A stretch of DNA of 64,000 bases. It comes from Aneurinibacillus sp. GTDB lineage: Bacteria; Bacillota; UBA5301; DYFA01. The position numbers and the translations under genes are program-made. How positions within the stretch are numbered: the first letter of the stretch is position 1; every line of letters begins with the position of its first letter. Where the stretch lies: positions 62,001 through 126,000 of the forward strand of contig DYFA01000016.1 in NCBI GenBank assembly GCA_020725425.1. Reading direction: 5' to 3'. This document shows positions 1 through 64,000 of the stretch, piece by piece. The notes under the pieces are model-generated. The model was given only the letters and a program-made list of their open reading frames with translations, made no database searches and was not told where the DNA came from.

Positions 1-300
1 CGCGAAGTTCTGGGGAGCTACTTCGAGGAGGATCTGTCCCTCGGGGAGATCGCCGAACAGCGGGGGGTCTCCCGGGCGGCGGTGCACGACGTAGTCCGGC
101 GGGGACTCAGAGCCCTGGAGGAGTACGAGGAGCGGTTGGGTCTCGTCGCCCGCTACGAGCAGGAGCGGCGCAGTCTGCACGGGCTTCTCTCCCGGGTCGA
201 GGAGGCGCTGGCCGCGGGATCCGGGGAGAGGGCCGCCCTGAAAGAGGTCAGGGCGATTCTCCGGAAGGCGCTGGCCGAGGGCGAGTGGCCGCTTGCTTGA
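1..300 (+). CDS. ylxM: YlxM family DNA-binding protein, 5' end missing
   Basis: The frame is open from base 1, so the gene starts before the window; 99 residues are visible. The visible N-terminal part has the sigma-70 region-4-like helix-turn-helix of YlxM (LSLGEIAEQRGVSRAAVHD), followed by a helical tail rich in Glu and Arg. YlxM accompanies ftsY and ffh in Bacillota and is thought to be an accessory factor of the signal recognition particle pathway; the HTH suggests nucleic-acid binding. It ends 37 bases before the chosen ffh start. The match is clear from the motif and the neighbour, although the start is not visible. Confidence 0.9.
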   Translation, partial: REVLGSYFEEDLSLGEIAEQRGVSRAAVHDVVRRGLRALEEYEERLGLVARYEQERRSLHGLLSRVEEALAAGSGERAALKEVRAILRKALAEGEWPLA

Positions 301-337
301 GCTGGCAGGCTGGCTGAGCCGGGAGAGGAGGAGTCCG

Positions 338-1672
338 GTGGCGTTTGAGAATCTGACGGCCCGTCTGGCCGAAACTTTCCGCCGCCTGCGGGGGAAAGGC
401 CGCCTTACCGAAGCAGACGTGGACGCGGCGCTGCGGGAAGTGCGGGTGGCGCTGCTTGAGGCGGACGTCAACTTCCGGGTGGCCAAGGAGTTCATCGCCC
501 GGGTCAGGGAGCGGGCGGTGGGCCGGGACATCCTCGAGAGTCTGACCCCGGCCCAGCAAGTCATCAAGGTGGTTTACGAGGAACTGGCAGCACTGCTCGG
601 CGGGGCTCAGGCGAAGCTGGGGCAAGCCGGGCGGGGGCCGACAGTGATTATGCTCTGCGGACTGCAGGGTTCCGGCAAGACCACCACCGCTGGCAAACTG
701 GCGCTTCACCTGAAGAAGCAGGGCCGGCGCCCGCTTCTCGTCGCCTGTGACGTGTACCGGCCCGCTGCCGTGCAGCAGTTGCAGGTGGTGGGTGAAGCCG
801 CGGGAGTCCCCGTCTTCAGCCGGGGGACCGTGGAGCCGGTGGGGATCGCCTGGGCGGCAGTGGAGCACGCCCGGCAGCACGGCCACGACCTGGTGCTGCT
901 CGACACCGCCGGCCGGCTGCATATCGACGCCGAGCTCATGGAGGAGTTGCGGCGGATGAAGGAGGCGGTCCACCCCCACGAGATCCTGCTGGTGGTGGAC
1001 GCGATGACCGGCCAGGACGCCGTGGCGGTGGCGGAGCGGTTCAACGCCGACCTGGGCGTCGACGGCGTCATCCTGACCAAGTTCGACGGGGACGCCCGGG
1101 GCGGGGCGGCGCTCTCCCTCCGGGCCGTGACTGGGAAGCCGATCAAGTTCGTCGGCACGGGGGAGAAGCTGGAGGGGCTGGAGCCGTTCCATCCGGACCG
1201 GGCAGCCTCCCGGATCCTCGGGATGGGCGACGTGCTGACGCTGATCGAAAAGGCCGAGGAGGCCTTCGACGCCAAGCAGGCCCAGAAGATGCAGGAGAAG
1301 CTGCAGGAGGCTCGCTTCGACCTGGAGGACTTCCTCGCCCAGATGCAGCAGATGCGGAAGATGGGGCCGCTCAACGAAGTCCTGCGGATGCTGCCCGGGG
1401 CCGCCGGCCGGGGATTGGCCGGACTCCAAGTGGACGAGAGGCAGCTGAAGCGGGTCGAGGCGATCATCCAGTCGATGACCTCTGACGAGCGCCGGAATCC
1501 GCAGATCATCGACGGGAGCCGCCGGAGGCGGATCGCCGCCGGCAGCGGTACCCAGATCCAAGACGTGAACCGTTTGTTGAAACAGTTCGAGGCGACGCGC
1601 CAGCTCTTGCGCCAGTTCGGCTTCGGGGAGAAAAAAACCAGGCACGGTCGGCGCCTCCCCTTCTTCCGGTAG
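338..1672 (+). CDS. ffh: Signal recognition particle GTPase Ffh
   Basis: 444 residues, normal for Ffh. It binds signal sequences and 4.5S/6S RNA and delivers ribosomes to FtsY at the membrane. An N-terminal four-helix bundle begins AFENLTARLAETF; the G domain has a P-loop (GLQGSGKTTT, about residues 107-115), DTAGR and TKFDGDARGG; a Met-rich M domain carries the RNA-binding motif RRRRIAAGSGTQ. I chose GTG 338, 7 bases after a GGAGAGGAGGAG Shine-Dalgarno, because families begin with (M)AFENL; an in-frame TTG at 293 would add 15 unmatched residues. The tail is basic (KKTRHGRRLPFFR) rather than the usual Met/Gly-rich end. Confidence 0.97.
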   Translation: MAFENLTARLAETFRRLRGKGRLTEADVDAALREVRVALLEADVNFRVAKEFIARVRERAVGRDILESLTPAQQVIKVVYEELAALLGGAQAKLGQAGRGPTVIMLCGLQGSGKTTTAGKLALHLKKQGRRPLLVACDVYRPAAVQQLQVVGEAAGVPVFSRGTVEPVGIAWAAVEHARQHGHDLVLLDTAGRLHIDAELMEELRRMKEAVHPHEILLVVDAMTGQDAVAVAERFNADLGVDGVILTKFDGDARGGAALSLRAVTGKPIKFVGTGEKLEGLEPFHPDRAASRILGMGDVLTLIEKAEEAFDAKQAQKMQEKLQEARFDLEDFLAQMQQMRKMGPLNEVLRMLPGAAGRGLAGLQVDERQLKRVEAIIQSMTSDERRNPQIIDGSRRRRIAAGSGTQIQDVNRLLKQFEATRQLLRQFGFGEKKTRHGRRLPFFR

Positions 1673-1731
1673 CCGGCGGCGTCAGCCCGAGGCTCCGCGA
1701 GCCAAAGCATCCTGAGAGGAGGTGAGCAACC

Positions 1732-2013
1732 TTGGCAGTGAGGATTCGGTTGAAGCGGATGGGAGCCAAGAAGCGGCCATTTTACCGGCTGGTGGTGGCT
1801 GACTCCCGCTTCCCGGCCGACGGCCGGTTCATCGAGACGATCGGCGAGTACAATCCCATCGCCGAGCCGGCTGAATTGCGCGTGGACAAGGAGAAGGCCA
1901 TCGAGTGGCTCAAGAAGGGGGCCCAGCCATCGGACACCGCGCGGCGTCTCCTGTCACAAGCGGGAGTCCTGAAGGAGTTGGCCGCCGGCAAAGCTGCGCA
2001 GGCCGGAGAGTGA
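1732..2013 (+). CDS. rpsP: 30S ribosomal protein S16
   Basis: 93 residues, typical bS16 length. It begins with the conserved [18 protein letters not shown] and continues with [15 protein letters not shown] and IGEYNP. bS16 is a 16S rRNA-binding protein needed for 30S body assembly. The start is TTG at 1732, directly supported by a strong GAGAGGAGGTGAG ribosome-binding site and by family alignment. It sits between ffh and khpA, the standard Bacillota order, and is probably co-transcribed with both. Confidence 0.97.
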
Positions 2014-2026
2014 CGGGGGTGGGTTC

Positions 2027-2257
2027 ATGAAGGAGCTCCTGGAGTACATCGTGAGCCAACTGGTCGACCACCCGGAGGAGATCCGGGTCGAAGAGCGGGC
2101 CGGCGACGACGAGGTGGTCCTCGAGGTGAAGGTGGCGCCCTCGGACACGGGGAAAATCATCGGCCGGCAGGGGCGCATCGCCAAGGCGCTTCGCACCGTG
2201 GTCAAGGCAGCGGCGGTCCGCGACGGCCGCCGGGTGACGGTCGACATCCTGGACTAG
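2027..2257 (+). CDS. khpA: KH-domain RNA-binding protein KhpA (YlqC)
   Basis: 76 residues making up a single KH domain, with the RNA-gripping GxxG loop in IIGRQGRIAKAL (about residues 44-55). KhpA pairs with KhpB (not in this window) as an RNA chaperone in Gram-positive bacteria, with effects on cell elongation. It starts at ATG 2027 after GACGGGGGTGG, 13 bases after rpsP and 11 bases before rimM, so it belongs to the same ribosome-assembly operon. Confidence 0.93.
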   Translation: MKELLEYIVSQLVDHPEEIRVEERAGDDEVVLEVKVAPSDTGKIIGRQGRIAKALRTVVKAAAVRDGRRVTVDILD

Positions 2258-2268
2258 GGGCGAGGCGA

Positions 2269-2820
2269 GTGCGCCAACCGGTGAGATTCGTCGCCATCGG
2301 GGAGATCGTAGCCCCCCACGGCCTCCGCGGCGAGGTCCGGGTTCTGCCGCTCACTGATTTCCCGGAGCGGTTTGAAACCACCGGGCGCGTGCTGCTCGGG
2401 CCGCCCGGCGGAGAGCCCGCAGGGGCCCCGGTGGCAGTCGAGCGGGCCCGGCGGCAGGGGCGGCTGGTGCTATTGAAGCTGGCCGGCGTGGACTCCGTCG
2501 AGGCGGCCGAAAGCCTGCGGGGGCGCCTGCTCTTCGTCCCCCGCCAGGAGGTGGTCCCGCTTCCCGAGGGGCGGTTCTACGTGTTCGACCTGGTGGGGTT
2601 GTTGGTCGTGACGGAGGACGGAGCACCGCTCGGGAAACTCGTGGCGGTCCTGGACAACCCGGCCAATGATCTCTTTGTGGTCCGGCCTCCAGGCGGCGGA
2701 CGGGACATCCTGCTTCCGGCATTGAAGAGCGTGGTCCGGGAAATCGACCTGGCCGGCGGGCGGATGGTGGTCAGTCCTCTCCCCGGAATGCTCGAGGCGA
2801 GTGAGGCGAGCCGGGAATGA
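2269..2820 (+). CDS. rimM: 16S rRNA processing protein RimM
   Basis: 183 residues. The N-terminal RimM beta-barrel begins [21 protein letters not shown], and the C-terminal PRC-barrel contains FYVFDLVGL and [11 protein letters not shown]. RimM binds S19 and the 16S 3' domain during 30S head maturation. The GTG start at 2269 follows GGGGCGAGG. Its TGA stop overlaps the trmD ATG by 4 bases, indicating translational coupling of this adjacent pair. Confidence 0.95.
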
Positions 2821-3593
2821 GATTCGATGTGCTGACCGTTTTCCCCGGGATGTTCAGCGGGCCACTCACGGAGTCGATCCTCAAGCGGGCCCAGGAAAAC
2901 GGCCTGATCGAGGTGGCGGTGCACGACCTGCGGGAGTTCACTGCTGACCGCCATCGGACCACTGACGACTCGCCCTTCGGCGGGGGTGCAGGCATGGTGA
3001 TGCTGGCCGAGCCGATCGCCCGGGCGCTGGAGGCCGTGCGGCGGGCCCGCCCGCATGGCCGTCCCCGCATTATCGCCTTGACGCCGGCAGGGCGCTGCTT
3101 CAAGCAGGAGGTAGCCCGGGAGTTGGCCCGGGAGGAGTGGCTCATCCTGATCTGCGGCCACTATGAGGGGATTGACGAGCGGGCGCTGACCCTGGCAGAC
3201 GAGGAGCTCTCCATCGGGGATTACGTGCTCACCGGAGGAGAGCTCCCGGCGATGGTGGTGATCGACGCCGTGGCCCGCCTGCAGCCGGGAGTCCTTGGGG
3301 GCGCCGCCTCCACGGCCGAGGAGTCGTTCGACGACGGGCTGCTTGAATACCCCCACTACACCCGGCCGGCCGTGTGGCGGGGCCTTCCGGTGCCGGAGGT
3401 GCTCCTGTCGGGGAACCACGCCGCCATCCGCCGGTGGCGGCGCAAGGAGGCGCTGCGCCGGACCTGGCGGCGACGTCCGGATCTCCTGGCCGGGCGGCGA
3501 TTGCCCCCCGAAGACGAGCAGCTATTGCAGGAAGTGTTGGCGGAAGAAGGGGAGGCTCCGGAGCCGTCCGTGCCTGGGGACGCCCCGTTGTAA
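2817..3593 (+). CDS. trmD: tRNA (guanine-N1-)-methyltransferase TrmD
   Basis: 258 residues. It methylates G37 of tRNAs with SAM to prevent +1 frameshifting. SPOUT-fold motifs are intact: [13 protein letters not shown] at the start, the SAM-binding trefoil-knot region [14 protein letters not shown], and the substrate motif [13 protein letters not shown]. The ATG at 2817 overlaps the rimM stop by 4 bases. The last codons and the TAA overlap the -35 hexamer of the promoter predicted for rplS. Confidence 0.97.
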
Positions 3594-3616
3594 AGGCCTG
3601 CGGGGTGTGTTATACT
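3588..3616 (+). promoter_or_regulatory. Sigma-A promoter for rplS
   Basis: TTGTAA (3588-3593, containing the trmD stop) and TATACT (3611-3616) are separated by exactly 17 bases, with an extended -10 TG at 3608-3609. The -10 matches five of six consensus bases and the -35 four of six. It would give rplS a separate transcript in addition to read-through from trmD. Confidence 0.7.
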
Positions 3617-3668
3617 AAATGCCAGGTTTTTGCCGGGACTGGTTGGGCTGGTTACAGAAGGAGGGACT

Positions 3669-4019
3669 ATGGTGAATCTGATCGATTCGGTCCAGAGCGC
3701 GCAGCTGCGCCGGGACCTGCCGGATTTCTCCCCCGGGGACACGGTCCGGGTGTACGTCAAGGTCGTCGAGGCCGGGCGCGAGCGCATCCAGGCGTTCGAG
3801 GGCACCGTGATCGGGCGCCACGGCGGCGGCCTGGACGAGACTTTCACTGTTCGGAAGATCTCCGACGGGGTGGGCGTAGAGCGGACTTTCCCGCTGCACT
3901 CGCCGCGCATCGACCGCCTGGAGGTGGTCCGGGAGGGCCGGGTGCGTCGGGCCAAGCTGTACTATCTGCGGCAGCGGACGGGGAAAGCGGCCCGGATCCA
4001 GGAAAAGCGCCGGGTGTAG
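3669..4019 (+). CDS. rplS: 50S ribosomal protein L19
   Basis: 116 residues, the usual bL19 length. Conserved stretches include [23 protein letters not shown] and [12 protein letters not shown]. bL19 lies at the 30S/50S interface. I chose ATG 3669, preceded by GAAGGAGGG at about the right distance; an upstream in-frame start would add 13 residues absent from the family. It is the last gene before a strong terminator. Confidence 0.97.
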
Positions 4020-4027
4020 AGAGCAGG

Positions 4028-4060
4028 AAAAGGGCTGGAAACAGTCCTTTTTTCTTTTTT
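4028..4060 (+). terminator. Intrinsic terminator after rplS
   Basis: A 10-bp stem (AAAAGGGCTG at 4028-4037 with CAGTCCTTTT at 4042-4051, one G-T wobble) closes a GAAA tetraloop and runs into a T tract ending at 4060. This is one of the clearest terminators in the window. Confidence 0.9.
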
Positions 4061-4072
4061 CGGGGTGGTGGC

Positions 4073-4603
4073 GTGCGCAGACAGGAATCGCCGGCGTGGC
4101 GCGGGTACGCCGGACTGGTGGTCATGGCGCTGGCGGTGGCGGTCTTTATGGTGGCGTTCGTCGCCCAGCCGTTCGTGGTCGAGGGATCCTCGATGGACCC
4201 GTCGCTGCGCCAAGGGGAGCGCCTCATCGTGAGCAAGCTCGCCTACCGGTTCGGCCGGCCGGAGCGGGGCGACGTCATCGTCTTCCGTTACCCCGTCAAT
4301 CGCCGGGTGAGGTTTGTCAAGCGCGTCGTAGGCCTGCCGGGGGAGACGGTCGCTATCCGCAACGGCAGGGTGCTGGTGAATGGGCGGCCGCTGGCCGAAG
4401 CCTATCTGATCGACGTCACGCTCGGGGAGTTCGGGCCAGTTCGGGTGCCTCCAGGACGCCTCTTCGTCCTCGGCGACAACCGGGCGAACAGCCGCGACAG
4501 CCGGTACCCCGAGGTGGGGATGATCTCCTGTCGGGACGTGGTGGGAAAAGCTGTGGCGGTCTACTGGCCACCGGCCCTGGTGGGCCCGATCGGGGGCAGG
4601 TAA
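4073..4603 (+). CDS. lepB: Type I signal peptidase
   Basis: 176 residues, the size of Gram-positive SipS-type enzymes. It cleaves signal peptides of exported proteins at the outer face of the membrane. One N-terminal membrane helix (about residues 14-33) is followed by the Ser nucleophile S40 in GSSMDPS, the general-base Lys K83 in VRFVKRVVGLPGE, and the late box LGDNRANSRDSR. GTG 4073 is chosen for its position just before the membrane helix and its SD-like GGGGTGGTGG. It begins only 13 bases after the rplS terminator and no separate promoter is obvious. rbgA starts at the base after its stop. Confidence 0.95.
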   Translation: MRRQESPAWRGYAGLVVMALAVAVFMVAFVAQPFVVEGSSMDPSLRQGERLIVSKLAYRFGRPERGDVIVFRYPVNRRVRFVKRVVGLPGETVAIRNGRVLVNGRPLAEAYLIDVTLGEFGPVRVPPGRLFVLGDNRANSRDSRYPEVGMISCRDVVGKAVAVYWPPALVGPIGGR

Positions 4604-5464
4604 GTGTCGTTTCAATGGTATCCCGGCCACATGGACAAGGCCAAGCGGGAGGTGCTGCGCTACCTGAAGGGGGTGGACGTGGTAGTCGAGGTGCTCGACG
4701 CCCGCATCCCCGCCTCCAGCCGGAACCCGGAGATCGACCGCCTCCTGCTCGGCCTCACCCGCGTGGTGGCCCTCAATAAGGCCGACCTGGCGGACCGGGA
4801 GAAGACGCAGCGGTGGTTGGGCCACCTTTCCCGGCAGGGGTGGCCGGCGGTGGCCACCGACGCGGTGAGCGGAGCGGGGATCCGGGAGCTTTTGGGCACG
4901 ATCGAGCGCCTGGCGGAGGAGAGGCTCGCTGCCTGGATGCGCAAGGGCAGGCAACGCCGGGCGGTGCGGCTGATGGTGGTGGGCGTGCCGAACGTCGGGA
5001 AGTCTTCGGTCATCAACCGGATGGCCGGGCGGAGCGGTGCCAAAACCGGGGATCTGCCGGGGGTGACGCGCGGCCCGCAGTGGCTGCGGGTCGGTCAGGA
5101 ATTGGAGCTTTTGGACATGCCGGGCATTCTCTGGCCCAAGCTGGGTGAGCCTGAGGTGGGCTTCAAACTGGCCGCAACGGGGGCCATCGAGGCGCGCCTC
5201 TTCCGGGCGGAGGAAGTAGCTCTACGCCTCCTGCGCTGGGTGGCGCAGGAGGCGCCGGGGGCAGTGACTGCCCGGTTCGAGCTGCGGGAGGAAGAACAAC
5301 GGGAGCCGGCAGCAATGCTGGAGGCGATAGGGCGCCGGCGCGGATGCCTAACAGCCGGGGGGCGGGTCGACCTGGAGCGGGCCGCTGTCGTGGTTCTGAC
5401 CGAGTTCCGGAAGGGGCGCCTCGGTGCCTACACGTTGGACGACCCCCCGGAGGAGCCGACGTGA
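4604..5464 (+). CDS. rbgA: Ribosome biogenesis GTPase RbgA (YlqF)
   Basis: 286 residues. It is a circularly permuted GTPase: the G4 motif NKADL comes before G1 (GVPNVGKSS, about residues 126-134), then the G3-like DMPG. The family signature FQWYPGHMDKAKRE opens the protein. RbgA drives late 50S maturation (uL6 and uL16 incorporation). The GTG start at 4604 directly abuts the lepB stop, and the C-terminal helical domain is complete. Position next to rnhB is the usual Bacillota arrangement. Confidence 0.95.
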   Translation: MSFQWYPGHMDKAKREVLRYLKGVDVVVEVLDARIPASSRNPEIDRLLLGLTRVVALNKADLADREKTQRWLGHLSRQGWPAVATDAVSGAGIRELLGTIERLAEERLAAWMRKGRQRRAVRLMVVGVPNVGKSSVINRMAGRSGAKTGDLPGVTRGPQWLRVGQELELLDMPGILWPKLGEPEVGFKLAATGAIEARLFRAEEVALRLLRWVAQEAPGAVTARFELREEEQREPAAMLEAIGRRRGCLTAGGRVDLERAAVVVLTEFRKGRLGAYTLDDPPEEPT

Positions 5465-5537
5465 GTCCGTCTCCCGCGGGAGGAGACCCGCGCCTCCCCG
5501 ACGAATAGACGTCCGGGGTTGTTTTGAGGGTTTTCGC

Positions 5538-6224
5538 ATGAACTGCCCGCCGGGCGCTTCGGCCAGCCGCCGCAAACCAGTTCAGGGAGAGAGGGAAGAA
5601 GAACTCCGGGCAGCCATGCTCCAGCGGGAGCGTGAGGCCCGGCGGCGTGGTGTCTCTGTGCTCTGCGGGGTGGACGAGGCTGGGCGGGGGCCGCTGGCCG
5701 GCCCGGTCGTGGCGGCCGCAGTCATCCTTCCGGAGGATTGTTATATCGCCGGAGTGCGTGACTCCAAAACCCTCTCCGCCCAGCAGCGGGAGCGACTGTA
5801 CCGCGAGGTGACCCGGTGGGCGGTGGACTTCAGCGTCGGCGTGGTCGATGTCCGGGAGATCGACGCCTTGAACATCCAGCAGGCCACCTATAGAGCTATG
5901 CGCCTGTCGATCGAGGGCTTGCGCCCCCGACCGGAGCTGGCCCTGGTAGACGGGTTGCCGGTACCGGGGCTTCCCGTGCCTCATGAGGCGCTGGTGGACG
6001 GAGACGCCCTCTCCCACGTCATCGCCGCAGCCTCCATTGTGGCCAAAGTGACCCGGGACCGCATTATGGCGGCCTACGCCGCCCTCTACCCGGAGTACGG
6101 GTTTGACGAGCACAAGGGGTACTGCACGCCAGCCCATCTGCAAAGCCTGCGCTTGTACGGGCCATGCCCCCTGCACCGCCGCTCGTTCGCTCCGGTCGCC
6201 GAGGCCGCAAGGCGCGGCCGGTAG
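5538..6224 (+). CDS. rnhB: Ribonuclease HII
   Basis: 228 residues from ATG 5538. It nicks RNA/DNA hybrids and removes single ribonucleotides from DNA. The active-site block GVDEAGRGPLAGP (D46, E47) is followed by DSKTLS, a conserved Asp region in ALVDG and the HKGY motif. A helical, charged N-terminal stretch of about 40 residues precedes the catalytic core, as in B. subtilis RnhB. The start is uncertain: ATG 5616 would give a shorter core-only protein, and neither start has a strong SD (GAGGG and GAGGGAAG respectively). Confidence 0.93.
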   Translation: MNCPPGASASRRKPVQGEREEELRAAMLQREREARRRGVSVLCGVDEAGRGPLAGPVVAAAVILPEDCYIAGVRDSKTLSAQQRERLYREVTRWAVDFSVGVVDVREIDALNIQQATYRAMRLSIEGLRPRPELALVDGLPVPGLPVPHEALVDGDALSHVIAAASIVAKVTRDRIMAAYAALYPEYGFDEHKGYCTPAHLQSLRLYGPCPLHRRSFAPVAEAARRGR

Positions 6225-6274
6225 CGCCGGCCCGGGTTTTCCTCTCCCTCTCCCTGTGCGAAAGGAAGATCGCC

Positions 6275-6634
6275 TTGTCGAACCGGCAGGACCTGGGCCG
6301 GGCCGGGGAAGAGGTAGCTCTGGGCTTTCTCTCCGCCCAGGGTTGGCAATGCGTGGGGCGCCGCGTCCGGAGCCGCTACGGTGAGATCGACCTGGCCGGC
6401 GAGGAGGAGGATGAACTGGTGTTTGTCGAGGTCAAGACGCGGGCGAGTGTGCGGTGCGGAGCGCCCGAGGAAGCGTGGACGAAGGAGAAGCGGCGGCGGT
6501 TGTGGAAGACCGCCGCTTGCCTTTTGGCCAGCCGTCCCGGGGTGCGGTTCCGCTTCGACCTGGTGGTGGTGCGAGTAGGGAAAGGGGAGATCAGCGTGCG
6601 CCGTTACCGGAACGTGCTCGGGAGGTGGGCGTGA
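6275..6634 (+). CDS. yraN: YraN family (UPF0102) endonuclease-like protein
   Basis: 119 residues, normal for the family. It has a PD-(D/E)XK nuclease-like pattern: GRAGEEVALGFL, RYGEIDLA, then LVFVEVKTR. Biochemical function is not established; it commonly sits beside rnhB and comM-type genes. I chose TTG 6275 because AAAGGAAG lies about 6 bases upstream and the family motif starts soon after; longer in-frame starts would overlap rnhB with Arg/Pro-rich, unconserved residues. Confidence 0.9.
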   Translation: MSNRQDLGRAGEEVALGFLSAQGWQCVGRRVRSRYGEIDLAGEEEDELVFVEVKTRASVRCGAPEEAWTKEKRRRLWKTAACLLASRPGVRFRFDLVVVRVGKGEISVRRYRNVLGRWA

Positions 6635-6635
6635 A

Positions 6636-8165
6636 GTGCTGGCGCGAGTGCGGAGCGCGTCGCTGGTAGGCGTGGAAGCGGTGCCGGTAGGAGTGGAGGT
6701 GGACGTCTCCCCCGGTCTGCCCTGTTTCGACATCGTCGGGCTCCCAGGGGCGGCAGTGCGGGAGAGCCGGGACCGGGTGAGGGCGGCGGTCCGCAACGCC
6801 GGCTTGCCCTTCCCGCTGCAGAGGGTCACGGTCAACCTGGCCCCGGCCGGGTTGAAAAAGGAGGGGGCCCTGTTTGACCTGCCGATCGCTCTAGCACTGC
6901 TGGCGGCAGCGGGGGTGATTCCCGCAGCCGCGCTGGAGGGCCGCCTGGTGGCTGGGGAACTCTCGCTGGACGGCGCAGTGCGGCCGGTGCGGGGGATCGT
7001 GGCCGTGGCACTCTTGGCCCGGGCGGAGGGGGCGGCCCTGGTCTTGCCCGAGGCCAACCTGGAGGAAGGGGAGGTCGTTGAGGGGCTCACCCTGGAACCG
7101 GTGGCCACGCTCAGCGGGGCGGTGGAGCTGGTGCGGGGGCGGCGGGAAGCGTCCGGCCAGCGGCGGGCGCGGCCGGGTCCCGGCGCAAGAAACGGGGGGG
7201 AAGAAGCTGACCTGGCAGAGGTGGCGGGCCAGGCGGCCGGCAAGCGCGCGCTGGAGATCGCCGCGGCAGGGGGGCACAGCCTGCTCCTGATCGGTCCGCC
7301 CGGCGCCGGCAAGACCATGCTGGCGCGCCGACTCCCCTCATTGCTGCCTCCGCTTGACCGGGAGGAGGCCTTGACGGTGACCCGCATCCACAGCGTGGCG
7401 GGGATGCTGCCGCCAGGCACCGGCCTTTTGACGGCGCGCCCGTTTCGCGCGCCACACCACTCGATCAGCTTGGCGGGGCTTTTGGGGGGCGGGGCGGGCG
7501 CCTGTCCAGGCGAACTGAGCCTGGCCCACGGCGGGGTCCTCTTCCTGGACGAGTTCACGGAGTTCCCGCCTCACGTCCGGGAGGCCCTGCGGCAGCCTCT
7601 GGAGGAGGGGAAACTGGTGCTGTGCCGGGCGGCGGTCCGCGTCACGCTACCTGCCCGGGCGCTGTTGGTGCTGGCCTGCAATCCCTGTCCCTGTGGGTAC
7701 GCCGGGGACGACCGCGTCGCCTGCGGCTGCCGGCCGGACGAGGTGGCCCGCTACCGCCGGCGGTTTTCCGGACCGTTGCTCGACCGGATCGACCTGGCAG
7801 TGCGGCTGAACCGCTTGAGCGCTGCCGAGCTGATGGAGGCGGGAAAGGGGGAGGGTTCAGCCCTGGTGAGGGACCGCGTCGAGCGGGCGAGGGCGCGCCA
7901 GGCGTCCCGCCTGGCCGGGGAGGAGGGACGGACCAACGCCTGTCTGCGCCCGGAGGAGCTGCGGCGGTGGGTGACTCTGGCGCCGGCCACCCGACGTCTC
8001 CTCGAGCGGGCGGTGGACCACTACAGGTTGAGCGCCCGGGGATACTACCGGACGCTCCGGGTGGCCCGGACCATCGCCGACCTGGCAGGGGAAGAGGGGG
8101 TCCGGCCCGAGCACGCCGCAGAAGCCCTGGAGTACCGCGTTGAGCGGGTGATGGGGCGATGGTAA
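6636..8165 (+). CDS. comM: YifB/ComM-like Mg-chelatase family AAA+ ATPase
   Basis: 509 residues, full length. The N-terminal Lon-protease-like domain (LARVRSASLVGVEA to about residue 170) is followed by an AAA+ Mg-chelatase domain with Walker A GPPGAGKT (about residue 221) and Walker B VLFLDEF, then a C-terminal Mg-chelatase helical domain. ComM-type helicases aid branch migration of incoming DNA during natural transformation in Gram-negatives; the role in Bacillota is less certain. It starts 1 base after the yraN stop and overlaps dprA by 7 bases, which fits a role in DNA uptake or recombination. Confidence 0.92.
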   Translation: MLARVRSASLVGVEAVPVGVEVDVSPGLPCFDIVGLPGAAVRESRDRVRAAVRNAGLPFPLQRVTVNLAPAGLKKEGALFDLPIALALLAAAGVIPAAALEGRLVAGELSLDGAVRPVRGIVAVALLARAEGAALVLPEANLEEGEVVEGLTLEPVATLSGAVELVRGRREASGQRRARPGPGARNGGEEADLAEVAGQAAGKRALEIAAAGGHSLLLIGPPGAGKTMLARRLPSLLPPLDREEALTVTRIHSVAGMLPPGTGLLTARPFRAPHHSISLAGLLGGGAGACPGELSLAHGGVLFLDEFTEFPPHVREALRQPLEEGKLVLCRAAVRVTLPARALLVLACNPCPCGYAGDDRVACGCRPDEVARYRRRFSGPLLDRIDLAVRLNRLSAAELMEAGKGEGSALVRDRVERARARQASRLAGEEGRTNACLRPEELRRWVTLAPATRRLLERAVDHYRLSARGYYRTLRVARTIADLAGEEGVRPEHAAEALEYRVERVMGRW

Positions 8166-9343
8166 GCCGGAAGGAGAAGGCTGCCCGGGTGGAGCTGGCG
8201 GCTCTGCCGGGGGTGGGGCCGAAGGTATACCGCTGTCTGGTCGAGGCGTTCGGCGGGGCGCGGGAGGCCCTCGCGGCCGGGCCGGACCGGTGGCGGGCGT
8301 TGAGAATCTTCGCTGCGGCGGCCAGCGAAGGGGGACGGGCCGAGCCCAAGGGGCGGCGCCGCGGTGCCCCAGCCGGCCGGAGGACTGGAGAGGAGCTCCT
8401 GGGCGTGGCGGAGGAGCTGGGCTGGACTGTCCTCACCTGGGGAGAAGAAGGGTATCCCCCGCTTCTGCTCCACACGCCCGAGCCGCCGCCCGTGTTGTAC
8501 CTGCGGGGATCGATGGTCCGGGACGACTGGCGGGCCATAGCCGTGGTCGGCACGCGGCGGGCGTCGGCCTACGGACGGTACCAGGCCGAGCGGCTCGCCG
8601 GGGAACTGGCGGCGGAAGGGCTGACTGTGGTGAGCGGGCTGGCGCGGGGTATAGACGAGACGGCGCACCGGGGGGCGCTCGAGGCAGGTGGGCGGACCCT
8701 GGCTGTCTTGGGCTGCGGGCCGGACCGGGTGTACCCCCCGGAAAACGCCCCGCTGGCTGAGGAGATTGCGGAGAGCGGGGCCGTTCTCACGGAGTTTCCG
8801 CCGGGCACGCCACCCCTTCCGGGGAATTTCCTCTGGCGCAACCGGGTCATCGCCGGGCTGGCCCTGGGGACAGTGGTCGTGGAGGCCGGGGAGCGGAGCG
8901 GGGCGCTCAATACGGCTTTCCATGCCAACGACGCCGGCCGGGAGGTGTTCGCCGTGCCCGGGGAGGTCGGCCGCCCGGGGAGCGCCGGCTGCCACCTTCT
9001 GCTTCGGCTCGGGGCCACGCTGCTCGAGCACGGCGGACAGGTGAAGGAAAGCCTGGCCCACCTGCTCGTTCCCGGCTTGAGCTTCGGGCCGGTCTGGCGG
9101 CGGGGGCCGATTGCCGCCGCCGACTGGCGGTCGACTGAGGCGGGGGAAGAGGGTGGGGAGGAGGGAGGGGCTCTGGCCGGCAAGCTCCGGCACGCCCTCC
9201 GGGAAGCGCCGGCCCGGGTGGAGGAGCTGGCCTCCCGGGCGGGATTCCCGGTGAGTGCCGTCGCCGCCCAGTTGGTCCTGTGGGAGCTGGAGGGGAAAGT
9301 GCGCGGCTATGCGGATGGCCGAGTGGCCCTCGTTCCTCGCTAG
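8159..9343 (+). CDS. dprA: DNA processing protein DprA (Smf)
   Basis: 394 residues. DprA loads RecA on single-stranded DNA during transformation. An N-terminal HhH/SAM-like region (LPGVGPKVYRCL) precedes the Rossmann-like domain with VVGTRRASAYGR, VVSGLARGIDETAH, the ssDNA-binding LGCGPDRVYPPEN and WRNRVIAGL. A C-terminal winged-helix-like domain follows a Gly/Glu-rich linker near residue 325. The usual S-x-G-S/N-x-L motif is written GSAGCHLLL here. ATG 8159 overlaps the comM stop by 7 bases. Confidence 0.95.
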   Translation: MVSRKEKAARVELAALPGVGPKVYRCLVEAFGGAREALAAGPDRWRALRIFAAAASEGGRAEPKGRRRGAPAGRRTGEELLGVAEELGWTVLTWGEEGYPPLLLHTPEPPPVLYLRGSMVRDDWRAIAVVGTRRASAYGRYQAERLAGELAAEGLTVVSGLARGIDETAHRGALEAGGRTLAVLGCGPDRVYPPENAPLAEEIAESGAVLTEFPPGTPPLPGNFLWRNRVIAGLALGTVVVEAGERSGALNTAFHANDAGREVFAVPGEVGRPGSAGCHLLLRLGATLLEHGGQVKESLAHLLVPGLSFGPVWRRGPIAAADWRSTEAGEEGGEEGGALAGKLRHALREAPARVEELASRAGFPVSAVAAQLVLWELEGKVRGYADGRVALVPR

Positions 9344-9358
9344 AATCGGGAGTTCTTG

Positions 9359-9388
9359 TTTACAAGCCCGCGGGGCCTCTCTTATAAT
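9359..9388 (+). promoter_or_regulatory. Sigma-A promoter for topA-trmFO
   Basis: TTTACA (9359-9364) and a perfect TATAAT (9383-9388) are 18 bases apart. The -35 overlaps an inverted repeat CTTGT-TT-ACAAG (9355-9366). This is the closest match to consensus in the window and lies in an AT-rich dip 82 bases before the topA start. Confidence 0.75.
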
Positions 9389-9469
9389 TATCTGCGAACT
9401 GCCAGGCGCCGCATACCCCGACGGGGGTGGCAGAAGAATACGTCCGGCACTTCGTTTGGAGGGGTCCAG

Positions 9470-11650
9470 TTGGGCGGAAAACTGGTCATCGTCGAGTCGC
9501 CGGCCAAGGCCAAGACCATCACCAAGTTCCTGGGACGGGGCTACGTGGTGCGGGCGTCGATGGGTCACGTGCGCGACTTGCCGAAGAGCAAGTTCGGCGT
9601 GGACATACCCAGCGGGTTCAAGCCCGAGTACATCCCCATCCGGGGTAAAGGTAAGGTCATCAGGGAGCTGCGCGACGCCGCCAAAGAGGCAGAGAAGGTG
9701 CTCCTCGCCACTGACCCGGACCGCGAGGGGGAGGCCATCTCCTGGCACCTGGGAGAGTTGCTCGGCCTGGACCCCAACGACGACTGCCGCATCGAGTTTC
9801 ACGAGATCACTTCCCGGGCCATCGCCGCGGCCGTGAAGAACCCGCGCCGGATCGACCTGAACCTGGTCGACGCCCAGCAAACCCGGCGGATCCTCGACCG
9901 GATCGTCGGCTATCAGCTCAGCCCGTTGCTCTGGGAGAAGGTGCGCCGCGGCCTCTCGGCGGGCCGGGTCCAGTCGGTGGCCGTCCGCCTGATCTGCGAC
10001 CGGGAGCGGGAGATTCAGGCCTTCCGCCCGGAGGAGTACTGGACGATCACTGCCTGGCTGCAGCCGCAGGGGGGAGGGCGGGCGTTCCCCGCCCGACTGG
10101 TCCTGGTGGACGGGAAGAAAGCGGAGCTTCCCAACCGGGAGGCGGCGGAGGAAATCCAGCGCCGGGTCGAGGGGAAGCCCTTCGTGGTCGTCGAGGTCAG
10201 GCGGAAGGAGCGGTCCCGGCATCCCGCGGCTCCGTTCACCACCTCCAGTCTGCAGCAGGAAGCCTCCCGCAAACTCGGTTTCTCCGCCCGGAAGACCATG
10301 CAACTCGCCCAACAGCTGTACGAAGGGCTTGAGGTCCCCGGGGAAGGGGCGGTGGGTCTGATCACCTATATCCGCACCGACTCAGTCCGAGTGGCCGAAG
10401 AAGCGAGAAGCCAGGCCAGGCAGTACGTCAAAGCCGCGTTCGGGTCGGACTACGTGCCGGAGAAGCCGCCGTTCTACAAGAGCAAGGCCACAGCTCAGGG
10501 GGCGCACGAGGCCATCCGCCCCACGTCGGTGGAGCGCACCCCGGAACGCTTGAAGGGCGCTCTGAACCGGGACCAGCTCCGCCTGTACGAACTGATCTGG
10601 CGGCGGTTCGTGGCGAGCCAGATGGCTTCAGCCGTTCTCGATACAGTGGGCGTCGACCTCGCGGCGGGAGACTGCGTCTTCCGGGCCACCGGTTCGACCG
10701 TCAAGTTCCCGGGGTTCATGCAGGTCTACACCGAGGGACGGGATGCGGCTCCGGCTGCCCGCCTCCCGGCCGGCCCGGCAGAGGACGAGGAGGAGGCGGT
10801 GGAAGGCCAGTTGCCGCAACTTGTGGCCGGTGAGCGGCTGGCCCTGCAGGATCTCCAGGCCGAGCAGCACTTCACAGAGCCGCCACCCCGGTACTCCGAG
10901 GCCATGCTGGTCAAGACGATGGAAGAGCTGGGAATCGGCCGGCCAAGCACCTACGCCCCCACGATCGAGACCATCCTCGACCGGGAGTACGTCCGGCTGG
11001 AGGACCGCCGGTTTGTTCCCACCGATTTGGGCTTCGTGGTGGTGGACCTCCTGAAGGAGCACTTCCCGAACATCATCGACGTGGACTTCACGGCAGCACT
11101 GGAGAAGCAGCTGGACGCGGTGGAGGAGGGCAAGGTGGAAGGGTTCGAGGTGCTCGACCAGTTCTACCCGGGCTTCGCCGCTCAGTTGGCAGAAGCGCAG
11201 AAGACCTTGGGCCGGGTAAAGCTCCCCGACGAGGAGACCGAGGAGGTGTGCGAGCAGTGCGGCCGGAAGATGGTGATCAAGCGCGGCCGGTTCGGGAAGT
11301 TCCTGGCCTGCCCCGGATACCCGGAGTGCAAGAACACTCGGCCGCTGCGGCGGGAGATCGGCGTAGCCTGCCCGGAGTGCGGAAGCCAACTGGTGGAGCG
11401 CCAGTCCAGGAAAGGTCGCACGTTCTATGGCTGCAGCGCTTACCCGAAGTGCACCTTCGTCTCGTGGCATGAGCCGGTCGACGAGAAGTGTCCCGAGTGC
11501 GGCCGCCTCCTGGTGAAACGGCGTCAGGGGCGCGCCGCGGTCATCGTTTGCCCCAATTCGGCCTGCGGGCGGGCGCTGCAGAAGGGAGGAGCGCGGAGAG
11601 ATGCCGCCAAGAAGGCTCGTGGTGGTCGGAGGCGGGCTGGCGGGAAGTGA
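9470..11650 (+). CDS. topA: DNA topoisomerase I (type IA)
   Basis: 726 residues. It relaxes negative supercoils by a 5'-phosphotyrosine intermediate. The Toprim domain starts LVIVESPAKAKTI and has the acidic DPDREGE. The nucleophile is Y300 in ITYIRTDS. The C-terminus carries Cys-rich zinc modules: CEQCGRK...CPGYPEC, CPECGS...CSAYPKC and CPECGR...CPNSAC. TTG 9470 is chosen for its GGAGGGG SD and because the family starts within a few residues of LVIVESP; an upstream in-frame start would translate the promoter. The 3' end overlaps trmFO by 50 bases. Confidence 0.96.
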   Translation: MGGKLVIVESPAKAKTITKFLGRGYVVRASMGHVRDLPKSKFGVDIPSGFKPEYIPIRGKGKVIRELRDAAKEAEKVLLATDPDREGEAISWHLGELLGLDPNDDCRIEFHEITSRAIAAAVKNPRRIDLNLVDAQQTRRILDRIVGYQLSPLLWEKVRRGLSAGRVQSVAVRLICDREREIQAFRPEEYWTITAWLQPQGGGRAFPARLVLVDGKKAELPNREAAEEIQRRVEGKPFVVVEVRRKERSRHPAAPFTTSSLQQEASRKLGFSARKTMQLAQQLYEGLEVPGEGAVGLITYIRTDSVRVAEEARSQARQYVKAAFGSDYVPEKPPFYKSKATAQGAHEAIRPTSVERTPERLKGALNRDQLRLYELIWRRFVASQMASAVLDTVGVDLAAGDCVFRATGSTVKFPGFMQVYTEGRDAAPAARLPAGPAEDEEEAVEGQLPQLVAGERLALQDLQAEQHFTEPPPRYSEAMLVKTMEELGIGRPSTYAPTIETILDREYVRLEDRRFVPTDLGFVVVDLLKEHFPNIIDVDFTAALEKQLDAVEEGKVEGFEVLDQFYPGFAAQLAEAQKTLGRVKLPDEETEEVCEQCGRKMVIKRGRFGKFLACPGYPECKNTRPLRREIGVACPECGSQLVERQSRKGRTFYGCSAYPKCTFVSWHEPVDEKCPECGRLLVKRRQGRAAVIVCPNSACGRALQKGGARRDAAKKARGGRRRAGGK

Positions 11651-12917
11651 GGCGGCCTGGCAGGCCGCCTCCCGCGGGGTGGAGGTCGAGTTATGGGAAG
11701 GGCGGCCGGAGATGCGGACTCCGGCCCATTCCACGTTGTACCTGGGTGAACTAGTCTGCTCCAACTCGCTGGGGTCCGACCTTCCCGAAACAGCGGCGGG
11801 ACTGCTGAAGGCGGAACTGCGGCGATTGGGGTCGCTCGTCATGGCGGCCGCTGACCGACATCGGGTGGCGGCCGGGCGGGCTCTGGCCGTCGACCGGCTG
11901 GCCTTCGCCCGCGCCGTGACCGCACGGCTGGCCTCTCACCCGCTCGTCCGTCTCCGCCGGGGGGAGGTGGATCGCCTGCCGGAGGGTCCAGCGGTGATCG
12001 CCACCGGACCCCTGACTTCCGAGAAGATGGCCCAAGCGCTCCAGGAGGAATTGGGGGCCTCCTGCCTGCATTTCTACGACGCCGCCGCCCCGATCGTCAC
12101 CGGGGAGAGCGTCGATCCGGAGCGGTCCTTCTGGGCCAGCCGGTACGAAAAGGGCGGAGGCGACTACCTGAACTGCCCCCTGACGCAGGCGGAGTACGAG
12201 GCTTTCTGGCAGGCCCTGGTCAGCGCGGAGACGGTGCCGCTGAACGAGATCGACCGGCCGCTCTTCTTCGAAGGCTGCCTGCCCGTCGAGGAACTGGCCC
12301 GCCGGGGCCGGGACACGCTGCGCTTCGGGCCGCTCAAGCCGGTCGGGTTGGTGGACCCGCGCACCGGCCGGCAACCCTACGCTGTGGTGCAGTTGCGGCG
12401 GGAGGACCGGTCGGGGCGCCTGCTCAACCTGGTGGGGTTCCAGACGCGCCTGCGGTGGGGCGCCCAGGCGGAGGTCTTCCGGATGATCCCGGCGCTGGCC
12501 CGGGCGGAGTTCGTGCGCTACGGGGTGATGCACCGCAACACCTACCTGGAGGCGCCGGCGGTCCTCGAGCCCACCCTTCGGGCCCGCCGACGGCCGAGGC
12601 TGTTCCTGGCGGGCCAACTGGTCGGGGTCGAGGGTTATCTGGAGTCGACCGCCGCGGGCCTGGTCGCCGGAATCAACGCTGCCCGGGCCATTCGCGGCGA
12701 GACGCCGGTGGTCTTCCCGGAGGAGACGATGATCGGTGCGCTGCTCGCTTTTGTCACCCGGCCCCGCCCGGTCGTACAGCCGATGAACGCCAGTTTCGGG
12801 TTGCTCCCCCCCCTGAGGGAGCGGGTAAGGGGTCAGGCCTCCCGGCGGCACCGCCACGTGGAGCGAGCTCAAGAAGCGCTGTCCAACTTTCTCAGTTGCG
12901 TGACAATTGGCACTTGA
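11601..12917 (+). CDS. trmFO: Methylenetetrahydrofolate-tRNA-(uracil-5-)-methyltransferase TrmFO
   Basis: 438 residues. This flavoprotein methylates U54 of tRNA using methylene-THF. The FAD-binding motif VVVGGGLAGSEAAW is at the N-terminus, and the family marker LVCSNSLGSD, the DRLAFARAVT block and NFPL-like C-terminal GLLPPL are present. ATG 11601 has GGGAGGAG upstream, inside the topA coding sequence, giving a 50-base overlap. In many Bacillota this gene is followed by xerC-hslV-hslU-codY; here codY comes next without them. Confidence 0.95.
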   Translation: MPPRRLVVVGGGLAGSEAAWQAASRGVEVELWEGRPEMRTPAHSTLYLGELVCSNSLGSDLPETAAGLLKAELRRLGSLVMAAADRHRVAAGRALAVDRLAFARAVTARLASHPLVRLRRGEVDRLPEGPAVIATGPLTSEKMAQALQEELGASCLHFYDAAAPIVTGESVDPERSFWASRYEKGGGDYLNCPLTQAEYEAFWQALVSAETVPLNEIDRPLFFEGCLPVEELARRGRDTLRFGPLKPVGLVDPRTGRQPYAVVQLRREDRSGRLLNLVGFQTRLRWGAQAEVFRMIPALARAEFVRYGVMHRNTYLEAPAVLEPTLRARRRPRLFLAGQLVGVEGYLESTAAGLVAGINAARAIRGETPVVFPEETMIGALLAFVTRPRPVVQPMNASFGLLPPLRERVRGQASRRHRHVERAQEALSNFLSCVTIGT

Positions 12918-12920
12918 AAC

Positions 12921-12949
12921 TTGCGGGCGAAATGGGCGTGTGTTAGGAT
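12921..12949 (+). promoter_or_regulatory. Candidate promoter for codY
   Basis: TTGCGG (12921-12926) and TAGGAT (12944-12949) have 17-base spacing, with an extended TG at 12941-12942. The hexamers are only moderate matches (three and four of six). It lies in the 89-base gap between trmFO and codY. Confidence 0.45.
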
Positions 12950-13006
12950 AATAAGGGTATTTGTCGAAGCAGCCAGTAGACGCAGAAAACGGAGGAGCAG
13001 TTTACT

Positions 13007-13804
13007 ATGACTGGGACCTTGCTAGCGAAGACGCGCAACATCAACCGCCTGATTCAGAGCACCGCTGGAGAAGCGGTCGATTTCGGAGAGATGGCGCAGG
13101 TCCTGCGCGATGTGATCGGAGCCAACATATACGTCGTGGACCGGAAGGGCAAGCTCTTGGGCCATGCCCTGATGACGGAGTTCCAATGCGAGGTCATCGA
13201 GCGCGATATCCTGACCCGCGGCTATTTCCCCCAATCTTATAACGACCGCCTCTTGCGGGTGAATCATACCTCCCCCAACCTGCTGCCCGAGAAGGGCCGG
13301 TGCGTGCTCGACCGCGACCTGGAGTGCAACTGCCTCGACAAGATCACCACGATCGTCCCGGTCAACGGCGGGGGCGAGCGTCTCGGGACTTTGGTCTTGG
13401 CCCGGTTCAAGCAGGCCTTCACTGACGAGGACCTGCTTCTAGCCGAGTACGGGGCAACCGTGGTGGGGATGGAGATGCTGCGCCTCAAGTCGCAGCAGAT
13501 CGAGGAAGAGGCGCGCAAGAAGGCGGCGGTGCAGATCGCCCTGGCGACCCTGTCCTTTTCGGAGCTCGAGGTGGTGACCCACATCTTTGCGGAGCTCGGC
13601 GGACGGGAAGGCCTGCTCGTCGCCAGCAAGGTGGCGGATCGCGTGGGGATAACCCGTTCGGTGATCGTCAACGCCCTGCGCAAGTTTGAGAGCGCCGGCG
13701 TGATTGAGTCACGGTCCCTCGGGATGAAGGGGACGTTCATCCGGGTCCTCAACGAGTACCTGCTGGATGAGTTGAAATCCCTCGAGGAGCGGCGGAGCTT
13801 ATAG
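13007..13804 (+). CDS. codY: GTP- and branched-chain-amino-acid-sensing global regulator CodY
   Basis: 265 residues, near the B. subtilis length. CodY represses stationary-phase genes, often including motility genes, when GTP and Ile/Leu/Val are plentiful. The N-terminal GAF ligand domain ([14 protein letters not shown] through about residue 155) is followed by a linker helix and a winged HTH with [20 protein letters not shown] (about residues 207-226). ATG 13007 follows GGAGGAG. It is transcribed alone, closed by a terminator immediately downstream, and stands directly before the flagellar leader. Confidence 0.96.
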
Positions 13805-13815
13805 GCCCAACCTCC

Positions 13816-13845
13816 ACCCGGCAGTCAGTCGCCGGGTTTTCTTTT
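13816..13845 (+). terminator. Intrinsic terminator after codY
   Basis: A 7-bp stem ACCCGGC (13816-13822) with GCCGGGT (13831-13837) closes an 8-base loop AGTCAGTC and is followed by TTTTCTTTT. It separates codY from the flagellar leader. Confidence 0.85.
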
Positions 13846-13960
13846 CATTGGTGAAAATCTCATCTCTTTTTCACGAAATGTGGGAGACACCGGCAGGAAC
13901 TTCCTTTTGGCTGAAGAAAATAAAACTCCAGGTCTGGAAAGGCCAGGAAAGACAAGACTC

Positions 13961-14058
13961 ACCGCGGCAGGGAAAGGGCAAATCTACCAAAAGGTAGAGA
14001 CGCAAAGCTACGGGCCTAAGGCCTCACGGAGGGGCTATGGCGGCCGGGTTGCCACGGT
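13961..14058 (+). promoter_or_regulatory. Cyclic di-GMP-I (GEMM-I) riboswitch aptamer
   Basis: The order and sequence of conserved blocks match GEMM-I: AGGGCAAA (13975-13982), a 6-bp hairpin TCTACC-AAAA-GGTAGA (13983-13998), GACGCAAAGC (13999-14008), a second stem with CCTAAG (14015-14020) opposite TATGG (14036-14040), then GGCCGGGTTGCC. CCTAAG/TATGG is the classic 11-nt tetraloop receptor. Closing helix P1 pairs ACCGCGGCA (13961-13969) with TGCCACGGT (14050-14058), eight of nine pairs. c-di-GMP usually controls the switch between motility and sessile growth, so its place before flgB makes sense. The cGAMP-binding GEMM-Ib variant cannot be excluded from sequence alone. Confidence 0.9.
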
Positions 14059-14066
14059 TGCGCGAA

Positions 14067-14093
14067 AGTGGGTTGAACGGATTCAAGTCCACT
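14067..14093 (+). promoter_or_regulatory. Candidate antiterminator hairpin of the c-di-GMP riboswitch
   Basis: AGTGGG-TTGAA (14067-14077) pairs with TTCAA-g-TCCACT (14082-14093) around loop CGGA, 11 pairs with one bulge and one G-T wobble. It shares bases 14079-14090 with the 5' arm of the terminator, so the two hairpins are mutually exclusive. Confidence 0.6.
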
Positions 14094-14120
14094 GGGGGCC
14101 GGGCTTGAATCCTTAATTTT
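14079..14120 (+). terminator. Riboswitch-controlled terminator before the flagellar operon
   Basis: A 12-bp stem, GGATTCAAGTCC (14079-14090) with GGGCTTGAATCC (14101-14112), one wobble, 10-base loop, followed by TTAATTTT. It lies 20 bases after the aptamer and 56 bases before flgB, as expected for a transcription-attenuating expression platform. Confidence 0.8.
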
Positions 14121-14176
14121 GTGCCGCGGCTGCCGAAGATGACGACGAGAGTCCGGACACAAAGGGGGTGAGCGAG

Positions 14177-14599
14177 GTGGCTGGCGGGGTGCTGGGGGTG
14201 CAGGCGGACCTGGCCCTCGAGCGGGCGCTCGACGGGTCGGTCCTGCGCCACCAGGCGATTGCGGAAAACCTGGCCAACGTGGATACGCCTCGCTACAAGC
14301 GGCTGGAGGTGGAGTTTGCCGCAGCGCTCAAGGCGGCGCTGGCCAAGCAGGGTACCGGGGTGCCGTTGACCCGGACTGACCCGCGCCACCTCCCGGGCGG
14401 ACAAGCCCCGCTGGCAGAGGCGCAGCCTTCCGTCTGGCGCGTGCTGGAGACCACAGGGCGAGCCGACCGGAACAACGTGGACCTCGATGCGGAAATGGTC
14501 AAGCTGGCCGAGAACACGCTCCTGTACAACTCGCTGACCCAGGTGCTCGGGCGGCGCCTGGCGATGCAGCGGTTTGTGATCAACGAAGGGAGGCGGTAA
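14177..14599 (+). CDS. flgB: Flagellar basal-body proximal rod protein FlgB
   Basis: 140 residues. FlgB is a proximal rod subunit exported by the flagellar type III system. The N-terminal rod motif is ALDGSVLRHQAIAENLANVDTPRYKR, and the C-terminal helix ends in NTLLYNSLTQVLGRRLAMQRFVI. GTG 14177 is preferred over GTG 14168 because AAAGGGGGTGA (14160-14170) is an ideal SD for 14177 and overlaps 14168. It is the first gene of the flagellar supercluster, under the riboswitch. Confidence 0.95.
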   Translation: MAGGVLGVQADLALERALDGSVLRHQAIAENLANVDTPRYKRLEVEFAAALKAALAKQGTGVPLTRTDPRHLPGGQAPLAEAQPSVWRVLETTGRADRNNVDLDAEMVKLAENTLLYNSLTQVLGRRLAMQRFVINEGRR

Positions 14600-14603
14600 G
14601 GTC

Positions 14604-15032
14604 GTGGGCCTCTTTGGGCCGCTGGAGGTGTCCGCTTCGGCCTTGACGGCGGAGCGGCTGCGGCTAGATGTCGTCGCCAACAACCTGGCCAACGCCAACA
14701 CGACGCGCACGCCGGGCGGGGGCCCCTACCGGCGGCAAGTCGTGGTCTTCGCCCCGCGGGAAGAGACTCCCGCGGGCTGGCCGCTGGCCGAGCGGCGGGG
14801 GGCGGGGGTGCGCGTCGTCGCCATCCGGCCAGACCTTTCTCCCCTGCGCCGGGTGTACAACCCGGGGCACCCTGACGCTGACGCCGAGGGCTACGTCACC
14901 ATGCCCAACGTGGACCCGGTGGTGGAGATGGTCGACCTGATCGGAGCAGCCCGGGCGTACGAGGCTAACGTGACCGTCATCAACGAGACCAAGAACATGG
15001 CCGCCCGGACGCTGGATCTTCTCCGGGGGTAG
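14604..15032 (+). CDS. flgC: Flagellar basal-body rod protein FlgC
   Basis: 142 residues, typical. It is a proximal rod component. The N-terminal flg_bb_rod motif reads LRLDVVANNLANANTTRTPGG, and the C-terminal helix is MVDLIGAARAYEANVTVINETKNMAARTLDL. GTG 14604 follows GGGAGGCGG, four bases after flgB. Order flgB-flgC-fliE-fliF is the standard Bacillota fla operon head. Confidence 0.96.
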   Translation: MGLFGPLEVSASALTAERLRLDVVANNLANANTTRTPGGGPYRRQVVVFAPREETPAGWPLAERRGAGVRVVAIRPDLSPLRRVYNPGHPDADAEGYVTMPNVDPVVEMVDLIGAARAYEANVTVINETKNMAARTLDLLRG

Positions 15033-15057
15033 TCCGGAGTAGAGCGAGGGGAGCAGC

Positions 15058-15384
15058 ATGTCGTCGAGTGGCGTGAGGTTCGATTATCCGGCGGTAGCGG
15101 GCGGGGTGAGACCGGGCGAGGAGGCTACTGTCGGCCGGGCGGGGGCGGGGGAGCAAGGGAAGGCTGCACCCTTTGCCGAGATGCTCAAGACCGCGTTGGG
15201 CCAAGTGAACGCGGCTCTAAAGGAGAGCGACGCCGCTGCGGAGCGACTGGCCACCGGGGAAGCGACCAATCTCCACGAGGTAGTCCTGGCGACCGAGCGG
15301 GCCAACCTGGCGCTCCAACTGACGATGGCCATCCGGAACAAGATCCTCGAGGCCTACAACGAGCTCATGCGGATGCAGGTCTGA
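15058..15384 (+). CDS. fliE: Flagellar hook-basal body complex protein FliE
   Basis: 108 residues. FliE links the MS ring to the rod. A variable Gly/Ala-rich N-terminus is followed by the family core PFAEMLKTALGQVNAALKES and the C-terminal helix LHEVVLATERANLALQLTMAIRNKILEAYNELMRM. ATG 15058 follows GAGGGGAGCAG. Confidence 0.95.
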   Translation: MSSSGVRFDYPAVAGGVRPGEEATVGRAGAGEQGKAAPFAEMLKTALGQVNAALKESDAAAERLATGEATNLHEVVLATERANLALQLTMAIRNKILEAYNELMRMQV

Positions 15385-15411
15385 GTTTGGCCTAAGTGGT
15401 GGGGGGCGGCG

Positions 15412-16986
15412 ATGGATTTCCTCAGGAGCTTGTACGAACAGGCCAAGGCTTTCTGGCAGGGTCTCTCCCCCGGGCGACGGGTAGGACTTCCCCTGGTCGT
15501 GTTGGCCGTCATCGGGTTTTTGGTGTACGCCACCGCGGTACTCAACCAGCCCAAGTTCGCTCCGCTCTTCACCGGCCTGAGCCCGGCGGATGCCGGTGAG
15601 ATCACGGCCAAGCTCAAGGAGTCGGGGGTGCGCTACCGGCTGGCGGAAAAGGGAACGGCGGTGCTCGTCCCTCAGGAACAGGTTTATGAGACCCGGATCA
15701 ACCTGGCCAGCCAGGGGCTCCCCAAGGGCGGGGTCGTGGGTTTCGAGCTGTTCAACGAGACGAGACTGGGGACTACCGATTTCGAGCGGAAGCTGAAATA
15801 CAACTGGGCGCTCCAGGGAGAGCTCACCCGGACCATCCGCGAGATGAGCGAGGTGGAAGACGCCCGGGTGCACATCGTCCTGCCGGAGCGGTCCCTGTTC
15901 GTGTCGGAGGACCGGGAGCCGACCGCCTCGGTCCTCCTCAAGCTGCGGCCCGGCCGCCGCCTCAGCGAGGGGCAGATCTACGGCATCGCCAACCTGCTCG
16001 CCGGAAGCGTGGAGGGGCTCAAGCCGGAGAACGTCACGATCCTCGACTCCACCGGCAACATCCTTTCTGACGCCCTGGCCGCCGGCCCGGTGGGGGCGGG
16101 GATCTCGGGGCGCGGAATCATGGCCCAGCTCCAGTTGAAACGCGAGGTCGAAAAAGAGCTACAGCGTGAACTCCAGACCATGCTGGAGCCGCTGTTCGGC
16201 TTCGGAAAGGTCGTCGCCCGGGTCAACGCGGAGCTGAACTTCGATTATAAGGAACAGAACAGCGAGAACTTCACGCCGGTCAACACCGAGACGGGCACCG
16301 GCATCATCCGCAGCCGCGCTGTCCGCTCGGAGAGCTATCAGAGTAGCGGAGGCGCCGGTGGAGTGCCGGGGGTGAGCGGGAACATCCCCGGCTACCAGGC
16401 AGTGGAGAACGGCGGGTCCTCCCAGTACGAGAAGACCGATACGACCGAAAACTACGAGCTCAACCGGGTTCAGGAGAAGTTGATCGTGGCGCCCGGGCAG
16501 GTCAAGCGGTTATCGGTAGCGGTGTGGGTGGATGGCAAGTTGAGCCAGGCGCAGCTCGCCAGCGTCCGCCAGGCTGTGGCTGGGGCCGTCGGCTTCAACG
16601 AGCAGCGGGGAGACCAGTTGTTCATCGACTCCATGAAGTTTGAAAGCCAGGACCTCAAGGGGGAGGCACCCGCCGAGAAGCCGGCCGGGCGCACCAACCT
16701 GGTCTGGGCGGCGGTGGCGGCGGCCGTGGTCCTGGGCGTGGGGGTGGCCGCAGTGACGAGACGGCGCAAGGTGGCCCAGCAGGTGGCCGAGGAGCGGAAG
16801 GGGCGGGCGCTGGACGTGCTCATCGCAGAGAAGCAGGCCGAGGTGCAGCCGCTCGCGGTCGAGGCGCTGTCAGCCGAGGACCAGGAGCGGCTGAACAAGG
16901 AGAAGCAGGTGCGCAAGCTCGCCGACGAGAAGCCGGAGGAGTTCGCCGGACTGCTGAAAACGTGGCTGACCGAAGACGAGAGGTGA
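15412..16986 (+). CDS. fliF: Flagellar MS-ring protein FliF
   Basis: 524 residues. FliF forms the membrane/supramembrane ring on which the rotor and export gate assemble. It has an N-terminal membrane helix (about residues 26-44, LPLVVLAVIGFLVYATAVL), YscJ/FliF ring-building motifs, a Gly/Ser-rich periplasmic loop (SSGGAGGVPGVSG), a C-terminal membrane helix (LVWAAVAAAVVLGVGVAAV) and a cytoplasmic FliG-binding tail ending DEKPEEFAGLLKTWLTED. ATG 15412 has GGGGGGCGG upstream. It is complete and colinear with the family. Confidence 0.97.
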   Translation: MDFLRSLYEQAKAFWQGLSPGRRVGLPLVVLAVIGFLVYATAVLNQPKFAPLFTGLSPADAGEITAKLKESGVRYRLAEKGTAVLVPQEQVYETRINLASQGLPKGGVVGFELFNETRLGTTDFERKLKYNWALQGELTRTIREMSEVEDARVHIVLPERSLFVSEDREPTASVLLKLRPGRRLSEGQIYGIANLLAGSVEGLKPENVTILDSTGNILSDALAAGPVGAGISGRGIMAQLQLKREVEKELQRELQTMLEPLFGFGKVVARVNAELNFDYKEQNSENFTPVNTETGTGIIRSRAVRSESYQSSGGAGGVPGVSGNIPGYQAVENGGSSQYEKTDTTENYELNRVQEKLIVAPGQVKRLSVAVWVDGKLSQAQLASVRQAVAGAVGFNEQRGDQLFIDSMKFESQDLKGEAPAEKPAGRTNLVWAAVAAAVVLGVGVAAVTRRRKVAQQVAEERKGRALDVLIAEKQAEVQPLAVEALSAEDQERLNKEKQVRKLADEKPEEFAGLLKTWLTEDER

Positions 16987-16993
16987 CACCCGA

Positions 16994-18010
16994 GTGGCTG
17001 GCGGGCGCAGCAAGGAGTTGACCGGAAAGCAGAAGGCCGCCATCCTGTTGATCTCGCTGGGGCCGGAGCTCTCGGCGAAGGTCTTCAAGCACCTGCGCGA
17101 GGAGGAGATCGAGGACCTGACCCTTGAGATCGCCAACCTGCGCAAGGTGGAGCCGGAACTGAAGGAGCGGGTGGTCGAGGAGTTCCGGGAGCTCTTCATG
17201 GCCCAGGAGTACATCGCCCAGGGCGGTATCGAGTACGCCCGGGAGATTCTCGACCGGGCGCTGGGGCCCCATCGGGCGGGGGACATCATCGCCCGCCTCA
17301 CCGCCTCGCTGCAGATCCGGCCCTTCGACTTCGCCCGGCGCACCGACCCGGCACAACTGTTGAACTTCATCCAGAACGAACACCCGCAGACGATCGCCCT
17401 GATCATGGCGTACCTCACTCCCGACCAGGCCGGGACGATCCTCTCTGCGCTCCCTCCGGCCAAACAGGTGGACGTGACCCGGCGGCTGGCGACCATGGAC
17501 CGCACGCCACCGGAGGTGTTGAGCGAAGTGGAGAGTCTGCTCGAGCGGAAGATCTCCTCCCTGATGGCCTCGGAGTTCACTTCGGCCGGCGGGATAGAGG
17601 CGACCGTCGAGGTCCTCAACCGGGCCGACCGGGCTACCGAAAAGACGATCCTCGAGGCGCTGACCGAGCAGGACCCGGAGTTGGCCGAGGAGATCAAGCG
17701 GCGGATGTTCGTCTTCGAGGATCTCACCCTGCTCGACGACCGGTCGATCCAGCAGGTGCTGCGGGAAGTCGAGAGCAAGGACCTGGCACTGGCACTCAAG
17801 ACCTGCAGCGAAGAAGTGGCGAACCGGATCTTCAAGAACATGTCCAAGCGCGCCGCCGAGATGCTGCGGGAGGACATCAAGTTCATGGGACCGGTGCGGC
17901 TGCGTGACGTCGAGGACGCCCAGCAACGGATCGTGAACGTGGTCCGGAAGCTGGAGGAGGCGGGCGAGATCGTCGTCGCCCGGGGCGGAGGAGATGAGAT
18001 CGTTGTCTAG
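16994..18010 (+). CDS. fliG: Flagellar motor switch protein FliG
   Basis: 338 residues, canonical length. FliG couples stator ion flow to rotor torque and switching. Three armadillo-like domains are present: N-terminal FliF-binding (KQKAAILLISLG), middle (EHPQTIALIMAYL, the EHPQ motif that binds FliM), and C-terminal torque helix EDLTLLDDRSIQQVLREVESKDLALALK with the conserved charged residues. GTG 16994 follows GGTGACACCCGAG. The 3' end overlaps the start of fliH by a few bases. Confidence 0.97.
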   Translation: MAGGRSKELTGKQKAAILLISLGPELSAKVFKHLREEEIEDLTLEIANLRKVEPELKERVVEEFRELFMAQEYIAQGGIEYAREILDRALGPHRAGDIIARLTASLQIRPFDFARRTDPAQLLNFIQNEHPQTIALIMAYLTPDQAGTILSALPPAKQVDVTRRLATMDRTPPEVLSEVESLLERKISSLMASEFTSAGGIEATVEVLNRADRATEKTILEALTEQDPELAEEIKRRMFVFEDLTLLDDRSIQQVLREVESKDLALALKTCSEEVANRIFKNMSKRAAEMLREDIKFMGPVRLRDVEDAQQRIVNVVRKLEEAGEIVVARGGGDEIVV

Positions 18011-18845
18011 CAAGGTCATAAAGGCAGCCAACCTGGTTCTAGGCGCCACCCCCGTCACCATCGCCACTTCCTGGTCCATCGCCGGGTGGGAGGAAGGGAC
18101 CCCCGCCAGTGAACTGGCGAGAGAGGAAGAGGAGCGGTGGGCTGCCTCAGGTGAAAGCGAACCGGCGGGCCTCGCGGTGGAAAGGGAGTCAGAGGAGATG
18201 GACCCGGAAGTCCAGGCTCGGGTGGCGTTGGCCCGCGAGCGGGCCAACGCCATTGTGACCGAGGCGGAGGCAGAGGCGGAGCGGCTTCTGGACGAGGCCC
18301 GAACCCGGGCGGCGCGGCTTTTGGAAGAGGCGCGGCACGAAGGGTACCAGGCCGGTTTCCGCGAAGGCGAAGAGCGCGGCCTGGCCGAAGGGCGGGCGAA
18401 AGCGGAGGCGGAGATGGAGGCCGCAGTCAAGCAGGCCATGAAGGTCCTGACCGCTGCGGTGCACGAAAAAGCCCGTCTCGTCGCCTCTAGCCGGGAGGAT
18501 GTATTAAAGATTGTTCGCCGGGTTGCCGAAAAGATAATCAGGGCCGAGGTGCGCCTCGATCCGGCGGTGGTGGAGCGGGCCATCGACGCCTCGCTCCGCC
18601 TGGTCACCGAGCGGAGTCAGGTCCTGGTCCGGGTCAGCCCGGAAGACCTGGCCCGGGCCCGCGAGGGGGTCCCTCACTTCCTGAAGTACTTCACCCCTTC
18701 GGCGGTGGTGGAGGTGTGCGCGGACCCGCGCCTCACGCCGGGCGGCTGCCTGATCGAGACGAACGGGGGCAACATCGACGCCCAGTTGGAGACGCAACTG
18801 GAGGAGGCTCTGGGGAAGCTGGAGGAGAGGCTGTATGGCGGTTGA
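18003..18845 (+). CDS. fliH: Flagellar export ATPase regulator FliH
   Basis: 280 residues from TTG 18003. FliH binds and restrains the FliI ATPase and ties it to the C-ring. It begins SSKVIKAANLVLGA, typical of Bacillota FliH, followed by a long Ala/Glu/Arg coiled coil (about residues 55-140) containing GxxxG-like spacing (GYQAGFREGEERG) and a conserved C-terminal V-ATPase-E-like domain. TTG 18003 is 9 bases after GGAGGAG; the in-frame ATG 17994 directly abuts that SD and is less likely. Codons TTA and ATA, rare here, occur at about 18504-18537, where a possible internal promoter lies. Confidence 0.92.
   Translation: MSSKVIKAANLVLGATPVTIATSWSIAGWEEGTPASELAREEEERWAASGESEPAGLAVERESEEMDPEVQARVALARERANAIVTEAEAEAERLLDEARTRAARLLEEARHEGYQAGFREGEERGLAEGRAKAEAEMEAAVKQAMKVLTAAVHEKARLVASSREDVLKIVRRVAEKIIRAEVRLDPAVVERAIDASLRLVTERSQVLVRVSPEDLARAREGVPHFLKYFTPSAVVEVCADPRLTPGGCLIETNGGNIDAQLETQLEEALGKLEERLYGG
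18505..18538 (+). promoter_or_regulatory. Candidate internal sigma-28/sigma-A promoter inside fliH
   Basis: TAAA (18505-18508), 16 bases, then GCCGAAAA (18525-18532) resembles the sigma-D motif (six of eight in the -10). An overlapping sigma-A-like pair TTGTTC (18511-18516) and GATAAT (18533-18538) has 16-base spacing. The segment is unusually AT-rich for this genome. This is a motif match only. Confidence 0.3.
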
Positions 18846-20241
18846 GCCGCTCTCCGGCGCGGGCGGGGCGGAGAAGGCGGAGGAACAGTACGAGGCCATC
18901 CTGGGCAGCCGGTTGCGGGCGGGCCTGGAGGCCCTCGACGACTTTGAACCGGTGCGCCTCCTGGGTAAGGTCTCCCAGGTGATCGGCCTGACGGTGGAAT
19001 CTGTGGGTCCAGCGGTGCATCTAGGAGAGCTCTGTTACCTCCACCCGCGGGAGGGCCCGCCGATCCGGGCGGAGGTCGTGGGTTTCCGCGACTCCAGGGT
19101 GCTCTTGATGCCGCTGGGTGAGATGGACGGCCTGGGTCCCGGGGCTGAAGTCCGGACGTCCAGCGCTGTACTGCAGGTCGAGGTGGGCGACGGACTATGC
19201 GGGCGGGTGCTGGACGGGCTGGGGCGGCCGATCGACGGCCGGGGTCCAGTGGCGACGGGACGGTACTACCCAGTCCATGCTCAACCCCCCAACCCCCTGC
19301 AGCGGCAGCGGATCTCCCGGCCGCTGGAGGTCGGCGTCAAGGCGATCGACGCCCTGCTCACGTGCGGGCGGGGCCAGCGTGTGGGCATCTTCTCCGGCTC
19401 CGGCGTCGGCAAGTCGACTCTCCTCGGCATGATCGCCCGGAACACGGCAGCGGACGTGAACGTGATCGCCCTGATCGGGGAACGGGGCCGTGAGGTGCGG
19501 GACTTTTTGGAGAAGGACCTGGGCCCGGAAGGCTTGGCGCGGTCGGTGGTGGTGGTAGCCACCTCCGATCAGCCGGCACTGGTCCGCGTCAAGGGGGCGC
19601 TCGTCGCCACCGCGGTGGCGGAGTACTTCCGCGACCAGGGGCTGGACGTGCTCTTGATGATGGACTCGGTGACCCGGTTTGCTCTGGCCCAGCGAGAGAT
19701 CGGCCTGGCGATCGGCGAGCCCCCGACGACCCGCGGCTACACCCCTTCGGTGTTCGCCCTGTTACCGAAGCTCTTGGAACGGGCGGGCACCGCCGGGAAC
19801 GGGTCCATCACCGGGCTCTACACCGTGCTGGTGGAAGGGGACGACATGAACGAACCGATCGCCGACGCCTGCCGGGCCATTCTGGACGGACACGTCGTGC
19901 TTTCCCGGGAGCTGGCGGCGGAGAACCAGTATCCGGCGATCGACGTGCTGTCCAGCGTGAGCCGGGTGATGGGAGACGTGGTGGAGCCGGAGCACCGGGC
20001 GGCGGCAGCCTGGCTGCGGGAGATCGTGGCCACGTACCGGCGGGCGCGGGATCTGATTAACATCGGAGCGTATGTGGCCGGTTCCAACCCGAAGATCGAC
20101 GAGGCGATCGCCCGGATCGAGGAGATCACCGCTTTCCTCCGCCAGGACGTCGATTTTCACCAGCCCTACGAGGCGACCGTGGCCCAGTTGCTGGCGATGG
20201 CCGGCGGACAGCCCGGGGCGGCGACGGGGGGAACGCGATAA
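18835..20241 (+). CDS. fliI: Flagellum-specific ATPase FliI
   Basis: 468 residues. This F1-beta-like ATPase energises the flagellar type III export apparatus in the cytoplasm. It has a beta-barrel N-terminal domain, Walker A SGSGVGKST (about residues 187-194), Walker B region VLLMMDSVTRFALAQREIGLAIGEPP and the family tag TRGYTPSVFALLPKLLERAG. ATG 18835 overlaps fliH by 11 bases, so the regulator and the ATPase are probably translationally coupled. Confidence 0.97.
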   Translation: MAVEPLSGAGGAEKAEEQYEAILGSRLRAGLEALDDFEPVRLLGKVSQVIGLTVESVGPAVHLGELCYLHPREGPPIRAEVVGFRDSRVLLMPLGEMDGLGPGAEVRTSSAVLQVEVGDGLCGRVLDGLGRPIDGRGPVATGRYYPVHAQPPNPLQRQRISRPLEVGVKAIDALLTCGRGQRVGIFSGSGVGKSTLLGMIARNTAADVNVIALIGERGREVRDFLEKDLGPEGLARSVVVVATSDQPALVRVKGALVATAVAEYFRDQGLDVLLMMDSVTRFALAQREIGLAIGEPPTTRGYTPSVFALLPKLLERAGTAGNGSITGLYTVLVEGDDMNEPIADACRAILDGHVVLSRELAAENQYPAIDVLSSVSRVMGDVVEPEHRAAAAWLREIVATYRRARDLINIGAYVAGSNPKIDEAIARIEEITAFLRQDVDFHQPYEATVAQLLAMAGGQPGAATGGTR

Positions 20242-20244
20242 GGC

Positions 20245-20691
20245 ATGAAGAGGTTTGTCTTCTCCCTGCAGACGGTGCTCGAACTGAAACGCCGGCGTGA
20301 GGAGGCGCTGCTGGAGGAGCTGGCCAAACGGACGCGAGCGGCGGCTGCGGCGGAGGAGAGACTCAAGGAGTTGCGGGCAGAGCGCCGCCGGGCCCAGGGG
20401 GAGCTCCGTCAGTTGCTGCGGGGGCGGCTCGAGGTGGAGCGGGTGCGCTCCGCTCAGGACTACCTGGCTGGTTTGGACGAGAGGATTGAGCGCCAGCGAG
20501 TGGAGGTCCGCCGGCGGAACGAGGAGGTCAAAGCCTGCCGCCAGCAGGTGGTGGCCGCCTCCCAGGAGCGCAAGGCGTTCGAAAAGTTGCGGGAGCGACA
20601 GTGGGAGGCCTACCAGAAGGAATACCAACGCCAGGAGCAGGTGTTCCTGGACGAGATCGCCACCCAGGAGTACGCCCGGCAGGAGAGGTAG
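20245..20691 (+). CDS. fliJ: Flagellar export chaperone FliJ
   Basis: 148 residues, almost entirely charged alpha-helix/coiled coil, matching FliJ length. It starts KRFVFSLQTVLELKRRREEALLEEL, the typical FliJ opening (F-F-L-x-V-L-x-L). FliJ sits in the centre of the FliI hexamer and engages FlhA. It starts 3 bases after fliI; sequence conservation in this family is low, so position and composition carry much of the call. Confidence 0.9.
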   Translation: MKRFVFSLQTVLELKRRREEALLEELAKRTRAAAAAEERLKELRAERRRAQGELRQLLRGRLEVERVRSAQDYLAGLDERIERQRVEVRRRNEEVKACRQQVVAASQERKAFEKLRERQWEAYQKEYQRQEQVFLDEIATQEYARQER

Positions 20692-20703
20692 GGAGGCGCC
20701 GAG

Positions 20704-21249
20704 GTGCGGTGGGTCGCAATCGGGTTGGTAGCTCTGGTGATCGCCGGCGTGATGGCGGTGGCGATATTGGACCACTTCGGGTTCCTTGACACCAGCAGCC
20801 TGGTGATGAGCGGGTTGAAGCGGATCAAGGTGTTTGCGCCGTACGTTCGCACGTATGAGCTGGGGTTGAGCAGAAGCCAGGCGCTGGCCCGGGAACGCAC
20901 GAAGCTCGAGGATGCCCGGCAAGCCCTGGAGCTGCGGGCCAAGGAGATCGCCAAAGAGGCCGCCGATCTGGAGGAGCGCCGGCGGAGAAGCCAGGAGGAG
21001 TTGGCGCAGCTCGAAGCCAGGCGTGACGAGCTGCTCAAGGCAGTAAAAGGAGCGGAGCAGCTGGACCGGGTGGCCAGGCTGTGCGGAGCGATGCCGACTG
21101 CGGGGGCCGTGCGGCTCCTGGGAGAGCTGGAGGACGCCGCCATCGCTCAGGTCCTGGCGAGGCTTCCGGACAAACAGGCCGGAGCGATCCTGAACGGCTT
21201 CGAGGCGAAGCGGGCGGCGCGGGTCCTCGCCTTGATGGTGCGGCCGTAG
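20704..21249 (+). CDS. YlxF/MotE-like membrane-anchored coiled-coil protein
   Basis: 181 residues. One N-terminal membrane helix (about residues 4-22, VAIGLVALVIAGVMAVAIL) is followed by a coiled coil (about residues 65-110) and a C-terminal MgtE-N-like domain (GAMPTAGAVRLLGELEDAAIAQVLARLPDKQAGAIL). This architecture matches YlxF of B. subtilis and MotE of alphaproteobacteria, proteins placed between fliJ and fliK. MotE helps stator function in rhizobia; the role in Bacillota is unclear. GTG 20704 follows GGGAGGCG. Confidence 0.8.
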   Translation: MRWVAIGLVALVIAGVMAVAILDHFGFLDTSSLVMSGLKRIKVFAPYVRTYELGLSRSQALARERTKLEDARQALELRAKEIAKEAADLEERRRRSQEELAQLEARRDELLKAVKGAEQLDRVARLCGAMPTAGAVRLLGELEDAAIAQVLARLPDKQAGAILNGFEAKRAARVLALMVRP

Positions 21250-21319
21250 GGAGGCCTCGAAGGCCCCGGGCCCTGAGCAGCAAGTGTTGCGAGCCTTGAG
21301 GGAAAGGAGGTGAGAGAAG

Positions 21320-23116
21320 GTGATGGGATGCGAGGGTGCCCCCGACGCGGCTCGGGGCCTATTCGGCCTGTTGACGGTCGGGCGGGCGCTGGGAGAGGGC
21401 ACTGGAACACCCAAGGCCCAGTCCACCGAGGGGTCTAACCTGTTTGCCGACCTGTTGGCGGCGGCCTGCGCCGCCTTGGGGGGCCCAGGGCTGACGGAGA
21501 CTGGGGCGGCGGACGCTCCGGCACCGGCCGAGGGCGAGGGAACGGTGAAACCGGCGGGGGACGAAACCGCCGCAGCACCGGCGGCTGGTGGAGAAAGGCT
21601 GGAGCCGACGGTTGCGGGTGGAGCCGCGACCGACCAGGAAGGGCCGGCCCCGGGCGCGGGGGCCCCGAGCGCGGCCGAGGGATCGGCGGATGGTCCGACG
21701 GCGGCTGTGTCCACCCGGAGCGAGGCCTGGCTGTCCCCGGCGGCAGCGGGCGACCCGGCCAATGTCACGGCGCGCGTCGAGGAGTCGGTGGCTGAACCCG
21801 CGGTGCCCCGACCGGTGACGGCCGCGCCAGAGAAGCAGCAAGCTTCTCACACCGGGCAGGCGGAGCAATGCCTGCAGATCTGCCCTGTCGAGCGCTTCCT
21901 GGAGGAAGGCGCCGGGGCGAGGGTGGCAGACGGACAGCCTCTGCAGACCGCGGGGCAGTCGGAGAAGGCCCCCACCCAAGGCGGTCCGGATGAACAGGGA
22001 CAAGCCAGCGGAGCGCTGCCAGGCGAGGGAGCCCGGCTGGTCGAAAGCCGCTCGGGTACGGTGTGGGTGGCCGGAGTGAAGACCGCGCCCCCCTCCCCGG
22101 AACGATTCACGCCGCCCGCGGAGGGCTCCTCCGGGATGCCGGGGGAGACCGCCCGAGAGAAGGGCGAGCCCAGGCCGGCTGAAAGCGGGGCTTCACCGGC
22201 CGACGACGGGGCAGATCGCCGGCTCAGCGCCCCGCCTAGCGAGAGTCGCGCCGCCGCGGCGAACCCCGGGAAGCCGGCGGGAGTCGATGCTCACCGACCG
22301 CCGGAGGGTGACCAGCGGACGGAACGGGTGCCGGTAAGCACCGCGCCAGAGGGCTCCAGGACGGCCAGCGAGGAACAGCGCCCGGCAAAGCCGACGGTAG
22401 CGGTCGAGCACCCTGGACAAGGAAGGCCTGCGAAGGTCGAAGGCGGCGCCACCCGGGAGGCGGCCGGCGTGGAAGCCAGGCCGGCTTCGGCAGGGACGAG
22501 GGCCGCACCGCCACAGGAAGAACCGGCCAGCGCCGATCGGCCGGGCATGCGTCCGAAGCAGACGGCCGGGCCGGCCATAGCAGACTGGAACGAGCAAGGC
22601 TGGCGGACCGAGAAGAGTGCGTCACCCGGCTCCGCCAAAGCCGAGCCGCTCCGCCCCTACAGCCGGGCAGAGCTGCGGGACCTTCCCCAGTTCGTCCGGC
22701 GGGCGGAACTAGTGGCCCGCAGCGGAGCGCCGACCGAGATGCGGGTACAGCTTGTACCGGAGAGCCTGGGCCGGCTGTCGGTGCGGGTCAGCGTGGCTGA
22801 GGGCGGGGTGACGGCCCGGCTGGTGGTGGAGAATCCGGAGGTCAAGGCGCTGGTGGAGGAGCGACTTCCCGAACTAGAGCGGGCCTTACGGGACCAGGGA
22901 TTCCGGCTTGCCGGCCTGAGCGTGGGCTGCGAGGACGCTGGAGCCGGCCAGGGAGGCTTTCTCCGGGAGGAAGTCCGGGAACCGCTCGGGTGGGGCCTGT
23001 CCCGCAGCGCCGCCCGGCACCAGTACGAGGAGACCCCGGCCGTCCCCGTGGAGCCGGCGATCCCGGCGTCGCACCTGTGGGCGGGGAGCGGGGGACTCCT
23101 GGACGCGCTGATGTAA
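21320..23116 (+). CDS. fliK: Flagellar hook-length control protein FliK
   Basis: 598 residues. FliK measures hook length and triggers the export substrate switch through FlhB. The first roughly 440 residues are low-complexity (Ala, Gly, Glu, Pro) with little conservation, as is usual; the C-terminal Flg_hook domain (about residues 450-545) contains RVQLVPESLGRLSVRV and LVEERLPELERALRDQGF. GTG 21320 and ATG 21323 both fit the perfect AAAGGAGGTGA SD at 21303-21313. It precedes the hook cap gene flgD, as expected. Confidence 0.9.
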   Translation: MMGCEGAPDAARGLFGLLTVGRALGEGTGTPKAQSTEGSNLFADLLAAACAALGGPGLTETGAADAPAPAEGEGTVKPAGDETAAAPAAGGERLEPTVAGGAATDQEGPAPGAGAPSAAEGSADGPTAAVSTRSEAWLSPAAAGDPANVTARVEESVAEPAVPRPVTAAPEKQQASHTGQAEQCLQICPVERFLEEGAGARVADGQPLQTAGQSEKAPTQGGPDEQGQASGALPGEGARLVESRSGTVWVAGVKTAPPSPERFTPPAEGSSGMPGETAREKGEPRPAESGASPADDGADRRLSAPPSESRAAAANPGKPAGVDAHRPPEGDQRTERVPVSTAPEGSRTASEEQRPAKPTVAVEHPGQGRPAKVEGGATREAAGVEARPASAGTRAAPPQEEPASADRPGMRPKQTAGPAIADWNEQGWRTEKSASPGSAKAEPLRPYSRAELRDLPQFVRRAELVARSGAPTEMRVQLVPESLGRLSVRVSVAEGGVTARLVVENPEVKALVEERLPELERALRDQGFRLAGLSVGCEDAGAGQGGFLREEVREPLGWGLSRSAARHQYEETPAVPVEPAIPASHLWAGSGGLLDALM

Positions 23117-23139
23117 CGGAGTGAGAGGGGGTGAGAAGC

Positions 23140-23583
23140 GTGGAAGCCCAAGGCGTGACCCATTTCGGTTGGGAGGAGTGGCAATCCACGTCGTCGGCGG
23201 TGAAGTCGAAGGAACTCGGGAAGGACGCCTTCCTGAGACTCCTGACGACCCAATTGAAGAACCAGGACCCCATGTCGCCCTTGGGAAACACGGAGTTCAT
23301 CGCCCAGATGGCGCAGTTCTCAAGCCTCGAACAGCTGACCAACCTGGCCCGGATCGCGGAAGAGATCGGCAAGAACCAGCAACGGGCAGCTCTGGTTAGC
23401 GAGGCTACGGCGCTCATCGGGCGCACGGTGACCATCGAGATGCCGGATACGACAGCCGAGGAAGAGGGGGCTACGCTCAAGATCACCGGCACAGTCGCTG
23501 CGGTCCGGCTGCTCGACGGTTGGCCAAAGCTCGTGATCAACGAGGAGACCTACGACCCGGCTTATGTCGCCGAGGTGGCCTGA
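23140..23583 (+). CDS. flgD: Flagellar hook capping (scaffold) protein FlgD
   Basis: 147 residues, a short Bacillota-type FlgD. It caps the growing hook so that FlgE can polymerise. The conserved block LGKDAFLRLLTTQLKNQDPMSP, then NTEFIAQMAQFSSLEQLTNL, is unambiguous, followed by a small C-terminal beta region (ALIGRTVTI). GTG 23140 is spaced 5 bases from GAGAGGGGGTGA; GTG 23131 lies inside that SD and would only add three residues. Confidence 0.95.
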   Translation: MEAQGVTHFGWEEWQSTSSAVKSKELGKDAFLRLLTTQLKNQDPMSPLGNTEFIAQMAQFSSLEQLTNLARIAEEIGKNQQRAALVSEATALIGRTVTIEMPDTTAEEEGATLKITGTVAAVRLLDGWPKLVINEETYDPAYVAEVA

Positions 23584-23622
23584 ACGGCTGATCCGTCAGG
23601 CACTCAAGGCAGGTGAACGAGT

Positions 23623-24015
23623 ATGGTGGACAAGGTCAGTCTCCAGGGGATTCTTCCGCCAGCGGGTACAACCCCGGCACCGGCTCCGCCGGCCGAGCGT
23701 CCCACTCCAGCGAAGGGGAGGTCGTCCTTCGAGGCCGTCTTCGCCGAGGAACTGGCGCGCGGTGGACTCAAGTTCTCCGCCCACGCTGAAAAACGGCTGG
23801 CCTCCCGAGCGATTCCGTTTTCGCCGGAGGAGATGGCTAACCTCGCCAGCGCGGTGGACCGGGCGGCAGCCAAGGGGGCCCGGGAGACGCTGGTGCTCGT
23901 GGGGAACACGGCGTTCCTGGTGAGCGTCCGGAACCGCATCGTGATTACCGCCATCGACGGGGAGAGCCTCAAGGAGAACGTTTTCACGAACATCGACAGC
24001 GCGGTGATTGCTTAG
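23623..24015 (+). CDS. Conserved flagellar operon protein (TIGR02530-like), unknown function
   Basis: 130 residues. A Pro/Ala-rich N-terminus leads to a conserved domain with FSAHAEKRLASRAIPFSPEE, then VLVGNTAFLVSVRNRIVITAI and a Glu/Asn-rich end. The SAHAxxRLxxR motif is the hallmark of a small family encoded between flgD and flgE in many Bacillota. No activity is known to me. ATG 23623 follows GGCAGGTGAACGAG. Its fixed place in hook operons suggests a chaperone or assembly role, which is inference. Confidence 0.8.
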   Translation: MVDKVSLQGILPPAGTTPAPAPPAERPTPAKGRSSFEAVFAEELARGGLKFSAHAEKRLASRAIPFSPEEMANLASAVDRAAAKGARETLVLVGNTAFLVSVRNRIVITAIDGESLKENVFTNIDSAVIA

Positions 24016-24076
24016 GGCTGGACCGCGAGGAAGCCCGGCGCGGCTGAACGACGGAGGCCGCGATCACCGCCCGAAG

Positions 24077-24096
24077 GGCCCGCTGGTCGGCGGGCC
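24077..24096 (+). repeat. GC hairpin upstream of flgE
   Basis: GGCCCGC (24077-24083) pairs perfectly with GCGGGCC (24090-24096) around a 6-base loop. It lies in the 100-base gap before flgE and ends just before the SD (AAAGGGAGGG), 20 bases before the start codon. It has no T tract, so it is more likely an mRNA-processing or stability element than a terminator. Confidence 0.5.
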
Positions 24097-24115
24097 GAAA
24101 GGGAGGGTTGAAACT

Positions 24116-25384
24116 ATGTTGAGATCGCTGTTTTCCGGAGTCTCGGGTCTGCGGAACCACCAGATCCGCCTCGACGTGATCTCGAACAACATTGCCAACG
24201 TGAACACCATCGGCTTCAAGGGAAGCCGGGCCACCTTCCGGGACGTCCTCTACCAGACGATGCTCGGCGCCACGGCGCCCCAGGGGGGCCGGGGCGGCAT
24301 CAACCCCCGCCAGGTGGGCCTCGGCGTGAGCATCGGCTCGATCGACTCGGTGATGTCGCAGGGAAACATCGAGACGACCGGGCGCAACACAGACCTGGCA
24401 ATTGAGGGTGACGGGTTCTTCATCCTCGGGGACGACAACGGCGCTCAGTTCTTCACCCGGGCCGGCGCCTTCTCCCTGGACCAGGTGGGGAATCTGGTGA
24501 ACGCCGGCAACGGCTTGAAGGTCGTCGGGTGGAACGCCGACCCGACGACGGGCGTGCTCGACCCGAACAACGCCGTCCCGGGGTTTATCCGGATTATCCG
24601 CGGTCAGGAGATGCCCCCCCGCGCCACCACGACCGTCGACTACCTCGGGAATCTGGACGCCCGGGAAGTCACCGGGGCCACCCGTACTGCCCAGAAGACG
24701 GTCTACGACTCGCTTGGGAACACCCATGAGCTAACCATCACCTTCACCAAAGTGGATCCGGCCATCCACCCCAACCGCTGGACGTGGACGGCCACCTGCT
24801 CCGACCCGACCATCACCGTGGATGACGGCGCCGGCGGGGTAGCCACCGGCACCGTCGACTTCACCAACGGCGGCGCCTTCGAGGGTGAGGTTCCGGCCAC
24901 CCCGACGGTTCGCTTCTCGGGCATCCTGGGGGCCGACGACCTCGTGATGACCCTGGACTTCGACCACCTGACCCAGTATGCCTCGGCGGCCACCGCCAAC
25001 GCCGGCGAGCAGGACGGATATCTCCGCGGCAGCCTGACCGAGTTCAGCATGGACACCTCGGGGGTCATCACCGGCTACTACACCAACGGCCGGAGCCGGG
25101 CGCTGGCCCAGGTGGCCCTGGCGCTCTTCAACAACCCCGAGGGGCTGATGCGCTGGGGTGACACGCTGTTCCAGGAGTCGAACAACTCCGGCGTGCCGCA
25201 GATCGGTGTGGCGCTGTCCGGCGGACGAGGGACGCTGAAGCCGGGGGCATTGGAAATGTCGAACGTCGACCTGTCGCAGGAGTTCACCAACCTGATCATC
25301 ACCCAGCGCGGCTTCCAGGCCAGCTCCCGGGTGATCACCACCTCGGACGAGGTGCTCCAGGAACTGGTGAACCTGAAACGGTAA
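24116..25384 (+). CDS. flgE: Flagellar hook protein FlgE
   Basis: 422 residues. It is the hook subunit, exported and polymerised outside the cell. N-terminal LFSGVSGLRNHQIRLDVISN and C-terminal LSQEFTNLIITQRGFQASSR are the paired rod/hook helices; DGFFIL and the central FlgE D2-like region (RTAQKTVYDSLGNTHELTITF) separate it from FlgG. ATG 24116 follows AAAGGGAGGG; a longer in-frame start at 24008 would overlap the previous gene with unconserved sequence. Strong hairpins flank the gene on both sides. Confidence 0.95.
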   Translation: MLRSLFSGVSGLRNHQIRLDVISNNIANVNTIGFKGSRATFRDVLYQTMLGATAPQGGRGGINPRQVGLGVSIGSIDSVMSQGNIETTGRNTDLAIEGDGFFILGDDNGAQFFTRAGAFSLDQVGNLVNAGNGLKVVGWNADPTTGVLDPNNAVPGFIRIIRGQEMPPRATTTVDYLGNLDAREVTGATRTAQKTVYDSLGNTHELTITFTKVDPAIHPNRWTWTATCSDPTITVDDGAGGVATGTVDFTNGGAFEGEVPATPTVRFSGILGADDLVMTLDFDHLTQYASAATANAGEQDGYLRGSLTEFSMDTSGVITGYYTNGRSRALAQVALALFNNPEGLMRWGDTLFQESNNSGVPQIGVALSGGRGTLKPGALEMSNVDLSQEFTNLIITQRGFQASSRVITTSDEVLQELVNLKR

Positions 25385-25392
25385 CGGACACG

Positions 25393-25426
25393 GCCGGCCG
25401 GGGGAGGCTAGCCTCTCCCGGCCGGC
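25393..25426 (+). repeat. Very strong GC hairpin between flgE and flbD
   Basis: A 15-bp stem, GCCGGCCGGGGGAGG (25393-25407) with its complement at 25412-25426 (one G-T wobble), closes a CTAG loop. It begins 8 bases after the flgE stop and is not followed by T residues. Among the strongest perfect stems noticed in the window, it could protect the flgE 3' end from exonucleases or partially terminate transcription. Confidence 0.7.
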
Positions 25427-25450
25427 GGGCCCGGTGAGGGGGTGACTCCC

Positions 25451-25690
25451 GTGATCACGCTACACCGGCTGGACGGCAAGGAGTTTGTGGTGAACCTCCA
25501 CTGGATCGAGACAGTCGAGGCGACGCCGGATACCGTCATCACGCTGACCAACGGGCACAAGTACGTGGTGCAGGAGCCGGTGGCGGCGGTCGTGCGGGAG
25601 GCCATCCGTTACGAGCGCCGGGTGGCCGGGTGGCCTCGCTTTCCGGGACGCCCCCCGGCAGCGCACAAGGAGGGCCAGCCGGAGCCATAG
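25451..25690 (+). CDS. flbD: Flagellar FlbD family protein
   Basis: 79 residues. FlbD-family proteins are small flagellar-operon proteins found next to flgE and motA in Bacillota and spirochaetes. The core ITLHRLDGKEFVVNLHWIETVE, then TPDTVITLTNGHKYVVQE, matches closely; a basic, Pro-rich tail of about 25 residues follows. GTG 25451 sits after GGTGAGGGGGTGA; GTG 25442 lies inside that SD. Function is not settled. Confidence 0.9.
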   Translation: MITLHRLDGKEFVVNLHWIETVEATPDTVITLTNGHKYVVQEPVAAVVREAIRYERRVAGWPRFPGRPPAAHKEGQPEP

Positions 25691-25704
25691 GGAGGTGGCG
25701 GTAG

Positions 25705-26505
25705 GTGGACATCGCATCCATTATCGGGCTAGTAGGGGGCGCAGCGCTGCTCGTGTGGGCCATCGCCATGGGCAGCCCGCTGCAGGCCTTCGTTCACCTT
25801 CCCTCGATGCTGATCACTTACGGGGGAACGGCCATGGCCATGTTCGTCCAGTTTCCCCTGGAGTCGATCAAAGAAATTCCCCGGATCATGAGGAAGGTCT
25901 TCGTCGTCAAGAAGCAGGACCCGACCGAGGTCATCGCGATGATGGTCGGATTCGCCCAGAAGGCCCGGCGGGAGGGGCTCCTGGCTTTGGAGGACGAGGC
26001 GCAGCAACTGGATGACGAGTTTCTGAAAAAGGGTATCCAACTGGTGGTGGACGGCACCGATCCGCAATTGGTGCGGAACATCCTCGAGGTCGAGCTGACC
26101 TTCCTGGAGGAGCGACACAGTTCGGGAGCCGGGATCCTGGTCTTCTGGGCGGCGACGGCCCCCGGCTTCGGCATGGTGGGTACGCTGATCGGCCTGATTC
26201 AGATGCTCGGCAACCTGAACGACCCCTCCTCCCTGGGGCCGGGCATGGCGACGGCGTTGATTACCACGTTCTACGGTGCCCTGGCCGCCAACTGGGTGTT
26301 CAACCCGATGGCTCAAAAGCTGAAGGCGAGAAGCTCCGAGGAAATCCTGCTAAAAGAGGTAATGATTGAGGGAATCCTGTCCATCCAGGCAGGGGAGAAC
26401 CCGCGGATCGTCGAAGAGAAGCTGAAAGCCTTCCTGGCCCCAGGGGAGCGGCAGCGGCCGGTCCAGGAGCGGGGAGCCCCGGAGGGGGTGGGGGTGAGTG
26501 CGTAA
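25705..26505 (+). CDS. motA: Flagellar motor stator protein MotA
   Basis: 266 residues. Four membrane helices are predicted: near residues 2-20 (IASIIGLVGGAALLVWAIA), 28-50, about 150-172 (ILVFWAATAPGFGMVGTLIGL) and about 180-202, with a large cytoplasmic loop containing the FliG-interacting charged region (ARREGLLALEDEA). With MotB it conducts the ion that powers rotation. GTG 25705 follows GGGAGGTGG, and the stop overlaps motB by 8 bases. Confidence 0.95.
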   Translation: MDIASIIGLVGGAALLVWAIAMGSPLQAFVHLPSMLITYGGTAMAMFVQFPLESIKEIPRIMRKVFVVKKQDPTEVIAMMVGFAQKARREGLLALEDEAQQLDDEFLKKGIQLVVDGTDPQLVRNILEVELTFLEERHSSGAGILVFWAATAPGFGMVGTLIGLIQMLGNLNDPSSLGPGMATALITTFYGALAANWVFNPMAQKLKARSSEEILLKEVMIEGILSIQAGENPRIVEEKLKAFLAPGERQRPVQERGAPEGVGVSA

Positions 26506-27238
26506 GCGCAAGAAGGTGGAGGACCAGTTGGCGCCGTGGATCGTCTCCTACGGTGACATGGTCACGCTGCTTCTGACCTTCTTCGTGTTGCTCTACTCCT
26601 TCAGCCTGGTGGACCTGCGCAAGTTCCAGGCGCTGTCGATGTCCATGAGCCAGGCGCTTCGGGGGGCGCCCCTCCAGAGCGGCGGCGAGAAGGTGATCCA
26701 GATGTTCCCGGAGACGGCGCTCTTGGCTAAGAAGACTTCGTCCAGCCAGGATGTCCTCGAAGCGGCGGCAAAGGCTGAGGCGTTCCTGAAGAAAGAGGGA
26801 CTGGACAAGGTGGCCTCGGTGCTGCCGCAGGAGCGCGGGGTGGTGATCCGGTTCGAGGATCGGGTGTTTTTCGACACCGGCCGGGCGGAGCTGAAGCCGG
26901 AGGCAGTGGAAATCGGCCGGAAGCTCGCCGGGTACCTGGCCACGGTCCCGAACCAGATCCGGATCGAGGGCCACGCCGACAACGTCCCGATTCACAACGC
27001 CCGCTACGCCTCGAACTGGGAGCTCAGCGTGGCCCGGGCCACCAGCTTTCTCAGCTTCTTGCTGAAATCCGGTAACTTGAAGCCGGAAAAGCTGTCGGCG
27101 GCCGGATACGGCGAGTACCGGCCAGTCGCCCCGAACGACAGCGAGGAAGGGCGGCGGAAGAACCGGCGCGTCGACGTGGTGTTGCTGCGGGCCGGCCTGT
27201 CCGAGGGCGAACCGCGGGCTGGCGCGACCGGTCGTTGA
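26498..27238 (+). CDS. motB: Flagellar motor stator protein MotB
   Basis: 246 residues. A single N-terminal membrane helix carries the ion-binding Asp D20 in YGDMVTLLLTFFVLLYS. The C-terminal OmpA-like peptidoglycan-binding domain contains IRIEGHADNVPI and SNWELSVARATSFL, and KLSAAGYGEYRP. The residue after Asp and the presence of a polar YGD do not tell clearly whether H+ or Na+ is used. GTG 26498 lies within motA, an 8-base overlap that suggests coupled synthesis of the complex. Confidence 0.96.
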   Translation: MRKRKKVEDQLAPWIVSYGDMVTLLLTFFVLLYSFSLVDLRKFQALSMSMSQALRGAPLQSGGEKVIQMFPETALLAKKTSSSQDVLEAAAKAEAFLKKEGLDKVASVLPQERGVVIRFEDRVFFDTGRAELKPEAVEIGRKLAGYLATVPNQIRIEGHADNVPIHNARYASNWELSVARATSFLSFLLKSGNLKPEKLSAAGYGEYRPVAPNDSEEGRRKNRRVDVVLLRAGLSEGEPRAGATGR

Positions 27239-27277
27239 CCATGGAGGGAACGCACGACAGCAGGGAGGGATGAGGGC

Positions 27278-27796
27278 ATGGCAGAGGAGGCAGCAAAGGG
27301 GGAAAAGGAGGCGCCGCAAAAGGCGTCCCTCGCCAGGGTCGGCCTCAACCCCGGGATTCTGATCCTCGGGGTGGCGCTGTTGTTCATCGCCTCGATGGGT
27401 TCGGCCTTCCTGGCCGTGACCTTCTTGGGCCGGAGCAGCGCCACGCCCAAGGCCAGCGCTCCGGCGACAGAGGAGGCCAAGAAGGCATCCCAGTTCGGGC
27501 CGGCGCAGGAGATCGGGAGCTTCACGGTCAACCTGGCGGACGAGGGGGAGCGGCTCTACCTCAAGGCGGGAGTGGCCGTGGAGGTGTCAAACGCCGAAGC
27601 CGGGGCTGAACTGACCAGCCGGGACCCTCAGGTGAAGGACATCGTCCTCAGCGTGTTGTCCTCGCGAACGATGGCTGAAGTGGCCAAGCCGGAGGGGCGG
27701 GAGGCGGTGAAGAAGGAAATCCGCGACCGCATCAACCGGCTTCTGACCAAGGGTAAAGTGCGCAACGTCTTCTTCACGGAGTTCGTTTTCCAGTGA
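27278..27796 (+). CDS. fliL: Flagellar basal body-associated protein FliL
   Basis: 172 residues. FliL surrounds and stabilises stator units. A membrane helix lies at about residues 27-49 (LILGVALLFIASMGSAFLAV), then an Ala/Ser-rich linker, then the conserved periplasmic domain (GSFTVNLADEGERLYLKAGVAVEV, ending NRLLTKGKVRNVFFTEFVFQ). ATG 27278 follows GGGAGGGATGAGG. Confidence 0.93.
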   Translation: MAEEAAKGEKEAPQKASLARVGLNPGILILGVALLFIASMGSAFLAVTFLGRSSATPKASAPATEEAKKASQFGPAQEIGSFTVNLADEGERLYLKAGVAVEVSNAEAGAELTSRDPQVKDIVLSVLSSRTMAEVAKPEGREAVKKEIRDRINRLLTKGKVRNVFFTEFVFQ

Positions 27797-27826
27797 GCGG
27801 CGAGTGGTGCAGGGAGGTGAGGGCCG

Positions 27827-28813
27827 ATGCCTGACGTTTTGTCGCAGGACGAAATCGATGCGTTGTTGTCGGCCCTGTCCACGGGAGAGGTCAAACCCGA
27901 GGACGTCCGGAACGAGGAGAGCAAGCGCCGGGTCAAGGTATACGACTTCCGCCGGCCAGACAAGTTCTCGAAGGACCAACTGCGGACCATCGAGTTCATG
28001 CACGAGAATTACGCCCGGCTGCTGTCGACCTCGCTCGCCACCTACCTCCGGACGATCGTGGACGTGCACCTGATTGCGGTCCAGCAGATGACGTACGGCG
28101 AGTTCGTACAGTCGCTGCCGAGCCCCACTATCATCTCGGTCTTCAACCTGGCCCCTCTGGGTACCGGTATCCTGGAGATGAACCCGGAACTCGGCCTCAT
28201 GATGGTCGAGCGGCTCCTGGGGGGAAAGCTGCGACTCCCGGAGAAGGGCCGGGAGTTGACCGACATCGAGCAGACCATCCTGCGGCGGATCGTCGTCCGC
28301 TGCCTGGGTCACCTCAAGGAAGCGTGGCGAAACGTTGCGGAGGTGGAGGGCCAGTTCGAGCGGATGGAACTGAACCCCCACTTCGTGCAGGTCGTAGCCC
28401 CGAACCAGATGGTCGTCCTGGTGACGCTCTCGGTCAAGAGCGAGGAGAACGAGGGTTTCATCAACCTCTGCTTCCCCGACACTTTGCTGGAGCCGGTGCT
28501 CTCGAAACTGACGGCGCACTTCTGGTGGGCCAGCGCGCGCCAGAGCCTGTCGCCGCAGGTTCTGGAAGCACTCCGCCGGCGGGTGGAGCAAACCCGGGTC
28601 GAAATGGTGGCGATCCTCGGACAGACGCCGTTGAGCGTGGGAGAGATTCTGGACCTCCAGCGGGGCGATGTAATCGCCCTCAACACGCGACGCGACGGCC
28701 TGCTGAACGTCCGGGTCGGCAACCGGGTCAAATTCAGGGCTCGGCCCGGCGTGGTCGGATCCAAACTGGCGGTGGAAATTGCCGCCGTCGTGAGAGAGGG
28801 TGACGGCGAATGA
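27827..28813 (+). CDS. fliM: Flagellar motor switch protein FliM
   Basis: 328 residues. FliM is the C-ring subunit that binds CheY-P. The N-terminal CheY-binding peptide is intact (LSQDEIDALLSAL, residues 5-17). The middle CheC-like domain has the FliG-binding GGxG-like loop region, and the C-terminal SpoA/FliN-like domain contains VGEILDLQRGDVIALN. ATG 27827 follows GGGAGGTGAGG. The stop overlaps the fliY start by 4 bases. Confidence 0.97.
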   Translation: MPDVLSQDEIDALLSALSTGEVKPEDVRNEESKRRVKVYDFRRPDKFSKDQLRTIEFMHENYARLLSTSLATYLRTIVDVHLIAVQQMTYGEFVQSLPSPTIISVFNLAPLGTGILEMNPELGLMMVERLLGGKLRLPEKGRELTDIEQTILRRIVVRCLGHLKEAWRNVAEVEGQFERMELNPHFVQVVAPNQMVVLVTLSVKSEENEGFINLCFPDTLLEPVLSKLTAHFWWASARQSLSPQVLEALRRRVEQTRVEMVAILGQTPLSVGEILDLQRGDVIALNTRRDGLLNVRVGNRVKFRARPGVVGSKLAVEIAAVVREGDGE

Positions 28814-30030
28814 GCGAAGGAATCCTGTCCCAGGCCGAATTGGACGCCTTGCTCGCCGCACAGGCTGAGCAGGGGCTGGCAGAGGAACCGGCGGGCCAGC
28901 CAGTCGAGGAACTCTCCCCGGAGACGCGGGATGCGGTCGGCGAGGTGGGCAACATCTCCCTGGGAGCCGCAGCGACGGCCCTGTCCAAACTGGTCAACCG
29001 CAAGGTCTCAATCACCACCCCGAGAGTGCGGGTGGTCGCGGAGAGCGAGATCACGCGCATTGCTCCGCCGGAGCAGGTCTTGATCAGGGTCGAATACAGC
29101 GAGGGACTGCGGGGTAGCAGTCTCTTCCTCATCCGGCAGCGCGATGCGGTGTTGATCGCCAACCTGATGATGGGCGGCCCCGGGTCGAGCGAAGGGGTTC
29201 TGGATGAGGTGCGGCTCTCCGCGGTGGCAGAGGCGATGAACCAGATGATGGGGGCGGCGGTCACCGCGATGGCCGGAGTGCTGCGCGAACGCATCACTAT
29301 CACGCCGCCGATGGTCAAGTCGGTCAATCTCAGCAACGAGGCGGACGCGGAGGCGGTGGCGGCGCTGGACGGCGAACGGATGGTGGAGGCCGCTTTCACC
29401 TTGCGGATCGAGGACCTCGTGGAGAGCGAGTTTATTCAGATCCTGCCGCTGGAGCTGAGCAAGCAGTTGGTATCCCGGTTCTACGAGCTGACGATGGCCG
29501 GTGCGGAAACGGCGGCTCCTCCGCCGGCTCCGGCCCCCCCAGTAGCGGCTACAGCCGCCCAGGCAGGTCAGGCGGCAGCTTCGGCAGCAACCGCTTCGCC
29601 CCCCGCGGCCAGCTACGCTGGCCCGGCGGCGCCAGCGGCGCCAACGGCTCCGGGCGGCGGCGAGGAGCGGGGGGGATTCAGCATGATGGGCGAGTACGGG
29701 CCGAAAAGCGGAGTGGTGGTCCAGGCCGCACAGTTTGCCCCGCTCGCCAACCAGCCGGTGGCCCGCCCCAACCCGAACCTCCAACTCCTGATGGACGTCC
29801 AGTTGCAGGTCACGGTGGAGCTCGGCCGGACGAAGATGCTCATCCGGGACATCCTCGAACTGGCCAAGGGTTCCGTGGTCGAGCTGGAGAAGTTTGCCGG
29901 CGAGCCGGTGGATATCCTGGTCAACGGCAAGCTTGTCGCCAAGGGAGAAGTCGTCGTGATCGACGAGAATTTCGGGGTCAAAGTAGTGGACATCGTGACC
30001 CCCGCCGAGCGGATTCAGGGGTTGCAGTAA
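28810..30030 (+). CDS. fliY: Flagellar motor switch phosphatase FliY (FliN-like)
   Basis: 406 residues. FliY dephosphorylates CheY-P at the switch and forms the C-ring base. An N-terminal CheY-binding peptide like that of FliM (LSQAELDALLAAQ) precedes a CheC-like domain with both phosphatase motifs intact, ExxN in GEVGNISLGAA and AEAMNQMMGAA. An Ala/Pro linker (about residues 237-285) leads to the SpoA/FliN domain (VTVELGRTKMLIRDILELAKGSVVEL). Start ATG 28810 overlaps fliM. This is the Bacillota form rather than a short proteobacterial FliN. Confidence 0.95.
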   Translation: MSEGILSQAELDALLAAQAEQGLAEEPAGQPVEELSPETRDAVGEVGNISLGAAATALSKLVNRKVSITTPRVRVVAESEITRIAPPEQVLIRVEYSEGLRGSSLFLIRQRDAVLIANLMMGGPGSSEGVLDEVRLSAVAEAMNQMMGAAVTAMAGVLRERITITPPMVKSVNLSNEADAEAVAALDGERMVEAAFTLRIEDLVESEFIQILPLELSKQLVSRFYELTMAGAETAAPPPAPAPPVAATAAQAGQAAASAATASPPAASYAGPAAPAAPTAPGGGEERGGFSMMGEYGPKSGVVVQAAQFAPLANQPVARPNPNLQLLMDVQLQVTVELGRTKMLIRDILELAKGSVVELEKFAGEPVDILVNGKLVAKGEVVVIDENFGVKVVDIVTPAERIQGLQ

Positions 30031-30066
30031 GTAGCGCATACCAGAGCGTACCGGAGGAGGAGAACC

Positions 30067-30429
30067 GTGGGCAAGCGGATTCTGATTGTGGACGATGCGG
30101 CCTTCATGCGCATGATGCTCCGCGACATCCTGACGAAGGCCGGATATGAGGTGGCGGGGGAGGCGGACAACGGCAAGACCGGAGTCGAGAAGTACCTGGA
30201 GCTCCAACCGGACCTCGTGACCATGGACATCACGATGCCGGAGATGGACGGCATTACGGCGGTGCGGGAGATCCGGAAGGTGAAGGAGGATGCCAAGATC
30301 ATCATGTGCAGCGCCATGGGGCAGCAAGCCATGGTGATCGACGCCATCCAGGCGGGGGCGAAGGACTTCATCGTCAAGCCCTTCCAACCCGACCGGGTGG
30401 TTGAGGCCGTGCGCAAGGCAGTAGGTTGA
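30067..30429 (+). CDS. cheY: Chemotaxis response regulator CheY
   Basis: 120 residues, a single receiver domain. The acidic pocket D9/D10, phospho-acceptor D54 (VTMDITMPEMDG), S82 and K104 (FIVKPF) are all present. It is phosphorylated by CheA (not encoded here) and binds FliM/FliY. GTG 30067 follows GGAGGAG. The position between fliY and fliO is the usual one in Bacillota. Confidence 0.97.
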   Translation: MGKRILIVDDAAFMRMMLRDILTKAGYEVAGEADNGKTGVEKYLELQPDLVTMDITMPEMDGITAVREIRKVKEDAKIIMCSAMGQQAMVIDAIQAGAKDFIVKPFQPDRVVEAVRKAVG

Positions 30430-30468
30430 GTGGCGACCTGGAGCCGCAGAGCAATGACCCGGAAAAAT

Positions 30469-30484
30469 GTCGACTCAAGTCGAC
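30469..30484 (+). repeat. Short perfect hairpin between cheY and fliO
   Basis: GTCGACT (30469-30475) pairs with AGTCGAC (30478-30484) with a 2-base spacer, within a local A-rich patch. No T tract follows. It may punctuate the mRNA between chemotaxis and export-gate genes; the role is unknown. Confidence 0.4.
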
Positions 30485-30518
30485 TAGTGTCAGGGGCCCG
30501 GGAAGGGGGAGGAGAGCG

Positions 30519-31010
30519 GTGTCCTGGCTGGTGTGGCTGCGCGTGGTGGCGGTGACGGCGGTGTTGATCCCGTTCGTGCAGATCTCCACCCGGTTCTGGG
30601 CCGAACGGGCGCAGAGCGGCGGACGCCACCTCCGCGTCCTCGAGACCTGCAGTCTCGGCAGCGACGGACGGCTTCACCTGGTAGAGGTGGCGGGAAAAGT
30701 GTATGCCCTGGCCTGCGGTGCTAAAGGAATCCAGGTTATTGGCGAGGTGGCCGCGCCCGAGGTGCTGTCCGAGTTGAGCCGGGGGGAGGGGGTTAGGACG
30801 GAGGTCCTCCCCCTGGCAGGGCAGGTGACGGGCTGGCTGGCGGCGGGGAGAGCCTTGCTGCGCCGGCTGGGCGGGGGCCGGGGCGACGCCGACCTCCGGG
30901 GCGGGAATGAGGCCCGAAGGCGGACGGTGGAGGCGCTGGAGGGACAGCTGGCGCGCCTGCGGCGCCTGAGTAGTGCGGGGGATGAAGCGTTTGCCGTGGG
31001 AAAGCGTTAG
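30519..31010 (+). CDS. fliO: Flagellar biosynthesis protein FliO
   Basis: 163 residues. FliO is a small membrane protein that helps FliP assemble into the export gate. A membrane helix lies near the N-terminus ([17 protein letters not shown]), followed by the FliO beta domain ([30 protein letters not shown]). I prefer GTG 30519, 5 bases after GGGGGAGGAGAG; an upstream TTG at 30426 would overlap cheY and add an unconserved polar stretch. Conservation is weak, so position before fliP supports the call. Confidence 0.85.
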
Positions 31011-31800
31011 AGACGGGGTGAGGGACGGCCACTCCGGACGGCGCTGGCTGCGCCTGGTGGGTTGGACCCTTCTCCTGGTCGCGGGGCTGGCCGGCCAAAC
31101 CTGGGCTGCTCCGGCAGCGCCGGTCCCGGTGCCGCGTCTCAGCCTCGAGGTGGGGCAGGCGACGACACCAGGGGAAGTGGCCCAGAGCCTGCAGATTCTG
31201 TTCCTTTTAACTGTCCTCTCGTTGGCGCCCTCCATTCTCATCCTGATGACGTCGTTCACCCGGATCCTGATCGTCCTCTCGTTCGTGCGGTCAGCTCTGG
31301 CTACGCAGCAGATGCCGCCGAACCAGGTTCTGGTCGGGTTGGCCCTGTTTCTGACCCTCTTCGTGATGTACCCCACCTGGCAGGCGGTGAACACCAACGC
31401 CCTCCAGCCGTATCTGGCCGGGCGATTGCCGGCGGAGCAGGCCCTTGAGGCCGGAATGAAGCCGATCCGCGAGTTCATGCTGCGGCAGACCCGAGAGAAA
31501 GACCTGGCGCTGTTCGTGGAGATGAGCAAGACGCCGCGGCCGCGGACGCCGGCGGATGTCCCGACCCAGGTGGTAATCCCCGCCTTCGTGCTCAGCGAGT
31601 TGAAGACCGCTTTCCAGATCGGCTTCATGATCTTCGTCCCGTTTCTCGTCATCGACATGATCGTGGCCTCCACGCTGATGTCGATGGGGATGCTCATGCT
31701 GCCGCCGATCATGGTGTCGTTGCCGTTCAAGATTCTGCTCTTCGTCCTGGTGGACGGGTGGTACCTGGTGGTGAAATCGCTGCTGTTGAGCTTTCGCTAG
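30982..31800 (+). CDS. fliP: Flagellar export gate protein FliP
   Basis: 272 residues from ATG 30982. FliP pentamers form the core of the export gate. An N-terminal signal-like segment ([19 protein letters not shown]) is followed by helices with [26 protein letters not shown], the FliP signature, and [18 protein letters not shown] near the end. Start choice is uncertain: GTG 30973 and GTG 31018 are also in frame, and the chosen ATG overlaps fliO by 29 bases without a strong SD. Confidence 0.93.
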
Positions 31801-31812
31801 GGGGCGTGGGTG

Positions 31813-32082
31813 ATGAGCGAGGCCTTCGTGGTGCAGGTCGGGCGGGACGCCTTGACCACCGTGCTTCTGGTCGCCGCCCCGATGCTGGGGCTGGGGCTGC
31901 TCGTGGGGGTGGCGGTGAGCATCCTCCAGGCAACCACGCAGATTCAGGAGCAGACGCTTTCCTTCATCCCCAAAATCGTGGCGGTGCTGGTTGGGATCGT
32001 GGTCTTCGGGCCATGGATGCTCGGAGTGCTTTTGGACTTCGCCCGCGGGATCTTGGGGAACCTCCACACGTTCGTGCGGTAG
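31813..32082 (+). CDS. fliQ: Flagellar export gate protein FliQ
   Basis: 89 residues, canonical. Two membrane helices (LTTVLLVAAPMLGLGLLVGVAVSI and KIVAVLVGIVVFGPWMLGVLL) flank the motif LQATTQIQEQTLSFIPK, characteristic of FliQ. It joins FliP and FliR in the export gate. ATG 31813 is preferred; GTG 31810 is immediately adjacent. Confidence 0.96.
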   Translation: MSEAFVVQVGRDALTTVLLVAAPMLGLGLLVGVAVSILQATTQIQEQTLSFIPKIVAVLVGIVVFGPWMLGVLLDFARGILGNLHTFVR

Positions 32083-32092
32083 GAGGAGTGCC

Positions 32093-32893
32093 GTGGACCT
32101 CGGGACGCTGTACGCAGCCTTTGATCGTTACCTCCTGGTGCTGGTCAGAGTGACCGGCTTTCTCGGCGCTACCCCGTTCTTCGGCAGCCGGGCGATCCCG
32201 AGCCGACTCAAGATGGCGCTAGGGCTTGCGATCGCCTTCTTCCTCCTGCCCCTCGGGAAGCCGCCGGCCGCCGGGGTGGAGCCAGCCTCCCCGGGGAGGT
32301 ACGCCCTCGCCATCGGAAGCGAGCTCCTCTTGGGCTTCGCCCTCGGGTACGCCGTGACCATGACCTTTTCCGCCTTGCAGTTGGCGGGGCAGTTGATCGA
32401 CGTGCCGATGGGGTTCTCGCTCGTCAACGTGCTCGACCCGGTCCTGGCTCAGCAGGTCCCGGTGCTCGGCCAGTTCCAGTACATTCTGTTCACGGTGATG
32501 TTCCTGGCGATCGACGGCCACCATCACCTGCTCCAGGCCCTGGTGAAGACGTTTGAGCTGATCCCGCTGGGGGGATTCCAGTACTTCCCAGGTTTGGCCG
32601 AAGTGATGGTGAAGGGGTTCGGGGCGGCGTTCCTCCTCGGCTTCAAGGTCAGCCTGCCGGTGATTTCGGCCCTCTTCCTGACCGATGTGGCCCTCGGGCT
32701 CGTGGCTCGGGCGGTGCCGCAGATGAACGTCTTCGTGATCGGATTCCCGGCGAAGATCGCCGTGGGGTTGGTCTTCGTGATGCTGATGCTGCCGGTGTAC
32801 GTGGGCTTCGTCGATTTGGCCTTCAATCCACGCGGCGACGTCTACCGGCTGATCGCAGCCATCTTGAAAGGGGGCGCACCGGTTGGCCGTTGA
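32093..32893 (+). CDS. fliR: Flagellar export gate protein FliR
   Basis: 266 residues with about six membrane helices. Family motifs include VRVTGFLGATPFFGSRAIPSR near the N-terminus and ISALFLTDVALGLVARAVPQMNVFVIGFP, plus GFVDLAFN at the end. It completes the FliPQR gate. GTG 32093 follows TAGGAGGAG; the stop overlaps flhB by 11 bases. Confidence 0.96.
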   Translation: MDLGTLYAAFDRYLLVLVRVTGFLGATPFFGSRAIPSRLKMALGLAIAFFLLPLGKPPAAGVEPASPGRYALAIGSELLLGFALGYAVTMTFSALQLAGQLIDVPMGFSLVNVLDPVLAQQVPVLGQFQYILFTVMFLAIDGHHHLLQALVKTFELIPLGGFQYFPGLAEVMVKGFGAAFLLGFKVSLPVISALFLTDVALGLVARAVPQMNVFVIGFPAKIAVGLVFVMLMLPVYVGFVDLAFNPRGDVYRLIAAILKGGAPVGR

Positions 32894-33986
32894 CGCCGAA
32901 CGCCTGGCTTTCGCCTTCGACCTCCAACGCTTCGCCGGCGAGCGCACCGAGCCCGCTACCCCCAAGCGTCGGGAGGAGGCCAGGAAGAAAGGGCAGGTCC
33001 CCCGGTCCCACGAACTGGTCACCGCCGGAGTGCTGGCATCCGTCTTCTTTCTCCTGCATCAGGCGGGGCCGGGCCTGCTGGACCGGCTGGCGACCTACGT
33101 AGCGGCGTCGCTCGAGGCTGCCGCTGTGGGTGAGGTGACCGACGGGCAGGTCATGGCCTGGTATTTCCAGACGGCCGTCTTTTTCCTGACGACCGTCGCC
33201 CCGCTGTTCCTGGTGGCCCTCGGCACCGGTCTGATCCTCAACTACATGCAGGTGGGCTTCCTCTTCACCGCTGCCCCGCTGGTGCCGGACCTCAACAAAC
33301 TCAACCCCGGTCGTGGGCTGCAGCGGTTGTTCAGCCGGCACGCGCTGGTGGAGCTGGCGAAATCCCTGGCCAAGGTGGTGTTGATCGCCTGGGCGGCCTA
33401 CGGCGCTGCCCGGCCGGCCTTCGACCTCATCCTGGGGCTCAACCAGACCGAGGTGGGGGAGGTCTTTCCCACCCTGGAGACATTGGTCTACCGGGTCGGG
33501 CTCCGGGTGGCGACGGCTCTGTTCGTTCTGGCGGTGCTGGACTACGCCTACCAGCGGTGGGACTACAACCGGGGTCTGCGCATGTCGAAGCAGGAAGTGA
33601 AGGACGAACTGAAACAGCAGGAGGGGGACCCGCACGTCAAGGGGCAGATCAAAGCCCGGATGCGCCAGATGGCGATGCGCCGGATGATGCAGCGGGTGCC
33701 CCAGGCGGACGTGGTCATCACCAACCCCACCCACCTGGCCGTGGCGCTCGAGTACGACGCCAAGACGATGGACGCCCCCGAGATCGTGGCGATGGGGGCA
33801 GACTACGTGGCTCAGCGGATCAGGGAGATCGCCCAGGCGAACGAGGTGCCGATCGTCGAGAATCCGCCTCTGGCTCGGGCGCTCTGGGCGACAGGCGAGA
33901 TCGGACAGGCCGTGCCGGTCGACCTCTATCAGGCGGTGGCGGAGGTGTTGGCCTTCGTCTACCGCCTCCGTCGGCGGCGCGCGTGA
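32883..33986 (+). CDS. flhB: Flagellar export switch protein FlhB
   Basis: 367 residues. FlhB sets substrate specificity and self-cleaves at N281-P282 within NPTH (residues 281-284), which is intact. The N-terminal cytoplasmic tag ERTEPATPKRREEARKKGQVPRS precedes four membrane helices and the C-terminal autoprotease domain (VPQADVVITNPTHLAVALEY). TTG 32883 is inferred from family start LAVDAERL and the fliR overlap; the SD AAAGGGGG fits. Confidence 0.97.
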   Translation: MAVDAERLAFAFDLQRFAGERTEPATPKRREEARKKGQVPRSHELVTAGVLASVFFLLHQAGPGLLDRLATYVAASLEAAAVGEVTDGQVMAWYFQTAVFFLTTVAPLFLVALGTGLILNYMQVGFLFTAAPLVPDLNKLNPGRGLQRLFSRHALVELAKSLAKVVLIAWAAYGAARPAFDLILGLNQTEVGEVFPTLETLVYRVGLRVATALFVLAVLDYAYQRWDYNRGLRMSKQEVKDELKQQEGDPHVKGQIKARMRQMAMRRMMQRVPQADVVITNPTHLAVALEYDAKTMDAPEIVAMGADYVAQRIREIAQANEVPIVENPPLARALWATGEIGQAVPVDLYQAVAEVLAFVYRLRRRRA

Positions 33987-34000
33987 GGAGGATGCGGTAG

Positions 34001-36079
34001 ATGGCCCAGGGGGCGACGGGAATATCCCTCGGGAGCCGGGCGAACGACCTGTGGGTGCTTCTCGGCGTTGTGGCGATTATCATGATGCTGGTGCTTCCGG
34101 TGCCGCCAGCCCTGATCGACCTGCTCCTGGCGGTCAACATCGCCGTCTCGCTCGTCGTTCTGCTCGTGGCCATGAACGTCCAGCGGCCGATCGACTTTTC
34201 GACCTTTCCGTCCGTCCTCCTGGTCATCACCCTTTTCCGACTCTCCCTGAACATCGCCTCCACCCGCCAGATCCTGCTCCACGGCTACGCCGGGCAGATC
34301 ATCTACGCCTTCGGCAACTTCGTCGTGGGCGGGAACTACGTGGTGGGGTTCGTGGTCTTCCTGATCCTCGTGGTCATCCAGTTCGTGGTGATCACCCGCG
34401 GCGCCGAGCGGGTGGCAGAGGTGGCGGCCCGCTTCACCCTGGACGCCATGCCCGGCAAACAGATGGCGATCGACGCCGACCTGAACGCCGGAACGATCAC
34501 CGAAGCCGAGGCCCGCCAGCGGCGAAAGGACATCCAGCGGGAGGCGGACTTCTACGGGGCCATGGACGGCGCGGCCAAGTTCGTCAAGGGGGACGCCATC
34601 GCCGCGATCATCATCGTGATCATCAACACGCTGGGGGGCTTTCTCATCGGGATGTGGCAGAAGGGGTTGCCCCTGGTCGGCGCGCTCCAGCGGTACACCC
34701 TGCTTAGTGTGGGTGATGGGTTGGTCGCACAGGTGCCGGCCCTGATGGTTTCGGTGGGGACAGGCATCATCGTCACCCGGGCCGCCGCGGCGGACAACCT
34801 GGCGAAGGACGTGGCCCGCCAGCTTTTCTCCCAGCCCGGCACCTTGGCCGCGGGGGCCGGGATCCTGGCGCTCTTCTCCCTTGTCCCGGGCTTTCCTCCG
34901 GTGCCCTTCCTGGCCCTGGCAGGCCTCTTCGGTTACCTGGCCTACTCCCTCCACCAGGAGTTGCGGCGGTCCGAGGCGGCCGCCCGGGAGCAGGAACGCA
35001 CCGCTGAACTGGAGGCGGCCAAGAAGCCGGAGAACGTGCTTTCCCTGCTGGCGGTAGACCCGATCGAGCTGGAGATCGGCTACGGGCTGATTCCCCTGGT
35101 CGACCCGGGCCAGGGGGGCGACCTGTTTGACCGGGTCACGCTTATCCGGCGCCAGATGGCCCTCGATCTGGGAGTGGTCATCCCGGCCATCCGAGTGCGG
35201 GACAACATGCAGTTAAAGCCCGGCGGATACGTGATCAAGGTTAAAGGAGTGGAAGTCGGCCGCGGCGAATTGAGCACTAATCATTTCCTCGCTATGGATG
35301 CGGGAACGGCGAGTGCGCCCATCGAGGGGGTGCCCACGACCGAGCCGGCTTTCGGCCTTCCGGCCGTCTGGATCGAGGCAAACCGGCGGGAACAGGCGGA
35401 GATGACCGGCTATACGGTAGTGGATCCACCTTCGGTGCTGGCGACTCACCTGACGGAGATCATCCGGACCAACGCCCACAACCTCCTGGGCCGCCAGGAA
35501 GTAAAAACGCTGATCGACGGGGTCAAAGAGACCTATCCGGCGGTCGTCGAAGAGTTGATGCCCGACCTGCTCAGCCTGGGAGAGGTGCAGAAGGTCCTTC
35601 AGAACCTCCTGCGCGAGGGGGTGTCGATCCGCAACCTGGTGACTATCCTTGAGACGCTGGCCGACTTCGCCCGAGTGACGAAGGACGTCGATGCGCTGAG
35701 CGAGTTTGTGCGGCAGGCGCTGGGGCGGCAGATCTGCGCCGGCCTGAGCGATCCGGACGGGCGCCTGTACGTCGTGACGCTGGACCCGTCGGTCGAAGAC
35801 ACCTTGACTGGCGCCGTCCAACGGACCGAGCAGGGCATATACCTCTCGCTCGAACCTGGTTGGGCGCAGCGCCTCCTGAGCCGAACGGCAGCGGAGCTGG
35901 AGAAGCTCACGGCCGGAGGACACAACCCGGTTCTCCTGTGCGGAGCCACTGTTCGTCCGCACGTCCGGCGGCTGGTGGAGCGGGTATCGCCGAAGGTGAG
36001 CGTGTTGTCGTACAACGAGGTGCCGCCCGGCACTGAGGTAGAAGCGGTGGGGACGGTGACGCTGGCCCATGAGGGTTAA
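34001..36079 (+). CDS. flhA: Flagellar export gate protein FlhA
   Basis: 692 residues. FlhA has about eight N-terminal membrane helices (to about residue 320) with the conserved FHIPEP signature region (LFRLSLNIASTRQILL; ITRGAERVAEVAARFTLDAMPGKQ) and a C-terminal cytoplasmic ring domain that docks chaperone-substrate complexes. It channels protons and subunits for export. ATG 34001 follows GAGGAGG. The stop overlaps flhF by 11 bases. Confidence 0.97.
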   Translation: MAQGATGISLGSRANDLWVLLGVVAIIMMLVLPVPPALIDLLLAVNIAVSLVVLLVAMNVQRPIDFSTFPSVLLVITLFRLSLNIASTRQILLHGYAGQIIYAFGNFVVGGNYVVGFVVFLILVVIQFVVITRGAERVAEVAARFTLDAMPGKQMAIDADLNAGTITEAEARQRRKDIQREADFYGAMDGAAKFVKGDAIAAIIIVIINTLGGFLIGMWQKGLPLVGALQRYTLLSVGDGLVAQVPALMVSVGTGIIVTRAAAADNLAKDVARQLFSQPGTLAAGAGILALFSLVPGFPPVPFLALAGLFGYLAYSLHQELRRSEAAAREQERTAELEAAKKPENVLSLLAVDPIELEIGYGLIPLVDPGQGGDLFDRVTLIRRQMALDLGVVIPAIRVRDNMQLKPGGYVIKVKGVEVGRGELSTNHFLAMDAGTASAPIEGVPTTEPAFGLPAVWIEANRREQAEMTGYTVVDPPSVLATHLTEIIRTNAHNLLGRQEVKTLIDGVKETYPAVVEELMPDLLSLGEVQKVLQNLLREGVSIRNLVTILETLADFARVTKDVDALSEFVRQALGRQICAGLSDPDGRLYVVTLDPSVEDTLTGAVQRTEQGIYLSLEPGWAQRLLSRTAAELEKLTAGGHNPVLLCGATVRPHVRRLVERVSPKVSVLSYNEVPPGTEVEAVGTVTLAHEG

Positions 36080-37520
36080 ACGCTACGAAGCCGAGTCGAT
36101 GCAGGAAGCGATCATGAAGGTCCGGGCGGAACTCGGGCGGGACGCGGTCATCCTGCACTCGAAGAAGTTCCGGCGGGGCGGAGCGTTCGGCCTCTTCGGG
36201 CGCCCGATGTACGAAGTGATCGCGGCCGTGGACCTCCCCGGCGAAGCTGGCGCCAAGGAGAAGCAAGCCGAGGAGGCGCTGGCGAGGGTGACAGCCGAGG
36301 GCGGGCTGGCGGTCGGGCAGAGCGTCGTCGCCCCGGCTGCGGCGGCCGTCCGGCGCCACCCAGGTCCGGAGCCGGTCAGGGTTGCCGAGGCCGGCCCAGC
36401 GATCACCGAGCGGCGGGCCTTGCCTGCGGCCCCGGTGGCCCGCCCACAGGTGCAGGTAGGCAGGGTTACGGTTCCCGTCGCCCCGATCGAGCAGACGGCG
36501 GCCCAGGTGGCCCCCATGCCTGTCCGCGCTGCCGTTCCGACCCGTGAGGCGGCCCCGCCGACCGAGGTGGAGGAGGCGAGCGATCTGCCGCCGCCCGCAG
36601 CGGTCGCCGCCGGAACGGAAACGGTCGCCACGCCGGTGCTCGCCGAAGAACTGGCAGGCTTGCGGCGCATGATCCATGAGCTCTCCTCGCAGCTGGCCGC
36701 GAAGGGGTCGGAGGTGACCGTGGCCCGGGGCTGGGAGGAGCTCCGCAGCCACCTGGTGCAGGAGGAGCTTCTACCTGAGTATCTCGACGAGATCGAGGCG
36801 GAGGTCTTCCGGGCTTGCAGCCTGGAGGAGTTGCAAGACCGGGCCCGGGTGACGGAAGTCGTGCGACGGTACTTTCTCAAACACTTCATGGTGGAGCGGC
36901 GCAAGGCGGAGCGGCCTTCGTCCCGGCGCCTGATCGCGCTGGTCGGCCCCACCGGAGTCGGCAAAACTACCACGGTGGCCAAGCTTGCGGCACAGTACAC
37001 CCTCTTCGGCAACCGGTCGGTGGGACTGCTGACCGTGGACACCTACCGGATCGCCGCGGTGGACCAGTTGAAGACCTACGCCGAGATCATCAACATCCCG
37101 GTGGAGGTCGCCTTCTCCCCGGAGGAGGTCAAGGAGGCGCTGGCCCGCCTGGCGGACCGGGAGATCGTCCTGATGGATACGGCCGGGCGGAGCCAGAAGA
37201 ACGACGCCCAGATGTCTGAATTGCGGGCGTATCTGGCGGCCGCCCAGCCGGACGAGGTTCACCTGGTGCTCGCCACGACCACCAAGCAGCGCGATCTCGA
37301 CGACTGCCTGGCCCAGTTCCGCGGAACCGGGTACCAGCAGTTGATCTTCACGAAGCTGGACGAGACGGATACCTATGGGGCGATCTTTAACTGCTCCCGA
37401 AAGGCGCGGTGCCCGATCACCTACCTGACTTTCGGGCAGAACGTGCCTGATGACATCGAAGAGGCGAGCCATGAGCGCCTCGCCGGCCTGCTTTTGGGAA
37501 CGGAGGCGTGGGGTCAATGA
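36069..37520 (+). CDS. flhF: Flagellar placement GTPase FlhF
   Basis: 483 residues. FlhF is an SRP-type GTPase that positions new basal bodies. The N-terminal basic B domain starts RVKRYEAESMQEAIMKV and is followed by a long Pro/Ala/Val linker (about residues 80-210), then N and G domains with P-loop GPTGVGKTTT (about residues 293-301), DTAGRSQKN and TKLDET. ATG 36069 overlaps flhA. Its stop overlaps the flhG ATG by 4 bases, pairing GTPase and activator. Confidence 0.96.
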   Translation: MRVKRYEAESMQEAIMKVRAELGRDAVILHSKKFRRGGAFGLFGRPMYEVIAAVDLPGEAGAKEKQAEEALARVTAEGGLAVGQSVVAPAAAAVRRHPGPEPVRVAEAGPAITERRALPAAPVARPQVQVGRVTVPVAPIEQTAAQVAPMPVRAAVPTREAAPPTEVEEASDLPPPAAVAAGTETVATPVLAEELAGLRRMIHELSSQLAAKGSEVTVARGWEELRSHLVQEELLPEYLDEIEAEVFRACSLEELQDRARVTEVVRRYFLKHFMVERRKAERPSSRRLIALVGPTGVGKTTTVAKLAAQYTLFGNRSVGLLTVDTYRIAAVDQLKTYAEIINIPVEVAFSPEEVKEALARLADREIVLMDTAGRSQKNDAQMSELRAYLAAAQPDEVHLVLATTTKQRDLDDCLAQFRGTGYQQLIFTKLDETDTYGAIFNCSRKARCPITYLTFGQNVPDDIEEASHERLAGLLLGTEAWGQ

Positions 37521-38449
37521 GCGTCAACGTCGAATCCGTGCCGCGGGATCAGGCGGAGAAGCTCCGCCAACTGATGGCGGGCCGGGAAGAGCGCCGGCCG
37601 CGGCTCCTCGGCCGCCCGGGGCAACTGCTGGCGGAGCCGGAGAAGGCTCCCCGGACGCGGGTGCTCACGGTCGCCAGCGGCAAGGGCGGAGTCGGCAAGA
37701 CCAACCTGGTGGTGAACCTCGGGATCGCCCTGGCCCAGCGTGGCCTCCGGGTGGGAATCCTCGACGCCGACCTCGGCCTTGCCAACATCGACATCGTCCT
37801 GGGTATGGTCCCCCCGTACAACCTGGTGCACGTGTTGCGGGGCGAGAAAGCCCTCACCGAGATCATGGTGCGGGGGCCGGAGGGAGTCCAGGTCTTCGCG
37901 GGCGGCTCCGGCGTGTACGAATTGGCGAACGTGGCCCAGTGGCACCTGGACCGGTTCATTGCCGGCCTGCGGGAGCTGGACGGGGAGATGGACATCTGCC
38001 TGATCGACACCGGGGCAGGCGTCGGGCGCCAAGTCATGAGCTTCGTCGACGCGGCCCAGGAGGCGGTGATCATCACCACCCCCGAGCCGACTGCCGTGAC
38101 CGACGCTTACGGCCTGGTCAAGATGTTGTCCCTGCACAACCAGGAAGCGACGGTCCGGATCGTGGTCAACATGGTGGAGAGCCAGGCAGAAGGCAAGGCT
38201 GTCTTCGAGCGGCTGCGGGCGGTCAGCCACCGCTTCCTCGGCCTGGACATCGAGTACCTCGGCAGCGTGGAACGGGACGGAGTAGTGGCCAAGGCCGTGC
38301 GCGACCAGCGCCCCTTTATGATCAGCAACCCCCATTCCCGTGCGGCCCAGGCCATCCAGCGGCTGGCGGACGTCTTGACTGCCCGTCCCCCGGCCCGGCC
38401 CCAGGGGCTCGGAGGAATTTTCCAGAAAATGCTGCGGCTCAGCCGGTGA
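37517..38449 (+). CDS. flhG: MinD-like ATPase FlhG (YlxH)
   Basis: 310 residues. FlhG limits flagellar number and activates FlhF. The N-terminal activator peptide DQAEKLR (residues 11-17) fits the DQAxxLR rule for FlhF stimulation. A deviant Walker A GKGGVGKT (residues 55-62), LDADLGLANID, and a C-terminal basic amphipathic helix (GGIFQKMLRLSR) complete a MinD-like membrane-switching ATPase. ATG 37517 forms an ATGA overlap with the flhF stop; GTG 37508 is possible but further from the family start. Confidence 0.95.
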   Translation: MSVNVESVPRDQAEKLRQLMAGREERRPRLLGRPGQLLAEPEKAPRTRVLTVASGKGGVGKTNLVVNLGIALAQRGLRVGILDADLGLANIDIVLGMVPPYNLVHVLRGEKALTEIMVRGPEGVQVFAGGSGVYELANVAQWHLDRFIAGLRELDGEMDICLIDTGAGVGRQVMSFVDAAQEAVIITTPEPTAVTDAYGLVKMLSLHNQEATVRIVVNMVESQAEGKAVFERLRAVSHRFLGLDIEYLGSVERDGVVAKAVRDQRPFMISNPHSRAAQAIQRLADVLTARPPARPQGLGGIFQKMLRLSR

Positions 38450-38461
38450 AGAGGTGGCAGG

Positions 38462-39088
38462 ATGCGAGACTTGAGCGCCATCGAACTGGACGCATTAAAA
38501 GAGGTGGGTACGGTCGGAGCGGGAAACGCGGCTACGGTGCTCTCTTCCCTGCTGGGACAGCGGGTCCCGATGACGGTGCCGGAGGCGCGGCTCTTGCCGA
38601 TCTCCATGGTGCCTGACGTGGTGGGAGGGGCCGAAGCGGAAGTCGTCGGTGTCTGCCTGAGTGTGACCGGCGATGCCCCCGCGGCAATTCTCTTCCTTCT
38701 CCTGCTCCACGACGGGCAGAAGCTGGTCCGGCAGCTTTTGGGCGGGGCCGCCCCGGAGCAGATCACGTTCAACGAGTTTGAGCGGTCGGCCTTGGGGGAG
38801 GTCACCAATATCCTCAGCGGGGCGTATCTTCAGGCGCTCAGCGAATTCACCGGCCTGTCCTTTGCTCCGAGCCCTCCGGCGTTCGCTCACGACATGGCGG
38901 GGGCGCTCTTGGACACGGTCTTTGCGGAAATCGGACAGGTCGGCGATTATGCCCTGTTGATCGATACGGAGTTCATGACGGGGGATCAGGGGGTCAAGGG
39001 TCATTTCTTCCTGGTGCCTGACCCAGAGGGACTCACCACGATTCTTCAGGCGCTGGGAGTGAGAGAATGGAGACCCCGGGAGCTCTGA
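38462..39088 (+). CDS. cheC: Chemotaxis CheY-P phosphatase CheC, first active site altered
   Basis: 208 residues. CheC binds CheD and dephosphorylates CheY-P. Two pseudo-symmetric ExxN motifs are expected. The second is intact (E113, N116 in GEVTNILSGAY). In the first, KEVGTVGAGN, E14 is kept but the catalytic Asn position is T17 (codon ACG at 38510-38512). The rest of the fold (PDVVGGAEAEVVGV, FAEIGQVGDYALLIDTEF) is conserved. The fold and cheD neighbour make the identity safe, but one site is probably weak or inactive. ATG 38462 follows GAGGTGG. Confidence 0.93.
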   Translation: MRDLSAIELDALKEVGTVGAGNAATVLSSLLGQRVPMTVPEARLLPISMVPDVVGGAEAEVVGVCLSVTGDAPAAILFLLLLHDGQKLVRQLLGGAAPEQITFNEFERSALGEVTNILSGAYLQALSEFTGLSFAPSPPAFAHDMAGALLDTVFAEIGQVGDYALLIDTEFMTGDQGVKGHFFLVPDPEGLTTILQALGVREWRPREL

Positions 39089-39561
39089 TCCGGGTCGGAA
39101 TGGCAGAGTCGAGCGCCAGCAAAGCCCCAGCCACGCTGATCACCTCGGGACTGGGGTCGTGCATCGGGGTGGCGCTGTATGATCCGCTGGCGAAGGTGGG
39201 CGGGATGTGCCATGTGATGCTCCCGGACTCGTCTCAAGCCCGCGCCAGCGAAAACCGGGCGAAGTTCGCCGATACCGCGATCCCCGACATCCTGGAGCGG
39301 CTGGAGAGCCTGGGGGCGCGGCGGGAGCGGTTAGTGGTCAAGGTCGCCGGAGGGGCCCAGATGTTCAACTTCGGCCGGGGGGACGACCGGTTCGCCATCG
39401 GGCGGCGGAACGCCGAGGCGGTGCGGTCAGCGCTGAAGCAGGCAGGGCTGCGCATCGCGGCCGAGGACACCGGTGGGAGCCACGGGCGGACGATGATCTT
39501 CGACGTGAGCAGCGGCAGAGTCTTCATCCGCACGATCGAGGGCGGCGAGGCAGAACTCTGA
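39067..39561 (+). CDS. cheD: Chemoreceptor glutamine deamidase CheD
   Basis: 164 residues. CheD deamidates receptor glutamines and binds CheC. The catalytic triad has the expected spacing: T26, C32 (SGLGSCIGVALYD) and H49 (GGMCHVMLPDS). Other conserved blocks are KVAGGAQMF, IGRRNAEAVR and DTGGSHGRT. ATG 39067 lies inside cheC, a 22-base overlap that suggests coupling of the two partners. The receptors it modifies are not in this window. Confidence 0.97.
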   Translation: METPGALIRVGMAESSASKAPATLITSGLGSCIGVALYDPLAKVGGMCHVMLPDSSQARASENRAKFADTAIPDILERLESLGARRERLVVKVAGGAQMFNFGRGDDRFAIGRRNAEAVRSALKQAGLRIAAEDTGGSHGRTMIFDVSSGRVFIRTIEGGEAEL

Positions 39562-39577
39562 CCGAAGGGGTGCCGCA

Positions 39578-40387
39578 ATGGCCCGACAGGGCGCAACGGT
39601 TCGCACAAGCGACATCGACGGAGCCTGGAAGGCGTTCAAGCGCACGGGTGACCGTGCGGCGCGGGAAACCCTGATTCTTCACTACGCGCCGCTCGTGAAG
39701 TACGTGGCCGGACGGTTGGCAGTGGCTCTGCCGGCCACCGTAGAGTTCGACGACCTGATCAGCTGCGGGACGTTCGGGCTGATCGACGCGGTCGAGAAGT
39801 TCGAGCCGGCTCGCGGGGTGAAGTTCGAGACGTACGCCTTGGCCCGGATCCGCGGGGCAATCATCGACGGGCTCCGCCTGGCGGACTGGGTGCCGCGCTC
39901 CCTGCGCCAAAAGGCCCGCGAGTTTGAGACGGCAGCGCAACGCCTGGAAAGCCGCCTAGGGCGGGCGGCGACCGACGCGGAGCTGGCGGCGGCGCTGGGG
40001 CTTTCGCTTGACGAGTATCACAGTCTCGTCTCCGAGTTGGCCTGCACCACCCTGAGCTCGCTCGATGAGGTCTGGCGCGGGGACGAGGAGGGCAACGAAG
40101 GGGTGCGGCTGGTGGATGGCCTGGCGGACGAGGCGGCGGCCGACCCGCTGACCAGCGCGGAGTTCACTGAGTTGAAGCGGGCCCTGGGCGAGGCGATCGA
40201 CCAGCTTCCTGAGCGGGAACGCCTGGTCATTGCATTGTACTACCGGGAAGGTCTGACGCTCAAGGAGATCGGTCGGGTCCTGGACGTCACAGAGGCGCGG
40301 GTGTCCCAGATCCACACGAAGGCGATTCTCCGCCTGCGCGGGAAGCTGGCCCGGTGGCGGGAGGATCGGCCGGTGCGAGCGGGGTGA
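39578..40387 (+). CDS. sigD: Flagellar sigma factor SigD/FliA (sigma-28)
   Basis: 269 residues. It directs transcription of late flagellar and chemotaxis genes. Region 2 contains LVKYVAGRLAVALPATVEFDDLISCGTFGLIDA and KFETYALARIRGAIIDGLR with DWVPRSLRQKA, the sigma-28 signature; region 4 contains LPERERLVIALYYREGLTLKEIGRVLDVTEARVSQIHTKAI. No flgM anti-sigma gene is adjacent. ATG 39578 follows CGAAGGGG. Confidence 0.96.
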   Translation: MARQGATVRTSDIDGAWKAFKRTGDRAARETLILHYAPLVKYVAGRLAVALPATVEFDDLISCGTFGLIDAVEKFEPARGVKFETYALARIRGAIIDGLRLADWVPRSLRQKAREFETAAQRLESRLGRAATDAELAAALGLSLDEYHSLVSELACTTLSSLDEVWRGDEEGNEGVRLVDGLADEAAADPLTSAEFTELKRALGEAIDQLPERERLVIALYYREGLTLKEIGRVLDVTEARVSQIHTKAILRLRGKLARWREDRPVRAG

Positions 40388-40391
40388 AACC

Positions 40392-42026
40392 GTGAGCGAT
40401 CCCACGAGCCAAGGCGTCGGAGGGCAGAGCCGGGACGGCGAGGTCAGAGTCAGTGTCCGGCCCGAAGGGGTGTTTCTCATCGTCACCCCACCTGAAGGTG
40501 CGGGCCATCCTGTGTCGCTACCCGCGGCGGAGCGGGCGCTGGCCCAGAAGGAGATCATCGACATCGACTGGGCGGCAGTCCACACCGCTCTCGAGGGCAA
40601 GAGCGGAACGCCCGTGCTGGTGGCGCCGCGTCATCCGTCGCTGGATCGGGACGCCGCGGTCGAAGTCGAGGTCGACCAGGATGAGATGGAGGCTTACCTG
40701 ATCATCCGACCGGCGCTGGGCGGTCGAAAGCTCACTGTCGCCCAGTTGGAACAGGCCTTGCAGGCGGCCGGGGTAGTGGAAGGAGTCAAGCGGGAGGTGC
40801 TGGAGGCGGCGGTGGTCGCCCAGGACACCGGGGGTCGGTTTCTGGTGGCGACCGGCCGCCCGCCGGTGAACGGCAACGACGGCTACATCGACTACCGCTT
40901 CTCGGTGACGGGTCCCACCCCACGCCCCTTGGAGCTGGAAGACGGCCGAGTCGATTACTACACCCTCCAGACGGTTCAGAACGTCAACGCCGGCCAAGTG
41001 CTGGCGGTGAGGGTGCCGCCGACCAACGGCCTGCCCGGCATTACAGTCCGGGGGCGGCCGCTGGGGGCGAAAGCCGGGCGCGACGTCCGGCTGCCCAAGG
41101 GGAAGAACACCGACGCCAATCCGGAATACCCGGACGAACTGATCGCCGTGATCGCCGGGCAGGTGACGATGATCGGCGGGAAGGTCAACGTCCTCCCGGT
41201 GTACGAGGTGCGGGGCGACGTCGACTTCAGCACCGGGAACATCGATTTCCAGGGGGGCGTCGTCGTCCATGGCAGTGTCACCAGCGGGTTCGTCATCAAG
41301 GCGACGGGCAACGTGGATGTCGGCGGCTCGGTGGAAGCGGCAACCATCCTGACCGACGGGGATGTGACGGTTCGCCGGGGAGTGCAGGGCGGTGACCGGG
41401 GAAGGCTGGTCGGAAAGAACATTCAGGCCAAGTTCATCCAAAACTGCCGGGTCGAGGCCGCCGGGGACGTCATCGTCGACGAGGCGCTGATGTACGCCGA
41501 CGTGTACTCCCAGGGCAAGGTGGAGGCCAGGGGAAGCAAGGGCCGGATTGTAGGCGGAGTCGTCCGGGCAGTGCGGGAGGTCAGCGCCCGGGTGATCGGC
41601 TCCAAGCTTGGCACCCATACGGAGATCATGGTCGGCATCAGTCCCGAGGTGCGGGCGGAGCTGGAGCGGGTCAGCCAGGAGCTGACGCAGCGCCAACGAC
41701 AGCTGGATGAGGTGGTAAAGAGCATCCGCCTGATCCAGGAGGCACTGGCGGCCGGGCGGCCGGTGCCCGGCTCCGACGGGGAGCGCCTCGGCAGACTCGT
41801 GGCGGCGATGAACCAGCTGAACGAGGCGGTGGAGAGGCTCCGGTACCGCCGCGAGGATCTGGAGGTCCTGGTCAACAACGCCGGCGTGGGGCTGGTGCGG
41901 GCGACGGAGACCGTCTTTCCCGGCGTGAAGATCACGATCGGCCCGTTGACCACGTTGGTGCAGGACGAGATAGCCAAGGCACTCTTCTACCTGGAGGGCG
42001 GGGAGATCCGGATAGGCTCAGCCTGA
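40392..42026 (+). CDS. FapA family (DUF342) polymer-forming-like protein
   Basis: 544 residues. The N-terminal domain contains the motif AYLIIRPALGGRKLTVAQLEQAL; the centre is a repetitive right-handed beta-helix (GDVDFSTGNIDFQGGVVVHGSVTSG, about residues 270-400) with short Gly-rich turns; the C-terminus is a coiled coil (about residues 415-490). DUF342/FapA genes are often linked to sigD in Bacillota, and related proteins affect flagellar assembly in Vibrio. Function here is unproven. GTG 40392 is four bases after sigD. Confidence 0.85.
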   Translation: MSDPTSQGVGGQSRDGEVRVSVRPEGVFLIVTPPEGAGHPVSLPAAERALAQKEIIDIDWAAVHTALEGKSGTPVLVAPRHPSLDRDAAVEVEVDQDEMEAYLIIRPALGGRKLTVAQLEQALQAAGVVEGVKREVLEAAVVAQDTGGRFLVATGRPPVNGNDGYIDYRFSVTGPTPRPLELEDGRVDYYTLQTVQNVNAGQVLAVRVPPTNGLPGITVRGRPLGAKAGRDVRLPKGKNTDANPEYPDELIAVIAGQVTMIGGKVNVLPVYEVRGDVDFSTGNIDFQGGVVVHGSVTSGFVIKATGNVDVGGSVEAATILTDGDVTVRRGVQGGDRGRLVGKNIQAKFIQNCRVEAAGDVIVDEALMYADVYSQGKVEARGSKGRIVGGVVRAVREVSARVIGSKLGTHTEIMVGISPEVRAELERVSQELTQRQRQLDEVVKSIRLIQEALAAGRPVPGSDGERLGRLVAAMNQLNEAVERLRYRREDLEVLVNNAGVGLVRATETVFPGVKITIGPLTTLVQDEIAKALFYLEGGEIRIGSA

Positions 42027-42047
42027 GCAGGGCAGGGGGAAGGACCC

Positions 42048-42386
42048 GTGAGCATCAAGCCGGTTGACTTGGGCGTGATGGTGCAGCGGATGGCCGAGGT
42101 GGACCGGGTCCAACAGGTCCGGGACCAGCGGGCTGCTGTAGCCCAACAGCAGTTCGGGCTGGAGATGCGAGCCGATCTGGAGCGCCGCGAGACCGAGGTC
42201 AAAGCAGCGCCGGAAGCGGCGCGGTTGGCGGTCAATCCCGACGCCCGGCGCGAGCGGCGTCGGGGAAAAGAGGAAGCTCCAGCCAAGGGGAGACCGGCGA
42301 CCGGCGACCAGCCGCCGGCGGGGGAGGAGCAGGCGCCGGCTCGGGTTCCTCCGGCTCCCGGGCAAAGGCTGGACATCAAACTTTAG
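42048..42386 (+). CDS. Small conserved flagellar-operon protein, unknown
   Basis: 112 residues. The N-terminal IKPVDLGVMVQRMAEVDRVQQVR resembles a conserved opening in small unnamed proteins found after sigD in several Clostridia; a charged, Pro-rich tail follows (ARRERRRGKEEAPAKG). No membrane helix or catalytic motif is visible. GTG 42048 follows GGGGGAAGGA. I cannot assign a function. Confidence 0.6.
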   Translation: MSIKPVDLGVMVQRMAEVDRVQQVRDQRAAVAQQQFGLEMRADLERRETEVKAAPEAARLAVNPDARRERRRGKEEAPAKGRPATGDQPPAGEEQAPARVPPAPGQRLDIKL

Positions 42387-42399
42387 GGGAGCGTCGGCG

Positions 42400-42933
42400 A
42401 TGGAGTGGTTGCTGTTCGTGGCGGGGGCGCTGGCGGTCGGAGTCTCGCTGGCCCTGGGTTACCGGGAACGGCGCGATTTCGCCCGGCTGCAGGAACAGGC
42501 GGGCCGGGCCCGCCCCGGCGAACTGGAGGAGATCTCGCTCGTTGTGGCCGACCTGGAAGAGGAGCTGACCCAGACGGCGGAGCGGATCATCAACGAACTG
42601 GAGGAGCGCGCCGCCACCCTGCGCCGCTTAATCGCCGAAGCCCAGGCGGTCGCCGCCGAGGTGGGCGCGACGGAAATCAGTCCGGCAGAGGACGCGGTGG
42701 CGGCGAGTGCAGCCGGTGCGGCCACCGGGGCGACGGGCCAGGACGACCGAAAGGCGGCCCCCCCAGGCGCGCCGGAGCGGAAGGGGTGCCGCAGGGGTTG
42801 GCGGTCGGTGGAGGCAACCGTCTGGGAGATGTCCCAACAGGGGTTGGGGGTGGAGCAGATCGCCCGCCAGTTGGACATCGGCAAAGGCGAGGTCAAACTG
42901 ATCCTGGATCTGAAGAAGGCTCAGGCGAGGTAG
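42400..42933 (+). CDS. Membrane-anchored coiled-coil/HTH protein, SwrB/DUF6115-like
   Basis: 177 residues. A membrane helix (about residues 3-20, LLFVAGALAVGVSLALG) is followed by a coiled coil (about residues 40-90), a variable linker, and a C-terminal helix-turn-helix-like segment VWEMSQQGLGVEQIARQLDIGKGEVKLIL. SwrB/YlxL in B. subtilis sits at the same place after sigD and promotes flagellar type III export activation. The similarity is architectural, not strong in sequence. ATG 42400 follows AGGGGAG. Confidence 0.7.
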   Translation: MEWLLFVAGALAVGVSLALGYRERRDFARLQEQAGRARPGELEEISLVVADLEEELTQTAERIINELEERAATLRRLIAEAQAVAAEVGATEISPAEDAVAASAAGAATGATGQDDRKAAPPGAPERKGCRRGWRSVEATVWEMSQQGLGVEQIARQLDIGKGEVKLILDLKKAQAR

Positions 42934-42940
42934 CATTGCG

Positions 42941-43426
42941 ATGGTCATCGATCGCCAGATGCTGTTGGGGATAGGGGTGGGGCTGATGCTGGCCGCCACC
43001 CTTCTTGCGGCCGGCGGCGGGCGGCAGAAACCCCCAAGCGACGTGGAGGTCATCCAGCGGGCCAAGGCCCTGGGCATGACCTTCCCCGGGGAGCAGCGGC
43101 TCACTCTCGAGGGCGCTCCGGAGAAGAACCCCGATGCCGGAGCCACCCTGCCTGACGGCGTTCCGGGCGAAACGACCCAGGCGCCGCCTCCTCCGGGCAA
43201 AAAGGCCTCCACAGTCACCGTGGTCGTCCCGCCAGGGGCGACCGCCGGCGAGGTGGCCCGGCTGCTGCGAGCCAAGTCGTTGATCGCCGACGAGGACGAG
43301 TTTCTGCGGCTCGCGGCGGGAAGGCAGGCGGAGGCGCACTTCCTGCCCGGCACCTATCGGTTCCCCAGCAACATCACGGTCAGGGAGTTGATCACGTCCC
43401 TTTTGACCGGCCCTCAGGCCGAATGA
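42941..43426 (+). CDS. Membrane-anchored MltG/YceG N-terminal-domain protein without catalytic domain
   Basis: 161 residues. An N-terminal membrane helix (LLGIGVGLMLAATLLAA) is followed by a Pro-rich linker and a domain at about residues 90-155 (VTVVVPPGATAGEVARLLRAKSLI, FLPGTYRFPSNITVRELITSLL) that matches the LysM-like N-terminal part of endolytic transglycosylase MltG. The catalytic domain is absent and the gene ends with a clean stop. GTG/ATG choice: ATG 42941 is supported by the helix. It is the last gene of the flagellar cluster; a peptidoglycan-related role is inference. Confidence 0.7.
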   Translation: MVIDRQMLLGIGVGLMLAATLLAAGGGRQKPPSDVEVIQRAKALGMTFPGEQRLTLEGAPEKNPDAGATLPDGVPGETTQAPPPPGKKASTVTVVVPPGATAGEVARLLRAKSLIADEDEFLRLAAGRQAEAHFLPGTYRFPSNITVRELITSLLTGPQAE

Positions 43427-43443
43427 CCCAGGCCGAATAATTC

Positions 43444-43472
43444 TTGCCACTGGTTTTAGGGTATGGTACACT
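43444..43472 (+). promoter_or_regulatory. Sigma-A promoter for rpsB-tsf
   Basis: TTGCCA (43444-43449; five of six) and TACACT (43467-43472; four of six) have the ideal 17-base spacing and an extended -10 TG at 43464-43465. It lies in the gap after the flagellar cluster and implies a 5' leader of about 110 bases before rpsB. Confidence 0.7.
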
Positions 43473-43481
43473 AACAACCGG

Positions 43482-43566
43482 TGTTTCATCACGCACGTCC
43501 CCGGAAGGGCGGCAGGGTGCCGGGCAACCGGTCTGCCGGCTTGATGACGTGGGCGGAGGAGAAAAC
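43482..43566 (+). promoter_or_regulatory. Structured 5' leader of rpsB
   Basis: CGGCAG (43510-43515) can pair with CTGCCG (43533-43538). Outside it, TCATCA (43487-43492) can pair with TGATGA (43542-43547), or CACGTC (43494-43499) with GACGTG (43546-43551); the two choices overlap. This resembles leaders of ribosomal-protein operons that are fed back by their own product, but I recognise no named family. Confidence 0.4.
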
Positions 43567-43590
43567 CGCGGGGAGAGGAGGTGACCAAAG

Positions 43591-44343
43591 ATGGCCGTAA
43601 TCTCCATGAAACAGCTCCTGGAAGCAGGGGTGCACTTCGGTCACCAGACTCGCCGCTGGAATCCCAAAATGAAGGAGTATATCTTCACCGAGCGGAACGG
43701 GATCTACATCATCGACCTGCAGAAGACGGTCCGCAAGGTGGAGGAGGCGTACAACTTCATCCGGTCGGTGGCTGCGGGCGGCGGGCGCATCCTCTTCGTC
43801 GGGACCAAGAAGCAGGCCCAGGAGGCCGTGCGGGAAGAGGCCACCCGCTGCGGCCAGTTCTACGTGAACGTGCGGTGGTTGGGCGGGACGCTGACCAACT
43901 TCTCCACGCTCAAGTCGCGGATCGCCCGGATGCGTGAGCTTGAGCGGATGGAGGAGACGGGTGCCTTCGCCGCTCTGCCGAAGAAGGAAGTGCTCGAGCT
44001 TCGCAAGGAGTACGAGCGGCTGGTGCGGTTCCTCGGCGGCATCAAGGACATGTCCAAGCTCCCGGACGCTCTCTTCGTCATCGACCCGCGCAAGGAGCGG
44101 ATCGCCGTCTCCGAGGCGCGGAAGTTGCGCATTCCCATCGTCGGTCTGGTGGATACTAACTGCGATCCCGACGAGGTCGACTACGTCATCCCAGGGAACG
44201 ACGACGCCATCCGGGCAGTGAAGCTCCTGACCGCCAAGATGGCCGACGCCGTCCTGGAAGGGCGGGAAGGCCGGGAAGGGGCTCCGGCCGAGCCCGAGCC
44301 GGAAGTGGACGAAGAAGAGATCGAGGTGGGGAGGGAAGCGTAG
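43591..44343 (+). CDS. rpsB: 30S ribosomal protein S2
   Basis: 250 residues, typical for Bacillota uS2. Conserved blocks: [32 protein letters not shown], and [28 protein letters not shown]. The acidic tail ([12 protein letters not shown]) is common. ATG 43591 follows a strong AGAGGAGGTGACC. It is paired with tsf as in most bacteria. Confidence 0.97.
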
Positions 44344-44381
44344 CTTTCCCCCCGCCTTCCTTGCCAGGGAGGGAGAGCGGA

Positions 44382-45326
44382 GTGACCATTACAGCCGAGA
44401 TGGTTAAGGAACTGCGGGAGCGAACCGGCGCCGGGATGATGGACTGCAAGCGGGCGCTCACTGAGGCCGGCGGGAACGCCGAACGGGCGGTCGAGCTCCT
44501 GCGCGAGCGCGGACTCGCCTCGGCCGCCAAGAAGGCGGGGCGGGCGGCCTCCGAAGGGCTGGTGGTGGCGTACGTGACGCCGGACGCCCGGGTGGGGGCG
44601 CTGGTCGAAGTGAACTGCGAGACCGACTTCGTGGCCCGCAACGAGGAGTTTCGGGGCTTCGCCGAGAACGTGGCGAAAGCTGTGGCCGGCGCTGACCCGG
44701 GGAAGCCGGTGGGCGAGGGCGAGGCGGTGCTCTCCTTGACCCTGGCCGGATCCGGGCAGACGGTGGAAGAGGGCTTGACCTCCCTCATCGCCAAGCTCGG
44801 CGAGAACATGGCCGTGCGGCGCTACGCCCGATTCGCCCTGGCTGGCCCGGGGCGAGTGGAGAGCTACATCCACCTGGGTGGCCGGATCGGGGTGCTGGTC
44901 GAGGCGGCCGCGCCCTCGGACGGCGCAGCGGCTGGCGAGACCTTCCGGCAGACCCTGCGGGACGTGGCCATGCAGGTGGCGGCGGCAAAGCCGGAGTACG
45001 TGAACCGCGTCGAGGTGCCGACCCAAGTCAGGGAGCGGGAACTGGCCATCTACCGGACGCTGGCGGCCAGCGAGGGGAAGCCGGTGCAGATTCAGGACCG
45101 GATCGCCCAAGGGAAGCTCGAGAAGTTCTTCAAGGAGGTCTGCCTGCTGGAGCAGCCGTTCATCCGCGATCCGGACAAGACTGTGGAGGCAATGCTGAAG
45201 GAGCGGGCGAAGGAGGCCGGCGGGGAGATCGACGTCCGGCGCTTCGTCCGGTTCGAACGGGGCGAGGGCCTAGTCAAGCAGGAGGACGGGTGTTGCCCCG
45301 GACCGGCGCCAACAGCCGGGCAATAG
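44382..45326 (+). CDS. tsf: Elongation factor Ts
   Basis: 314 residues, the longer two-core form. EF-Ts recycles EF-Tu by nucleotide exchange. The N-terminal UBA-like domain (MVKELRERTGAGMMDCKRAL) and the TDFVARNEEF contact motif are intact, followed by two core repeats. GTG 44382 is chosen for AGGGAGGGAGAG upstream; an in-frame TTG at 44361 would add seven unconserved residues. The last 17 residues (with CC and Pro/Ala) exceed the usual end. Confidence 0.96.
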   Translation: MTITAEMVKELRERTGAGMMDCKRALTEAGGNAERAVELLRERGLASAAKKAGRAASEGLVVAYVTPDARVGALVEVNCETDFVARNEEFRGFAENVAKAVAGADPGKPVGEGEAVLSLTLAGSGQTVEEGLTSLIAKLGENMAVRRYARFALAGPGRVESYIHLGGRIGVLVEAAAPSDGAAAGETFRQTLRDVAMQVAAAKPEYVNRVEVPTQVRERELAIYRTLAASEGKPVQIQDRIAQGKLEKFFKEVCLLEQPFIRDPDKTVEAMLKERAKEAGGEIDVRRFVRFERGEGLVKQEDGCCPGPAPTAGQ

Positions 45327-45336
45327 CAGACGGTCT

Positions 45337-45367
45337 CGGGGGAACAGCTGGTTCCCCCGCTTTTTTT
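45337..45367 (+). terminator. Intrinsic terminator after tsf
   Basis: A perfect 9-bp stem CGGGGGAAC (45337-45345) with GTTCCCCCG (45351-45359), 5-base loop, followed by C and seven T residues. It ends the rpsB-tsf unit. Confidence 0.9.
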
Positions 45368-45425
45368 GTCCTCTGGTCGGAAGGATTCCCCGTCGATCAC
45401 TCGAAAAGGGGAGAATGGCAAGTGA

Positions 45426-46725
<1,300 letters not shown>

Positions 46726-46737
46726 GGGGAGACACCG

Positions 46738-46974
46738 GTGGAGAACCTTCCCCGAGTGCTGGGTTTGCCCCTGGACGAGGCCCGGGAGCGCCTGCGGCAG
46801 TGTGGGGTCGAGCCACTGGTCCGGCGGACTGGCGAGGTCGGCCGCCAACAGGCTCTCCGGCGGCAGGAACGGGAGGGTCTCGTGCAGGAAGGGGAGCGGG
46901 TGGTGGGCGTGCGGACCACCCGGAACGGGATTGAACTGGTGGCCGCTCCCACTTACCGGCGGCCCCGGCGGTGA
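46738..46974 (+). CDS. Small PASTA-like domain protein between frr and uppS
   Basis: 78 residues. The opening VLGLPLDEARERLRQCGVEPLV resembles a single PASTA repeat (GLPLxEAxxxLxxxGxxP), a fold found in penicillin-binding proteins and Ser/Thr kinases. There is no membrane helix and no other domain. GTG 46738 follows GAGGGGAGACACCG, 12 bases after frr. Small genes of this kind occur at this spot in some Clostridia. The PASTA reading is my inference from the spacing pattern. Confidence 0.6.
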   Translation: MENLPRVLGLPLDEARERLRQCGVEPLVRRTGEVGRQQALRRQEREGLVQEGERVVGVRTTRNGIELVAAPTYRRPRR

Positions 46975-46990
46975 GTTGGACCTGATCCGT

Positions 46991-47019
46991 GCCCCCTCCT
47001 GGCGAGGGGGCGTTCCTTC
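46991..47019 (+). terminator. Candidate weak terminator before uppS
   Basis: A perfect 8-bp GC stem GCCCCCTC (46991-46998) with GAGGGGGC (47004-47011), 5-base loop, followed only by GTTCCTTCT. The poor T tract makes attenuation or an mRNA-stability element as likely as termination. Confidence 0.4.
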
Positions 47020-47052
47020 TCCGGCAGATGCGCGCTTCAGGAGGTTCAGGCG

Positions 47053-47793
47053 GTGGCTGAAGGCGGCGAGGTGCGGGGCAACCAGGTGACCGCGGGAAGA
47101 CTGCCCCGGCACGTGGCGGTGATCATGGACGGAAACGGCCGGTGGGCCGCGCAGCGCGGCCTGCCGCGCCACGCCGGCCACCAAGAAGGCGTGAAGCGGG
47201 CCAAGGAGCTGGTCAGAGCCTGCGGAGAGAAGGGCATCCAGGTCCTGACGCTCTTCGCCTTCTCCACGGAGAACTGGCGGCGGCCCCGGGAAGAGGTCAG
47301 CTTCCTGATGCGGCTCTTCGAGGCAAACATCCGGAGTGAGCTTTCGGCGCTGATAGAGAACAATGTGGTCTTCCGGGTAATCGGCCGCGTCGAGGAGTTG
47401 CCAGCCAGCCTGCAAGAGGAGGTGCGGCGCGGGGAGGAGGCGACGGCGCGGAACACCGGGCTGGTGCTGAACGTGGCCTTGAACTACGGCGGCCGGGCGG
47501 AGCTGGTCGACGCCGCCCGGCGTCTGGCAACCCGCGTCCAGGCAGGCGAACTTCAGCCGGAGCAGATCGACGAGCCGCTCTTCGCCGCTCAGCTCTATAC
47601 CGCCGGTCTGCCCGACCCGGATCTTGTCATCCGCCCCAGCGGGGAACAGCGCTTGAGCAACTTCCTTTTGTGGCAGGCGGCCTACGCCGAGCTATACTTG
47701 ACCCCGGCGCTGTGGCCGGACTTCACGGTCGAAGAGTTCGACCGGGCGCTGGCCGCCTATTCGTCGCGGAAAAGGCGGTTCGGAGCGTTATGA
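47053..47793 (+). CDS. uppS: Undecaprenyl diphosphate synthase
   Basis: 246 residues. This cis-prenyltransferase makes the C55 lipid carrier for cell-wall synthesis. D26 in VIMDGNGRWA is the Mg-binding Asp; other motifs are RHAGHQEGVKR, FAFSTENWRRP and RPSGEQRLSNFLLWQAAYAELY. GTG 47053 has GGTTCAGGCGG upstream. The stop overlaps cdsA by 4 bases. Confidence 0.96.
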   Translation: MAEGGEVRGNQVTAGRLPRHVAVIMDGNGRWAAQRGLPRHAGHQEGVKRAKELVRACGEKGIQVLTLFAFSTENWRRPREEVSFLMRLFEANIRSELSALIENNVVFRVIGRVEELPASLQEEVRRGEEATARNTGLVLNVALNYGGRAELVDAARRLATRVQAGELQPEQIDEPLFAAQLYTAGLPDPDLVIRPSGEQRLSNFLLWQAAYAELYLTPALWPDFTVEEFDRALAAYSSRKRRFGAL

Positions 47794-48590
47794 GCGGCGG
47801 GAGCGGAAGGGAAGTGGCCGCCCGGGTGCTGACCGGCGTGATAGGCATCCCGGTGCTGCTTGCAGTGGTGTATGCCGGGGGGCGCCTTTTCCAGGGGGTG
47901 CTGGCGGCGATCGCCGCCCTCATGCTCTGGGAGTACCACCGGCTGGTGGCGGCCAGCGGGCAGGCGCCCCGCCTGACCCTGCTGCTCGGCGCGGGGTTGG
48001 GCGTGGGGGCGCTCGCGGCGGCTGGCCGTGAAGGCGCCTCGGCAGGGCTGCTCTTTGCCGCGGCGGCGCTGGAAATGGGCCTCGCCCTGCGGGAGGCCCC
48101 GGAGGTGTCCCTGCTGCGCCGGGGAGGGGCTCTGATCCTCGGTGCGGTGTACGTCGGGTACCCGCTCGGGCTCATGATGCGGCTGCGGACGGCTTCCCTC
48201 TGGTGGCTGGCGACCGGGTTCATCCTGGTCTGGGCGAACGACGTCCTGGCGTATGTGGTCGGGATCAACCTGGGGCGCCGCCGGTTGGCCCCGCGCGTCA
48301 GCCCCAAGAAGAGCATAGAGGGCGCCGTGGGCGGGCTGGCGGCGGCGGTGGTGGCCGCGGTGGCGCTCCGGTCGTGGCTGGGACTCACCCCAGCCGGCGC
48401 CGCCCTCACCGGCTTGGCCGTGGGAGCGGCCGGACAGGTCGGGGACCTGGTCGAATCGGCGTTGAAGCGGGAGGCGGGGGTCAAGGACAGCGGGCGGCTC
48501 CTCCCCGGGCACGGCGGCCTGCTCGACCGGTTCGACTCGTCGCTTCTGGCGTTCCCGACACTGTACCTCCTGTTGCGAGTCCTGCGGTAG
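47790..48590 (+). CDS. cdsA: Phosphatidate cytidylyltransferase
   Basis: 266 residues, with about seven to eight membrane helices. It makes CDP-diacylglycerol from phosphatidate and CTP. The C-terminal signature SALKREAGVKDSGRLLPGHGGLLDRFDS is intact, and SPKKSIEGAVGG lies before it. ATG 47790 forms an ATGA overlap with uppS, supporting this start over longer in-frame ones inside uppS. Confidence 0.95.
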   Translation: MSGGSGREVAARVLTGVIGIPVLLAVVYAGGRLFQGVLAAIAALMLWEYHRLVAASGQAPRLTLLLGAGLGVGALAAAGREGASAGLLFAAAALEMGLALREAPEVSLLRRGGALILGAVYVGYPLGLMMRLRTASLWWLATGFILVWANDVLAYVVGINLGRRRLAPRVSPKKSIEGAVGGLAAAVVAAVALRSWLGLTPAGAALTGLAVGAAGQVGDLVESALKREAGVKDSGRLLPGHGGLLDRFDSSLLAFPTLYLLLRVLR

Positions 48591-48602
48591 AGGTGACCGG
48601 AC

Positions 48603-49598
48603 GTGGCAGGAGACGAGAGAATGCTGCTTGCAGTGCGCAACACCGCCGGGGCGCTCCTCCTCACTCTGGTCGGGGTTTACCTGGCGCGATTCCTCTTTCC
48701 TTTTCTTCTGGGGGCAGTGGTGGCGGCAGTGTTGGATCCGGTGGTCTCCGCCGGGTACCGCCGCGGCCTCCCCCGCGGCTTGACCGCTGTCCTGCTGTTG
48801 GCCGCCTTGACCGGCGGGACGCTGGCCGTCCTGGGGGTGGGGTTGGCCCGGCTCAGCACCGAACTGGGAAGCCTGGTCGAGTCGGGGTGGGGGGAGGAGG
48901 GGCTCCGGAAGCTCGAAGACTCCTGGAAGGAGCTGGAGCCCCTGCTACGGGGCGAACCGGCACAGCAGGGGTTGGGAGCGCTGGCGGGGTGGGCAGTCGC
49001 CCTCGTGCGGGCGGTGCCCGGAGCAGCGGTCGCCATCGTCATCAGCCTGCTCTCCGCGTACCTCCTGTTGCGCGATAAGGAGGGTCTCCTGAAGGCGGCA
49101 ACCCGGATCCTGCCGCGGACCCTGCGGGCGGACGGGACGCGGGCGGTCCGGGAGGTCTCCGAGAGTCTCGGGGGAATCGTCCGGGCGTTGCTGTTGCTTG
49201 CGGTCACCACAGGGGCGGTCTCGGTGGTGGGACTGTCGCTTTTCGGTGTCCGCTACGCGTGGCTCCTGGGAGTCGCAGCCGGGCTGCTGGATCTGGCGCC
49301 GCTCGTCGGCCCCTCGGCTGTGTTCTTGCCGACCGCCATTTACCTGGCTCTCAGCGGCTCACCCGGCAAGGCGCTGGGGGTGCTGGCAGTGGCGGGTGTG
49401 GGGACACTGGTCCGGCAGATCCTCGAGCCCCGTCTCCTGGCTGCCGGCACCGGTCTGCACCCGCTGGCCATGCTCTTGGCGGTGTATGCCGGCTACCGGC
49501 TCTTCGGGCCGTTCGGCCTGGTGATGGGGCCTCTGGCGGCCGCCTTCTTCGCGGCGCTCTTCCGCGCCGCGGTGGAACCGTTCCTGGAAGGGGCTTAG
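48603..49598 (+). CDS. AI-2E/YtvI family integral membrane protein
   Basis: 331 residues. Paired hydrophobic helices at the N-terminus (TAGALLLTLVGVYLARFLFPFLLGAV), a soluble loop at about residues 85-125, then five or so C-terminal helices including VTTGAVSVVGLSLFGVRYAWLLGVAAGLLDLAPLVGPSAVFLPTA. This pattern matches the AI-2E transporter/YtvI family. YtvI relatives occur in spore formers; the substrate is not deducible. GTG 48603 is 12 bases after cdsA. Its place between cdsA and dxr is uncommon. Confidence 0.8.
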   Translation: MAGDERMLLAVRNTAGALLLTLVGVYLARFLFPFLLGAVVAAVLDPVVSAGYRRGLPRGLTAVLLLAALTGGTLAVLGVGLARLSTELGSLVESGWGEEGLRKLEDSWKELEPLLRGEPAQQGLGALAGWAVALVRAVPGAAVAIVISLLSAYLLLRDKEGLLKAATRILPRTLRADGTRAVREVSESLGGIVRALLLLAVTTGAVSVVGLSLFGVRYAWLLGVAAGLLDLAPLVGPSAVFLPTAIYLALSGSPGKALGVLAVAGVGTLVRQILEPRLLAAGTGLHPLAMLLAVYAGYRLFGPFGLVMGPLAAAFFAALFRAAVEPFLEGA

Positions 49599-49610
49599 GG
49601 AGGGCATGAG

Positions 49611-50765
49611 GTGCGGCGAGTAACGATTCTTGGTTCGACCGGGTCCATCGGCACTCAGGCCCTGGAGGTCATAGCAGCGTACCCGGAGGAGTTTGCGGTG
49701 GTCGGGCTGGCCGCCGGCCGCCGGGTGGAGCTCCTGGCCGAACAGGTGCGGCGCTACCGCCCGGAACGGGTGGTGGTCGCCGGGCCGGAGGAGGCGGCCG
49801 CCCTCCAGGCCCTCCTGGGGCCGGAGACCCCGACCGACACCGCCTGGGGTGAGGAGGCCCTGAGCGCGGCGGCCGCCGCACCGGCCGAGGTGGTTCTGGT
49901 GGCGGTGGTGGGCGCTCGAGGCCTGGTTCCTACTCTGGCCGCGCTGGAGGCCGGCCGCACCGTGGCCCTGGCAAACAAGGAGAGCCTGGTGTGCGGCGGA
50001 GAGCTCGTCCACGCGGCGCTGGCCAGGGGGGGCGGCCGGCTCGTTCCGGTGGACAGCGAGCACTCCGCGATCTTCCAGTGCCTTCAAGGAGCCGCCCCGG
50101 GGGAGGTGCGGCGGATAATCCTGACCGCTTCGGGCGGACCGTTCCGCGGCCGGCGCCCGGACGAACTACGGGAGGTGACCCCGGAGGCGGCGCTGGCCCA
50201 CCCCACCTGGCGGATGGGGCGGCGGGTCACGGTGGACTCGGCGACCCTCATGAACAAAGGACTGGAGGTCATTGAGGCCCACTGGCTCTTCGGCCTCGCC
50301 TTCGACCGGATCCAAGTGGTGATTCACCCGGAGAGCATCGTCCACTCGCTTTTGGAACTGGTCGACGGCTCGGTCCTGGCCCAACTGGGGTGGCCCGACA
50401 TGCGCCTGCCCATCCAGTACGCTCTCCTCTACCCGCAGCGGCGGCCCGGCGAGCGACGCCCCCTGAACCTGGCGGCCGTAGGCCAGCTAACCTTCGCCCC
50501 GGTGGAGTGGGCGGCCTACCCGTGCCTGCGCCTGGCGGTGCAGGCGGGCGCCGCGGGCGGGTCCTGGCCGGCGGTCCTGAACGCGGCCGATGAGGTGGCG
50601 GTGGAGGCGTTTCTTGAGGGACGGTTGCCGTTTCCGGAAATCGCTTCGGTCGTGGAGGCGGTGTTGGACCGGTGGGGCGGGGGGAAAGCTGGAACTCTGG
50701 AAGAGGTGGCGTCGGCGGATAGGTGGGCCCGCCGACAGGCCGTTGAGGTGATAGGGCAGCGATGA
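49611..50765 (+). CDS. dxr: 1-deoxy-D-xylulose 5-phosphate reductoisomerase
   Basis: 384 residues. It converts DXP to MEP with NADPH, the first committed step of the MEP isoprenoid route. NADPH-binding ILGSTGSIGTQALEV, VALANKESLV, the active-site PVDSEHSAIFQ and MGRRVTVDSATLMNKGLE are intact. GTG 49611 follows GGGAGGGCATGAGG. The stop overlaps rseP by 4 bases. It supplies precursors for the neighbouring UppS. Confidence 0.97.
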   Translation: MRRVTILGSTGSIGTQALEVIAAYPEEFAVVGLAAGRRVELLAEQVRRYRPERVVVAGPEEAAALQALLGPETPTDTAWGEEALSAAAAAPAEVVLVAVVGARGLVPTLAALEAGRTVALANKESLVCGGELVHAALARGGGRLVPVDSEHSAIFQCLQGAAPGEVRRIILTASGGPFRGRRPDELREVTPEAALAHPTWRMGRRVTVDSATLMNKGLEVIEAHWLFGLAFDRIQVVIHPESIVHSLLELVDGSVLAQLGWPDMRLPIQYALLYPQRRPGERRPLNLAAVGQLTFAPVEWAAYPCLRLAVQAGAAGGSWPAVLNAADEVAVEAFLEGRLPFPEIASVVEAVLDRWGGGKAGTLEEVASADRWARRQAVEVIGQR

Positions 50766-51877
50766 GCATGTTGCTGGGTGGGCTCCTGCCGGTTCTGGCC
50801 TTTATCTTCGTGCTGGGGCTTCTGGTCCTCGCCCATGAGCTGGGGCACTTCGCCGTAGCGAAAGGCGTCGGGATCAAGGTCGAGGAGTTCGCCCTGGGGA
50901 TGGGCCCGCGGCTTCTGGCGGTGAAGGGCCGGGAAACGGTCTACTCGGTGCGGCTCCTGCCCCTCGGCGGATTCTGCAGGATGGCCGGGGAGGACGCCGC
51001 CGGCGGGGCTCTCTCTGTCGAGCGGATGCCGCCGGCGGAGCGGGAGCGCCAGTTCGGGGCGAAACCGCCCGGTCAGCGGGCACTGGTGCTGACTGCCGGC
51101 CCGGTGATGAACTTCATCTTGGCCGGACTGGTCTACGCTGTTCTCTTCGGGTCGTATGGCATCCCGGTGGCCTGGGTGGAGGGGGCGGTGGTAGGGGACG
51201 TCTCCCCCGGCACGCCGGCGGCTGAAGCCGGCCTCCTGCCACAGGACCGGATTCTTTCCGTGAACGGGGTGGCGGTGCGGACGTGGGAGGAGATGGCGGC
51301 GCTGATCGAGCGCAGCCCGAGGCGCCCCGTCGAGCTGGTAATCCGGCGGCCGGGGCGGGCCGGTGTGTTGCGCCTCACGGTGACGCCCCAGCGGCTGCCT
51401 CGCCCGGATCGCCCGGAAGGCATCGGCTTCATCGGCGTGATCCGCCAGTCGGACGAGGTGAAGCGGGTGGGCCCCGGTGAAGCCCTGCGGCTCGGGTTCC
51501 TCCAGGCCTGGCACGTGTTGGTGGCCATGCTGGGCGGGCTGTGGCAGTTGGTCACCGGGAAGGTGGCGGGGCCGCTCACCGGTCCGGTGGGGATCGCCCG
51601 CATGACCGGGCAGGCGGCGCGCTACGGGTTCAACAGCGTGCTCGAGTTAACGGCCTTCCTCTCCATCAACCTGGGGATCATCAACCTCCTGCCCATCCCG
51701 GCCCTTGACGGAGGGCGCCTGGTCTTCCTCGGGGTCGAGGTGGTCCGCCGGCGGCCGGTCAACCCGGAGCGGGAGGGGTTCATCCACTTCCTGGGGTTCG
51801 CCCTGTTGATGCTCTTTCTGATGGTGGTCACGCTGAAGGACCTGGAGCGCCTGCTTTTTCCGATGCGGTGGAGGTGA
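50762..51877 (+). CDS. rseP: Site-2 intramembrane zinc metalloprotease RseP
   Basis: 371 residues. The zinc motif HELGH (residues 25-29) lies in the first membrane helix; one PDZ domain (about residues 130-215) and the second metal motif near NLLPIPALDGGRLVFL follow. The family cleaves membrane-bound anti-sigma factors and remnant signal peptides. ATG 50762 overlaps dxr by 4 bases. A single PDZ domain is the Gram-positive form. Confidence 0.95.
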   Translation: MSMLLGGLLPVLAFIFVLGLLVLAHELGHFAVAKGVGIKVEEFALGMGPRLLAVKGRETVYSVRLLPLGGFCRMAGEDAAGGALSVERMPPAERERQFGAKPPGQRALVLTAGPVMNFILAGLVYAVLFGSYGIPVAWVEGAVVGDVSPGTPAAEAGLLPQDRILSVNGVAVRTWEEMAALIERSPRRPVELVIRRPGRAGVLRLTVTPQRLPRPDRPEGIGFIGVIRQSDEVKRVGPGEALRLGFLQAWHVLVAMLGGLWQLVTGKVAGPLTGPVGIARMTGQAARYGFNSVLELTAFLSINLGIINLLPIPALDGGRLVFLGVEVVRRRPVNPEREGFIHFLGFALLMLFLMVVTLKDLERLLFPMRWR

Positions 51878-51881
51878 GGGT

Positions 51882-52991
51882 GTGATCCAGCGGAGGCAGA
51901 CCCGCCCGGTCCGAGTCCGGGACCTGGTGATCGGCGGCGGGTCCCCGGTGGTCGTCCAGTCGATGACCAACACCGATCCGCACCAGGCCGAGGAGACGCT
52001 GGCGCAGATCGGGCAGCTGGCAGCGGAAGGGTGCGAGGTCGTCCGGGTGGCCGTGCCGGATGAGGAGGCGGTGGAGACGCTCCGCACTGTTGTGCGCCGG
52101 TCGCCGGTGCCGGTGGTGGCCGACATCCACTTCGACTACCGGCTGGCGTTGGGAGCGATCGAAGCCGGAGTGGACAAGGTCCGGGTCAATCCGGGAAACA
52201 TCGGGGGGGCCGACCGGGTCCGGGCGGTGGCCAGAGCGGCGGCGGCACGCCGCATCCCGGTGCGGGTCGGGGTGAACGCGGGGTCGCTTTCACCCCGGCT
52301 CCGGGAGAAGTACGGCGGAGCTACGCCGGAGGCGCTGGTGGAGAGTGCGGCGGAGGAAGTGGCCCTGCTGCTCGAGGCCGGGTTGGAGGACATTGTACTC
52401 TCCCTCAAGGCGTCGGACGTGGTGACGACAATCGAGAGCTACCGCCAGGCCGCGGACCGGTTCCCCTACCCGCTCCATCTCGGGGTGACCGAGGCGGGGC
52501 CGCCCGGGCGGGGATCGGTCCGGTCGGCGGTGGGGATCGGCACGCTCTTGGCGGAGGGAATCGGCGACACTATACGGGTTTCGCTCACCGGGGACCCGGT
52601 CGCCGAGGTGGGGGTGGCGTACGAGATCCTCAAGGCGTTGGGGCTGCGGGAGCGGGGACCGGTGATCATCTCCTGTCCCACCTGCGGGCGGTGCCGGATC
52701 GACCTTCCTTCCCTCGTGGCCGCGGTCGAGGAGGCGGTCAAGGGGATGACGGAACCAGTGAGAATCGCTGTCATGGGGTGCGCCGTCAACGGGCCCGGGG
52801 AGGCACGGGAAGCAGATTTCGGAATCGCCGGGGGGCGGGAAGAAGGGCTACTCTTCCGGCGCGGCGAAGTAGTGCGCAAAGTTCCCGCGGATTCCCTGGT
52901 AGAAGTGTTGCTGGCCGAGCTTGCGGAGTGGCGGAAGAGCCGGTCCGGGAGTGCGCCAGACCGGGAGCCTGGGAGCAGGCAGGAGGAATAG
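51882..52991 (+). CDS. ispG: 4-hydroxy-3-methylbut-2-enyl diphosphate synthase (flavodoxin)
   Basis: 369 residues. It carries out the penultimate MEP-pathway step using a [4Fe-4S] cluster. Cluster ligands are C265 and C268 (SCPTCGRC) and C300 ([10 protein letters not shown]), with the same spacing as E. coli. The TIM barrel shows [11 protein letters not shown] near the N-terminus and [11 protein letters not shown] 51882 follows GGAGGTGAGGG, 4 bases after rseP. With dxr it places two MEP steps in one operon. Confidence 0.97.
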
Positions 52992-52998
52992 ACGCAGG

Positions 52999-54762
52999 AT
53001 GCGGATGTCGCAGCTTTTTGTTCCGACCTTGCGGGAGGTCCCCGCCGAGGCGGAAACCAAAAGCCACCAGCTCATGCTGCGGGCGGGGCTGATCCGGAAA
53101 GCCATGTCGGGGGTGTACAGCTACCTTCCCCTCGGCTGGCGGGTCATCCACAAGATCGAACAGATCATCCGAGAAGAGATGGACCGGGCCGGCGGCCAGG
53201 AACTCCTGTTGCCGATCGCCCAGCCGGCGGAGATCTGGCGGGAATCGGGCCGGTGGGAAGTCTACGGGGACGAGATGTTCCGTCTCAAGGACCGGCACGG
53301 CCGAGAGCTCTGCCTCGGTCCGACCCACGAGGAGATGGTGACGGTACTGGTCCGGGACGAGGTGCGCTCGTACCGTCAGCTGCCGCTCCTGCTCTACCAG
53401 ATTCAGAACAAGTACCGGGACGAGCTTCGACCCCGCTTCGGTCTGATGCGGGGGCGGGAGTTCATCATGAAGGACCTCTACTCGTTCGACCGGGATGAGG
53501 CCGGACTCCGGGAGAGCTACGCCAGGATGCTCGAAGCCTACAGGCGAGTCTTCCGCCGCTGCGGGCTGGAGGCCCGGGCAGTGGAGGCGGACCCCGGGGC
53601 TATCGGCGGGACCGGCTCTCACGAGTTCATGGTGCTGGCGGAGACAGGGGAGGCGGCCGTCGTCTCCTGCGCCGCCTGCGGGTACGCCGCCAACGTGGAG
53701 AAGGCCGAATGCCCCCCGCCGAAGGCCCATCCCGACCAGGAAACGGCGAAGCTGCCTACGCCGGGCGAAGCGGCGACCGCGGCGGCCGGGCCAGTGCCAG
53801 TCGCCACGCCGGAGAAACGGACGATCGACGAGGTGGCGGCCTTCCTGGAGGTCAGTCCGTCCTCCCTCATCAAGACGCTCTTCTACGAGGTGGAGGGGGA
53901 GCTTGTGGCGCTCCTCCTGCGCGGTGACCATCAGGTGAACGAGTTCAAGCTGGAGCGCCTCGTAACGCCCTCCCGCTGGCGCCTGGCCGAGCCGGCCGAG
54001 GTGGCGCGCCGGCTGGGGCTTCCGGTGGGATTCGTGGGGCCGGTCGGGCTCTCGGAACGGGGCGTCCAGCTCTGGGCGGACCATGCGGTGATGGCCATGG
54101 CCCACGGTATAACCGGGGCCAACCGGGCCGACACCCACCTTCTGGGAGTACGGCCGGGGGTCGACTTCGCCCCTCACCGGGTGTTGGACCTGCGCGAAGC
54201 CGAGGAGGGCGACCCTTGTCCGCGCTGCGGGGCGCCGCTTCTCGGCTCCCGCGGAATCGAAGTGGGCCACCTGTTCATGCTCGGCACCAAGTACTCAAAG
54301 CCGCTCGGCGCCACCTACCTGGACGAAGCGGGGGTGGAGCACCCGCTCGTCATGGGCAGCTACGGCATCGGGGTCGGCCGCACGGCGGCCGCCGCCATCG
54401 AGCAGCACCACGACGCCGACGGGATCGTATGGCCGGTACCCATCTGCCCGGCGGAGGTGACAGTGGTGCCGGTCAATGCCGCCGAGGGGGCGCAGCGGGA
54501 GGCGGCGGAACGCGTCTACGCCGAGCTGGGCGAGGCCGGGATCGAGGCGGTCCTGGACGACCGGGACGAGCGGCCCGGAGTGAAGTTCAAAGACGCCGAC
54601 CTGATCGGCTTCCCCTGGCGGATCACGGTGGGCCCGAAGGGGTTGGCCGAGGCGGCGGTGGAGTTGCGTCATCGGGCCACCGGCCGGACCGAACTGGTCG
54701 GCCTGGGATCGGTGGCGGCCCGGATTCGGGAGGCCGTGGTCCCGGCCAGGGAGGGTCTATGA
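52999..54762 (+). CDS. proS: Prolyl-tRNA synthetase (bacterial type)
   Basis: 587 residues. Class II catalytic motifs: [24 protein letters not shown] (motif 1), TYRDE-type [20 protein letters not shown] (motif 2) and [17 protein letters not shown] (motif 3). The bacterial INS editing domain, YbaK-like, is at about residues 230-395, and an HGTP anticodon domain ends the protein. ATG 52999 is chosen for CAGGAGGAATAG upstream and alignment to [13 protein letters not shown]. The stop overlaps the next gene by 4 bases. Confidence 0.96.
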
Positions 54763-55406
54763 ACGCGTCGAAAGTCCCCTTCTCCGTGATCATCCCCGCC
54801 TACAACGAGGCGCGGCGGATTCGCCGGGTGATCGAGGTAGCCCGGCGGACTCCGGGGGCGGTGGAAGTCATCGTGGTGGACGACGGCTCGGAAGACCATA
54901 CGGCCCGGGTCGCCCAGGGAAGCGGGGCGCGGGTGCTCCGCCTCCCCGAGAACCGGGGGAAGGGCGCCGCCATGCTGACCGGCGCCCAGGAGGCCCGGAC
55001 CGAGCTTGTCCTCTTTCTGGACGCTGATCTTTTGGGGCTGACCCCTGCCCACATCCTGGCGCTGGTGGAGCCGGTGGCGACCGGAAGGGCCGACATGACG
55101 ATGGGAGTGTTCGGCGCAGGGCGGCGGACGACTGATCTGGCCCAGAAGCTGGCTCCCTTCCTCAGCGGGCAGCGGGCGATGTACCGGCAGACCTTCCTGG
55201 CCATCCCGGCGCTGGCAGAGGCGAGGTACGGCGTGGAGGTGGTGCTCTCGGCTTACGCCCGGGAGGCTTCGCTCCGCGTCGAGCGGGTGACGCTGCCCGG
55301 TGTGTCCCAGGTGATGAAAGAGGAAAAGCACGGATTCTGGCGGGGCTTCCTCGCCCGGATGAAGATGTACTGGGAGATCGTGCGTTCGACGTGGTTGTAT
55401 CTGTAG
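54759..55406 (+). CDS. Family 2 glycosyltransferase
   Basis: 215 residues. The GT-A fold opens [19 protein letters not shown], with nucleotide-binding [10 protein letters not shown] and the DxD-like [13 protein letters not shown]. The C-terminus is amphipathic ([16 protein letters not shown]). It may transfer a sugar to a lipid or wall polymer; the acceptor is unknown. ATG 54759 overlaps the proS stop by 4 bases. Its insertion between proS and polC is unusual; those two are normally adjacent. Confidence 0.88.
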
Positions 55407-55422
55407 ACGGGGGAGTCGCGGC

Positions 55423-58400
55423 GTGAGTTGGAAAGGGGCCTCGCCTGAGTGGCCGGCCCTCCTTGCGAGGGTCGGCCTTCCGTCTGAGGTGATCGAGGAG
55501 TGGCGGGGAACTCGCCTCCTCGGAGTAATCGTGGAGCGCTCGACCGGCTGCTGGCGGCTGAAGGTGGACGGTCCTGTCCGGCCGGAAATGGTGGCCCGGA
55601 CGGAGCAGTTGTTAACCGCTGGTCTGCCGGGCGTGGCCGTCCGCATCCAGATGGCGGAGAGTGCCGCGGAGGAGACGGCCGCGTCTTTCGACGAGGACGA
55701 AGAAGGAGCCGCCGGTCTCGACGACTGCGAATATTTCCGCCAGGTCCTGGCCTTCCGCCAGGAGACGACACCGACCGAACCCCCGCGGGGTGGCGCCCCC
55801 CGACCGATCATCGGCCGGCCGATTCGCGGGGAAGCCACCCCTCTGGCCGAACTGGAGGACGGCCTGAGCCGGGCGGTGGTCCGCGGCCAGGTGATCGCCT
55901 GCCAGACCCGCACCCTAAGAAACGGCGTCCGCCTCTTCACCTTCGACCTGACCGATTGGACCGACTCGCTGACGGTCAAGCTCCTCGGCGAGGAATTGCC
56001 CCGGGACCTGGAGGAACGGGTGCGGCCCGGCGTCTGGCTCAAGGTCCGGGGGCAGTTGCAGCTCGACCGGTACGCAGGAGAGTCGGTGCTCCTCGCCTCA
56101 GACTTGCAGGAGGAGGCTCCGCCGGCGCTCTCCGACGGGGTCCCGCCCGGCGAAAGCCGGGTGGAGTTACACCTCCACACCAAGATGAGTGCGATGGACT
56201 CCACCGTCGAGGTGGCGGAGGTGGTACACCTCGCCGCAGCTCTAGGCCACGAGGCCGTGGCGATCACCGACCACGGCGTGGTGCAGGCTTTTCCGGACGC
56301 CTGTGAAGCCGGCGACCAGGCGGGAATCAAAATCATCTATGGAATGGAAGGGTACCTGGTCGAGGACGACCGGAGCGAGGGCGACCGGTCCGAGCGCGAG
56401 CGCCCCTACCACTTTTTGGCCCTGGCCCGGAACGAGGAGGGTCTGGAAAACCTCTACCGCTTGGTTTCCGAGAGCCACCTGCAACACTTCTATCGCCACC
56501 CGCGCCTTCCCCGGGCGGCGCTGGCCGCCCGGCGGGCCGGCTTGCTGATTGGGTCCGGGTGCGAGAGCGGGGAGCTTTTCCGCGCCGCGCTGGAGGGGCG
56601 TTCCGAGGAGGAGCTGGCTAGGATCGCCTCGTTCTACGACTTCCTGGAGATCCAGCCGCTCGGTAATAACGCCTTTCTGCTCCGGGAGGGGCGGATCCGG
56701 GACGAAGCGGAGCTGGCCGAACTCAACCGGCGCCTCTACGATCTGGGGCGGCGGCTGGGGCTCCCGGTGGTCGCCACCGGCGACGTCCACTTCCTGCGGC
56801 CCCACGACGCTCTCCTGCGCCAGATTCTCCTCCATGGGCAGGGCTATGAGGACGCCAACCGCCAGGCCCCGCTGTACTTCCATACAACCGCGGAGATGCT
56901 GGCGGAGTTCGCCTATCTCGGAAGGGAGGCCGCCCGGGAGGTTGTCTGCCACAACCCGAGGCGGCTTGCGGCCCAGATCGAACGGCTCCGACCGGTGCCG
57001 TCGACCTTCCACGGCCCCCGGATTGAGGGGGCGGCAGAGCTGGTGCGAGAGACGGCCTGGCGGGAAGCGGTCCGGCGCTACGGGAACCCGCTGCCGCCGA
57101 TCGTCGCCGAGCGGCTGGAGAAGGAACTGACCTCAATCACCACGCACGGGTTCGCCGAACTCTACCTCATCGCCGCCAAGCTGGTGCAGAAGTCGTTGGC
57201 CGACGGATATCTCGTCGGTTCCCGCGGGTCAGTCGGTTCCTCGCTCGTCGCCACCCTCAACGGGATCACCGAAGTCAATCCCTTGGCGCCGCACTACCTG
57301 TGCCCGCAGTGCCGGTACTCGGAGTTCATCGCAGACGGGACGGTCGGGTCGGGTGCTGACCTGCCGGACCGATTCTGCCCGCGATGCGGGACCGCGCTCG
57401 GCAAAGACGGGCACGACATCCCCTTCGAAACCTTCCTGGGGTTCGAGGGGGACAAAACTCCCGACATCGATTTGAATTTCGCCGGCGAGTACCAGCCGGT
57501 GGCTCACCGCTATACCGAGGAACTCCTGGGACCGGAGAACGTCTTCCGCGCCGGAACCATCGCCACCCTCGCCGACCGGACGGCCTACGGCTTCGTCCGC
57601 AAGTATCTGGAGGAGCACAACCGGCGGGCCAGGAATGCCGAAGTGAACCGCCTGGTGCGCGGGCTGGCCGGGGTCAAGCGCACGACCGGTCAGCACCCGG
57701 GGGGCGTGATGATCGTACCGCAGGGGGTGGAGATCCATCGCTTCACCCCGCTCCAGTACCCGGCCAACGACCCGGGGGCAGGGACAGTGACCACTCATTT
57801 CGACTACAAGGCGATCTCTTCCCGCCTCGTCAAGCTCGACATCCTGGGACACGACGACCCAAGCGTCATCCGGATGCTGCAGGACCTCACCGGGTTCGAC
57901 CCGCGGCGGGTACCGTTGGATGACCCGGCGACCTTGGCCATCTTCTCCAGCGTCGAACCGCTGGGTCTCGACCCACAGGCTCTGGGAACGTGCGTCGGGA
58001 CCCTGGGTGTCCCCGAGTTCGGGACGCGCTTCGTCCGCCAGATGCTGGAGGCCACCCGGCCCCGCACCTTCTCCGACTTGGTGCGCATCTCGGGGCTGTC
58101 CCACGGCACCGACGTCTGGCTGAACAACGCCGCCGACCTGATCGCCGCCGGCACCTGCACCATCGCCGACGTGATCGCCACCCGGGACGACATCATGACC
58201 TACCTCCTTTACCGGGGACTCCCACCGAAGGCGGCCTTCGGGATCATGGAGCACGTGCGCAAGGGGAAGGGGCTGACTGACGAGGAGGTGGCGCTGATGC
58301 GCCAGCACGGCGTGCCCGAGTGGTTCATCGCCTCCTGTCAGCGGATCAACTATCTCTTTCCGAAAGCCCACGCCGTGGCGTACGTGACGATGGCCTTCCG

Positions 58401-58887
58401 CATCGCCTACTTCAAGGTCCACTATCCGGCCGCCTTCTACGCCACGTACTTCTCCGTGCGGGCCGACGAGTTCGACCTGGCGTTGCTCGAAGGCGGCCCG
58501 ACGGCGGTCCGGGCCAGGCGGGAGGAATTGGAGCGGAAAGGAAACGGGGCGACGGCCCGGGAGAGAAACGTCGTGACCATCCTCGAGGTGGTCGAGGAGG
58601 CCCTGCAGCGAGGCTTCACCTTCGCTCCGGCAGACCTGTACGCTTCGGACGCCCAACGGTTCCTGATCGTGGGGGAGAAGACCCTGCGCCCTCCGTTGGT
58701 CAGCCTGGCGGGTCTCGGCGAGGCGGCTGCCCAGGCGATCTGTGAGGCACGGGCCGCCGGCCCCTTCACCTCGGTGGAGGATCTTCGGTGCCGGACCCGC
58801 CTCTCCCGGGCGGTCCTCGACGTCCTGCGCACCTACGGCATGCTCGGGAATCTGCCAGAGACGGAACAGATGAGCCTCTTCGGCTAG
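55423..58887 (+). CDS. polC: DNA polymerase III PolC-type alpha subunit lacking the exonuclease domain
   Basis: 1154 residues, versus about 1430-1440 for typical PolC. An OB domain (about residues 145-230) precedes the PHP domain (HLHTKMSAMDS, AITDHGVVQAF, GDVHFL). In normal PolC a DnaQ-like exonuclease with DVETTG-type motifs is inserted inside PHP; here YLVEDD (311-316) runs through an 11-residue linker (317-327) into PYHFLAL. The polymerase is intact: zinc module CPQCRYSEF...CPRCG, catalytic D681/D683 (PDIDLNF), and a beta-clamp motif QMSLF at the C-terminus. GTG 55423 follows GGGGGAGTCGCGG. It is probably the replicative polymerase but non-proofreading. Confidence 0.94.
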   Translation: MSWKGASPEWPALLARVGLPSEVIEEWRGTRLLGVIVERSTGCWRLKVDGPVRPEMVARTEQLLTAGLPGVAVRIQMAESAAEETAASFDEDEEGAAGLDDCEYFRQVLAFRQETTPTEPPRGGAPRPIIGRPIRGEATPLAELEDGLSRAVVRGQVIACQTRTLRNGVRLFTFDLTDWTDSLTVKLLGEELPRDLEERVRPGVWLKVRGQLQLDRYAGESVLLASDLQEEAPPALSDGVPPGESRVELHLHTKMSAMDSTVEVAEVVHLAAALGHEAVAITDHGVVQAFPDACEAGDQAGIKIIYGMEGYLVEDDRSEGDRSERERPYHFLALARNEEGLENLYRLVSESHLQHFYRHPRLPRAALAARRAGLLIGSGCESGELFRAALEGRSEEELARIASFYDFLEIQPLGNNAFLLREGRIRDEAELAELNRRLYDLGRRLGLPVVATGDVHFLRPHDALLRQILLHGQGYEDANRQAPLYFHTTAEMLAEFAYLGREAAREVVCHNPRRLAAQIERLRPVPSTFHGPRIEGAAELVRETAWREAVRRYGNPLPPIVAERLEKELTSITTHGFAELYLIAAKLVQKSLADGYLVGSRGSVGSSLVATLNGITEVNPLAPHYLCPQCRYSEFIADGTVGSGADLPDRFCPRCGTALGKDGHDIPFETFLGFEGDKTPDIDLNFAGEYQPVAHRYTEELLGPENVFRAGTIATLADRTAYGFVRKYLEEHNRRARNAEVNRLVRGLAGVKRTTGQHPGGVMIVPQGVEIHRFTPLQYPANDPGAGTVTTHFDYKAISSRLVKLDILGHDDPSVIRMLQDLTGFDPRRVPLDDPATLAIFSSVEPLGLDPQALGTCVGTLGVPEFGTRFVRQMLEATRPRTFSDLVRISGLSHGTDVWLNNAADLIAAGTCTIADVIATRDDIMTYLLYRGLPPKAAFGIMEHVRKGKGLTDEEVALMRQHGVPEWFIASCQRINYLFPKAHAVAYVTMAFRIAYFKVHYPAAFYATYFSVRADEFDLALLEGGPTAVRARREELERKGNGATARERNVVTILEVVEEALQRGFTFAPADLYASDAQRFLIVGEKTLRPPLVSLAGLGEAAAQAICEARAAGPFTSVEDLRCRTRLSRAVLDVLRTYGMLGNLPETEQMSLFG

Positions 58888-58905
58888 CGTTTGGCAAAAA
58901 ACGGC

Positions 58906-58934
58906 TTGCCGTGCGGGACGGGGCATGCTACAAT
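58906..58934 (+). promoter_or_regulatory. Sigma-A promoter for rimP-nusA-rnpM-infB
   Basis: TTGCCG (58906-58911; four of six) and TACAAT (58929-58934; five of six) are 17 bases apart, with an extended -10 TG at 58926-58927. It begins 19 bases after polC and drives the translation/transcription factor operon. Confidence 0.75.
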
Positions 58935-58966
58935 TATGTGCAGATGTGCTAGTCTTGGTTGGTTGT

Positions 58967-58996
58967 CGAAAGAGTGGGCCGGGACCCGCTCTTTCG
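58967..58996 (+). promoter_or_regulatory. Leader hairpin upstream of rimP
   Basis: A 12-bp stem, CGAAAGAGTGGG (58967-58978) with CCCGCTCTTTCG (58985-58996), one wobble, 6-base loop. It is followed by TCTTGATAGGAGG, a poor T tract but an SD-like sequence. It lies in the roughly 130-base leader of the nusA operon, where attenuators or autoregulatory elements are common. Confidence 0.55.
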
Positions 58997-59071
58997 TCTT
59001 GATAGGAGGTCCCGGAGGGAGGCCGGCGATGAACGCCCCGGCCGGGTGAGAAATTGCCGGGAGGGCTGGGC

Positions 59072-59533
59072 ATGGAAAGCAGCAACCTGTCCGCCCGGGC
59101 GGCGGCTCTGGGGGAGCCGGTCGCGGCGGAACTCGGTCTTGAGCTGGTGCAGGTGGAGTACAAGCGGGAGAGCGGCGCCTGGTTCCTGCGCTACACCATC
59201 GACAAGGTGGGCGGGGTGACCATCGCCGACTGTGAGGAGTTCAGCCGGAGAGTCGGCCAGGTGTTGGACGAGGTCGACCTGATCCCGCACCGCTACCACC
59301 TGGAGGTCCAGTCGCCGGGAGCGGAGCGCCCCCTGGTCAAGGAGGCCGACTTCGTGCGGTTCGCCGGCTGCTGGGTGGCGGTCCGCCTCTACGGCCCCTT
59401 TGCGGGACGGCGGTCTTGGGAAGGCAAGCTGGTGCGACGGGACGGCGCAGGGCTTACCCTGGAGGTTGAGGGTCAGGAGGTTACGATCCCTAACGAGCTG
59501 GTCAGCCGGGTGAGGCTGGCGGTCAAGTTCTGA
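59072..59533 (+). CDS. rimP: Ribosome maturation factor RimP
   Basis: 153 residues. RimP assists 30S head assembly. The N-terminal domain contains GLELVQVEYKRESGAWFLRYTIDK and CEEFSRRVGQVLDEVDLIP; the conserved HRYHLEVQSPGAERPL joins it to an SH3-like C-terminal domain. ATG 59072 follows GGGAGGG by 6-7 bases; an in-frame TTG at 59054 would add six residues and lacks an SD. Confidence 0.95.
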   Translation: MESSNLSARAAALGEPVAAELGLELVQVEYKRESGAWFLRYTIDKVGGVTIADCEEFSRRVGQVLDEVDLIPHRYHLEVQSPGAERPLVKEADFVRFAGCWVAVRLYGPFAGRRSWEGKLVRRDGAGLTLEVEGQEVTIPNELVSRVRLAVKF

Positions 59534-59558
59534 GGGAGACGGGGAGGTTTTCGGCGAG

Positions 59559-60956
59559 ATGAATCACGAGCTGCTGGACGCGCTGGATGAACTGGAGCGA
59601 ACCCGGGGCATCTCGCGCCAGGTTCTGGTGGAGGCGATCGAGGCGGCGATCGTCTCGGCGTACCGGCGGAACTACGCCAACGCCCAGAACGTCCGGGTTG
59701 AGCTGGACGAGGAGTCGGGCCAGATCAAGGTCTACACCCGGCGGACGGTGGTCGAGGAGGTCACCGACCGCCGGGCCGAGATCGGCCTGGCGGAAGCGCG
59801 GGAGATCGACCGGAGTTACCAGGTGGGCGATGTCCTCGAGACAGAGGTGACGCCGAGGGACTTCGGGCGGATTGCCGCGCAGACCGCCAAGCAGGTCGTC
59901 ATCCAGCGCATCCGGGAAGCAGAGCGGGATATGGTGTACGAGGAGTACGCCAGCCGCATCGACGACATCATCACCGGTGTGGTCCAACGTCATGAGCAGC
60001 GTAATGTTTTCGTCGACCTCGGGAAGGTGGAGGCGATCCTCACCCCGTCCGAGCAGATGCCGAACGAAATCTACCGGCATAACGACCGGATCAAGGTCTA
60101 TCTGATGGACGTCAAGAAGACGACCAAGGGGCCGCTGGTCCTTGTCTCCCGGACCCACCCGGGGCTTTTGAAGCGACTGTTCGAGCTCGAGGTCCCCGAG
60201 ATCTACGACGGGGTCGTGGAGATCCGGGCAGTCGCCCGTGAGGCCGGGTTCCGCTCGAAGATCGCCGTCTCGTCGCGCGATCCAAACGTCGACCCGGTCG
60301 GCGCCTGCGTGGGGCAGAAAGGCAGCCGCGTGCAGCAGATCGTCTCGGAGCTGCGCGGCGAGAAGATCGACATCGTCGCTTGGGATCCGGACATCGGCCG
60401 GTTCATCGCCAACGCCCTCTCACCGGCCAAGGTGGTGGGGGTCTTCCCGAATGAGAGCCAGAAGGCGGCCAGGGTGGTGGTGCCCGACAACATGCTCTCG
60501 CTGGCCATCGGCAAGGAAGGGCAGAACGCCCGCTTGGCTGCCCGGTTGACGGGTTGGAAGATCGACATCAAGAGCGAGTCCCAGATGGCGGAGATCATCG
60601 AGACCGAACTGTTCGAGCCGCTCCCTGAGGAGCAGCCGGAAACGGTCCCCGCCCCGCCGCCGGAGGTTGTTGAGGCGGAAGAGGCCGAAGTCGCCGCTCC
60701 AGCTCCGACCACCGTCGACCGGGACCTTCTGGACGCCCTGGTGAGCGAGCTCCTGGGCGGTGAGGGCGGCTTGGGGGTGGACCTGAGCGAGAAGGCCGAG
60801 GAGGTCAAGCCGAAGCGGAAGGCGGCAAAGTCCAAGGAAAAGAAGGAAAAGAAGGAGAAGAAGGAGACGGTCGTCCTCAAGGACTTGACAGACCTGGGGG
60901 CCCTGCTCAAGGAGGAGCTGCCCCCGGAGCCGGAACCGAAGGGCGGCGAGGAGTAA
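59559..60956 (+). CDS. nusA: Transcription termination/antitermination factor NusA
   Basis: 465 residues, longer than the B. subtilis protein. The NTD begins NHELLDALDELERTRGISRQVLVEAIEAAI; an S1 domain (about residues 135-200) and two KH domains (DPVGACVGQKGSRVQQI, LAIGKEGQNARLAARLTGWKIDI) follow. The extra C-terminal part (about residues 350-465) is acidic Pro-rich, then a Lys/Glu run (KEKKEKKEKKE), not a recognised domain. ATG 59559 lies 25 bases after rimP. Confidence 0.96.
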   Translation: MNHELLDALDELERTRGISRQVLVEAIEAAIVSAYRRNYANAQNVRVELDEESGQIKVYTRRTVVEEVTDRRAEIGLAEAREIDRSYQVGDVLETEVTPRDFGRIAAQTAKQVVIQRIREAERDMVYEEYASRIDDIITGVVQRHEQRNVFVDLGKVEAILTPSEQMPNEIYRHNDRIKVYLMDVKKTTKGPLVLVSRTHPGLLKRLFELEVPEIYDGVVEIRAVAREAGFRSKIAVSSRDPNVDPVGACVGQKGSRVQQIVSELRGEKIDIVAWDPDIGRFIANALSPAKVVGVFPNESQKAARVVVPDNMLSLAIGKEGQNARLAARLTGWKIDIKSESQMAEIIETELFEPLPEEQPETVPAPPPEVVEAEEAEVAAPAPTTVDRDLLDALVSELLGGEGGLGVDLSEKAEEVKPKRKAAKSKEKKEKKEKKETVVLKDLTDLGALLKEELPPEPEPKGGEE

Positions 60957-60960
60957 GGCG

Positions 60961-61221
60961 ATGGTTCAGCGGCGAGTGCCGATGCGGACCTGTGTCGGGT
61001 GTCGCATCCAGCGGAGCAAGAAGGAACTGGTCCGGGTGGTGCGGACACCCGAGGGCGATGTGGTGATCGACCGCACGGGAAAGAAGGCCGGGCGGGGGGC
61101 CTACCTCTGCCCGCAGACGGAGTGTCTGGAGGTCGCCCGGAAGAGCAAGGCCCTGGAGAGAGCGCTGGAGCGGGAAATCTCCCCGCGGGTCTGGGAGGAG
61201 CTCCGCCAGGGTTTGGAATAG
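60961..61221 (+). CDS. rnpM: RNase P modulator RnpM (YlxR)
   Basis: 86 residues. The DUF448 signature is PMRTCVGCRIQRSKKELVRVVR, then GRGAYLCPQTECLEVA. YlxR has been shown in B. subtilis to bind RNase P RNA and influence its activity. ATG 60961 is four bases after nusA. The ylxQ (L7Ae-like) gene often found next is missing here. Confidence 0.94.
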   Translation: MVQRRVPMRTCVGCRIQRSKKELVRVVRTPEGDVVIDRTGKKAGRGAYLCPQTECLEVARKSKALERALEREISPRVWEELRQGLE

Positions 61222-61257
61222 TGCCCCGTGACAAGCAAAGGTGGGGGTGAACGCTTA

Positions 61258-63885
<2,628 letters not shown>

Positions 63886-63925
63886 ACCGGGGGAAACCCG
63901 GGGAGAGGATAGGGAGGCGGCAGCC

Positions 63926-64000
63926 GTGGCAGGCAGGACGCGCGCGGAACGCCTGGCCGATCAGGCGAGGATCGAGATCTCCGCCATCCTGCGCAAGATG
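63926..64000 (+). CDS. rbfA: Ribosome-binding factor A, 3' end missing
   Basis: The last 75 bases encode 25 residues starting at GTG 63926, after GAGGATAGGGAGGCGG. The visible sequence (RTRAERLADQARIEISAILRKM) matches the N-terminus of RbfA, a cold-shock 30S maturation factor that follows infB in most bacteria. The gene continues beyond the window. Confidence 0.85.
   Translation, partial: MAGRTRAERLADQARIEISAILRKM

Follow-up and report, generated by a model that had tools for sequence, protein, structure and literature searches.

A predicted c-di-GMP-I OFF riboswitch and a candidate sigma-H-type promoter ahead of a 29 kb flagellar gene cluster

The window, i.e., the whole 64 kb stretch of DNA analyzed here, comes from a genome of 2.38 Mb, 96.9% complete, which is the sole member of its family and one of seven in its class within the collection used. 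On the forward strand it carries codY at 13007-13804 (Pfam CodY, 212 bits; HTH_CodY, 105 bits), followed at 13816-13837 by the codY intrinsic terminator, a 7-pair stem and then TTTCTTTTC. Next comes flgB at 14177-14599 (TIGR01396, 99.4 bits), with a GTG start at 14177 and the Shine-Dalgarno sequence AAAGGGGG at 14161-14168. A codY-type C-terminus was found before flgB in six class-mates, and the synteny was kept in the class-mates examined. NCBIfam and Pfam scans of the rest of the cluster (14604-43426, same strand) gave the order flgB, flgC, fliE, fliF, fliG, fliH, fliI, fliJ, a gene with weak similarity to FlbB, a gene at the fliK position, flgD, flg_new, flgE, flbD, motA, motB, fliL, fliM, fliY, cheY, fliO, fliP, fliQ, fliR, flhB, flhA, flhF, a MinD-like gene at the place of flhG, cheC, cheD, a sigma-70-family gene at 39578-40387 called fliA by its place, a FapA-domain gene, DUF6115, and a YceG-like gene that ends at 43426; the names fliK, flhG, and fliA rest partly on position. 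The 598-aa protein at the fliK position (21320-23113) had no NCBIfam match, and the 181-aa protein encoded at 20704-21246 gave only weak FlbB- and MgtE_N-like matches. Terminator-like sites within the cluster were about as numerous as in shuffles, and a promoter-like site at 43444, with rpsB at 43591, lies after its end. The first-pass annotation had described an operon of roughly 29 kb, and this agrees with the uninterrupted flagellar cluster found at 14177-43426, fliA included, which we infer to be transcribed as a single mRNA. Since the flagellar sigma factor is inside the operon, any gating would reach the late genes indirectly, which is also the case in C. difficile.

The leader of flgB contains an aptamer of the c-di-GMP-I (GEMM-I) class at 13967-14056, on the forward strand. 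It was detected by cmscan against Rfam as a full-length match to RF01051 (model positions 1-87 of 87), with 78.5 bits and an E-value of 9.6e-14, the gathering score of this family being 35 bits; a local search gave the same aptamer an E-value of 7.8e-16. This was the sole RNA family that reached the Rfam gathering score in the window, with one match, and the covariance search thus bore out the earlier proposal of a c-di-GMP-I riboswitch. The aptamer ends 120 nt before flgB, and the functional riboswitch unit spans about 13956 to 14120. The bounds drawn previously, 13961-14058, cover the aptamer but only part of P1; this helix is present, as had been noticed, but it extends further, with a 5' arm at 13956-13968 (+), here called the P strand, that makes 13 pairs, i.e., 13956-13962 with 14068-14074 and 13963-13968 with 14057-14062. 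The canonical ligand-contact positions are G 13977, CAAAGC at 14003-14008, and CC at 14052-14053. We take G 13977 to be G20 in the Vc2 numbering, the discriminator position being assigned from the Vc2 structure; this position is an A in c-GAMP variants. Because a G is found there in the window, c-di-GMP is favoured over c-GAMP as the predicted ligand, and the discriminator G was present in 80 of the 81 sequences when relatives were aligned to a covariance model built here. In addition, both halves of the 11-nt tetraloop receptor, CCUAAG and UAUGG, are intact, in agreement with the first-pass annotation, but the tetraloop itself, at 13989-13992, is AAAA and not GAAA. Hence, the aptamer is like GEMM-I RNAs in general in its conserved blocks, discriminator G, and receptor, and unlike them in this loop. 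The aligned sequences have GAAA in 68/81 cases and AAAA in two, the other being L149, and since 13 of the 81 deviate, the GAAA loop is non-essential for RF01051 membership. The AAAA loop may dock more weakly into the receptor and lower the affinity for the ligand.

Between the aptamer and flgB, we found an intrinsic terminator at 14079-14112 (+), with a 12-pair stem (14079-14090 with 14101-14112) and a loop of 10 nt, followed by UUAAUUUU at 14113-14120. Its predicted stability was -17.5 to -18.7 kcal/mol, with a z of -3.5 and none of 200 shuffles equally stable, and a homologue is found in the class-mate L009. A generic terminator scan, which takes loops of 3-8 nt, did not report this hairpin with its loop of 10 nt. 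Its 5' arm is predicted to be shared with an antiterminator hairpin, GUGGGUUGAA/UUCAAGUCCAC, at 14068-14092 (+; -7.5 kcal/mol), where GUGGGUUGAA at 14068-14077 pairs with the terminator 5' arm and doubles as the 3' strand of P1. Among 3000 dinucleotide shuffles, three had an arm common to the terminator and an upstream hairpin, and 17 had a 12-bp hairpin at the place of the terminator. The terminator arm does not belong to a dispersed repeat, as GGATTCAAGTCC occurs once in the genome. A further hairpin at 14040-14061 (+), formed by seven pairs between 14040-14046 and 14055-14061 (-10.9 kcal/mol), would break P3 and the upper part of P1; at transcript end 14108, its predicted probability without ligand was 0.95 for an RNA that starts at 13955, and 0.54-0.60 for starts at 13924-13930. 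Thus, as in switches of the Cd1 type, a terminator is found between aptamer and flgB, and the antiterminator strand is, by prediction, the 3' strand of P1. A terminator so placed makes mRNA elongation the likely step of control.

The sign of the switch, on which the first-pass annotation was silent, was addressed by folding successive transcript lengths from 13955, with secondary-structure energies only. At 14108, where the terminator is still incomplete, the alternative hairpin together with the antiterminator gave -61.1 kcal/mol, against -56.5 for the aptamer alone and -54.2 for the aptamer with full P1; the apo fold was thus more stable than the aptamer fold by 5-7 kcal/mol, which a ligand of nanomolar affinity could roughly offset. 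From 14112 to 14120, the terminator reached 0.99 in the equilibrium ensemble with or without the aptamer forced (start 13955), and the unforced ensemble for starts 13924-13930 showed the same dominance. Since the terminator wins at equilibrium even without ligand, the read-through of the apo RNA must be kinetic, a behaviour described for Cd1 as well (PMC9262584). When the P strand was deleted in silico (start 13967), the ensemble at 14112-14120 changed from the terminator at 0.99 to the antiterminator at 0.88-0.90. These models predict that ligand action is directed towards termination. The class-mate G003, whose FlgB is 45% identical, has a homologous terminator, GATTCAAGTCC...GGGACTTGAAT and then a T run, with a probability of 0.00 when the aptamer 3' strand was free and 0.95 when this strand was removed. 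Another class-mate, G001 (L008), has a clear terminator, and it was uninformative on the sign because the terminator probability was 0.97 with or without the aptamer 3' strand.

A rough automatic scan of flgB-linked platforms in the phylum found 9 OFF-like and 10 ON-like cases (n = 58), with the window in neither group (change of 0.01 only). The calling spanned 64 platforms, and aptamer-containing hairpins were mispicked as terminators; the mixed outcome is partly due to this crude hairpin picker, and the sign was, therefore, not generalised from the scan. Its ON-like group, and the apo ensemble that favours the terminator at equilibrium, would fit a transcriptional ON switch, where ligand binding to the aptamer would prevent termination, so that the flagellar operon is expressed at high c-di-GMP; class I switches in other bacteria can indeed be ON, examples being Bc2 (PMC6366702) and the related c-GAMP switch of pilM (PMC9262584). 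We regard this sign as unlikely here, because the P1 3' strand is common to the antiterminator arm and not to the terminator, and G003 is clearly OFF-like. Moreover, motility and high c-di-GMP are normally opposed. A lower likelihood still was given to a degenerate, non-functional aptamer that leaves a constitutive attenuator: the AAAA loop, found in 2/81 sequences, and a terminator that reaches 0.99 at equilibrium, independently of ligand, are what such a relic should show, but the match of 78.5 bits with every ligand contact kept, the rarity in shuffles of the shared terminator arm, and the retention of aptamer and terminator in a distant class-mate speak against it. The U tract of the terminator is also predicted to pair with CACAAAG beside the flgB Shine-Dalgarno sequence, within a hairpin at 14115-14168 that might impose a further, translational layer of control on read-through transcripts. 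That this UUUUGUG/CACAAAG pairing is the actual output, with the switch acting on initiation or on both steps, is very improbable, as the hairpin has no predicted link to the aptamer and a good terminator stands between the two. In our judgment, the element is probably a class I c-di-GMP riboswitch of the transcriptional OFF type, acting on the early flagellar operon.

The distribution of this arrangement was then analyzed. All seven genomes of the class contained c-di-GMP-I aptamers and flgB, and three of them (G000, G001, and G003) had an aptamer directly before flgB. Four class-mates (L007, L010, L011, and L012) kept the codY-flgB synteny with the aptamer missing, indicating that it was gained or lost within the class. 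At the phylum level, 298 of 399 sampled genomes had at least one c-di-GMP-I aptamer, and the covariance model built here placed one upstream of flgB, on the right strand, in 62 of 135 loci, which are the best FlgB matches and not a random sample. With about four aptamers per 2.5 Mb, we estimate that placement so near flgB by chance would be below 0.2% per genome. Carriers with names include Carboxydocella thermautotrophica (L144), Dethiobacter (L173), Pelotomaculum (L164 and L186), and a Symbiobacterium MAG (L146), which has two tandem aptamers ahead of flgB; tandem aptamers were also observed at L034 and L091, and in L034 each is followed by its own terminator-like hairpin.

Upstream of the aptamer, a sigma-H-type promoter element, GCAGGAACT-N11-GAAGAAA, was found at 13893-13919 (+). 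The underlying pattern, RNAGGANNT-N11-RNNGAAW, was derived by comparison with class-mates, and this was its one match in the window, with 0.10 expected. When spacers of 11 or 12 nt were allowed, an element of this type was present upstream of flgB in 60 of the 135 best-match loci, i.e., in 38 of the 62 aptamer-bearing loci and in 22 of the other 73; control analyses of the 135 loci gave a mean of 1.35 with mononucleotide shuffles and 0 on the reverse strand, and the element was absent from 66 coding stretches downstream (0/66). It was found mostly 24-90 nt 5' of the aptamer in the loci that bear one, and positions outside the pattern were conserved, i.e., T at position 10 in 49/64 and T at position 20 in 54/64. 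The TGTCGAA form of the -10 overlaps a sequence that resembles a Spo0A box, and could be read as either such a box or a sigma-H -10. In the genome, a sigH gene was identified with TIGR02859 (371.5 bits, versus a cutoff of 294.8). A sigma-70-type promoter scan upstream of flgB gave no match, and a sigma-28 promoter in the leader was ruled out by eye for its wrong spacing. The element has the AGGA-type -35, 11-nt spacer, and RNNGAA -10 of SigH promoters from C. difficile, as listed in PMC7438776 (Table 3), and from B. subtilis, with a -10 that ends in GAAA here and in GAAT there. In the open-access literature searched, we found no report of sigma-H dependence of an flgB operon. If real, the element at 13893-13919 would be a sigma-H-dependent promoter, with transcription presumably starting near 13926. 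The earlier view that the flgB upstream region has no further obvious operator did not hold, since this element is there and recurs both in relatives that have the aptamer and in relatives that lack it.

With the aptamer, the terminator, the competing pairings, the promoter element, and the operon content established as sequence features, the OFF switch that we favour can be described as a series of events. RNA polymerase would start at about 13926, from the sigma-H-type promoter at 13893-13919, and c-di-GMP would bind the nascent aptamer, so that P1 zips fully and the 5' leader keeps 14068-14074 paired. Full P1 would block the antiterminator, and the 12-bp terminator, with its tract up to 14120 (14079-14120), would halt the polymerase 57 nt short of flgB. 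In the apo RNA, the 3' strand of the aptamer would instead refold into the 14040-14061 hairpin, GUGGGUUGAA would pair with the terminator 5' arm, and the polymerase would read into the 29 kb that include fliA. The first-pass annotation had suggested that one RNA switch may gate the whole operon; this is in line with the aptamer in the flgB leader, the terminator before the gene, and the contiguous operon, but not as regards the RNA as sole gate, and exclusive RNA control was rejected because of the promoter element and two PilZ proteins. The latter are encoded elsewhere in the genome, and c-di-GMP may thus act through routes besides the riboswitch; one of these proteins, of 214 aa, shows by eye the RRRLFR and DLSGGG motifs of YcgR-type receptors. 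The genome also encodes nine GGDEF domains, making c-di-GMP synthesis plausible, and has five c-di-GMP-I aptamers in total. The other four precede, with gene names assigned by eye, the Flp pilin of a Tad cluster (L003), a multihaem cytochrome c (L004), a small secreted protein (L005), and, about 430 nt away, a cysteine synthase (L001).

The closest known system is Cd1 (Cdi-1-3) of C. difficile, which lies in the 5' UTR of the flgB operon (23 kb). It terminates transcription in response to c-di-GMP in vitro, and in living cells the operon is repressed by c-di-GMP (PMC6366702, PMC6200980, PMC11477304). In this proven OFF switch of the same strand logic (PMC6366702, PMC9262584), aptamer and terminator compete with an antiterminator, which refolds to the terminator with time (PMC9262584). 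Both systems share the aptamer class, the place ahead of flgB, the operon content, with the flagellar sigma factor included, and a platform built around a terminator, for whose 5' arm the aptamer 3' strand competes. They differ in the platform sequence, the antiterminator being here a local hairpin with its arm within the extended P1, and in the upstream region: C. difficile flgB is transcribed from a SigA-dependent promoter with a leader of 496 nt, and an invertible flagellar switch is present (PMC7438776), whereas the window has the sigma-H-type element and a leader that would be about 250 nt long. The control of motility at mRNA elongation, put forward in the first-pass annotation, is, therefore, a mechanism already known from C. 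difficile, where Cd1 controls the flgB operon likewise, and the arrangement is common in the phylum. Newly described here are the details of a Cd1-like platform, and the sigma-H-type element is the less familiar part, since C. difficile flgB is SigA-driven.

Our observations extend a riboswitch arrangement whose function is proven in C. difficile to a class of Bacillota that has received little study, where it is common and patchy. As a tentative generalisation, to which we give somewhat less than an even chance, sigma-H could start the early flagellar operon across a broad range of spore-forming Bacillota, and in about half of them a c-di-GMP OFF riboswitch would gate it next, the SigA promoter plus riboswitch of C. 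difficile being one variant. If this is true, motility would need both entry into the transition phase and low c-di-GMP. Sigma-H is the transition-phase and sporulation sigma factor; the promoter, if real, would thus link flagellar assembly to the sigma factor that starts sporulation, and would provide a two-input gate for the decision among the motile, sessile, and spore states.

Follow-up and report, generated by a model that had tools for sequence, protein, structure and literature searches.

PolCs that lack the DEDDh exonuclease (Exo) domain were described in 2013-14 (Timinskas et al., NAR, PMC3919608), where they made up 6% of all PolCs and 16% of those in genomes that encode PolC together with DnaE1. 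Their hosts were Clostridia and Negativicutes, with one exception in Thermotogae. That study contained no experimentally characterized PolC + DnaE1 system, and it left open how such genomes are replicated and proofread, including whether PolC or DnaE1 performs the bulk of synthesis. In canonical PolC (B. subtilis; S. aureus, 9qpc), the DEDDh Exo sits inside the PHP domain. In the DnaE1 of M. tuberculosis, nine PHP residues hold three zinc ions and either D23N or D226N abolishes the PHP exonuclease; the PolC of G. kaustophilus, in which one PHP ligand is changed, has no PHP exonuclease (PMC5636811).

The PolC analyzed here is encoded in a window of 64 kb (the whole stretch of DNA that was studied). 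It shares with the described variant the PHP, polymerase, HhH and OB domains without the Exo insert as well as the DnaE1 partner, and differs from it in that the N-terminus is also short. The original prediction for this DNA did not decide whether such PolCs were already on record; the study of Timinskas et al. had reported them. With canonical PolC, the protein shares the order of the remaining domains and the type of clamp motif, and the polymerase part of canonical PolC is 50-68% identical to those of the sampled PolCs. The nine PHP ligands, and a loop without an inserted domain at the Exo site, are features in common with M. tuberculosis DnaE1. The latter, however, is a DnaE1 and not a PolC, and its exonuclease has been demonstrated, whereas for the window PolC we infer one.

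Results

The PolC of the window lacks the exonuclease insert

The ORF of 1154 codons (Table 1) scored 1441 bits with the PolC equivalog model NF001688 (cut-off 873) and 1329 with TIGR01405 (cut-off 1043). Because these scores are far above both cut-offs, the ORF is a true PolC. Pfam profiles matched the PHP, polymerase, fingers, HhH and, weakly, OB domains, and no match to the RNase_T domain was found in the protein. It does not belong to the canonical Exo-containing PolCs, as the DEDDh Exo insert in PHP is absent. YLVEDD (residues 311-316) is separated from PYHFLAL (from residue 328) only by RSEGDRSERER, and the ORF, Pfam and a purpose-built Exo HMM all confirmed the earlier claim that the Exo is gone from PolC, with an 11-residue linker at exactly 56371-56403. 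The HMM was built from 71 PolC Exo domains and run on 81 exo-less PolCs and on all frames of the window; it found no match in any of these proteins or in any frame of the 64 kb, which rules out the exonuclease domain in another frame of 55423-58887 that the original prediction had named as a refutation. The gene order polC-rimP-nusA-infB presumably matches that of other Bacillota.

The polymerase and PHP motifs were predicted to be intact, and indeed the polymerase aspartates and all nine PHP ligands are present. D681, D683 and D806 are invariant in an alignment of 29 exo-less PolCs, and so are Q1149 and F1153 of the clamp motif. The shortness of the protein had been attributed to the missing Exo. 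This holds for about 195 residues; the remainder has another source, since in the alignment with S. aureus PolC the window PolC is about 116 residues shorter between the N-terminus and PHP. Several exo-less relatives are also short overall (1130-1172 aa).

In a structure model (AlphaFold2 on the 29 exo-less PolCs, mean pLDDT 83.5), the linker is a low-confidence loop that joins the PHP strands 303-313 and 329-335. Among PDB entries, 3f2b was the best match of the model (TM 0.95, normalized by target length; 54% identity). This chain, of G. kaustophilus PolC, likewise has a short Gly-Ser stretch at the place of the Exo. In 3f2b the Exo was presumably removed by engineering, and the PHP domain has N for D, the alignment placing this N at the changed PHP ligand site of G. 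kaustophilus PolC; in the window PolC, by contrast, the loss is natural and the PHP site complete.

As the window genome is a draft of 72 contigs, an assembly or annotation artefact might conceal the Exo domain. The reading frame is uninterrupted, however, the Exo was not found in any window frame, and the same gap recurs in independent genomes, some of them single-contig, so that we give practically no weight to this possibility.

Table 1. Features of the polC locus in the window and of related loci in other contigs and genomes
Feature	Position	Strand	Basis or remarks
polC	55423..58887	+	1154 aa, Exo-less PolC; GTG start; 20 further open codons upstream
N-terminal region, short, ahead of OB domain	55423..55869	+	S. 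aureus alignment offsets; model
OB-fold domain, about residues 150-231	55870..56115	+	weak Pfam PF01336 match 152-218; model strands 150-231
PHP, first part, residues 248-316	56164..56370	+	ligands H250, H252, D259, H284, E309
Imperfect tandem 15-base repeat, 12/15 identical	56365..56394	+	56365-56379 vs 56380-56394
Linker RSEGDRSERER, residues 317-327, 11 residues	56371..56403	+	place of the ~195-residue DEDDh Exo in canonical PolC
PHP, second part, residues 328-480	56404..56862	+	ligands H330, C380, D454, H456
Polymerase core, fingers, HhH	56863..58866	+	Pfam; aspartates D681, D683, D806
Sliding-clamp motif QMSLF, C-terminal, residues 1149-1153	58867..58881	+	sequence
Upstream neighbour, glycosyltransferase-like ORF	54216..55406	+	identity read from sequence; outside the PolC system
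Downstream genes: rimP-like, then nusA, ylxR, infB	59054..59533 (rimP-like)	+	identities read from sequence
DnaE2-type polymerase and Y-family-like protein	G000:C39:57500-63500 (L050:337-4893)
Sodium:solute symporter, cNMP-CBS-DUF294 protein, 240-aa DnaQ-like exonuclease	G000:C71:14000-22000 (L051:3925-7995)		one strand, adjacent
G131 PolC (L111 / L192), MAG JAAYIC010000112.1	G131:C50:17418-21008		dead Exo
G132 PolC (L193)	G132:C143:37111-40701		dead Exo
G130 PolC (L194)	G130:C164:18836-21949		Exo insert deleted

Distribution of Exo-less PolC

The class of the window comprises seven genomes with five readable PolCs; a sixth, in G006, is fragmentary. The Exo is absent from all five, and their linkers are unrelated in sequence. 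Because the absence is common to all readable PolCs of the class, the loss is evidently old and predates the lineage of the window, rather than being a fresh deletion. These relatives also bear on the DRSE repeat in the linker, which the original prediction had read as a repaired deletion joint. The repeat itself is real, and 15-base matches as good as this one are rare (34 of 21319 window positions). A deletion scar is ruled out, since the class relatives are Exo-less as well and have linkers of unrelated sequence; for the same reason, the repeat is apparently the product of later drift or slippage inside the linker. One same-class PolC (L008, of G002) has an Ala/Pro/Asp-rich linker of 84 residues at the Exo site; this composition and the lack of a match to the Exo HMM rule it out as an Exo remnant.

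The analysis was extended to a phylum sample of about one genome per family (61 genomes, 41 full PolCs). In this sample, 27 of the 41 PolCs were short and Exo-less, as compared with the 6% of PolCs in the earlier survey (PMC3919608). The named exo-less relatives belong to Moorella, Heliobacterium, Desulfosporosinus, Syntrophomonas, Selenomonas, Mitsuokella and Megasphaera. The Bacilli-like class (the class of G028, assigned by tree position only) was notably different: PolC is kept in all 61 genomes of this class, none of the 60 readable PolCs is Exo-less, and in every one of the 60 the frame spans 1429 aa or more. A full Exo insert was present at 29 of the 30 Bacilli-like loci that were retrieved, the remaining one being a misread frame. 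About 15 of the 61 phylum genomes had DnaE matches without any PolC-level match (G007, G014, G015, G016, G024, G025, G029, G030, G032, G033, G036, G038, G049, G054 and G060). For two of these, G014 and G060, which belong to the same genus and are single-contig genomes, neither a PolC nor an RNase_T match was found.

Number and direction of the changes of Exo state

The number of Exo state changes needed on trees of the polymerase part was 8 with FastTree (118 rows), 7 with a quick IQ-TREE run (86 rows), in which the SH-starred branches force only at least 4, and 8 with a mixture-model tree (46 rows). On these trees, the Exo state would thus have switched at least 7-8 times, with the well-supported branches of the quick tree forcing only 4 switches. 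When a single exo-less clade was enforced, the resulting tree was rejected (delta lnL 148, p-AU 1.6e-5). The trees of the Exo domain and of the polymerase agree (Mantel rho 0.63, with 0 of 999 permutations as high), which fits vertical inheritance of the Exo and repeated losses rather than new insertions. In the window's own class, loss as the direction of change is deduced from this agreement, and the evidence is near-direct only in the genus g107. A Limnochordaceae MAG (L064) was among the nearest named rows to the window PolC in the PolC trees.

Decay and deletion of the Exo in the genus g107

Three draft MAGs of g107 (G130, G131 and G132), each from a different species, form one fully supported group inside an otherwise Exo-bearing clade of the careful tree. 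G131 has an Exo insert of 198 residues, in which the five DEDDh positions read A,G,G,G,E instead of DEDHD, a set kept in 70 of 70 other PolC Exo domains. The Exo of G132 is likewise dead, with A,A,G,G,E at the catalytic positions. In G130, a Gly/Pro-rich linker replaces the insert, and both of its ends still match the sister sequences of G131 and G132. In the same tree, the exo-less G130 is sister to G131 plus G132. This topology is compatible with decay of the domain before its deletion, without proving that order. Between G131 and G132, divergence of the insert exceeded that of the polymerase by a factor of 4.1; in pairs with an intact Exo, this factor was 1.5-2.3. The polymerase of the genus has a dN/dS of about 0.08-0.09, that is, it is under strong purifying selection. 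All nine PHP ligands are complete in the three PolCs, and a profile search found no RNase_T match anywhere in the three genomes. No earlier report of such a series from dead to deleted Exo was found in the main text of the open-access papers searched.

These data bear on the possibility that PolC is now secondary, with a DnaE1 with intact PHP performing most of the synthesis or editing in trans, so that the loss of the Exo would be a step towards the loss of PolC. The DnaE-only genomes of the phylum sample are in line with such a course, as is the situation in the Bacilli-like class, where every genome has kept PolC and every readable PolC is full-length and Exo-sized. In addition, Exo-less PolC has been reported only with DnaE1 partners, and the idea of DnaE1 as the replicator of the genome and PolC as an enzyme for special situations has been raised (PMC3919608). 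However, Exo-less PolC is under strong purifying selection in g107 and retains the clamp motif, the polymerase aspartates and all nine PHP ligands, and we regard a secondary PolC as rather unlikely.

Conservation of the PHP metal site

The nine PHP ligands are complete in 76 of 76 exo-less PolCs (D454 included) versus 60 of 71 Exo-bearing ones (p = 2e-4, a value that ignores kinship; L152, a misread frame, was left out of the ligand counts). The failures consist of a D->N exchange at the eighth ligand, and 10 of the 11 are from the Bacilli-like class, in which 10 of the 29 Exo-bearing PolCs carry it. This part of the class thus represents the reverse situation, having lost a PHP ligand and kept the Exo. 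Outside the Bacilli-like class, the ligands are intact in 41 of 42 Exo-bearing PolCs; there, the difference is gone, and we rejected PHP conservation as a hallmark peculiar to PolCs without the Exo. The conservation of the ligands supports the sufficiency of the site for proofreading and not its specificity to exo-less enzymes.

Other polymerases, exonucleases and repair genes

The partner of PolC in the window genome is DnaE1 and not DnaE3, as in the described Exo-less variant. The DnaE1 (contig C18, 1121 aa) scored 1474 bits with PRK06826 (cut-off 1260), and its PHP motifs are intact. MutS and MutL were both found in the genome. A DnaE2-type polymerase of 1017 aa is also encoded (contig C39), and its PHP has N for D; directly upstream lies a Y-family-like protein of 418 aa, the catalytic positions of which appear degenerate by eye. 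A DnaE2-type polymerase beside PolC and DnaE1 is unusual (PMC12926913).

The window genome contains exactly one RNase_T protein, of 240 aa (G000:C71:18038-18517; RNase_T 111 bits). Such a stand-alone DnaQ-like exonuclease could serve as an epsilon-type subunit, a substitute that the original prediction had named beside the PHP domain. It is the sole candidate of its kind here, and it fits the PolC Exo models as well as the DnaQ models. However, it fails the dnaQ_proteo and epsilon equivalog cut-offs (93 vs 222.7 bits and 90 vs 196), and its gene adjoins those of a CBS-DUF294 protein and a sodium:solute symporter, an unrelated cluster. Moreover, no RNase_T match was found in nine exo-less genomes, that is, the class relatives G001, G002, G003 and G005 as well as G018, G021, G022, G027 and G041, of which G021 and G027 are single-contig. 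Small stand-alone RNase_T proteins are no more common with exo-less PolC (15 of 27 genomes) than with Exo-bearing PolC (8 of 14; p = 1.0), counts that refer to matches of the RNase_T profile, which divergent exonucleases outside RNase_T could escape. Because nine exo-less genomes are RNase_T-free and there is no enrichment, a separate DnaQ would not be a general substitute, and its service as an epsilon-type subunit is improbable. A DEDDh nuclease next to a transporter, as on C71, is a puzzling combination. In the main text of the open-access papers searched, we found no earlier report of genomes that have an exo-less PolC and lack every DnaQ-like exonuclease.

Discussion

Of the two substitutes proposed for the lost Exo, a DnaQ-like protein found little favour, as most class relatives are RNase_T-free, and the PHP domain is preferred: by elimination and by conservation, it appears to be the best remaining candidate for the proofreader. 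We consider it probable that the enzyme is an ordinary PolC in which the PHP site is the proofreader that remains, backed by a DnaE1 with intact PHP and by MutS and MutL. For the window PolC, we infer the PHP exonuclease activity. An ancestor would have lost the DEDDh Exo from a loop of PHP, and the loop would have closed into a short linker with the PHP fold intact. The PHP domain would bind a metal cluster and remove mismatched 3' ends, as the DnaE1 of M. tuberculosis and the DnaE of Thermus do. The Exo would then be superfluous, and its loss would be tolerated in any PolC that has kept an active PHP and works with a PHP-active DnaE1 beside it, mismatch repair by MutS and MutL being a later, additional check.

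One argument against PHP proofreading is that nearly all Exo-bearing PolCs outside the Bacilli-like class have conserved the ligands as well, so that this conservation may be a matter of structure or of age. The role of PHP could be a structural one, such as PMC3666897 describes for E. coli Pol III alpha. In that case, PolC would be unproofread and replication more error-prone, with reliance on mismatch repair, the genes for which are present in the window genome. Nine ligands that are invariant in 76 proteins are hard to explain by structure, however, and a structure-only PHP is implausible because the DnaE1s of alpha-, beta- and gamma-proteobacteria have lost the nine ligands (PMC3919608). 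Unproofread replication therefore seems highly improbable, and PHP proofreading is the reading that we retain.

The Exo-less kind of PolC and the suggestion of a secondary PolC were already known (PMC3919608). New are the counts of Exo absence across a class and at the scale of the phylum, the repeated changes of state, the g107 series, the complete PHP sites in all 76 exo-less PolCs and the RNase_T-free genomes. A wider generalization, the truth of which we consider evenly balanced, is that in much of the Bacillota, the Bacilli-like class excepted, PolC would depend on PHP alone for proofreading during replication, next to a DnaE1 that is likewise proofread by its PHP, and that DEDDh proofreading would have been discarded many times along a recurrent route of catalytic decay followed by deletion, of which the dead-Exo and deleted-Exo species of g107 would be an instance. 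Exo-less PolCs, some of which occur in genomes without a recognizable DEDDh (RNase_T) exonuclease, make the PHP hypothesis directly testable, as the enzyme retains a single editing site.
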